Shown one piece after another: positions 1-27,352 of a stretch of 27,352 nt of DNA. The translations under genes and the position numbers were made by a program. Position 1 is the first letter of the stretch, and every line of letters begins with the position of its first letter. The DNA lies in the IMG/VR virus record IMGVR_UViG_3300015164_000008, positions 1 through 27,352 of that record; one strand, written 5' to 3'. This DNA is from a virus. Below the pieces are notes generated by a model. That model saw only the letters and a list, made by a program, of their open reading frames with translations, was not told the origin of the DNA and ran no database searches.

Positions 1-482
1 AACTCCACGAGATCCGTGATGAGATCCACCCAACCGCCGTCATTGGAGTAGGCCTTGGCCGGCAGCGAGATCGTGGAGGCGTTCAGAACCCACGTCGTAT
101 CCCACGCCGGCCCATCGGCCGCCGCGAAGGCGATGACCCGCGCGTAATCGGTCTCCGCAGGTCGCGAGCGGACCACCCGGAAGCCGCTCAGGAGCGCGTT
201 GGCATCCTGGATCGAGACGCCGTATTCGCGCTGCGTCCCGACCCGGAACGGGCCGCGCGTGCTGTCGTCGTCGAGGATGAAGCCGTCCGATAACAGCGCG
301 GAGCCCTCAGCGACCTTGAACTGCCGTCCCGTGGCAACCGAAAGCGCCGCGCTCGGGTCAGGCATGGGGAACTGCCCGGTCCCGATGGTCCCGTCTAACG
401 CCGCGAGCTCAATGTTGATGCCGGCTAGCTCGCTGTCGTTCGGCGAGAAACTGAACGCGCTGCCCGCGATGGTGACGATCAC
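1..482 (-). CDS. Distal tail or minor tail protein, 3' end outside the window
   Basis: The frame is open on the minus strand from a GTG at 482-480 to the window edge, giving about 160 residues without a stop. The GTG overlaps the TGA stop of the tape measure gene (481-479), the coupled spacing seen throughout this operon. The visible part begins VIVTIAGSAFSF and looks like a beta-rich soluble domain with no membrane segment. In siphovirus late operons the gene just downstream of the tape measure usually encodes the distal tail protein or another baseplate component. The tail role rests on that position, since I recognise no family motif. The C-terminus cannot be seen. Confidence 0.7.
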   Translation of the reverse strand, partial: MIVTIAGSAFSFSPNDSELAGINIELAALDGTIGTGQFPMPDPSAALSVATGRQFKVAEGSALLSDGFILDDDSTRGPFRVGTQREYGVSIQDANALLSGFRVVRSRPAETDYARVIAFAAADGPAWDTTWVLNASTISLPAKAYSNDGGWVDLITDLVE

Positions 483-2536
483 GGATTATGGCGGAGGTCG
501 TTGGAGCCGACGACCGTGGTGTAGCGGTTCACGTTCGCGTTCCATGTTCGGCCATTGATGGTGACCGCGGTGGTGATGTTGTTCGTGATCGCGAGCTTCT
601 TGGCCTTCAACGCCGCGATGAGAGCGCCGATCTTGGCCTGCGCGATCCGGTCGCCGTGGTTCTTGAGCTCGTTCTGGATGCGCGTCAGATCGCTCATCTT
701 CTTGTTGAAGCTCTCGGACGACTTCGCGATCTGCTCGGAATGCTTGAGCTCGGCCATGACGAGGCGGGTCCGTGGCCCGGTGCGGCCATCCGCGAGCGCG
801 GCTGCGTCGTAGGCGATCCCGGCATTGACGCCCTTGAGGGCGATCGCGATACCCCGGTTCGCGATGGCGAGCATCCCTGCGGTGTTCGTGCGGATGGCGT
901 CGAGGTCGTCCTTTAGTTTGCCGGGTTGTTGATCTATCGAAGTCGACAGTGAGGCGCTGGGTCGACGCGGGTCGTTCAGCAGGTTCGCCAGTCCGAGCCC
1001 GCCACGTGCCGCGCTGACTGTGCCGCCGATCGGCTGAACCGCATCGTGGTACGACTTGACCTGTGGGTCCTGCGAGGCGAGATAGCCGAGGAACAGGCCG
1101 GCTGCGATCGGTAGGACCGTCGCGGCGAGGAACGGAAGCGAAAGCCCACCCGCCGCTGGCAGGAGATTTCCGGGGCCACCAGGAGGGCCACCGCCCGGTA
1201 GACCACCGATCACTTTCACGAACATCGGATTGAATGGCGTGCCGCGCTGCAACAGGCCGCCAGTAAGCCCCTTCAGCGCCGTCTCGACGGGCGAGAAGCC
1301 GAACAGGAACTTGACGGTGCGGTCGGCCACGATGCCCTTGACGAGGAGATCCCGGAAGCCAGCGGGGATGGTGTTCCAGAAGTCGCCGATCGTTCCGACC
1401 AGACCGCCGACGACGCCGGCTGCCATCTTTGCCGCGTCGGCGGCGTTCTTGAAGAACGTCACGATATCCGTCCGGTGGTCGCCAATGAACTTCGAGGCGG
1501 CTCGGGCGAAATCGTTGATCGTCGGGATGAGCGCGAGGCCGATCTGGAGCTCGAGCCCGCCCATCGCATCGCCGAGTTGGCGGGTGTTCTCGCGCATCTT
1601 GGCGAGATCCTCGACGTTGACCTTCGTCAGGGTGAGGCCGAGGGCAGCGGCCTCTGCCTCGGCATCCTTGATCCCCTTGGAGCCGAGGTTCAGGATCGGC
1701 ACGAGATCGGCGTAGCCACGGCCGAACAGGGTCGCCGCAGCTGCGGCGGCGAGGCTGGCGTTCTTGTTGCCCTTCCAGTAGTCGGAGAACGTCAGGAGCA
1801 GGGTGTTGAAGTCCTTGACCTTGCCGTTGGCGCCAAGGATGTTGAAGCCGTACTTTTCGAGGAACTTACCCGCGTTGTCCGTGGCAGCAGCGCCCTGCGA
1901 CATCGCTTCGTTGACCTTGCGCTGGGCGTCGACGACCCGGAACTGCGCCGCGAGAATGGCCGACTGCTTCGCGCCGTGCTTGCTCTCGACCTCGATGAGC
2001 TTTACGCGGGCGACCCGCAGCTTCTCCTCGGCGAGCACGAGGGCGTCGTTGGCCTTCGCGGCCTGACCGGTCGTGGCGGTCATCTTGCCGAGCGTCTTCT
2101 CGGTGAAGCCCGCGATCATCGACAGGCGCTCGTTGGCGAGGCCGTACTTCTCCGTCACCGCCAGGAGGCCCGAGAGCTCTTCGGCGCTGTTATGGGTGAT
2201 GCCGGTCAGCTTCTCGATCTGGAGGCCCCAGCCCTGCGCCTTGGCGATGCCATTGTTCAGCGAGCCACCGAGCGCGAATACCCCTGTCCCGAGGCCAAGG
2301 AGCCCGAGCGGTCCCGACAGGAGCCCCTTGATCTGCGACCCGGCATGGGACAGCGCCCCGCCCATCTTCCCGGCAGCCGACCCGACAGACGCGAAGGCGC
2401 CACCGAGCCGTCCGGTGTGCGTCGCGGCGGTTGAGTTGAACCGCGTCAGGCCGGCTTCAGCCTGCGACAGTCCGGCGTTGAAGTTGCCGCCGAGCGTCAG
2501 ATTGACGGCAAGGTTGGCGGTCTCAGCGAGGGCCAT
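479..2536 (-). CDS. Tail tape measure protein
   Basis: A 685-residue protein, the longest in the tail block. It follows the frameshifted tail chaperone, which is where tape measure genes sit in siphoviruses. It is Ala/Gly rich, has long helical charged stretches (around residues 140-215 and 600-650), and has a hydrophobic segment near residues 465-485, as usual for proteins that fill the tail tube and may later cross the membrane. By the family rule of about 0.15 nm of tail per residue, the tail would be roughly 100 nm. The ATG at 2536-2534 overlaps the end of the chaperone extension (TGA 2525-2523). I see no peptidase or lysozyme domain. Confidence 0.93.
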   Translation of the reverse strand: MALAETANLAVNLTLGGNFNAGLSQAEAGLTRFNSTAATHTGRLGGAFASVGSAAGKMGGALSHAGSQIKGLLSGPLGLLGLGTGVFALGGSLNNGIAKAQGWGLQIEKLTGITHNSAEELSGLLAVTEKYGLANERLSMIAGFTEKTLGKMTATTGQAAKANDALVLAEEKLRVARVKLIEVESKHGAKQSAILAAQFRVVDAQRKVNEAMSQGAAATDNAGKFLEKYGFNILGANGKVKDFNTLLLTFSDYWKGNKNASLAAAAAATLFGRGYADLVPILNLGSKGIKDAEAEAAALGLTLTKVNVEDLAKMRENTRQLGDAMGGLELQIGLALIPTINDFARAASKFIGDHRTDIVTFFKNAADAAKMAAGVVGGLVGTIGDFWNTIPAGFRDLLVKGIVADRTVKFLFGFSPVETALKGLTGGLLQRGTPFNPMFVKVIGGLPGGGPPGGPGNLLPAAGGLSLPFLAATVLPIAAGLFLGYLASQDPQVKSYHDAVQPIGGTVSAARGGLGLANLLNDPRRPSASLSTSIDQQPGKLKDDLDAIRTNTAGMLAIANRGIAIALKGVNAGIAYDAAALADGRTGPRTRLVMAELKHSEQIAKSSESFNKKMSDLTRIQNELKNHGDRIAQAKIGALIAALKAKKLAITNNITTAVTINGRTWNANVNRYTTVVGSNDLRHNP

Positions 2537-2825
2537 CGCCCACCGCGTTCATCACGGCCTGGGCCGCGGCGTCCTCCTGCGCTCGGGCCTGCTCGGCGTG
2601 GTAGCGCATCACGAAGCCGACCCGTTCCTCAGCGGCGTAGGCGAGGGACAGGTTCGCCTCGTGCCACGTCATGGGGCCCGGACCCCGGACCGTCTCCCAG
2701 CCGTGCCGTTCCGCGAGGATCGTCTGAAGGGCGTCGGGGGCGTCGATCCAGTAGCTCGGGTGGCTGATGTCGATCTTGGCGTCGAGGAAGTCGCTGAGAG
2801 CGCGCTGATCCGCCTCGCTAAAGGG
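2523..2825 (-). CDS. Tail assembly chaperone, -1 frameshift extension (GT-type)
   Basis: In the -1 frame relative to the upstream chaperone ORF, the sequence is open from the slippery site to a TGA at 2525-2523 and adds 98 residues beginning SEADQRALSDFLDAKID. It has the composition of a folded protein (Trp, Tyr and acidic residues, e.g. YWIDAPDALQ and MTWHEANLSLAY). It has no start codon of its own at the beginning of the conserved part. The fused product would be 117 + 98 = 215 residues. In lambda, the homologous G and GT proteins bind the tape measure and recruit tail tube subunits. The end overlaps the tape measure start by 14 bp. A sequencing indel could in principle mimic this, but the canonical heptamer argues against it. 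Confidence 0.85.
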   Translation of the reverse strand, partial: PFSEADQRALSDFLDAKIDISHPSYWIDAPDALQTILAERHGWETVRGPGPMTWHEANLSLAYAAEERVGFVMRYHAEQARAQEDAAAQAVMNAVGDGPR

Positions 2826-3169
2826 CGAAAGACCTCACCCGAGTAGAGCGCGTCGGCGGCCTCGGCTACCTCCAGACCACCGTCGCCGTAGGGCAGGAGT
2901 CGAGCGATGCTCTCCTGCGTGATGGGTTCGGGAAACGTCCAGCTGGCGATGCCGAACTGGAGGTAGACCTCCACCAGCCCGGCCTCGATGACAGCCTGAC
3001 TGCCGCCCTGCTTCACCACCGACAGGGCCGCGATGCCGATGGACATCGTGACCTTCGGATGCAAGGTGACGGTGTGCTCGCCAACCGTGACGATGTTGGG
3101 TGCGGGGGACTCGGGGACAGCCGAATCCCCCGCATTGATGACGTCCTGTCCCACGTCGATGTCCTCCAT
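2669..3169 (-). CDS. Tail assembly chaperone, short form (G-type)
   Basis: The ATG at 3169-3167 overlaps the last base of the tail tube stop (TAATG). The first 117 residues, beginning MEDIDVGQDVINAGDSAV, look like a genuine folded domain. After the slippery site at 2819-2825 the zero frame continues for 49 codons of Arg/Ser/Thr-rich sequence, which looks like a shadow of the real -1 frame, and stops at 2669. Without slippage the product is 166 residues; with slippage it is the 215-residue fusion. Position between the tail tube and tape measure genes is diagnostic for this family. The long non-native zero-frame tail is unusual, because most G proteins stop soon after the slip. Confidence 0.82.
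   Translation of the reverse strand: MEDIDVGQDVINAGDSAVPESPAPNIVTVGEHTVTLHPKVTMSIGIAALSVVKQGGSQAVIEAGLVEVYLQFGIASWTFPEPITQESIARLLPYGDGGLEVAEAADALYSGEVFRPLARRISALSATSSTPRSTSATRATGSTPPTPFRRSSRNGTAGRRSGVRAP
2819..2825 (-). promoter_or_regulatory. Programmed -1 ribosomal frameshift site C CCU UUA
   Basis: The minus strand reads CCCTTTA, placed as C CCT TTA relative to the zero frame of the ORF starting at 3169. It fits the X XXY YYZ heptamer exactly. After slippage, decoding resumes at AGC (2819-2817) in the frame that stays open up to the tape measure start. I did not identify a downstream pseudoknot by eye. Confidence 0.85.
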
Positions 3170-4191
3170 TACAGGGTCGTTCGGGCGCTGACGGACCGGA
3201 ACTGGATCGGATATCCCAACGTGGAATCCATCACTTGGTGGCCCATGAGCTGGAAGCCCGTGTTCGTGTTGATGGCGGTCTCGGTCCGGGTGAACCAGTA
3301 GCCGGGGATGCGGATGCGGAGCGAGTGGGCGATACCGGCCTGTGCCTCGACCGTCGAGGTCGTGATGATCTCGGCGAACCGCTCGGTTGGGCTGTCGGCG
3401 ATCCACTTCGCTGCCTCGGCGATGGCCGCCGTGGCCTTGGCGAAGGTCAGCGTGAAGTCAACGACGCGCTCGCCGCGGCCGTAGTTGTCGACCTGGAAGC
3501 GGGTCGAGTTGCCGTTCGCGAAACGCTTGATGTCGAGGTTGTTGTTGACGTTGATGGTCAGGCCGTAGACCTGGCTCAGGAGTTGCGTGTTGCCGATCGC
3601 CCCGGCCGTGTCATTGACGGCAAAGAACGTGTCGGCGGCGTACAACGGCACCGGCGAGGTATCCACGGTCAGCCCCGCTGTCGGGGTGCCGGGGTACACG
3701 ACCTTGGCGAAGCGCCAGTTGGCCGTCAGGTTGATCGGCCCGAGGTCCTGCGGGTAGTCGAGGCTGAAGTCGTTGATGACCCCGCCCGTGTACTGGAAAG
3801 CATCGGCGGAGGCATCGTCGAACCACTCGCCGGTATACGTGTCGAAGACGTCCTGCGAGGTGGAGGCGATGGTCGTGGCGAAGGTCTTGGCCGCCCCGCC
3901 GCCCGTGAGCGAGAGGTTGCCCTGAAGCCCCGCCGAGATGAGCGTCGGCACGTCGTTGCTGTAGAGCTGCCCGGTCGCCGCGGCGGTGATGTCAACGGCG
4001 GTCTTGTAGGGCGCGATGGCCTGATCCAGCGTGCCGGTGTCGGCGGTCGGGTTCGTCCAGTGCGGATCGACCGTTGGCGTGACCGTCCACGGCATCCGCC
4101 GCGTGGCGGCGACGGCGGTGCGGAAGGTCGATTCCTTGCCGAGCTGGAAGGCCCGGAGCCTGGTGGAACCTGCGATGGGAGTGAGCGGCAT
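3169..4191 (-). CDS. Major tail tube protein
   Basis: A 340-residue protein beginning MPLTPIAGSTRLRAF. It is beta-rich, with many Thr, Gly and Asn residues and no membrane segment, as expected for a tail tube subunit. It lies directly upstream of the tail chaperone and downstream of the tail terminator. The start has a good Shine-Dalgarno (AGGAG, 8 bases before ATG). The 85-bp leader (4192-4276) is one of the few gaps in the operon and contains a 6-bp hairpin (CCGACC/GGTCGG). That may reflect independent or boosted expression of an abundant protein. The repeated tube polymerises around the tape measure; the assignment rests mainly on synteny and composition. Confidence 0.88.
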   Translation of the reverse strand: MPLTPIAGSTRLRAFQLGKESTFRTAVAATRRMPWTVTPTVDPHWTNPTADTGTLDQAIAPYKTAVDITAAATGQLYSNDVPTLISAGLQGNLSLTGGGAAKTFATTIASTSQDVFDTYTGEWFDDASADAFQYTGGVINDFSLDYPQDLGPINLTANWRFAKVVYPGTPTAGLTVDTSPVPLYAADTFFAVNDTAGAIGNTQLLSQVYGLTINVNNNLDIKRFANGNSTRFQVDNYGRGERVVDFTLTFAKATAAIAEAAKWIADSPTERFAEIITTSTVEAQAGIAHSLRIRIPGYWFTRTETAINTNTGFQLMGHQVMDSTLGYPIQFRSVSARTTL

Positions 4192-4276
4192 GTTGGTCTC
4201 CTGCGAGTAGGGAGGAACCGGGGCCGACCATCACTCGCACTCAGGTCGGGCGGGGGTTGTCAGGTAGGGCGTTGGG

Positions 4277-4888
4277 TCATTGCCGGCCCTCAGCGATAGT
4301 GTGTGAGATCACGAGGGAGTTCGCGAGATATGGCACGCCTCCTTCCGGTTCGTCCACTTCGGCGGCATCGGTCTGGGCGGTGATCGAGAAGCCCGACGCC
4401 GCGTGGTAGTGGAGAGTGAAGGCGTCCCGCAGGCCATCCATGAGGTCGTCCATGAGCGACTCGGCCTCGGCGTTGTCGGGCACCGGGACCAGGACCGTTA
4501 TCGGCACGTCCACAGTGGTCTGCCGGATGTTGCTCCCGTGGACGACCTGCTCCCGCCGAGGCCCGAGGAAGGCACCGGGGAGGTCGAGGTTCGTGGCCGA
4601 CTTCGGACGCGCCCGAGCAAGTCCCTTGAGAAGCGTCGGGTTGGCCGTGCGGAAGTCCGAGAGGACCGTATAGTCACCCGCCACGCACCTCGCCCGAAAC
4701 GATGAGCCGAGGCCCCAATGGACCGTCCCATCCGTGACGGTCCACGGCGCGTTCGTCGGCCACGTCGGCTGCGCCGCCCCGGAGGTTCCCGCAGTCTCGA
4801 CGAGCCAGACGGTCCCGTCCGCGACGACCGGCGTCGCGCGCGCGCCGACGATGTAGGCAGTGAGCGCGGTCCACACGGGAAGGCTCAT
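4277..4888 (-). CDS. Tail terminator-like protein with N-terminal glycan-binding-like module
   Basis: A 203-residue protein. Residues about 4-60 follow the pattern of short aromatic modules found in phage tail proteins (W..LTAYIVGA, then V.D.TVWL, T.GTSG..QPTWPT, and V.DGTVHWG), which resemble carbohydrate-binding modules. The remainder (about 65-203) has the position and length of a tail terminator or completion protein that caps the tail and joins it to the head connector. It overlaps the upstream gp10-like gene by 4 bp (ATGA). The module assignment rests on the Trp/Gly pattern; the terminator role rests on gene order. A tail-decoration role is the main alternative. Confidence 0.68.
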   Translation of the reverse strand: MSLPVWTALTAYIVGARATPVVADGTVWLVETAGTSGAAQPTWPTNAPWTVTDGTVHWGLGSSFRARCVAGDYTVLSDFRTANPTLLKGLARARPKSATNLDLPGAFLGPRREQVVHGSNIRQTTVDVPITVLVPVPDNAEAESLMDDLMDGLRDAFTLHYHAASGFSITAQTDAAEVDEPEGGVPYLANSLVISHTIAEGRQ

Positions 4889-5370
4889 GCCGCGTTATTC
4901 CATTGACCGACAAGGCGGTCTAGGAGCCCCGCGCCCTTGATGGCCATCTTCGCGCCAGCGAGCAGGTACTCATGGGCCTTCGTGCCGGGATGGTGGACAC
5001 GCATCGCGAAGTGATCCGCCTTGGCTCCCTTTCGGAGGGCTCCCGTCAACCGCCGTGCACCGCCCCATGCGAGCACACGGGCGACCTTCGGCGTGATCTC
5101 GTGAGGCCGAGTACCCGTTTCGGCGAGCACGGCGAGGCCCTTGGCGTAGATCGTCGCGTTCGTCGCGGAGACCGGCCCCGGAGTGATGAGTTGCCCGGTG
5201 TGGCCCGTCTTTCGATGGATCGCGGTCGTATACAGGAGCATCCTCTGTTCACGGATCGCCTGCGTCTGGAGTCCGTGCAGGATCTGCGGGCTCGACATCG
5301 CATGAAGCCGCGCCTGAAGTTGGGCATAGCCCCGCACGGTTGCCGCTTGGTACTTCGGGCCGAAGCTCAT
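4885..5370 (-). CDS. HK97 gp10-like head-tail joining protein
   Basis: A 161-residue protein of the gp10-like size. It has the helical N-terminus (GYAQLQARLHAM at about 14-25), the RKTGHTG stretch of residues 54-60, a strand with GTRPHEI near residue 86, and a basic C-terminal part ending in a helix. Such proteins belong to the neck and tail completion module between connector and terminator. The ATG (5370-5368) overlaps the TGA of the 40-residue ORF upstream. Its first 25 residues are partly repeated in that ORF, evidence of a local duplication. Confidence 0.8.
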   Translation of the reverse strand: MSFGPKYQAATVRGYAQLQARLHAMSSPQILHGLQTQAIREQRMLLYTTAIHRKTGHTGQLITPGPVSATNATIYAKGLAVLAETGTRPHEITPKVARVLAWGGARRLTGALRKGAKADHFAMRVHHPGTKAHEYLLAGAKMAIKGAGLLDRLVGQWNNAA

Positions 5371-5489
5371 CCGCGCGCCACCAGTTCGCGCATATGCAAT
5401 CCGAGCTGGCGCATGATCCCGGACGACCCCTGTCCGCCCATCGCGTGGAGCCGGGCCTGGAGTTGCGAGTAGCCCTGCACGCTAGCCAC
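5367..5489 (-). CDS. 40-residue chimeric ORF made by tandem duplication
   Basis: It starts with GTG (5489-5487), overlapping the TAG of the upstream zinc-finger ORF, and stops at 5367, overlapping the ATG of the gp10-like gene. The first half (GYSQLQARLHAM) matches the N-terminus of the gp10-like protein (GYAQLQARLHAM). The last nine residues, HMRELVARG, are identical to the C-terminus of the zinc-finger ORF. The codon differences in that 9-codon block are all synonymous (5 of 9 codons differ). This is what a tandem duplication across the junction of the two flanking genes would leave. Whether the peptide has a function is unknown. Confidence 0.6.
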   Translation of the reverse strand: MASVQGYSQLQARLHAMGGQGSSGIMRQLGLHMRELVARG

Positions 5490-5634
5490 GGGCCACCAGC
5501 TCCCGCATATGGCCGATGAACCGCACGCCGCGATGCCGGTCGCAGAGCGACACGTGCTCACCTGTCAGCGGCAGGCGCGTCGGCTTCCCCTGCGCCTTGC
5601 AGGACGGCCAGATGCAGACGGGTGTCCTAGCCAA
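5482..5634 (-). CDS. Small zinc-finger-like protein
   Basis: A 50-residue ORF whose likely start is TTG at 5634-5632, overlapping the stop of the connector gene (5629-5627). It contains C-x4-C (residues 7 and 12) and a later C-x2-H (residues 31 and 34), the ligands of a small zinc-binding fold, and ends HMRELVARG. No ATG or GTG start gives a longer product, so the TTG is the least certain part. Small zinc-knuckle ORFs are common between phage structural genes, but I know of no defined function. Confidence 0.6.
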   Translation of the reverse strand: MARTPVCIWPSCKAQGKPTRLPLTGEHVSLCDRHRGVRFIGHMRELVARG

Positions 5635-6325
5635 CGGAAGCCCACTGCTCGCCGATCGACCACTGGGCGATGAAGGTCTGCACCTCTCCGGGAAGCGAGG
5701 AGTAGTTCACGACTCCGCCGGCGGGAGTGATCGCGACATCCGCGAGAAGGGACGCGGGCCGCATCGTGTAGAACGCCGCGAGGACCTTGATGGCGTGCAG
5801 GACCCCATCCGGGACGGCGTTCGTGGCGTAGCCACCGTCGCCGACGACAACGACGTCCCCCGGAGCCGAGGTGTAGTAGCCGTTCCCGCCGTAGTTGCCG
5901 GGATACCACGGGCTGTCGAGGTTGCGGTCGAACCACTCGGGATTGGACAGCCACCACGGCCCGCCTCGAAGGGTGTTGTACGGGCGAAGTTGGAGGCCGG
6001 TGTAGACGCCCGTTTGCAGAGCGTCTTGGACGAGGTAGGCCGTCCCCGTTGCGCCGGCTGCCGCGATCGTTAAGGCTGTTCCCGAACGCGAGACGGTGGG
6101 GGTGGGTCGGAAGCCCGGCAGGACCATCGAGGGTCGGTTGAGCGAAGTCACGATGTACGTCGTGTTGGGACGGTCGACGAACCAGCGGCTCGTCGCGTGT
6201 TCGAGCATCGACTGGGCCGCGAGGATGTTCGAGCCGATCGTGCCGTCGGTGTACTGCGCCGTCGAGCCGGCCGGGTTGAGGTTCAGGTAGTCGCGGACCA
6301 TGGCGGCCGAGACGAGAAGCGTCAT
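5627..6325 (-). CDS. Head-tail connector (gp6-like adaptor)
   Basis: A 232-residue protein starting MTLLVSAAMVRDYLNL. Its N-terminal helical part (VRDYLN...ILAAQSMLEHATSRWF) matches the first helices of gp6-like connectors, where residues lead into an ATxRxF-type motif. The C-terminal helices (HAIKVLAAFYTMRP and VQTFIAQWSIGEQW) fit the rest of the adaptor. The middle (about 90-150) is a Gly/Tyr/Trp-rich insertion that is longer than usual. It overlaps the preceding glycosyltransferase gene by 4 bp (ATGA). In the capsid this ring lies under the portal and binds the stopper or gp10-like proteins encoded next. Confidence 0.78.
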   Translation of the reverse strand: MTLLVSAAMVRDYLNLNPAGSTAQYTDGTIGSNILAAQSMLEHATSRWFVDRPNTTYIVTSLNRPSMVLPGFRPTPTVSRSGTALTIAAAGATGTAYLVQDALQTGVYTGLQLRPYNTLRGGPWWLSNPEWFDRNLDSPWYPGNYGGNGYYTSAPGDVVVVGDGGYATNAVPDGVLHAIKVLAAFYTMRPASLLADVAITPAGGVVNYSSLPGEVQTFIAQWSIGEQWASVG

Positions 6326-7608
6326 GCGGCGACAACCTCCTGCCGGACCGCGCCGGCCACAAGCTCGCTGAACTGGGACGCGGCCTTCTGCCAGGTGAAG
6401 GTCCGGTTGACGTGACCCGTTGCGGTGAAGCCGAGCTGGCGGATCTGCTTCGGGTGGCGGATAAGCCGTTCGACGGCGCGGGTGTAGGCGGGCTCGTCGA
6501 TCCCCGCCCAGAAGTGGCTGTACTGGTTCTCCACGAGCGTCCCGACGGGCACCGTGACCCCGCCTGCCCCTTCGCCCGGCTCACCCGATAGGTTGCCGAT
6601 GACCTCTGGGACCGAGGAGTAATGCAAGCCCACCGCAGGGGTGCCGCAGGCCATCGCCTCGGCGATCGTCAGCCCGAACCCCTCCGCCGAGGTACTGAGG
6701 TACAGGTCGGCGGCGTTGTACAGGACGTTCAGGAGCGGGCGCGGTGCACCGCCCGCGGCGTCGTGGATGCCGGTCGAGATCATCTTTGCGGCGATGTGCG
6801 GCGGGAAGTGGCTCTTCTCATCTTCGAGGTCGCCGCCGCCGTCGATGGTCTGGCAGTGGTAGACCATGAAGAGGTCGGGATAGCGCGCGAGGAGCGGTGC
6901 GACGGCCCGGAACATCGAGCCGTAGCGCTTGCGCGGCATGTTCCGATCTGCCCGGAAGAGCCAGGTGTGCTCCGCCTTGCCGCCGAAGAAGCGCTTGCAG
7001 TCGCCCTTCGAGCGCAGGACGGTGAGATCCGTACCGGTGTTCAGGACGATTGGGCGCTCAGGAGTGACTGGCCAGAACGCCTCCGAATCGACGCCGTGAT
7101 AGACGACCGGCGGACGATGGCCGATCAGCGGCTCGATCTGGTCGGCCCCGAACTCGCTCATCGCGATCGGCGCGAAGCGTTGCCACGTCCGCGCCCAGCG
7201 GGGCGGGATGCGGATACCCTCGATGGGCACGTAGTGGAAGGCCGGAAGGCCTTCGGGGAGGCGCAGGACCGCGCCGGCCTCTTTCACCGAGGCCGCGTCG
7301 CCGATCATCAGCACCGCTTCGGGGCTCCAGCCATCCGGCCATGCCTCAGAGGTGAACATGGCGTCGATGCGGTCCTGGATCGCCTGTGCCTCTACGGCGT
7401 TCGTGAAGGCGAGCCAACCGGTCGGATGGCCGATGACGAGCGTCCGAGACGCGAACGGCTCGGGCAGGTCCTCGATCATCGTGAGTTGCTCATTCAGCGA
7501 CACGAAGCGCACGTCCACGCCGGCATCGAGCAGCGCCGCGCCGAGGTCGAAGGTGACGGTACCGAACCCCGTGCCGGCAAGATCGCCCAAAACCAGCAAG
7601 CGGGTCAT
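6322..7608 (-). CDS. Glycosyltransferase, GT-B fold (GT4-like)
   Basis: A 428-residue protein. The N-terminal half begins MTRLLVLGDLAGTGFG, a Gly-rich loop expected for the acceptor domain. The C-terminal half contains FRADRNMPRKR at about 218-228, where GT4 enzymes place the basic donor-binding residues, and SAEGFGLTIAEAMACGTPAV around 307-326, the E-x7-E motif (E309, E317) that contacts the nucleotide sugar. It would transfer a sugar from a nucleotide donor; the acceptor is unknown. It is the last gene of the glycan cassette and overlaps the connector. No Shine-Dalgarno is evident before the ATG at 7608, which lies beside the divergent plus-strand unit. Confidence 0.88.
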   Translation of the reverse strand: MTRLLVLGDLAGTGFGTVTFDLGAALLDAGVDVRFVSLNEQLTMIEDLPEPFASRTLVIGHPTGWLAFTNAVEAQAIQDRIDAMFTSEAWPDGWSPEAVLMIGDAASVKEAGAVLRLPEGLPAFHYVPIEGIRIPPRWARTWQRFAPIAMSEFGADQIEPLIGHRPPVVYHGVDSEAFWPVTPERPIVLNTGTDLTVLRSKGDCKRFFGGKAEHTWLFRADRNMPRKRYGSMFRAVAPLLARYPDLFMVYHCQTIDGGGDLEDEKSHFPPHIAAKMISTGIHDAAGGAPRPLLNVLYNAADLYLSTSAEGFGLTIAEAMACGTPAVGLHYSSVPEVIGNLSGEPGEGAGGVTVPVGTLVENQYSHFWAGIDEPAYTRAVERLIRHPKQIRQLGFTATGHVNRTFTWQKAASQFSELVAGAVRQEVVAA

Positions 7609-7736
7609 TGACAGACCGCGTAGAGTGACGACGACGGCAGTACTGGCGCCGGTTTTTCATGCCCCGCCAGTGGCCAGTACCCGTTGGCGGGGCGTTCCCG
7701 CGTTCTTGGCAAGGGGCTGATAGGAGGTACTGGCTC
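7609..7736. promoter_or_regulatory. Divergent intergenic region with an inverted repeat
   Basis: This 128-bp gap separates the minus-strand glycosyltransferase start from the plus-strand gene and must hold the plus-unit promoter unless that gene is read from far upstream. A perfect 9-bp inverted repeat (GCCCCGCCA at 7661-7669, TGGCGGGGC at 7685-7693) encloses 15 nt. The motif GTACTGG or its complement occurs three times (around 7640, 7674 and 7728). These could be operator elements. A strong ribosome-binding site (AGGAGG, 7722-7727) precedes the plus-strand ATG. A TTGACA at 7608-7613 has no good -10 at normal spacing. Confidence 0.5.
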
Positions 7737-8498
7737 ATGGCTGCTACGAAGAAGGCCACCGAACTGATCCCGTCGTGGATCAGACGGGTAGTGCCGCAGG
7801 GCTACATGACTGGCACGTTGACCCTGACGGGCACGTCGCCGCTGCTGATGAACTCGGCCGAAGCTGACCGAGACGCCGAGCTCTATCGCGCCTACGTCCT
7901 GCTCGGCCAGAAGACCGGCAAGACCCTCGACGACGACGCGCGACTCCGCAAACTCGAATGGGAGGTCCGCATCTTCTTCGATGCCGACCTCGGCCCCTAC
8001 GTCCCTGGCCGTCAGGTCAAGGGCCTGCTCGTGGATGCCGCTGGCAAGTTCAAGAAGGGTGCCACCGTCAAGCGTTCCCTCATCACGATGCTCTCGCGCA
8101 TCCCGCTCGAATACGACGGGCCGCGAGATCAGGACGCCCTGTGGGACGCCGGCTACCGCTACACGACGATGGTCAAGAACGCGGGTTTCAATGCGGGCCG
8201 CGTCATGCGCTGCCGTCCAATGTTCCCCGATTGGAGCCTCACGGCCGAGATTGCCTTCGACCCGGAGGAGATCGACCCCGATACCCTCGCTGCCATCGTC
8301 GAACGCTCGCAGCGGTACGGCATCGGTGACTACCGACCGTCCAGCGGCGGCGACTTCGGCGCCTTCAATGCATCGCTCGACCTGAGCGGCACCAAGCGAC
8401 GTATTCGTGACCCGCTCGGAGCCAAGAGCCGCAACGGTCATGAGGAAGCCGCCCACGAGGCGTTCAAGTCCCGCATCCTCGTGGACACTGGCGTCTGA
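7737..8498 (+). CDS. RAMP-like protein of unknown function, only plus-strand gene
   Basis: A 253-residue protein; the ATG at 7737 is chosen because AGGAGG lies 9 bases upstream. Visible features are a strand-turn GTLTLTGTSPLLMNS at 26-40, a charged region FDADLGPYVPGRQVKG at 81-96, YDGPRDQDALWDAGYRY at 126-142, RVMRCRPMF at 155-163, and the glycine-rich GIGDYRP (195-201) and GGDFGAF (204-210). The loop pattern G-x-G-x(2)-R-P then G-G-x-F-G resembles the C-terminal Gly-rich loops of RAMP (repeat-associated mysterious protein) RNA-binding folds such as Cas6 and Cas7. Similar uncharacterised proteins occur in other phages as far as I recall. The RAMP relation is inference from motifs. It is followed at once by the GGYNN array. 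Confidence 0.85.
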   Translation: MAATKKATELIPSWIRRVVPQGYMTGTLTLTGTSPLLMNSAEADRDAELYRAYVLLGQKTGKTLDDDARLRKLEWEVRIFFDADLGPYVPGRQVKGLLVDAAGKFKKGATVKRSLITMLSRIPLEYDGPRDQDALWDAGYRYTTMVKNAGFNAGRVMRCRPMFPDWSLTAEIAFDPEEIDPDTLAAIVERSQRYGIGDYRPSSGGDFGAFNASLDLSGTKRRIRDPLGAKSRNGHEEAAHEAFKSRILVDTGV

Positions 8499-8501
8499 TC
8501 C

Positions 8502-8845
8502 GGTAGGGCTGCGCATGGTATGGCTCGGATCGGTCGAGTCTGGAATGGTCAGGCCAGGCGTGGCACGGCAAGGTCCGGTCAGTCTGGCGAGTCTTGGTGA
8601 GGCGGGGTCAGGTGAGGTCGGACGAGGCTGCGTTCGGCTGGGCGCGGCAAGGCGTGGCTGGTCCGGGAAGGCACGGGCTGGGAGCGGCTGGGTAAGGCCC
8701 GGTGGGGCGAGATATGGTGCGGTCAGGCTTGGCTGTGAATGGCACGGCTGGGCCCGGTAACGTCCGGCTCGGTCAGGTGCGGCGCGGTAGGGTAGTGTCG
8801 GGTCGGGCATGGCTCGGTCAGGCACGGCACGGACGGGAGTGGTGG
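8502..8845 (+). repeat. Degenerate pentamer array, consensus GGYNN, 68 units
   Basis: The plus strand from 8502 to 8581 (16 units) and from 8586 to 8845 (52 units) divides into pentamers, separated only by a 4-nt unit at 8582-8585. By hand count, 57 of 68 pentamers begin with GG, and all 11 exceptions still have one of the two Gs. Position 3 is C or T in 60 of 68 and never G. Positions 4 and 5 are free. The array fills the whole gap between the plus-strand gene and the facing glycosyltransferase stop. There is no conserved spacer or longer repeat, so it is not a CRISPR array. Frames are largely open in all directions because of composition, which is not evidence of coding. Confidence 0.93.
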
Positions 8846-8866
8846 TCACACCGCCACTCCCGTTTT
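8833..8866 (+). terminator. Intrinsic terminator closing the plus-strand unit
   Basis: A 13-bp stem (8833-8845 with 8851-8863, one T-G wobble at 8843/8853) has a TCACA loop and is followed by TTTT (8863-8866). The T-tract is only on the plus-strand side, so it ends transcription of the gene and array. The last three array pentamers form the left arm. The loop contains the TGA stop (8848-8846) of the minus-strand glycosyltransferase. Confidence 0.85.
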
Positions 8867-9847
8867 CATGCCCAACAGATCGCGAATCTGCTCGGCCTCG
8901 GCGTCGTAATCAATCCGGTTGAACTCCGCCCGGATGTTCTGACACATCGCCCGGTAACGGGGTTTGTCGGCCCAGATGTCGCGGATCATCGCCGCCGAGT
9001 CTTCGAGGTTACGGTTGGCGAGGTCGATGCAGGTCACGCCGTCCTGCCACAGGTTCTCCGCCATGAGGCCTTCGTAGTGGAGGCGGTGGCCGATCAGCGG
9101 ACGGCCGATCGAGGCCCAGTCATGGACGATATGGCCAAAGCCGTCGCCGTGCTCCTTGTCGTGGTAGCCGAAGGCCGACGACGCCATGAGATCCGCGATC
9201 TCGGCGACCGTCTCGATGTTGCCGTCCGCGCCGTCGATGCCGTGGACGCCGAAGGTGAACTCCGGGAGCAGCGGACGGATGGCCTGATGCAACCGCGAGC
9301 AGGGCATCGAGTCGAAGCAGTTGATAAACGACCGGATCGCCGGAGTCGCCTCGGCGGGATCGCGGTAGCCGAACGTCCGTTGCTCGAACTCCTGGTGGAC
9401 CCGGATACCGCGCGCCCAGATGTCGACCTCGGAGCTGATGAGTGCGAGGGGGTCGAGGTTCCAGTCGATGAACTGGCTCCGATTGCCGACGGCGAGGACG
9501 AACTTCGCGCCGACCTCATCGGCGAACCGCTTGAAGCCGGTCTGGTTGTCCTGCGCCGTGGCGACGACGTACTCCCACGGCATCTCACGGGCTTCGTCGA
9601 GCGTGATCCCGTGGATGGGGCGCTCCGGGTGGTGGGGGTCGTAGGCGATGCCATTGCGGTACGGCCCCGCGTCGAGGAACTGCCGCGCCAGCCGATCGTC
9701 GCCGTACTGCTCGCCGAAGCGCCAGATCCCGCTGTCCCACCAGTCATGCCCGATCGGCGTGTAGACCGTCCCGCCCAGCCGGTCCTCGAAGAGCAGCTGG
9801 AGGCTGTAGAAGAGCCCGTCATGATGGCGGTCAATCAGCGCAATCAC
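8846..9847 (-). CDS. Glycosyltransferase-like protein (GT-B type)
   Basis: A 333-residue protein whose GTG start (9847-9845) overlaps the TGA of the preceding glycosyltransferase (GTGA). An in-frame open stretch continues upstream but has the Arg/Pro composition of a shadow, so I prefer the overlap start. The late segment DGFGHIVHDWASIGRPLIGHR followed by HYEG has the position and shape of the GT-B donor-binding block, but the classical E-x7-E is not preserved exactly. It probably acts with its neighbours on a shared glycan. The stop lies in the loop of the terminator of the facing unit. A nearby family without catalysis is possible. Confidence 0.7.
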   Translation of the reverse strand: MIALIDRHHDGLFYSLQLLFEDRLGGTVYTPIGHDWWDSGIWRFGEQYGDDRLARQFLDAGPYRNGIAYDPHHPERPIHGITLDEAREMPWEYVVATAQDNQTGFKRFADEVGAKFVLAVGNRSQFIDWNLDPLALISSEVDIWARGIRVHQEFEQRTFGYRDPAEATPAIRSFINCFDSMPCSRLHQAIRPLLPEFTFGVHGIDGADGNIETVAEIADLMASSAFGYHDKEHGDGFGHIVHDWASIGRPLIGHRLHYEGLMAENLWQDGVTCIDLANRNLEDSAAMIRDIWADKPRYRAMCQNIRAEFNRIDYDAEAEQIRDLLGMKTGVAV

Positions 9848-10893
9848 GCCGCCACCGCCTCGCGGATCACGGCGGAGCGGATACCCGGATCGCCGAGGAA
9901 GGCCCGCCATTGCGCGGCGATGGTGGCCTTGCCGAAGAGCTCGATGGCGCGCTGGCGGCCGGCTCGCGAGAGGGCATCGGCGTCGTCCTCTTCGCCGAGC
10001 AGGCGTTCGAGGTTGATCCGCGCCTGCTCTGGGCTGTCGGTGGCCCAGCGGGCGATCTCGTGGCCCTCGAAGAGCTCGGGGCCGTAGGGAAACACCGTCA
10101 TCCACTCAGGCCCGATCGAAACCACCGGAACGCCGGTCATCATCGCCTCGATGAGGCCGAGGGTGTAGGAGGCTGGCTGCGTGCCGGTGTACAGGTAGGC
10201 GCGATTCTCGCGGAGGGCCCGCTGCATGGCCGGTAGGGACATCTCGCCGGTTCCACCGATCGCCTCCGAGCCCGGCCCCATCGGGATCGCCCGAAGCCCA
10301 TCGGTGGCCGCCCGCCAGAAGGCGTAGTTCGTGTACGGATCGCGCTGGTAGAGGTGCTGCGTGAAGTTGATGACCGCCGGGACCTCGCCGGTCCAGCCCT
10401 GCCACTCGTCCGGATCCTTCCAGAACCGGATCAGGGCGTCCTCGCCGGCGTAGCCGGGGATGTTCCGCTCCTTCGGCGAGTAGCGGACGATCTGCAGCCC
10501 TTCCCTGCGAAGGGGTGCCATGAGTTCCTCGTTGGCCTGCACCGACTGGCCGACCGTCCGCCAGATGACGCGCTTGTGCTTGAGCCGGTCCCACTGCGGA
10601 GCCAGCCAGGTGTGCTCGTAGTGGTGGACGATGATCGTGTCCGCCCAGTCGATGAGCTCATCGGGGATATGGCGCTTCGCGGCGTCGAGGTTGTCCGACG
10701 TCCCGAGGTTGTCGACGACCGCCCGGAGTTCCGGGTGGTAGGGAACCTCGGGCAGCGCCGCCCGCTTCGGGTCGTGCGGATGAGCGGGGTCGATGTAGCC
10801 GCCGATGCTGAACACGTCGTAGCCGAGCTCCGAGAGGAGCTTCAACTGATCGTGCTCCTCGATCGCGTGCGCGAGCAGCAGGAGGATGTTCAC
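9844..10893 (-). CDS. Glycosyltransferase, GT4-like
   Basis: A 349-residue protein starting MNILLLLAHAIEEHDQ. It has an N-terminal Rossmann-like strand and, at about 236-260, TGTQPASYTLGLIEAMMTGVPVVSI, which corresponds to the GT-B donor site block ending in E-A-M-x-x-G-x-P-V. The equivalent of the first catalytic Glu is replaced by a Gln/Pro stretch, so substrate choice or mechanism may differ. It overlaps the FkbM methyltransferase gene by 4 bp upstream (ATGA) and the next glycosyltransferase downstream (GTGA). It is therefore translated as part of a four-gene block with them. Confidence 0.82.
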   Translation of the reverse strand: MNILLLLAHAIEEHDQLKLLSELGYDVFSIGGYIDPAHPHDPKRAALPEVPYHPELRAVVDNLGTSDNLDAAKRHIPDELIDWADTIIVHHYEHTWLAPQWDRLKHKRVIWRTVGQSVQANEELMAPLRREGLQIVRYSPKERNIPGYAGEDALIRFWKDPDEWQGWTGEVPAVINFTQHLYQRDPYTNYAFWRAATDGLRAIPMGPGSEAIGGTGEMSLPAMQRALRENRAYLYTGTQPASYTLGLIEAMMTGVPVVSIGPEWMTVFPYGPELFEGHEIARWATDSPEQARINLERLLGEEDDADALSRAGRQRAIELFGKATIAAQWRAFLGDPGIRSAVIREAVAA

Positions 10894-11588
10894 CGCAGCA
10901 CCGCCACGAACCCGCCAGGACCGTCCACAAGCCCCGAGAAGGTCACGTCGTGGGTCTTACCCAGCAGGGCCGCCATGTCGGCCTGTACGTGGCTCCTGAC
11001 CGGATGCCACTCGCCGAGGATGAGATCGCACTCGGAGACGGCGGGGTCATCGAGGATCGTCCACTCGCCACCCTCGCAGTCGATCTTGACGAGCGAGACA
11101 TGGCCACCGGCAGCATCCACAAGGGCGGCGAGCGTCCACGGGTCCGTATACCGAACGGTGTCGTGCTCGATCTTGCCGGCGGTGTCATAGGCGAGGGTCG
11201 AGTTGCCGACGAAGGCGTGGTGCTCGAGCGATGGGTTGCCCCTGTAGCCGTACCAGACCGATACGACGCCCTTGCCGGCAGCTCCCTCGATGAGCGTCAC
11301 CCGCCCTTCGAGGCCGTTCTGGGCGATGTTGTCGCGGACCAGGACGGCATTGGGGGGAACGGGCTCGATGATCGTGACCTGAAGGTCCGGGTTGTCCAGC
11401 GCGAGCCCGATCCCCACACCTCCGAGATACCCGCCGATGTCGAGCGCAGCACCGCTGAACGTCCGTGACCGGAGGCCGTATTCGTCCTCGGTCATGCAGG
11501 CGTTCAGGGTGTTGTAGTCGTTCGTATCCGGCCGGTAGTGCATGACTGCCGGTCGGCCGTGGGGCGTCTGGAAGGTGCCTTCGATCAC
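10890..11588 (-). CDS. FkbM-family methyltransferase
   Basis: A 232-residue SAM-dependent methyltransferase. The SAM loop ALDIGGYLGG lies at 48-57, an acidic ribose-binding strand VTIIEPVPPN at 71-80, and the family signature VKIDCEGGEW at 167-176 (FkbM proteins have K-I-D-x-E-G-x-E). FkbM enzymes O-methylate sugars or other hydroxyls, which fits the adjacent glycosyltransferases. A possible reaction is capping of a glycan on a virion protein or cell-surface polymer; the acceptor is inferred only. Overlaps of 4 bp join it to the genes on both sides. Confidence 0.88.
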   Translation of the reverse strand: MIEGTFQTPHGRPAVMHYRPDTNDYNTLNACMTEDEYGLRSRTFSGAALDIGGYLGGVGIGLALDNPDLQVTIIEPVPPNAVLVRDNIAQNGLEGRVTLIEGAAGKGVVSVWYGYRGNPSLEHHAFVGNSTLAYDTAGKIEHDTVRYTDPWTLAALVDAAGGHVSLVKIDCEGGEWTILDDPAVSECDLILGEWHPVRSHVQADMAALLGKTHDVTFSGLVDGPGGFVAVLR

Positions 11589-11770
11589 AGCGGGTAGGTG
11601 CCCTCATCCTTGTTGGCGTTCTGCTGCTCGGTGAGCGCGTCGAGGCGCTCCTGGGCCGTCTTGTTCGGATCGGTCGCGGGGTTGTACGGCGTCTCGATCA
11701 CGTTCGGGTCCTGTGGCTCGGGTGTTGGCGTGCTTTTCGCTGCCGGTGCGTTCTTGGCCTTGCCTGCCAT
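11585..11770 (-). CDS. Small Pro/Ala/Thr-rich protein after capsid gene
   Basis: A 61-residue protein beginning MAGKAKNAPAAKSTPTPE. It is Pro, Ala, Thr and Asn rich, highly polar, and likely disordered. The start has an excellent ribosome-binding site (AGGAG, 8 bases before ATG), and it follows the capsid gene behind a strong hairpin. It overlaps the methyltransferase by 4 bp. Its Ser/Thr-rich composition would make it a plausible acceptor for the neighbouring glycosyltransferases, but that is speculation. I do not recognise a family. Confidence 0.75.
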   Translation of the reverse strand: MAGKAKNAPAAKSTPTPEPQDPNVIETPYNPATDPNKTAQERLDALTEQQNANKDEGTYPL

Positions 11771-11792
11771 GTTCGTCTCCTGTTTGGTGGTG

Positions 11793-11826
11793 GCCCGGCT
11801 GGGGCCGGGAGGACTCCCAGCCGGGC
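11793..11826 (-). promoter_or_regulatory. Strong intercistronic stem-loop after capsid gene
   Basis: A perfect 11-bp stem (GCCCGGCTGGG/CCCAGCCGGGC, arms 11793-11803 and 11816-11826) has a 12-nt loop in the 65-bp gap between the capsid stop and the next start. On the minus strand it is followed by CACCACCAAACAGG with no T-run, so it is not a classical terminator. It may protect the 3' end of the capsid message or partially attenuate downstream expression. Confidence 0.7.
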
Positions 11827-11835
11827 ACTAGGGGT

Positions 11836-13170
11836 TTATGGAGTGAAATCAGTGATCCGCTGGAAGATGCCAGCGACGACGTAGGGATCGGCGTTGAAGC
11901 CGATCTCCTCCTCGCCTCGGAAGCCCGTCTCGTTGGTGTCCCAGCGAGTTCCGGCCGTATCCGAGACATCGACGCGGTAGCCATCGCCGGTGTAGAGCTT
12001 GGCGCTCTTCCACTCGCCGGTGACCATCGAATCGGTCGGCATGTTGGGATCGCCGTAGACCGGCAGGCCCCACACCCGGAGGATCATGTTCGTCGGGTCG
12101 ATGGCGCCGGGTCCGCCCGCAGGGGCGAAGAAGAACCCGGCGGTGTCGGTGCCCTGCGCGGCCATGATCCAGAAGTCCGAGGCGTTGCAGACCACGCCAT
12201 CCGCGATACGCGCGCGGTTGGCGAGGACGCCCGTCGCCTTGGCGATCGCCGCGGCCGAGGAACCCGCGAGGGTCGTGCTCGATGCGGTGAACGACGTGAC
12301 GAACGTGCCGGAGGTCCCGATCGAGGTCAGGATGCCCTTCGGCTCGCTGGTCCCCGAACCCTGGAGGACGTAGTACGCCTCGCCCAGGGCGAACGCTCGC
12401 CCGAGGCTGTCGCGCACGTCCGCTTCGGCCGCTCCCCGCGAGTTGCGGAGGAACTGGTTGCCGAGGTCACGAACCTGCGCCAGCGTGTACATCGTCGCGG
12501 TGTACGAGGTGTACGTCTGGTTGACGTTGGCCTTCGTCGCGCCGTAGGCGGCGATGACGGCACGGGTGGGCGCGAGGCCCTGAACCGGGATGTTGACGCC
12601 GGTCACGTAACCGGCATCGACGACGGTCAGGAGCTTGCGCATGTTGTTGACGGCGGTCGCGATCTTCGTCAGATCGGTGACGACGTTCTGGGGCACGATG
12701 TTGCCGCCGGCGCCGGAGGTGTCTCCGAGGGTCGCCTTGGAGTAGTCCGGCGTGTCCTGGTGGATGGAGCCCATCGCTTCGAGCTGGGCCTTGCCGTAGG
12801 CGGCGAGTCCCGGATCGTGATTGCCCTGACGGGAGGCCCACAGGCTCCAGAAGAAGCCTGCGTCGGGGTCGCCGCTGTCCGACTTGCCCTGCCCGATGTC
12901 GGCCGCCTTGGACGCCTGTCGGGTGTTGGTGAGGCTGGTCTTGATCTCGTCGAGCTCGGTGCGGATCGCGGCCTTCTCGGCCTCGTCGCGCTTCGCCTTC
13001 TCGGCCGCCTGGAGCGCGGCCATCTCATCGCCGAGGCGCTTGAGCTGGGCCTTGCCTTCGGTGGCGTCGATCTCGTTGGCTTCGAGCTTCGCCGAGACCT
13101 CTTCGAGGTTCTTGAGGATCTTGCCCGATTCCTCGGTCAGACCCTCCAGATGCTGGCTGAGATCACCCAT
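11836..13170 (-). CDS. Major capsid protein, HK97 fold, with N-terminal scaffold (delta) domain
   Basis: A 444-residue protein. Residues about 1-80 are charged and helical (repeated KxLEE, EMAALQAAEKAKRDEAEK), a coiled-coil delta domain typical of fused scaffolds. After a linker, residues about 115-444 have the HK97 capsid layout, including GGNIVP, the FxLAQVRDLGNQFLRNSRGAAEADV-type spine helix region, YVLQGSGTSEPKGIL, and a C-terminal VWGLPVYGDPNMP stretch followed by strands. The ATG at 13170 lies inside the protease gene end (8-bp overlap). The protease upstream presumably cuts the delta domain off during maturation. Confidence 0.94.
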   Translation of the reverse strand: MGDLSQHLEGLTEESGKILKNLEEVSAKLEANEIDATEGKAQLKRLGDEMAALQAAEKAKRDEAEKAAIRTELDEIKTSLTNTRQASKAADIGQGKSDSGDPDAGFFWSLWASRQGNHDPGLAAYGKAQLEAMGSIHQDTPDYSKATLGDTSGAGGNIVPQNVVTDLTKIATAVNNMRKLLTVVDAGYVTGVNIPVQGLAPTRAVIAAYGATKANVNQTYTSYTATMYTLAQVRDLGNQFLRNSRGAAEADVRDSLGRAFALGEAYYVLQGSGTSEPKGILTSIGTSGTFVTSFTASSTTLAGSSAAAIAKATGVLANRARIADGVVCNASDFWIMAAQGTDTAGFFFAPAGGPGAIDPTNMILRVWGLPVYGDPNMPTDSMVTGEWKSAKLYTGDGYRVDVSDTAGTRWDTNETGFRGEEEIGFNADPYVVAGIFQRITDFTP

Positions 13171-13993
13171 TGGGGGTGTTCGTTCCTTTCTGCCGAATGC
13201 GGTCGAGGAGCGCCTGGAGTCGCGGGGCGATGAGCCCGTACTTCTCCCGGAGATCGTCGATCGCAGCGGCGATGACTTCTTCGTTGGACCCGGACAGCTC
13301 GCGACCGGCCTTCGCCACGTCATCGCCGGGGCCAGCGCCCGAGGTCTGACGGAGGTGGGCATCGCGCGCGGCTGCGTCGGTCAGGAGGGCGCGCATCGCG
13401 TCACTGACCGCAATACCGGCGGACTGAGCGTCTTCGAGGGCGGCCTTCGCCCGGAAGACGGAGAGGGTGTTCTGGGGTGACGTGCTGACCGTCTCGAACA
13501 GGAACGGCCAGACGCGGATATGGCCCGTCGAGCGGTTGACATCCACGGACGCCTTCACCGGCTCGGATGAGCCGAAGAGCTGCGCCCCGCGCTTGGCGAG
13601 GGCCTTGATGAGCGCGACCCGCTCCTGGCCCTTCTGGAACCAGAAGTCGACCCACCAGCCCTCGTCATCGGGTTCGAGGTCCAAGATCGCCTTGCCGATG
13701 ACCGACTGGCCCATCGGGTAGCGGCCCGAGGGTGTGGGTGGCTCCTTGCCGTGGTGGAAGTCAACGAGGCGCTCGCGCTCCCTGCGAAGCACGGCGTGGT
13801 TGCCGTAGATGTCGGTCCGCTCATCGAAGAACTCGCCGTCGAGGTCCACGCCGGCCTTCGACTTCGGCGAGGGGATGGGGCCGCCGAACGGGATCGCCAG
13901 CAAGCGCCGCGAAGTCCTGCCGTCGAACCACGCCTGCTCTTCGTCGGTATCGAGGACGGCCGCCTTGAGGGGCATGAGGGCCTTGTCGGTCAT
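13163..13993 (-). CDS. Prohead maturation protease
   Basis: A 276-residue protein. The start MTDKALMPLK at 13993 has a GAGGTG Shine-Dalgarno; a longer open stretch upstream has shadow composition. Landmarks fit the HK97-type prohead serine protease: GEFFDERTD near 53-61, the candidate catalytic His in LVDFHHGK (H80/H81), DEGWWVDFWFQKG at 110-122, the candidate Ser in LFGSSEPVKASV (S142/S143), and WPFLFETVSTSPQNT at 162-176 where the family has the acidic strand and P-x-N. The C-terminal 90 residues are helical and charged and may act as scaffold. It lies just upstream of the capsid gene, the usual place. Confidence 0.83.
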   Translation of the reverse strand: MTDKALMPLKAAVLDTDEEQAWFDGRTSRRLLAIPFGGPIPSPKSKAGVDLDGEFFDERTDIYGNHAVLRRERERLVDFHHGKEPPTPSGRYPMGQSVIGKAILDLEPDDEGWWVDFWFQKGQERVALIKALAKRGAQLFGSSEPVKASVDVNRSTGHIRVWPFLFETVSTSPQNTLSVFRAKAALEDAQSAGIAVSDAMRALLTDAAARDAHLRQTSGAGPGDDVAKAGRELSGSNEEVIAAAIDDLREKYGLIAPRLQALLDRIRQKGTNTPNG

Positions 13994-14030
13994 GTCGTCA
14001 CCTCGGAGCGGGTCATCAGGAAGCGGGGGA

Positions 14031-14798
14031 TCACGAGGCAGGGGTCGCGATGAGGAGATAAGCCTTACCGGCACCGTGTGTCCCGCCGCTCGGACAGTCC
14101 ACGACGAGGGTTGCCGGAGTAGCACCCAACACCACGACATGCGTCGATGTCGGTTGGGTCTCGAACGCGGCGTTGAATACGTAGAGCTCGCTTTCCCAAG
14201 ACGCTTGATCGAGGGCTACGCCACCGCCAGCCGGAGGGGCGTATTCAGCAATGGCTCTGGTAGTCCCCCCAGCCTCGGTGTAGAGATAGAGAAAGGCGTA
14301 GGGGTTCGGATCATCGAACCACGGGTCGAACGTCACCCACGCCCGAACGACGGCACAACCGGCCGGGACCTCCGCGAGCGAAATGTAGGCATCGAGGACA
14401 TTCCGAGTGTCGTCAAATGCGAACGGAAACGGCCCGATCATCGACAGGATCAGCCCCACGGCCGCGACTCCACCGCCCGCATCCGTGACCGTCCCCGGCG
14501 GAAACTGGATCTCCGTGACGTTGGGTACCGTTACGTCTCCCCCGGTGGCGCTGATGGAGCCGCCACCACCCCCCGACCAGCCCGTCGTGACCGTCGTACC
14601 GGCGGTATGCGCAGCGCCCAGCGTGCCGTTCTGGCCGCGAGTGATGGAGTAGGGGTTGGCTGCCGTGCCGTCGCCGCCGGTGATGAGGAGGTTCTCGGAT
14701 TCGATGGCGACGGGCACGGGTAGCGAGACGTTGGTGAGCGGCGGGGTGACGCTCATCAGCCCGTCATTGGCTTCGAGATCGCCGATAAGTGCGGTCAT
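14031..14798 (-). CDS. Head fibre or decoration-like structural protein
   Basis: A 255-residue protein. Start MTALIGDLEAND at 14798 overlaps the portal stop (ATGA). Residues about 35-60 contain ITGGDGTAANPYSITRGQNGTLGAAH, which matches a recurrent phage structural motif of the form R-G-x-x-G-T-x-x-x-x-H-x-x-G (here continuing to AGTTV). After a Gly-rich linker (GGGGGS), the rest is beta-rich with paired Asp/Pro loops, suited to an exposed fibre or decoration domain. It sits between portal and protease. Its exact place on the head is not shown by sequence. Confidence 0.65.
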   Translation of the reverse strand: MTALIGDLEANDGLMSVTPPLTNVSLPVPVAIESENLLITGGDGTAANPYSITRGQNGTLGAAHTAGTTVTTGWSGGGGGSISATGGDVTVPNVTEIQFPPGTVTDAGGGVAAVGLILSMIGPFPFAFDDTRNVLDAYISLAEVPAGCAVVRAWVTFDPWFDDPNPYAFLYLYTEAGGTTRAIAEYAPPAGGGVALDQASWESELYVFNAAFETQPTSTHVVVLGATPATLVVDCPSGGTHGAGKAYLLIATPAS

Positions 14799-16918
14799 GG
14801 CGTTTCTCCACTGAATACAGGCGCCCAATCGAGCGTTCCGTTGGGGTGATCCTCGATGCCGTCCGCCTCCTCGACGCTCATGACCGCGCCGTCCCGCGCG
14901 GCGCACTCGTCGTCGCCGTCGCCGTCAATCGCTTGGACCTCCGTGACCCCGGCCTCGCCGTAGGACGACAGGGCGGCGCCGTTGTAGGCGTCCATGAGCT
15001 CCGTCCGGGCGATCATCTCGGCGCGGTACTCGTCGAAGAGATAGCCGAGCCCGACACCTTCGATGGCGTCCGCCACGGTCAGGATGTCGTCACCCGCGTC
15101 GATGGCGTCCTGAATGGCCTTTTCGATCGCCAGTCGGGTCGTCTCGTTGATCCCCGTCACCCGAGTACCGATGGGGTACGTCGCAAGTGGGGCGGCCTTG
15201 CCGGGGGTCAGGGTCGAGCGGATGTGCGTGCTCACGGATTCCGCCATGCCCGCGAGTGCCGGGGCGAGGACGGCGGAGAGCTTGGCGTCCCACGACTTCG
15301 GGAACCAGATCGCGCTGTCCTTCGGCTTGGACTTGATGTGACTCGCGTTGGCTCGGATGCGCTGCGCGATGTCGCGGCGCTGCGTGGCGAGGACGTCCTT
15401 CACGCCGCCTTTGAGCGTCGGGGTGACGCGCTTCTCGACGTTGGCGCGGAGTTTGCGGAGCGAGCCGTGGAGGGCCGCAGCGCGGGGATGCAGCTGCGCC
15501 TTGCCGACGACCTGGCTCGGCGCGCCGTCCACCGTCCCGGCGACGGGCGGCAGGAGCGGCTGATTGGCTGGCAGGACCGTGGCCTGCGGGACGTTGGGTC
15601 GGGGCTCCTCGGACGCTCCGTGACCGACGACCGAGACCTGGATCGGCAGGTCGATGGCGATGCCGAGCGGGTCGCCTGTGTCCGGGTCCCAATCCGGCAG
15701 CGGCGGCAACCCGAGGATCGCCAGCCGCTGGTTGCGGGTCAGGGGCTGACCAACGGCCTTCTGGGCGAGGTCGTACTTGGGCGTATCGTCGTCGAACTCG
15801 GGCTCGTCGATGACCAGCTCGACGGTCGTGCCGAGGGTCGCAAAGCGATCGAGGAGTCCGTACTGGATCGTTTCGTAGAACGCGGCGAGGCGAGGCGAGA
15901 TGGCGTTCTGCCACAGGACCGCCTCCTCGAACGCCTGCGCGGAGCCCTGCCCGAGCGCGCGGGTGATGGGGATGCCGATCTGGCTGCCGGGGACGTTCCA
16001 GTGGGCCAAGATGTCGTCCCGGCTGGCGTTGGCGACATCGACGACCGCGACCTCGTTGGGCGTGGCGGCGGTACGGGCGAAGTCGATCGGACCCCTGACA
16101 GCCTGGAGGCGCTTGGCGGACTGCGGGTCCTCGGCGATCTGGCGGGCATCGTTGACGAACTGCCGCCACTGGTCCTCGCTGATCGTCGTGTTCGGCTTCG
16201 GGGAGACGAGGCCCGCGAGCCGGCCGCCCGAGGCGAGCACGTCGCCGATGTAACGGTCGGCGGCGGTGGACAGGCTGGCCTTCATGCCGAGGCTCTCGAC
16301 GAGGCCGATGCCGAAGTGGCCGTAGTCGGGCGGATCGAGGTAGAAGGTGAGGACGCTGGCGAGGTCGAGGGGCATCGAGCCCTTCTCGCCGGGCGGGGCA
16401 TCGAGCGACCAGCCGAGGAGGTTGCCCTGCGCGTCCTCCGCCGGCCACATCCGGTCAGGGCGGATGTAGATGATGCCGAGGGGCGTCCCGCCGAGGGCTT
16501 CGGTCTGGTCGAGGTACCAGAAGGCCGTCCCGCACAGCCCCATGTGGCGGAGGGTGATCGTCCACAGCTCGCGCCGGGTGAGCCGCTTCCGGTTGTACTG
16601 CCCCTCCGTGCCGACGTTGGCCTGCGGCTTCTCAATGAGGAGGCGGATCGCCCCGACGGGACCGCTGGCGTCCTCGGGTACCTCGTTGTCGTTGGCGTCT
16701 TCGAGGTGCCACGGCACGACCCCGCCACGCCCTGACACGGCCTTCTCGGCGGCGTGGACCCACGGATGGGTCCGGTACAGCGTCTGGGCCTGCTCGGCCA
16801 TTCGCTGCGGGCTGCGAGAGCCGGTGACGCTCCACAGCGGGCGGAGGTAGGTCATGTCCACGGCGCCGGGGCCGATCTCGGCCTTCTCATGGGCGCGGGG
16901 TGCGATGTAGATCGCCAT
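14795..16918 (-). CDS. Portal protein fused to a MuF-like head morphogenesis domain
   Basis: A 707-residue protein. Residues about 1-440 are an HK97-family portal (WYLDQTEALGG..LGIIYIRPDRM, then LASVLTFYLDPPDYGHFGIGL and NVPGSQIGI..ITRALGQGSAQAFEEAVLWQN). From about 450 comes a Pro-rich linker, then a basic helical region, and the last 100 residues (ARTELMDAYNGAALSSYGEAGVTE, then DDECAARDGAVMS) follow the MuF or Mu gpF minor head protein pattern. These are usually separate adjacent genes. The ATG at 16918 overlaps the preceding stop (TGATG). Confidence 0.9.
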   Translation of the reverse strand: MAIYIAPRAHEKAEIGPGAVDMTYLRPLWSVTGSRSPQRMAEQAQTLYRTHPWVHAAEKAVSGRGGVVPWHLEDANDNEVPEDASGPVGAIRLLIEKPQANVGTEGQYNRKRLTRRELWTITLRHMGLCGTAFWYLDQTEALGGTPLGIIYIRPDRMWPAEDAQGNLLGWSLDAPPGEKGSMPLDLASVLTFYLDPPDYGHFGIGLVESLGMKASLSTAADRYIGDVLASGGRLAGLVSPKPNTTISEDQWRQFVNDARQIAEDPQSAKRLQAVRGPIDFARTAATPNEVAVVDVANASRDDILAHWNVPGSQIGIPITRALGQGSAQAFEEAVLWQNAISPRLAAFYETIQYGLLDRFATLGTTVELVIDEPEFDDDTPKYDLAQKAVGQPLTRNQRLAILGLPPLPDWDPDTGDPLGIAIDLPIQVSVVGHGASEEPRPNVPQATVLPANQPLLPPVAGTVDGAPSQVVGKAQLHPRAAALHGSLRKLRANVEKRVTPTLKGGVKDVLATQRRDIAQRIRANASHIKSKPKDSAIWFPKSWDAKLSAVLAPALAGMAESVSTHIRSTLTPGKAAPLATYPIGTRVTGINETTRLAIEKAIQDAIDAGDDILTVADAIEGVGLGYLFDEYRAEMIARTELMDAYNGAALSSYGEAGVTEVQAIDGDGDDECAARDGAVMSVEEADGIEDHPNGTLDWAPVFSGETP

Positions 16919-17064
16919 CAGCTACTCCGTCGGTCAGCGAGGACGGCCTGGGCGCCGAGGAAGCCGGCCCCGACCAGCAGCGCGAGCGGCGGCCAGACCA
17001 TCGCGGCGCCGGTGACCGCGAGGACGAAGGCAGCGTCGATGAGGATCGTGATCTGGGCGGTCAT
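16918..17064 (-). CDS. 48-residue two-helix membrane protein
   Basis: The ORF begins MTAQITILIDAAFVLAV at 17064, with a GGAAG ribosome-binding site about 9 bases upstream, and ends at 16920-16918, overlapping the portal ATG. Residues about 5-20 and 24-40 form two hydrophobic segments with a short Pro-containing turn, followed by ADRRSS. This is a small integral membrane protein of unknown function placed between TerL and portal. The size is small for a typical holin. A longer in-frame start upstream would run through the structured intergenic element and is unlikely. Confidence 0.65.
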   Translation of the reverse strand: MTAQITILIDAAFVLAVTGAAMVWPPLALLVGAGFLGAQAVLADRRSS

Positions 17065-17079
17065 GCGCGTATACTTCCG

Positions 17080-17150
17080 ACGAACCGGCAGCGCCAGAGC
17101 TCTCCTCGGATTCGAACACCGAGGGAATGAGCGAGAGCGGGCCGGTTCGT
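17080..17150 (-). other. 71-bp nested stem-loop between TerL and portal genes
   Basis: A perfect 10-bp outer inverted repeat (ACGAACCGGC at 17080-17089, GCCGGTTCGT at 17141-17150) encloses a second stem (GCTCTC at 17099-17104 with GAGAGC at 17133-17138, sharing its last base with the inner stem) and a perfect inner 6-bp stem (CCTCGG at 17104-17109, CCGAGG at 17119-17124) with a 9-nt loop. The size and a TTCGAA loop recall a tRNA, but the loop is 9 nt, so tRNA is rejected. It begins 6 bp after the TerL stop and could be a regulatory or processing element in the late mRNA or a DNA-binding site. Confidence 0.6.
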
Positions 17151-17155
17151 TACAT

Positions 17156-18487
17156 TCATGCGACCATCGAGAACTGGCCGGTAACTCCGCCACGGATGCC
17201 CATGACGGCGTAGCGGAGGGCGTCGCAGGCGTCGTCGCCGAGCTTGACCGGCACGTCCTTCGGCTGGCCTGACGCGCGGTCGGTCTGCCAGATGTAGCCG
17301 GGGATCTCGTTGAGCAAGCCGGTACAAGCTGAGTCCACCAGGAGCCCGCGGCGGATCTCCTCGGCGACGGCGGTGATACCGGGCAGGACGTCGTTCGTCG
17401 CAGGAGTGACGTTGAGCCCCGCCTGACGACACTCGTCGATGTAGGCGGGCTCCGAGGGGTCGGCGTACCACGTCTCGATGCCGTGGCGCTCCTGGAGGGC
17501 GAGGAGCTCGGGGATCAGCGAGGACACCGTTCGACCGCGGGCGTAGCGCTCGGCAACCACGGCCCTGCGCCCAACAGACGACTCAGCCACGACCTCCGCG
17601 GCGAAGGCGTGCTGGTAGCCCCAGTCCAAACCGGCAACGGTGCGGTGCCACGTGGTAGGAAGCAGGGCCACGACCTGCGCGTCCGGCAGGAGCCAGATCT
17701 GGCCTTCCGCCGCCACCCACTGGCCCTCGATGTAGCGCTGTCGGAAGTAGCCTGCGGCCATGCTCTCGGCCTCGGCGAGGTAGTCGCCGGGGAGCATCGG
17801 GTTGTCGAGCGTCGAGGCGTGGAGGTACTCCCGCTCCGGCGTGGAGGGTGTGAAGCGGACCTTCAGCCAGTGCTTCGGGCTGGCGGGGTTCGTGGCGGCG
17901 GCGATCTGGTGGAAGCCGATGCCGGGCCACGACAGCCGACCCTTCACCATTACCCAGTCCGATTCGGAGCACTCCGCGGCCTCGTCGATGAAGGCCCAGC
18001 CGAGCTCCACCGAGCCGACCTTGGAGGGGAGCCCGGTGATCGGATCCGGGTCGAGGCCGAACAGCCAGATGCGACTGCCGTTCGCCAGCTCGTACCAGCG
18101 TTCGGTCCGGTTGCTCTTCACGATCTCGCTGCGCGGGATGACGTCGTGCAGCAGCGTTCGCTCGGTCGACGCTGCGAGTGAAGCGGCCGTCTTGCGGAAG
18201 ATGCCGATGGGGATGCCGGGGTAGCGCTTGGCGAGGGCGTAGGCCTTCTCGCAGCCGATCCGGGACTTGCCGGCGCGGAAGGCCCCGGAGTACAGCAGCT
18301 CGGGCCCTTCGCTCTCGAAGAACTGACGTTGCTGCTCGTTGACGAAGCGCGGCCCGAGCTCAGCGCGGATCGCCTCCAGGACAGGCCGAGGCAAGGCCCG
18401 GAGACGATCCAGCGCGTGACCGGCGAGTACGGTCCCGGTCGTTCGGCCCTCACTCGCACTCAGGCCGACCGGGATGGTTTCGATCAC
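17156..18487 (-). CDS. terL: Terminase large subunit
   Basis: A 443-residue protein. The ATPase has Walker A at SGAFRAGKS (67-75), Walker B at WAFIDEAAE (164-172), and coupling motif AAATNP (196-201). The nuclease half has the three acidic positions at GLDWG (D288), ADPSEP (D343) and GDDACDALRYA (418-427). It cuts concatemeric DNA and drives packaging into the prohead through the portal. Start is GTG at 18487, overlapping the stop of the small upstream gene (GTGA). The C-terminus is followed by the structured element. Length is slightly short of the usual 450-600 residues, but all motifs are present. Confidence 0.96.
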   Translation of the reverse strand: MIETIPVGLSASEGRTTGTVLAGHALDRLRALPRPVLEAIRAELGPRFVNEQQRQFFESEGPELLYSGAFRAGKSRIGCEKAYALAKRYPGIPIGIFRKTAASLAASTERTLLHDVIPRSEIVKSNRTERWYELANGSRIWLFGLDPDPITGLPSKVGSVELGWAFIDEAAECSESDWVMVKGRLSWPGIGFHQIAAATNPASPKHWLKVRFTPSTPEREYLHASTLDNPMLPGDYLAEAESMAAGYFRQRYIEGQWVAAEGQIWLLPDAQVVALLPTTWHRTVAGLDWGYQHAFAAEVVAESSVGRRAVVAERYARGRTVSSLIPELLALQERHGIETWYADPSEPAYIDECRQAGLNVTPATNDVLPGITAVAEEIRRGLLVDSACTGLLNEIPGYIWQTDRASGQPKDVPVKLGDDACDALRYAVMGIRGGVTGQFSMVA

Positions 18488-18750
18488 GTCACGCTCAGGG
18501 CCTTCTGATACGACCGGAAGTAGCCCTCGATGCCGCCCGGATAGTCACTGGGGACGACGCGCACCTCGATCTCCATCATGGGATCGGTGACGGCACTCGG
18601 CCAGTTGCACCAGATGCAGGCGTAATAGAACGACGGGGACTCTGACTGATGCGGATGGCTGTGCTCGCCATCGACGTGCCACCTGTTACGCGCCACGAGA
18701 CGCGGATGCTCAGGTGGCCGCGTGGTTCGATGCGCTTGTACCAACCTCAC
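18484..18750 (-). CDS. Small His/Cys-rich protein between terminase genes
   Basis: An 88-residue ORF linked by GTGA overlaps on both sides (start GTG at 18750 over the TerS stop, stop over the TerL start). It contains a His cluster (DGEHSHPHQ) shortly before C-x2-C (ACIWCNW), likely a zinc site, and a polar C-terminal part. The first 30 residues are Arg/Pro rich and could partly be a non-coding extension. The double coupling supports translation, but the function is unknown. An HNH-type packaging nuclease was considered, but the H-N-H triad is not visible. Confidence 0.6.
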   Translation of the reverse strand: MRLVQAHRTTRPPEHPRLVARNRWHVDGEHSHPHQSESPSFYYACIWCNWPSAVTDPMMEIEVRVVPSDYPGGIEGYFRSYQKALSVT

Positions 18751-19190
18751 GCCACGACCTCCGACGCTGCCACCACTTCGTCGATGATGGCGCGGAGCGC
18801 GGCCTTCTCGTGGTCGTCGAGGCCATCGGTGAGGGTGCGTGTTTCGGTGCGGCTGGTGGCCTCGCCACGGAGCAGGGCGAGGATGGTGGCCGACTTCTCG
18901 GCAGCGAAGATCACGTCCCGCGGTTCCATGAGCGGGGCGAGTTCGATGAGGCGGGCGATGGTGACGTGAGCGGCGACCTTGTATTCCTCAGCGAGGTCCT
19001 CGCGCGTCTTGGTGCGGATTGCTGCGAACTCCGGCTTGTGCAGCCAGTACTCGATGGTCGTCGCGGGGATGCCCGTCTGCTTGGCAGCCTCAACCACGCC
19101 CGACATCTCGGCAGCCATGACAGCCGCGAGCTTCGTGCGCTTGGAGCGCGTGACGTGCGGGCGCTTCCCGACGACCGTGAGCTCGGTCAC
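18747..19190 (-). CDS. terS: Terminase small subunit
   Basis: A 147-residue protein starting with GTG at 19190. Residues about 15-60 (SKRTKLAAVMAAEMSGVVEAAKQTGIPATTIEYWLHK) form a helix-turn-helix of the kind TerS proteins use to bind the packaging site. The central part (60-115) is helical and suitable for ring oligomerisation, and the C-terminal helix is acidic. It lies two genes upstream of TerL. Overlaps join it to the 20-residue membrane peptide before it. Confidence 0.87.
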   Translation of the reverse strand: MTELTVVGKRPHVTRSKRTKLAAVMAAEMSGVVEAAKQTGIPATTIEYWLHKPEFAAIRTKTREDLAEEYKVAAHVTIARLIELAPLMEPRDVIFAAEKSATILALLRGEATSRTETRTLTDGLDDHEKAALRAIIDEVVAASEVVA

Positions 19191-19249
19191 AGCCGCCCGA
19201 GGATCCAGAGCACGACCAGGACCACGATGATGATGCCGATGATGCCCAT
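19187..19249 (-). CDS. 20-residue membrane peptide
   Basis: The ORF from ATG 19249-19247 to TGA 19189-19187 encodes MGIIGIIIVVLVVLWILGRL, one transmembrane helix with a C-terminal Arg. Its ATG overlaps the stop of the 51-residue membrane protein (TGATG), and its stop overlaps the TerS GTG, so it is translationally coupled on both sides. Such short single-helix ORFs occur near lysis or packaging genes in high-GC phages. Expression is inferred from coupling and from a composition that cannot be a shadow of a neighbour. Confidence 0.6.
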   Translation of the reverse strand: MGIIGIIIVVLVVLWILGRL

Positions 19250-19404
19250 CAGAAGATGAAGCTCCCCGCGAAGAACGCGAGCCCGAGCGGCAGGAGCGCC
19301 ACGTCGAGCTTCTCGCCGACCCCGAAGGCCGCGAGCAGGAACAGCACGATGGCGATGACGAGGAGCACGAGGCTCACGCCATTGGAGCGAACGGCGACGG
19401 TCAT
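19249..19404 (-). CDS. 51-residue two-helix membrane protein
   Basis: ATG at 19404-19402 and TGA at 19251-19249. Residues about 10-30 (VSLVLLVIAIVLFLLAAFGV) and 36-50 (VALLPLGLAFFAGSFIF) are hydrophobic, with charged GEKLD between them. It is a small integral membrane protein next to another of 102 residues, suggesting a holin or accessory lysis pair. The ATG follows closely after the previous stop (19406). I see no other motif. Confidence 0.65.
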   Translation of the reverse strand: MTVAVRSNGVSLVLLVIAIVLFLLAAFGVGEKLDVALLPLGLAFFAGSFIF

Positions 19405-19405
19405 A

Positions 19406-19714
19406 TCAGCCTCCAGCGGGGGGGTCGGGTGGCGGATCGGCGACGGGCGTCGTGGACGCGGGCGGCGCGGCGACGGTTGCCGAGTAGTTCGGTTGGCCCT
19501 TGGGCGTGGCGATCGAGTAGCTGTCGCCCGGCGTGAGGGTCGGCGGCTGGTTGGCGATCAGCGCCACGAGGGCACCGAAGGCCCCGATGACCGCGCCGGT
19601 TACGACGGTCGGGATCTCGATCGGGTGGGGGAGCGCCGAGAGGATCACGACCACGGCGCCGAAGATGGTGGTGAACGCTCCGACGATGAGGTTGGTGGGA
19701 CGGCCAAGCAGCAT
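19406..19714 (-). CDS. Holin-like two-helix membrane protein
   Basis: A 102-residue protein with two hydrophobic segments (about 8-28 and 36-56) and a long polar, Pro-rich C-terminal tail (from NQPPTLT to PPAGG). The topology and size fit a class of phage holins or membrane anchors whose soluble tail regulates timing. It starts (19714) immediately after the stop of the zinc-ribbon gene. The lysis role is inferred from topology and from a peptidase-like gene three genes upstream; no family was recognised. Confidence 0.6.
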   Translation of the reverse strand: MLLGRPTNLIVGAFTTIFGAVVVILSALPHPIEIPTVVTGAVIGAFGALVALIANQPPTLTPGDSYSIATPKGQPNYSATVAAPPASTTPVADPPPDPPAGG

Positions 19715-19945
19715 TTAGTTCCCTCCTGTCGCTGTCTGAACCTTCGGGGCGAACAGGCTGGACGCCCAGTCGCGAGCCTTCGCAACGAGTATGATTTCGC
19801 CGCACGCCTCAGAGCAGACCTGCGCGTCCTCCGGGTACAGGTCGCCCCAACCGTCAGGCAAGCCGCCCCGCCCAACGCTCGGCCCGACGTCGACCGCCTT
19901 GCCGCAGTTGTCGCAGGTCCAATGGACCGTTACCGCGCTACTCAT
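19715..19945 (-). CDS. Zinc-ribbon protein
   Basis: A 76-residue protein with C-x2-C (CDNC at 11-14) and a second pair C-x3-C (CSEAC) near 44-48, separated by a Gly-rich loop, a compact zinc ribbon. The C-terminal third contains a short helix (ILVAKARDWASSLF). The start ATG (19945) lies within the end of the antitoxin-like gene (8-bp overlap), and the TAA abuts the next ATG. Function unknown; a role in nucleic acid or protein binding is only a family expectation. Confidence 0.75.
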   Translation of the reverse strand: MSSAVTVHWTCDNCGKAVDVGPSVGRGGLPDGWGDLYPEDAQVCSEACGEIILVAKARDWASSLFAPKVQTATGGN

Positions 19946-20159
19946 CCTTCTCCTCCTCCGGCTCTACGTCGTTGTCCTGCTCGGGGTCGAGCGGCTCGGC
20001 GGGCGGGTCGTACTGCGTCTCGGGGTCGTCGGTCATGAGCCACGCCAAGAGGTCGTGGACGTTCTCGAACGTGCGAACGCGGCCCGCCGCGATGTCGGCG
20101 TCAGCCTCCCGTTCACCGGCTTGCCACTCAGGGGTCCAGAACCACGACTGGTCGGTCAC
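19938..20159 (-). CDS. Orphan antitoxin-like C-terminal domain
   Basis: A 73-residue protein starting with GTG at 20159, overlapping the preceding stop. The sequence WFWTPEWQAGEREADADIAAG and the next RVRTFENVHDLLAWL resemble the toxin-contacting C-terminal tails of actinobacterial AbrB- or Phd-type antitoxins, where I recall this W-x-W-T-P-E-W-Q pattern. No DNA-binding domain precedes it, and no toxin gene is next to it. The rest is an acidic tail (PEQDNDVEPEEEKDE). An anti-toxin decoy is possible. The family link comes from memory of the motif. Confidence 0.6.
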   Translation of the reverse strand: MTDQSWFWTPEWQAGEREADADIAAGRVRTFENVHDLLAWLMTDDPETQYDPPAEPLDPEQDNDVEPEEEKDE

Positions 20160-20236
20160 GCCGACCTCACGGCGAGCGGCACGGCAACGAAGCGGTACGC
20201 GCCACCCAAGAGCAGACTCACGAAGTAGCCGAACAT
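20156..20236 (-). CDS. 26-residue hydrophobic peptide
   Basis: ATG at 20236-20234 overlaps the stop of the cysteine-peptidase-like gene (TGATG), and its TGA overlaps the GTG of the antitoxin-like gene. It encodes MFGYFVSLLLGGAYRFVAVPL followed by AVRSA, one short hydrophobic segment. It is too short for prediction by length, but the double coupling supports translation. Function unknown. Confidence 0.5.
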   Translation of the reverse strand: MFGYFVSLLLGGAYRFVAVPLAVRSA

Positions 20237-21036
20237 CAGCCGACCTTGTACAAGCCGGGGCCGAGCGCGGTGGGAGCCGGACCGGGAGAGGCGGGCGCGT
20301 CGTAGACCTTCGAGGGAGCCGCCCAGCGAACGCCGTAGGCACCCGCCGAGGCGCTGAAATAGAACGCCCGGAAGGGTCCCGATGCGAACGGCGACACGAG
20401 GCCGGTTCGAGCGGTGGTGGTCCCGGCCGGCGTCTTCCGATCCTCGGCGTACATCGTCGCGCCGGCCGGGAGGTCGATCAGCTTGGGGGTCACGTCCGAG
20501 ATCGGTGCGAGCGCCATATCAGCTCCTTGTAGTGGTGCGACGGTGCCGCCGGTGCCGCCTTGAGCGAACGTCGAAAGCTCGGCGAGCGTGACCGCCTCGC
20601 CCTTGTACGGCGCGGCGCCGAGCGGATCGATCCACCAGATGGCGGCATCCTCGACCTGGGCGTAGATGCGATGACCGCCAGTGAACGCCGGGGACCATCT
20701 GCGGAGCCTGTGACCGGCCGGGAAGTTGCTGAGATGGCCGGAGACGGTGAGCGACTGGCCCGGCTTCGCGGCGGCGATGATGCTGCCCGGGGTCGTGGCG
20801 ATCGTCGGCGTGAAGCCGTAGCGTTTCGTCGTGCCGGCGACGGCCTGTTGCGTCGACACGCCGCCGGTCGGGGGTGCGCCGCCAGCCGCGCGGATCGCCT
20901 CGGCCTCGGCGAGTGTGGCGGGCGCCTTGCCGCCGGACGCGAGGTACTCCATGAGGATCGAGCAGACGACGCAATCTTCGACGTGCCCGTCAGGGTCGTT
21001 GATCTCCGAGATCAGAGGCGGACGGAGGTAGGTCAT
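20236..21036 (-). CDS. Papain-fold-like cysteine peptidase, lysin candidate
   Basis: A 266-residue protein. I choose ATG 21036 (MTYLRPPL) because it gives the usual ATGA overlap. Residues 18-30 (HVEDCVVCSILME) place a cysteine (C22 or C25) in a helix start, residues 119-123 (TGGHR) place a His (H122), and IDPLG (136-140) places an Asp, an order of Cys, His, Asp/Asn as in C39-like and NlpC/P60-like peptidases. The helix with PATLAEAEAIRAAGG resembles phage proteins with this fold. It could hydrolyse peptidoglycan stems or be virion-associated; the C-terminal 100 residues are beta-rich and may bind walls. Confidence 0.6.
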   Translation of the reverse strand: MTYLRPPLISEINDPDGHVEDCVVCSILMEYLASGGKAPATLAEAEAIRAAGGAPPTGGVSTQQAVAGTTKRYGFTPTIATTPGSIIAAAKPGQSLTVSGHLSNFPAGHRLRRWSPAFTGGHRIYAQVEDAAIWWIDPLGAAPYKGEAVTLAELSTFAQGGTGGTVAPLQGADMALAPISDVTPKLIDLPAGATMYAEDRKTPAGTTTARTGLVSPFASGPFRAFYFSASAGAYGVRWAAPSKVYDAPASPGPAPTALGPGLYKVG

Positions 21037-21551
21037 GCCGCGCCCCATCTATAGAGCGGGTGGAGTTCGGACCAGGAGCCGTGATCGAGATCGAGGACGT
21101 AGCGACCTTCGAGGTAGACGTGCTGCCCGACCGACAGCGCGGCGACGTTCAGCGGATCGTGATCTCCGGCGCACGTTGCGATGGCATCCGACTGGCTGAC
21201 CGTGTGCTCGCAGACCGGTTCGATCACGAGATCGCCGAGCTCGTTGGCGTTCGCCGGTCGGAGCAGCGAGGCGAAGGCCGGATCGAGCGCCACGAGGATG
21301 TGGAAGTCGCCGTCCGGCTCATTGCGGACCGCGGCGACGGTCCCGGTGACGCGGATACACGCCTGGAGGACCTGCAGGCGGGCGGGGTGATAGACGTACT
21401 GGTCCTGATCGGTCGGGACGCAGCCGGACGCCACCACCGTGGGCGCAACGCTGGGCACCGACGCTCCCGGTCCGCCCGACACGACGAAGACGACGACGCC
21501 GAGGGACGCCAGCGCGGCGAGCAGCCAGCGGATGAGCGAGGCGCGGGTCAT
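21033..21551 (-). CDS. Secreted OB-fold-like protein
   Basis: A 172-residue protein. Residues 1-25 (MTRASLIRWLLAALASLGVVVFVVSGG) form an N-terminal signal or anchor helix. The mature part has VTGTVAAV...DGDFHILVALDP at about 68-90 and LSVGQHVYLEGRYVLDLDHGSWSELHPLY at about 139-167. This pattern, ending D-x-D-H-G-x-x-E-x-H-P, recurs in an uncharacterised OB-like domain found in actinobacterial secreted proteins. Three Cys near 43, 65 and 113 and a fourth at 126 could form disulfides. Role unknown; cell-envelope location is likely. Confidence 0.65.
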   Translation of the reverse strand: MTRASLIRWLLAALASLGVVVFVVSGGPGASVPSVAPTVVASGCVPTDQDQYVYHPARLQVLQACIRVTGTVAAVRNEPDGDFHILVALDPAFASLLRPANANELGDLVIEPVCEHTVSQSDAIATCAGDHDPLNVAALSVGQHVYLEGRYVLDLDHGSWSELHPLYRWGAA

Positions 21552-21700
21552 CCTACGTCACCGCAACGGGCGCAGACGATCGACTCCCACGGATCGCCTT
21601 CGTAGTCATGACCCGAGACGGGCAGCCAGCCCATCGGCGACAGCGGGTTGATCGACCGCAGGGAATATAGGACCGTGTACGCGGCGCACAGAAGTCTCAT
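21548..21700 (-). CDS. 50-residue CxxC protein
   Basis: ORF from ATG 21700-21698 to TGA 21550-21548 with 4-bp overlaps on both sides. It begins MRLLCAAYTVLYSLR and ends IVCARCGDVG, with C-x2-C near the C-terminus and an additional Cys at position 5. Only one ribbon pair is present, so it may bind zinc as a dimer. Function not recognised. Confidence 0.6.
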   Translation of the reverse strand: MRLLCAAYTVLYSLRSINPLSPMGWLPVSGHDYEGDPWESIVCARCGDVG

Positions 21701-21915
21701 CCGAGCCCCGCCGGCTGGCGATCCACGGTCTCGGACCGGGCGACGTGCGCCAGGAAGACACCCGTGCCGTGGTAGATCTCGGCGGAATCATCGTCGCCGC
21801 GACGACGGGCCCGGTCCTCGCGCTCGAAGAAGAACGCGGCGCGCGCTTCGTAGTCGAGGCGGGCGTTCTCCTCGGCCCAGGAATCGCGGATCATGTCGGC
21901 GAGGCTGCGGCTCAC
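21697..21915 (-). CDS. Small helical acidic/basic protein
   Basis: A 72-residue protein starting GTG 21915 (overlapping the preceding TGA). The sequence is highly charged, with SWAEENARLDYEARAAFFFERED and RARRRGDDD, and predicted helical. A longer frame upstream is Arg/Gly-rich and likely a shadow. Unknown function. Confidence 0.6.
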   Translation of the reverse strand: MSRSLADMIRDSWAEENARLDYEARAAFFFEREDRARRRGDDDSAEIYHGTGVFLAHVARSETVDRQPAGLG

Positions 21916-22031
21916 GACCGCCACGTCCCGTACGAAGTCCACCGGACGCTCCGCCGCTCCATCCGCTCGAACATCACCGCCAGCCCGGACCACGGCAGGA
22001 ACACGAGCAGCGCGACGGCGACCGGGCTCAC
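21912..22031 (-). CDS. 39-residue single-helix membrane protein
   Basis: GTG at 22031-22029 follows the stop of the coiled-coil gene by four bases, and TGA (21914-21912) overlaps the next GTG. It encodes MSPVAVALLVFLPWSGLAVMF, a hydrophobic helix, then a basic segment ERMERRSVRWTSYGTW. It is a candidate small membrane regulator; no family recognised. Confidence 0.55.
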   Translation of the reverse strand: MSPVAVALLVFLPWSGLAVMFERMERRSVRWTSYGTWRS

Positions 22032-22035
22032 GGCA

Positions 22036-22512
22036 TCACGGCTTCAGGAACGCGATGACGGCCAACGTCGCGACGATCAACCCCACGATGAGCCCGAAGA
22101 ACGAGAATACGAGCGTCCGACTGTCGAAGGCGCCCGAGGCCCGACCCTGCTGCCCGGTGACGTAGGTCGCGAGCGGCTTGATTGTCTCCTCGATCTTCTC
22201 GACCGCCGCCACGACATCGTTCTTGGTTGCGTACAGGCCACGCTCCGCGCTGATCTGCTCGCGGAGCTCGTTGGCCTTCTCGTCTTTGTACGTCTGGATT
22301 TCCCGGGCCAAGCCGAGCGCGGCGAGATCGGCAGTTTCCTTGATCTTGAGGGCTTTCTCCCGCTCGGTCGCCACCTCGGCGTAGCGCCGGTCTCGCTCCT
22401 CCTGGAACTTCCACTCGGACCCGCGCAGGGCCTCGTTGTGGATCGCGTACGTCTCGACCGTCCAGCCAGCGGCGGGGGGTGCCACAACGGTTACGATCGG
22501 CTGCTCGCTCAC
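22036..22512 (-). CDS. Coiled-coil protein with C-terminal membrane anchor
   Basis: A 158-residue protein; I choose GTG 22512 (MSEQPIVTV), but a GTG at 22521 would add three residues. Residues about 30-115 are long charged helices (e.g. FQEERDRRYAEVATEREKAL) forming a coiled coil; residues about 130-156 are a hydrophobic helix (FSFFGLIVGLIVATLAVIAF) ending with KP. The layout of a soluble coil followed by a C-terminal anchor recurs in phages, often near lysis genes, with unproven function. It is the first gene after the 22513-22699 gap. Confidence 0.75.
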   Translation of the reverse strand: MSEQPIVTVVAPPAAGWTVETYAIHNEALRGSEWKFQEERDRRYAEVATEREKALKIKETADLAALGLAREIQTYKDEKANELREQISAERGLYATKNDVVAAVEKIEETIKPLATYVTGQQGRASGAFDSRTLVFSFFGLIVGLIVATLAVIAFLKP

Positions 22513-22604
22513 GCACGACACCGGCTCGGCACGGCGTCATGGGCGCGTACCAGGAGAGCGGCCCGCCATCGGAGGAGGACGGCGGGCCGGCGCGAGAAAG
22601 GAAA

Positions 22605-22659
22605 GGCGAGACGGGCGCCCGAGCCTAAAAAAACGCGTGGAAGCTGGCGCTCGTCTCGC
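22605..22659. other. Long inverted repeat with an A7/T7 loop in the early/late gap
   Basis: The gap 22513-22699 contains no ORF I support. Arms 22606-22619 and 22646-22659 pair at 13 of 14 positions (GCGAGACGGGCGCC and complement with one mismatch), enclosing 26 nt that include AAAAAAA on the plus strand. The left arm contains the palindrome GGGCGCCC. Nearby, 22559-22566 and 22581-22588 form another 8-bp stem (GGCCCGCC/GGCGGGCC). The T-run is inside the loop, so it is not a normal terminator. It may be a promoter-proximal regulatory structure. A TTGACA lies at 22687-22682 on the minus strand without a clear -10. Confidence 0.65.
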
Positions 22660-22699
22660 ACGACGAATCTTCGCGCCATGTTGTCAAGTCGAAAACGGG

Positions 22700-22945
22700 C
22701 TAGGCGGCCTGGCGCGGGTCGGTGTCCCTCGGATCGCGAGTGTTGCCCCACTCGTAGCACGTCTCGCAGAGCCGCCAGTGACCCGCCGCCTTGCCCCGGT
22801 AGACGAGGCCGAAGTCCATCAGCCTCGTCGTCTTGTCACCGCACCCGAAGCAGCCACCGTTGGCCGGATCGCCGGTTTCTTCGTCGAAGGTTCGGGGGAG
22901 GCGCGGCCCCGACAACGGATTGTCTGGACCGAACCTCGCGCCCAA
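22700..22945 (-). CDS. Zinc-ribbon protein
   Basis: An 81-residue protein starting with TTG at 22945, directly after the previous stop. It has two C-x2-C pairs (CFGC at 32-35, CETC near 60-63) spaced as in a zinc ribbon, with R-G-K-A-A-G-H-W between. It is the last gene before the non-coding gap. Function not recognised. The TTG start is uncertain, but no better upstream start exists. Confidence 0.68.
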   Translation of the reverse strand: MGARFGPDNPLSGPRLPRTFDEETGDPANGGCFGCGDKTTRLMDFGLVYRGKAAGHWRLCETCYEWGNTRDPRDTDPRQAA

Positions 22946-23098
22946 TCAGCCCTCCCGGTATTCCGCGAGCGCCCGTTCGATCGCACGCTTCGCCCCGACC
23001 CGCCAGAGCCAGTAGCGGACCGCGAGGTTCTGCACCGGCAGCCAGCGCAAGCGGCCCCACAGGAGGTGCCAGATGAGCTGGCGTTCGAGGAGGGTCAC
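22946..23098 (-). CDS. 50-residue basic/aromatic protein
   Basis: ORF from GTG 23098 to TGA 22948-22946, overlapping the upstream gene (GTGA) and abutting the next TTG. It begins VTLLERQLIWHLLWGRLRWL and is rich in Trp, Leu and Arg, suggesting a membrane-interfacial amphipathic helix. Unknown function. Confidence 0.55.
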   Translation of the reverse strand: MTLLERQLIWHLLWGRLRWLPVQNLAVRYWLWRVGAKRAIERALAEYREG

Positions 23099-23430
23099 GG
23101 GTTCACGGACTCGAAAGAGGTTGAAGCGGTTTCAAGTTCGAGCGCCCAGCCGCCGTACCAGTTCATCGCATCGAGGAGGTCGCGGAGCCGTTCGGCAAGG
23201 TCCGGGTCGCCGGTCACGTGAACGCAGCACCGGCCGTCCGACTTCCGGGCGCTATACGGGTGGTAGTCGCAGCTACATCGCCAGCAATACCCATCGGCTC
23301 GGAAACCGGGCACCGCGAGGACGAAGCACGGACACGGCCCCAAGTCCTCCTCCGACTCGAAGCAGTCGCGCGGCAGGTCGTAGGCCGTCTCGACGGTCGC
23401 GAATACCTCGCGGAGTCCGGCGAGCGTCAC
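23095..23430 (-). CDS. Cys-rich small protein
   Basis: A 111-residue protein starting GTG 23430 (overlapping the upstream stop). It contains CPC (around 33-35), C-x2-C-x-C (CWRCSC near 49-54), and CC (near 68-69), a dense cysteine pattern that may bind one or two zinc ions. The C-terminal region contains DAMNWYGGWALELE. It is coupled to the next gene by GTGA overlap. I do not recognise a family. Confidence 0.68.
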   Translation of the reverse strand: MTLAGLREVFATVETAYDLPRDCFESEEDLGPCPCFVLAVPGFRADGYCWRCSCDYHPYSARKSDGRCCVHVTGDPDLAERLRDLLDAMNWYGGWALELETASTSFESVNP

Positions 23431-23597
23431 CTTCGCCTCCACTCGTCGACACGCACCATCAGCCAGTACCAGGCGAGGGCGGCGAGGAACGCCGTCGAGG
23501 CGGGGAGCGTCCCGACAAAGAGGAGGACGCCGAGAGTGGCGAAGAAGGCGGCGAGCTCGGCGTAGGGCTCCGAGGGTCGGAGGGCTCGGCGGATCAC
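23427..23597 (-). CDS. 56-residue two-helix membrane protein
   Basis: GTG at 23597 overlaps the preceding stop (23596-23594). It has a charged N-terminus (VIRRALRPSEPY), a hydrophobic segment (ELAAFFATLGVLLFVGTL), a second one (TAFLAALAWYWLMV), and a basic end DEWRRR. This is the layout of small phage membrane proteins of unknown function. A longer upstream reading is Arg/Gly-rich and likely not translated. Confidence 0.62.
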   Translation of the reverse strand: MIRRALRPSEPYAELAAFFATLGVLLFVGTLPASTAFLAALAWYWLMVRVDEWRRR

Positions 23598-23791
23598 GTC
23601 GGCGACTCGATCGCAGCCAGGACGAGATCGCGGGCCACGGTGTCCCATTCGGCGTCACCGCGATCACGCGGCAGTCCCCGCACGGCCTCGGCGAGGCGAC
23701 GGCGCTCCACGGCGATGGCCTCGGCTTCGATGGCCGCTCGAACCTCCGGCGGAACCCAGCCGTCAAAGACGTGCCGGGCGGGCGGGCTCAC
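23594..23791 (-). CDS. 65-residue helical protein
   Basis: GTG 23791 overlaps the stop of the preceding small gene. It begins VSPPARHVFDGWVPPEVRAA and continues in a charged helix (IEAEAIAVERRRLAEAVRGL). The composition of the longer upstream frame is that of a shadow. Unknown function. Confidence 0.6.
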   Translation of the reverse strand: MSPPARHVFDGWVPPEVRAAIEAEAIAVERRRLAEAVRGLPRDRGDAEWDTVARDLVLAAIESPT

Positions 23792-23904
23792 GACGCCCCA
23801 CCCCGGAACCGGCGATGGGCCGCGTACAGCCAGCGTGTCACCCGGCGTCCGAGCCTGACGTGGACGAACAGCTCGCCGAAGATGTAGCCGAGGGTGCGGC
23901 TCAT
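23788..23904 (-). CDS. 38-residue basic protein
   Basis: ATG 23904 (overlapping the stop of the Ead-like gene, ATGA) to TGA 23790-23788 (overlapping the next GTG). It encodes MSRTLGYIFGELFVHVRLGR and a basic remainder (RVTRWLYAAHRRFRGGAS). Coupling on both sides supports translation. Possibly an amphipathic helix; unknown function. Confidence 0.55.
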   Translation of the reverse strand: MSRTLGYIFGELFVHVRLGRRVTRWLYAAHRRFRGGAS

Positions 23905-24284
23905 CCGGGCTCACCTTCCGGGCTCTCGGCGTTGTAGGCGGCGGCACGGAGGGCGGCTACGGCGATCTTCTGGGCTTCATGCAGGTCGTGATCGGCCTGT
24001 CGGCTATCGTGATGCGGCAGATCACGGATACGTTCCAGTGCCTCCCGCAGCGCCGTGACGTAGGCCGCGATGGCGAGGATCGCATCAGGGCTGGCGGCGG
24101 CGATGTAGGCGGCGTCATCGGGCGTGTTGAGGTTCAGGATCGGGCAGGAACGGCCACCGTCCGGCTGGACTGGCCCGCTCGCAGGCCAGATGACCTGCGT
24201 ACCGTTCGCCTGCATTGGTCCATTGCCCGGTTCGTACGGCGTGGCCTTCGACGCCAGCGCGGTCAGCGTGTCGAGGGGGTTCAC
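23901..24284 (-). CDS. Ead/Ea22-like accessory protein
   Basis: A 127-residue protein starting with GTG at 24284. The segment NLNTPDDAAYIAAASPDAILAIAAYV followed by a charged helix matches a pattern seen in Ead/Ea22-like phage proteins (N-x-x-F-I-A-A-A-x-P-x-x-I-x-x-L). These are accessory early proteins with mosaic ends and unclear roles. A basic-acidic C-terminal helix (AQKIAVAALRAAAYN) follows. Overlaps join both neighbours. Confidence 0.6.
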   Translation of the reverse strand: MNPLDTLTALASKATPYEPGNGPMQANGTQVIWPASGPVQPDGGRSCPILNLNTPDDAAYIAAASPDAILAIAAYVTALREALERIRDLPHHDSRQADHDLHEAQKIAVAALRAAAYNAESPEGEPG

Positions 24285-24445
24285 CGGCGCTCCCCGCTAA
24301 GGCCGAGGAACGTGATGCCCATGATGAGGACGAACCCATTGACGTAGTAGCCGAAGTCGCGGGCGGATGGGGGCACCCGGAGCGAGATGACGAAGAACGC
24401 CGCGAGCACCGCGAGATAGAGCAAGACTCGGCTCCGGTCAGTCAC
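24281..24445 (-). CDS. 54-residue two-helix membrane protein
   Basis: GTG at 24445 overlaps the preceding TGA (24444-24442), and the TGA at 24283-24281 overlaps the next GTG. Residues 7-22 (VLLYLAVLAAFFVISL) and 33-48 (YVNGFVLIMGITFLGL) are hydrophobic. It resembles the other small membrane proteins of this phage. Unknown function. Confidence 0.62.
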   Translation of the reverse strand: MTDRSRVLLYLAVLAAFFVISLRVPPSARDFGYYVNGFVLIMGITFLGLSGERR

Positions 24446-24768
24446 TCGGCCTCTCCCTTCCCGGTTACAGCGAGACGGTCAGCTTCGCGCAAGATGTCCC
24501 TGACGAGCCAGCCCATCTCGCCCTCTCGGACCCGTGTCTCGATGCGTCGGGGCTCGCGCTTCCACAGACTCCACGCCGCACGTTCGAGGACGAACGTGCC
24601 CAGTCCCGCTACGGGCTCCCCGGCCCGGAGGTGGTCCCATGCGCCTTCATGGGGATCATCTTCCGGCTCCGGTGGCGGTACGGGCTCCTGTGACAAGGCG
24701 GCACGGGCCAAAGCCGACCACGCGGGGAGGTCGAGCGCCGCGCCTTCGGTCTCAATGAAGTCACACAT
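24442..24768 (-). CDS. Hypothetical protein with shared SxEPxPP block
   Basis: A 108-residue protein starting ATG 24768, overlapping the previous gene by 8 bp. It begins MCDFIETEGAALDLP and contains ALSQEPVPPPEPEDDP, the protein product of a DNA block also found twice in the 241-residue gene upstream (near 25475 and 25657). The C-terminal half is helical and charged (RREPRRIETRVREGEMGWL-type). No known family was recognised. Confidence 0.65.
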   Translation of the reverse strand: MCDFIETEGAALDLPAWSALARAALSQEPVPPPEPEDDPHEGAWDHLRAGEPVAGLGTFVLERAAWSLWKREPRRIETRVREGEMGWLVRDILREADRLAVTGKGEAE

Positions 24769-25078
24769 CTGTTCCAGCGCCTCTCCGCAGGCCGGCCTCG
24801 CGGGCGGGCTCCGGGGCCAGGAGATCGTCGGCAATGGCGTAGGCCAGGTCGGAGGGATCAACCGGGATTCGGTACGACGCACCGTGGCGGTTCAGCGCGG
24901 CCATGATGGTCGCTGCGAGTTCGTGGCGGTCCGAGGCGTCCGGGGCCCGGAGTCCGGCTTCGTAGAGGGCGGCGGCGTACTCGGGGTGGTGCGGCTCCTG
25001 TGGTCGCCACGGGTAGTCGCCAACCGGAACCCGGTCGAGTACCGCTGCGATGCGGGCGATCTGCGAGTCCCGCGTCAT
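24761..25078 (-). CDS. Hypothetical protein, MTRDSQIAR start (copy A1)
   Basis: A 105-residue protein starting with ATG 25078 in the conserved stop/start block. It begins MTRDSQIARIAAVLDRVP. Later parts contain LRAPDASDRHELAA and the block PEPAREAGLRRG, both shared with the 241-residue gene. A GGAGG ribosome-binding site precedes the start. The body resembles phage proteins with HPEYAAALYEAGLR and AYAIADDLL; I cannot name the family. Confidence 0.68.
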   Translation of the reverse strand: MTRDSQIARIAAVLDRVPVGDYPWRPQEPHHPEYAAALYEAGLRAPDASDRHELAATIMAALNRHGASYRIPVDPSDLAYAIADDLLAPEPAREAGLRRGAGTDV

Positions 25079-25083
25079 CGGAC
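25058..25083 (-). repeat. Stop/start junction block, copy A1
   Basis: A 26-bp block whose minus strand encodes the last Val-Arg-stop of the upstream gene and Met-Thr-Arg-Asp-Ser-Gln-Ile of the next, overlapping as ATGA. It is identical to copies A2 and A3 across the 26 bp; with A2 the identity extends further on both sides. Confidence 0.92.
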
Positions 25084-25254
25084 GGCCTCCTTCCGGTTCG
25101 CGTGCCATTGAGCAGCGAGACGAGCAACGAGCGCCTGTCCGGCCCGGAGTTTCTGGACCGCCTCCTCACGGGTCGCGCCACGAGCGCCGAGGCCGTCCGC
25201 TCCGGCGTACCAGCCTCGCGGCGTCTGTTCGACGTGGATGGCCCGGTCGTTCAT
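25075..25254 (-). CDS. HicB-like small protein
   Basis: A 59-residue protein from ATG 25254 to TGA 25077-25075. It begins MNDRAIHVEQTPRGWYAGADGL and contains a Gly-Ala-rich turn then ATREEAVQKLRAGQALVARLAAQWH. The strand-turn-strand then helix with T-x-E-E-A resembles the partial RNase H-like HicB family (which often reads G-x-T-x-E-E-A). No HicA toxin gene is adjacent. It ends KEAVR, over the conserved junction block. A non-antitoxin role is equally possible. Confidence 0.6.
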   Translation of the reverse strand: MNDRAIHVEQTPRGWYAGADGLGARGATREEAVQKLRAGQALVARLAAQWHANRKEAVR

Positions 25255-25976
25255 TCGGTCTCCACCACTCGGACGTCCAGCCCGCGTGACTCTAGGAAGG
25301 CATTGACCTCGGCGGCGGACATCGCGGCGATCTCGTCACGGCTCGGCCAGGCGGGGCTTGCGGGCTCCCCGGCCCCCGGTCGCTCGATTGGCGTGGCGTA
25401 CAGATGACCGCAGGGCTGGCCGCACGTCCAGCACGTGGGGCCGTCGATGTCCGGGCGGAGGTTTGCGGGCGGTGCGGGCTCCCGTGACAAGGCGGCGGCT
25501 TGATCGCGTTCCCACTTCGCCGCCTCGTAGGACTGACCGGTCCGGAGTGTGTCGAGGCAGACCGCATGGACCTCGACGCCTTGCGCCGTGTAGTCACCAC
25601 AGATGCCGCACTCGACTTCCGGGGGCTCCGGTGAGGCAGCTTCGAGGGCGCGCGGTGCGGGCTCCCGTGATAAGGCAGCACGGGCGGCCAACCAGCGCGT
25701 TGACGCCTCGAACCACTCTCGCCGCGTCCGGGCGTCACGCTCGGGTCCAGCGGTCCCCGCGTTTCGAGAGCCGCCTGCGAGGTTCAGGGCGTCTCCGGCC
25801 GCCAGCGCCTCCCGTAGTCCGGCCTCGCGGGCGGGCTCCGAGGCGTCCGGGGCACCCGACTGTCGCGTCGCTTCGAGGTCGAGGATCAGGTCGAACAGCG
25901 GGCTGTCGGACGGTGCGTCGCGGCGATGCTCGAACACGAGTTCGGCGATCCGGGCGATCTGCGAGTCCCGCGTCAT
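25251..25976 (-). CDS. Modular zinc-finger protein, MTRDSQIAR start (copy A2)
   Basis: A 241-residue protein starting with ATG 25976. It begins MTRDSQIARIAELVFEHRRD and contains APDASEPAREAGLRE, two copies of the ALSREPAP block, a zinc-binding C-x2-C (CGICGD) followed by H-x2-C, and a second C-x2-C-x3-C (CWTCGQPCGH). The repeats within and between genes make it look assembled from short cassettes. It ends VRVVETE, overlapping the HicB-like start. Function not recognised. Confidence 0.66.
   Translation of the reverse strand: MTRDSQIARIAELVFEHRRDAPSDSPLFDLILDLEATRQSGAPDASEPAREAGLREALAAGDALNLAGGSRNAGTAGPERDARTRREWFEASTRWLAARAALSREPAPRALEAASPEPPEVECGICGDYTAQGVEVHAVCLDTLRTGQSYEAAKWERDQAAALSREPAPPANLRPDIDGPTCWTCGQPCGHLYATPIERPGAGEPASPAWPSRDEIAAMSAAEVNAFLESRGLDVRVVETE
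25475..25496 (-). repeat. LSREPAP block (others at 24682-24702 and 25658-25679)
   Basis: Related blocks encode AALS(R/Q)EP(A/V) in two genes; the two copies inside the 241-residue gene and the one in the 108-residue gene differ at a few bases. Confidence 0.8.
25818..25843 (-). repeat. EPAREAGLR block (other copy near 24791-24813)
   Basis: A shared block encodes EPAREAGLR at the C-terminal side of one protein and in the middle of another. The neighbouring APDAS sequence is shared with 24930-24946. Confidence 0.8.
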
Positions 25977-25981
25977 CGGAC
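25956..25981 (-). repeat. Stop/start junction block, copy A2
   Basis: It matches A1 exactly over 26 bp. It joins the DUF4326 gene (ends GAVR) to the 241-residue zinc-finger gene. Confidence 0.92.
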
Positions 25982-26275
25982 GGCCCCGAGGTAGTCGAGA
26001 ATGATGTCGCCGTGGCACGGCAGCGGCGCGCACCAACAGGCGAGCCGTTTGCCCCGGAGCGGTTCGAGGAAGTCCGGCTCGGCTGGAAGGTGCTGGTCGA
26101 GCCACTGGCGGAACAGGTCGATGGCCTGAGCGCGGTCGATCTTGCCGATGCCGTCCACGTACATCCCGATCTTCCACGGGTTACCCCATCGGGTAGCCCG
26201 GTCGATCCGTACCACGTCGTCCGGCAACGGTCGCGGTAGACCGCGTAGGTTGATGATCTGCGAGTCCCGCGTCAT
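25973..26275 (-). CDS. DUF4326 family protein, MTRDSQI start (copy A3)
   Basis: A 100-residue protein starting with ATG 26275. After the shared MTRDSQI leader it follows the DUF4326 pattern: IINLRG, RIDRATRWGNPWKIG, AQAIDLFRQWL, then LEPLRGKRLACWCAPLPCHGDII. The Cys and His (C-W-C, C-H-G-D) are the likely metal site of the family. DUF4326 proteins are common in phages, with unknown biochemistry. The natural N-terminus of the family (IINLR) lies just after the shared leader, so the leader looks added. Confidence 0.9.
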   Translation of the reverse strand: MTRDSQIINLRGLPRPLPDDVVRIDRATRWGNPWKIGMYVDGIGKIDRAQAIDLFRQWLDQHLPAEPDFLEPLRGKRLACWCAPLPCHGDIILDYLGAVR

Positions 26276-26280
26276 CGGAC
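26255..26280 (-). repeat. Stop/start junction block, copy A3
   Basis: It matches A1 over the 26 bp but diverges at once on the Ile side. It joins the gene ending ERLVR to the DUF4326 gene. Confidence 0.92.
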
Positions 26281-26586
26281 GAGCCGTTCGATCACGGCGC
26301 AATGACGACGAAACTCGGCTTCCTCCGGGATGTCGAACTCGTGATCCGTGCCGTAGTACTGATCCACTAGGTCGAGCATGAACAGGGCGGCATCCCGCAG
26401 CCGCTCCGAGGCGGCGGGGGTGGCGACACGGGCAGCGAGTAGGTCGTGCCGGTCCACGAGCATCGCGTTGAAGTCCACGAGCGCCTGAGTTCGCTCGACT
26501 CCCGACGGCATGGCCTCGATGCGGGCGCTCATTCGTCGCCACGGCGCGTCCGGGCTCAGGGGCGTGGGCGGTACGGCGTCAGTCAC
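26272..26586 (-). CDS. Hypothetical protein, AVPPTPL start
   Basis: A 104-residue protein with a GTG start at 26586 (read as Met). It begins MTDAVPPTPLSPDAPWRRM, sharing a 21-bp DNA block with the next gene upstream. It contains ARVATPAASERLRDA, from a 25-bp block also found in the gene ending at 26831. The body is helical and acidic. It ends HCAVIERLVR over the conserved junction block. No family recognised. Confidence 0.65.
   Translation of the reverse strand: MTDAVPPTPLSPDAPWRRMSARIEAMPSGVERTQALVDFNAMLVDRHDLLAARVATPAASERLRDAALFMLDLVDQYYGTDHEFDIPEEAEFRRHCAVIERLVR
26401..26425 (-). repeat. ATPAASER block, copy 1 (copy 2 at 27050-27074)
   Basis: A 25-bp identical block encodes ATPAASER inside two otherwise different proteins. 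Confidence 0.9.
26557..26577 (-). repeat. AVPPTPL start block, copy 1 (copy 2 at 26772-26792)
   Basis: A 21-bp identical block encodes AVPPTPL at the start of two consecutive ORFs. In the upstream ORF it lies behind the A4 leader in frame. Confidence 0.9.
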
Positions 26587-26834
26587 GGCGTCACCTCGGA
26601 GGTAAGGCAGCTAACGTGAACGGGAGCACCGCTGCGAGTCTCACGCGGCTGCCACGGCCAGATGAGCCGGTAGCAGGGGATCACGGACGAGTCGAACGGG
26701 TAGACGGCCTGCGAGCAGCGCGGCAACCCGTACAGCGTCCAAAGCAACCACCAGCGGCTCACCGGCTCGTGCAGGGGCGTGGGCGGTACGGCGGTCATCG
26801 GCTTGTCGCGGGCGATCTGCGAGTCCCGCGTCAC
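26583..26834 (-). CDS. Hypothetical protein with stacked shared starts (copy A4)
   Basis: An 83-residue ORF starting with GTG 26834 in the conserved block (VTRDSQIARDKP) and then carrying an internal ATG at 26798 that begins MTAVPPTPLHEP. Either start is possible. The rest contains WWLLWTLYGLPRCSQAVYPF and YRLIWPWQPRETR, an aromatic-rich segment. The in-frame stacking of two leader blocks is unusual. Function unknown. Confidence 0.62.
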   Translation of the reverse strand: MTRDSQIARDKPMTAVPPTPLHEPVSRWWLLWTLYGLPRCSQAVYPFDSSVIPCYRLIWPWQPRETRSGAPVHVSCLTSEVTP

Positions 26835-26839
26835 CGGAC
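26814..26839 (-). repeat. Stop/start junction block, copy A4
   Basis: It differs from A1 by one base, which turns the ATG start into GTG. It joins the gene ending REVR to the 83-residue ORF. Confidence 0.92.
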
Positions 26840-27235
26840 TTCCCTGTCTGAGATGAGCGTGCATTCCGTCCGGGCTCGCTCGAACTCGACCCACGTCACG
26901 ACGGTCGGCTTACCGAACCGGAAGCCGTCCGGGTCGTAGATGGTCATGCCGTCCGGGTGAGGAACCTCGTTCCAGACCTGCCACGGGAGCGCGGTGTTAC
27001 CGGGCCACGGCCACACGGAGCCGTCAATGAGAACCACGTCAATTGACTCCCGCTCCGAGGCGGCGGGGGTGGCGGCGATCAACCGCTCGATATTGTCGAG
27101 ATGGGCGCGCACGTCCTGTTCGTCCTCGGGGTACATCGCATCGAGTTCGGATTGGATCGCTCGCAGCAATCCGGTCATCGCTCGGCGTAGGTCGTTCATT
27201 GCGGCCTGTTCCTCATCGGTCTGCGTGCGGCTCAT
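26831..27235 (-). CDS. Hypothetical protein with ATPAASER block
   Basis: A 134-residue protein starting ATG 27235 (overlapping the previous stop). It begins MSRTQTDEEQAAMNDL; an N-terminal helical part (RAMTGLLRAIQSELDAM) is followed by IERLIAATPAASERESID and a C-terminal part with VVLIDGSVWPWPG and TIYDPDGFRFGKPTVVTW. The open frame further upstream to 27346 is Arg/Pro-rich and probably not coding. It ends REVR over the junction block. Confidence 0.66.
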   Translation of the reverse strand: MSRTQTDEEQAAMNDLRRAMTGLLRAIQSELDAMYPEDEQDVRAHLDNIERLIAATPAASERESIDVVLIDGSVWPWPGNTALPWQVWNEVPHPDGMTIYDPDGFRFGKPTVVTWVEFERARTECTLISDREVR

Positions 27236-27342
27236 TCCGAACCTCCCGGCTCCGGCGTGGCGTCCAGCGCGAGGGCTTCGCGGAGGGCGGCGGCCAGGGC
27301 GGCGATGAGGTCCGGGGTCGGCGTGTGCGGTTGTTCGGACAC
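27232..27342 (-). CDS. Small Ala/Pro-rich protein, start near window edge
   Basis: The frame ending at TGA 27234-27232 has a GTG at 27342-27340 and remains open to the window edge (reading KTW before the GTG). The product begins VSEQPHTPTPDLIAALAAAL if the GTG is used (36 residues). The gene may be longer. Its stop overlaps the next ATG. No function assigned. Confidence 0.45.
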   Translation of the reverse strand: MSEQPHTPTPDLIAALAAALREALALDATPEPGGSE

Positions 27343-27352
27343 CCATGTTTTC

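Follow-up and report, generated by a model that had tools for sequence, protein, structure and literature searches.

Among described systems, the closest is Viral Interference Programmable Repeat (VIPR), the subject of a 2026 preprint (PMC13142463; bioRxiv 2026.04.26.720920). It combines Vipr RAMP proteins with vrRNAs made of 9-16 YNNGG repeats, which recognize double-stranded DNA through their NN dinucleotides, with one base being skipped (PMC13142463). VIPR targets mostly competing phages and satellites, repression and phage defence have been demonstrated, and vrRNAs have been sequenced and co-purified experimentally; an accessory vap gene is 'typically' part of these systems, which makes it typical rather than universal (PMC13142463). 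The type II VIPR of Escherichia phage SUSP1 (KT454805, ALH47069.1, ALH47068.1; PMC13142463) served as our reference. Taken as a whole, the locus analyzed here is very probably a phage-borne VIPR locus that aims at least one guide at a gene of related phages, named GT2.

The window, i.e. the whole stretch of DNA that was analyzed, corresponds to all 27,352 bases of an IMG/VR virus record, the minus-strand head and tail genes of which include those for terminase, portal, major head protein and tape measure. The VIPR cassette lies on the plus strand and is flanked by two genes of a glycosyltransferase-like cassette, both on the minus strand; GT2 and GT1, nearly adjacent in most relatives, are 1.2 kb apart in the window and the VIPR cassette occupies the gap. 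The features of the locus are as follows:

7645-7664, plus strand: CGCCGGTTTTTCATGCCCCG upstream of vipr, from an alignment with the upstream region of the relative L013.
7737-8498, plus strand: vipr gene, encoding the 253-amino acid Vipr RAMP protein (phrog_4652, SUSP1 Vipr homology, predicted Csm3/Cmr4/Cas7 fold).
8502-8842, plus strand: GGYNN vrRNA guide array, in which an irregular stretch at 8582-8595 separates the first 16 units from the following 49.
8716-8770, plus strand: putative 11-unit vrRNA guide, with a 1-nt-skip match to the DGFGHVIHNWA codons of related phages.
8832-8862, plus strand: terminal hairpin followed by TTTT, an intrinsic terminator and possibly the array's only 3' tail (fold z -7.3).
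8846-9856, minus strand: GT2, the member of the targeted family in this phage; the start codon is uncertain and the open frame extends to 10105.
9114-9146, plus strand: self site equivalent to the target, matching 19 of 22 guide bases with three mismatches.

The gene layout agrees with an earlier, sequence-only reading of this DNA in which vipr was the only plus-strand gene. No plus-strand gene follows it, and with the array and opposite-strand genes on its flanks, vipr has no accessory vap gene beside it; because PMC13142463 calls that gene typical and not universal, its absence was not taken as excluding VIPR. The upstream CGCCGGTTTTTCATGCCCCG is identical in the window and in L013 (4865-4885), and may represent a shared promoter, operator or other regulatory element. 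A consensus promoter and terminator scan listed nothing, the terminal hairpin being missed because the scan requires five T, and an Rfam search returned no match.

The vipr product carries a C-terminal extension (approximately residues 216-253) as well as both motifs, GIGDYRP and GGDFGAF, on which the sequence-only reading had based a relation to RAMP proteins. It belongs to phrog_4652 (E 5.6e-37), a family whose function is annotated as unknown, and has no Pfam match. BLASTP aligned it to SUSP1 Vipr (ALH47069.1) with 27% identity over 192 residues (E 2e-17), and a profile built from 42 family members retrieved the PDB entry 36pp, 'SUSP1 Vipr protein', with an E-value of 7.7e-61. The AlphaFold (AF2) model of the protein (mean pLDDT 88.7) matched Csm3 (6ifl) in a Foldseek search (E 1e-6), and its fold scores were Z 11.5 for type VII Cas7, Z 11.2 for Csm3 and Z 10.7 for Cmr4. 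The RRM core and glycine-rich loop of the RAMP fold were found, with G195, R200-P201 and G208 being invariant. Homology to the solved SUSP1 Vipr and the predicted Csm3/Cmr4/Cas7 fold together identify the window protein as a RAMP, bearing out the proposed relation.

The array begins 3 bp past the vipr stop, with its first GG at 8502, just as had been described, and runs in two registers of 16 units (8502-8581) and 49 units (8596-8840) on either side of an irregular stretch that includes one 4-nt unit. The degenerate pentamer array of the sequence-only reading is thus real, its count of 68 being slightly high for a total of approximately 65-67 units. GG opens 55 of the 65 regular units and GGY 49, with nearly random bases at positions 4 and 5. 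The run score of the array was 30 compared to 8 or less in 1000 dinucleotide shuffles, and the second-best period-5 signal in the window was below half its strength. A near-perfect hairpin followed by TTTT closes the array, consistent with the intrinsic terminator proposed earlier, and the array of L013 likewise ends in a strong hairpin (6086-6130). No internal 3' tails were seen in the window array, which has this single terminal hairpin. More than one guide is contained in the array, probably four or five, and vipr and the array would share one transcript from which the RNA would be processed.

To look for targets, the array was read as NN x NN x NN, and IMG/VR was scanned blindly with gapped 8-unit skip-1 patterns. 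The pattern from 8716-8755 matched 15 IMG/VR loci, five of which reach 11 exact units (22/22 bases) in the NN order GC CA TT TG AT AC TG CC AA CC TC. We place the boundaries of the guide at 8716-8770 from the match alone, a span of 11 units that lies within the published range of 9-16 (PMC13142463). Ten of the 15 matched loci are relatives of the window phage, having capsid, portal and glycosyltransferase-cassette genes in common with it, and there the site falls in GT2 homologues. The motif targeted, DGFGHVIHNWA, is the most conserved of GT2, a gene that in the window adjoins the array; each codon is covered by an NN pair at its first two positions, leaving the wobble base, mostly the more variable one, to be skipped. 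The discontiguous guide suggested by the sequence-only reading is thus encoded, with skip-1 matches of up to 22/22, and the 5-nt target spacing that went with it is wrong, the DNA being read with a period of 3 and one base skipped per NN. By analogy with published VIPR, guide 8716-8770 most likely silences the GT2 homologue of competing relatives.

In the window, GT2 has glycosyltransferase and methyltransferase genes as neighbours; searches of Pfam and PDB gave no match for it, nor did a homologue turn up among the isolated phages searched. Environmental phages of this kind commonly carry the GT2 family (motif DGxGHVIHNWA). The motif of the window's own copy is DGFGHIVHDWA, the three mismatches to the guide arising from V-to-I, I-to-V and N-to-D codons. 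The twelve closest GT2 homologues (50-65% identical) carry VI or VL at the swap site and score 20-21, and the I-V combination is absent from the common motifs of relatives. Such mismatches are suggestive, not proof, of selection against self-targeting, scores no higher than 19/22 being fairly frequent among homologues (34 of 81). The same site bears on another reading, which we regard as improbable, namely that the system is VIPR and that guide 8716-8770 tunes the phage's own GT2 in a self-regulation of the neighbouring cassette. The direct adjacency of the array to this gene and the 19 bases still matched at the own site speak for it; a guide of that sort should, however, match its own gene best, and the perfect matches are in other phages, with the twelve relatives closest in GT2 also outscoring the own copy.

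Less probable by some way is a chance meeting of one sub-array with a conserved and abundant motif, the real targets being elsewhere. Several sub-arrays were tried, the matches in related phages are not independent, and the other guides are without a target, all of which would fit a coincidence. Evidence against it comes from an independent set of 78 related-phage loci chosen via GT3, plus L013, which avoids selecting targets by their match; every 11-unit sub-array was scanned against this set with skips of 0, 1, 2 and 3 at a threshold of at least 18/22 bases. Skip 1 yielded 246 matches (homologous sites and not independent events) versus 2, 7 and 5 with skip 0, skip 2 and skip 3, respectively, and all but four of the 246 came from sub-arrays around 8716-8770. 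On the same sequences, the best score was 22 for the true array compared to maxima of 18-20 in 30 unit-shuffled arrays, an excess of gapped matches over shuffled arrays of the kind that a guide role had been expected to produce. The span of the guide, the wobble position of its skipped bases and the kinship of ten of the 15 blind matches argue in the same direction. When the arrays of other VIPR loci were scanned, skip 1 again exceeded skip 0 and skip 2, the 381 skip-1 seeds coming partly from loci fetched with skip-1 patterns and including many copies of the window GT2 site. Skip-3 matches in that scan were rejected as targets, the matched sequences being arrays themselves.

Of the guides, which probably number four or five, one thus has a matching target in IMG/VR and in related phages. 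For the remaining stretches of the array (8502-8581, 8596-8715 and 8771-8840), 8-unit scans of IMG/VR returned 8, 12, 1 and 2 loci with no convincing extension, and whole records of related phages yielded no match at three or fewer mismatches. A weak candidate target for 8771-8830 was noted in an unrelated phage, where the beginning of a capsid-like gene matches at 22/24 bases (L116, 3570-3610).

The association of such arrays with vipr was assessed in 89 loci, comprising 80 IMG/VR relatives, eight isolated phages besides SUSP1, and SUSP1; an alignment search was needed to find the IMG/VR relatives, none being retrieved by a single-sequence search. Vipr relatives were found in phages of Pseudomonas, Gordonia, Mycobacterium, Vibrio (Listonella), Escherichia and Salmonella. 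A period-5 array was present at 84 of the 89 VIPR loci compared to two of 78 control loci, as anticipated if arrays accompany homologues of the gene, and the longest unbroken run in the sample is that of the window. Of the two array-positive controls, one (L132) has a VIPR of its own, a second system that encodes a different Vipr. In several phages, arrays flank vipr on either side while keeping to its strand, which, together with NN content matching targets in the 1-nt-skip register and the sequencing and co-purification of vrRNAs (PMC13142463), makes it hardly credible that the array is a DNA or RNA element for some other purpose (a protein-binding array, a recombination or packaging site) travelling with the gene, even with transcription of the array being an extrapolation here.

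The Viprs of the window, L013 and L014/L015 form a separate clade with full support and a long branch, and have the C-terminal extension in common. It is conceivable, if rather doubtful, that this clade represents a VIPR type of its own, with an extra C-terminal helix, long tail-less arrays, often no accessory gene, guides cut without tail structures, attack on close relatives (superinfection exclusion), and self-protection by conservative amino acid swaps in the own copy of the target gene. No relative of the clade was found in the GTDB genomes scanned. The GT3 gene of the window phage had one GTDB match, in a contig of an actinobacterial Candidatus Nanopelagicales MAG (L209; JAUYKX010000208.1), a faint hint at a host group that is too thin to name the host.

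Other arrays in the sample differ in their organization. That of L132, a relative of the window phage (2108-3644, minus strand; a 190-amino acid Vipr and a 182-amino acid possible accessory ORF), is continuous over approximately 450 nt and interspersed with a 4-nt unit, GGCA, at intervals of about 6-14 units; this recurring unit may mark the boundaries between guides. The arrays of L013, L014 and L132 had no convincing target among the collected loci. In Gordonia and Mycobacterium phages, the vrRNA 3' tails resemble tRNA acceptor and T-arm minihelices (GGGTTCGACTCC, 7-nt T-loop; L004 4540-4840, L005 5105-5480, L006 3780-3970, L007 1640-3150), and ARAGORN calls one of them as a partial tRNA; their predicted folds were no more stable than those of shuffles.

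In the reading that we favor, with GT2 of relatives as the target, Vipr would act as a minimal Cas7-like RAMP coating the RNA made from the downstream GGYNN array, the GGY of each unit being held by the protein and each NN exposed. Consecutive NN would pair with double-stranded DNA, one target base being skipped after each pair, and guide 8716-8770, once bound at the GT2 motif, would shut this gene down in a competing phage, whether co-infecting or resident; three amino acid changes at the site make the phage's own GT2 a weaker match. Homology, fold, array association, the match with its 1-nt-skip geometry and the own-copy mismatches come from the present analysis. Transcription, RNP assembly, DNA binding and repression are what we infer from published VIPR (PMC13142463). 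Coming from an uncultivated phage and a distant clade, the locus independently confirms the reading of NN with one skipped base. It further points to a natural target in concrete terms, namely the most highly conserved motif of a gene that sister phages carry, together with a plausible mechanism of self-protection. It also indicates that decoding is possible in a long array devoid of internal tails, a point relevant to vrRNA production.

Compared to known systems, the RAMPs of class 1 CRISPR (Csm3, Cmr4, Cas7) have the fold predicted for Vipr (Z approximately 10-11.5 over some 115-170 aligned residues), and periodic disruption of pairing is a principle that they have in common with VIPR; DNA is, however, read at 2 of every 3 bases by VIPR and at 5 of 6 by class 1 CRISPR. 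The window differs from class 1 CRISPR-Cas in its pentameric guide, its units being of 5 nt with no 25-40-nt CRISPR repeats, and no cas gene was found among the window genes searched. Among the seven VIPR types are some whose vrRNA arrays are staggered or overlapping (PMC13142463); the continuous array of the window, which could yield overlapping or adjacent guides, may resemble these. The likeness to SUSP1 VIPR extends to a homologous Vipr RAMP, GGY/NN repeats beside the gene, and skip-1 targeting of other mobile elements with the skipped base at the codon wobble. The SUSP1 protein has 195 residues versus the 253 of the window protein, which bears the C-terminal extension; vap1 (phrog_5926) is missing beside the window's vipr; and separate vrRNAs of approximately 100 nt with conserved pseudoknot tails in SUSP1 contrast with one long array without internal tails in the window. 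With a homologous Vipr of RAMP fold, tandem YNNGG repeats beside its gene and an 11-unit guide for which other mobile elements hold 1-nt-skip matches of up to 22/22 bases, the window's system, which the sequence-only reading had put forward as a candidate undescribed one, is VIPR as already described (PMC13142463), a deep-branching member of that known kind whose branch may be a variant of it.
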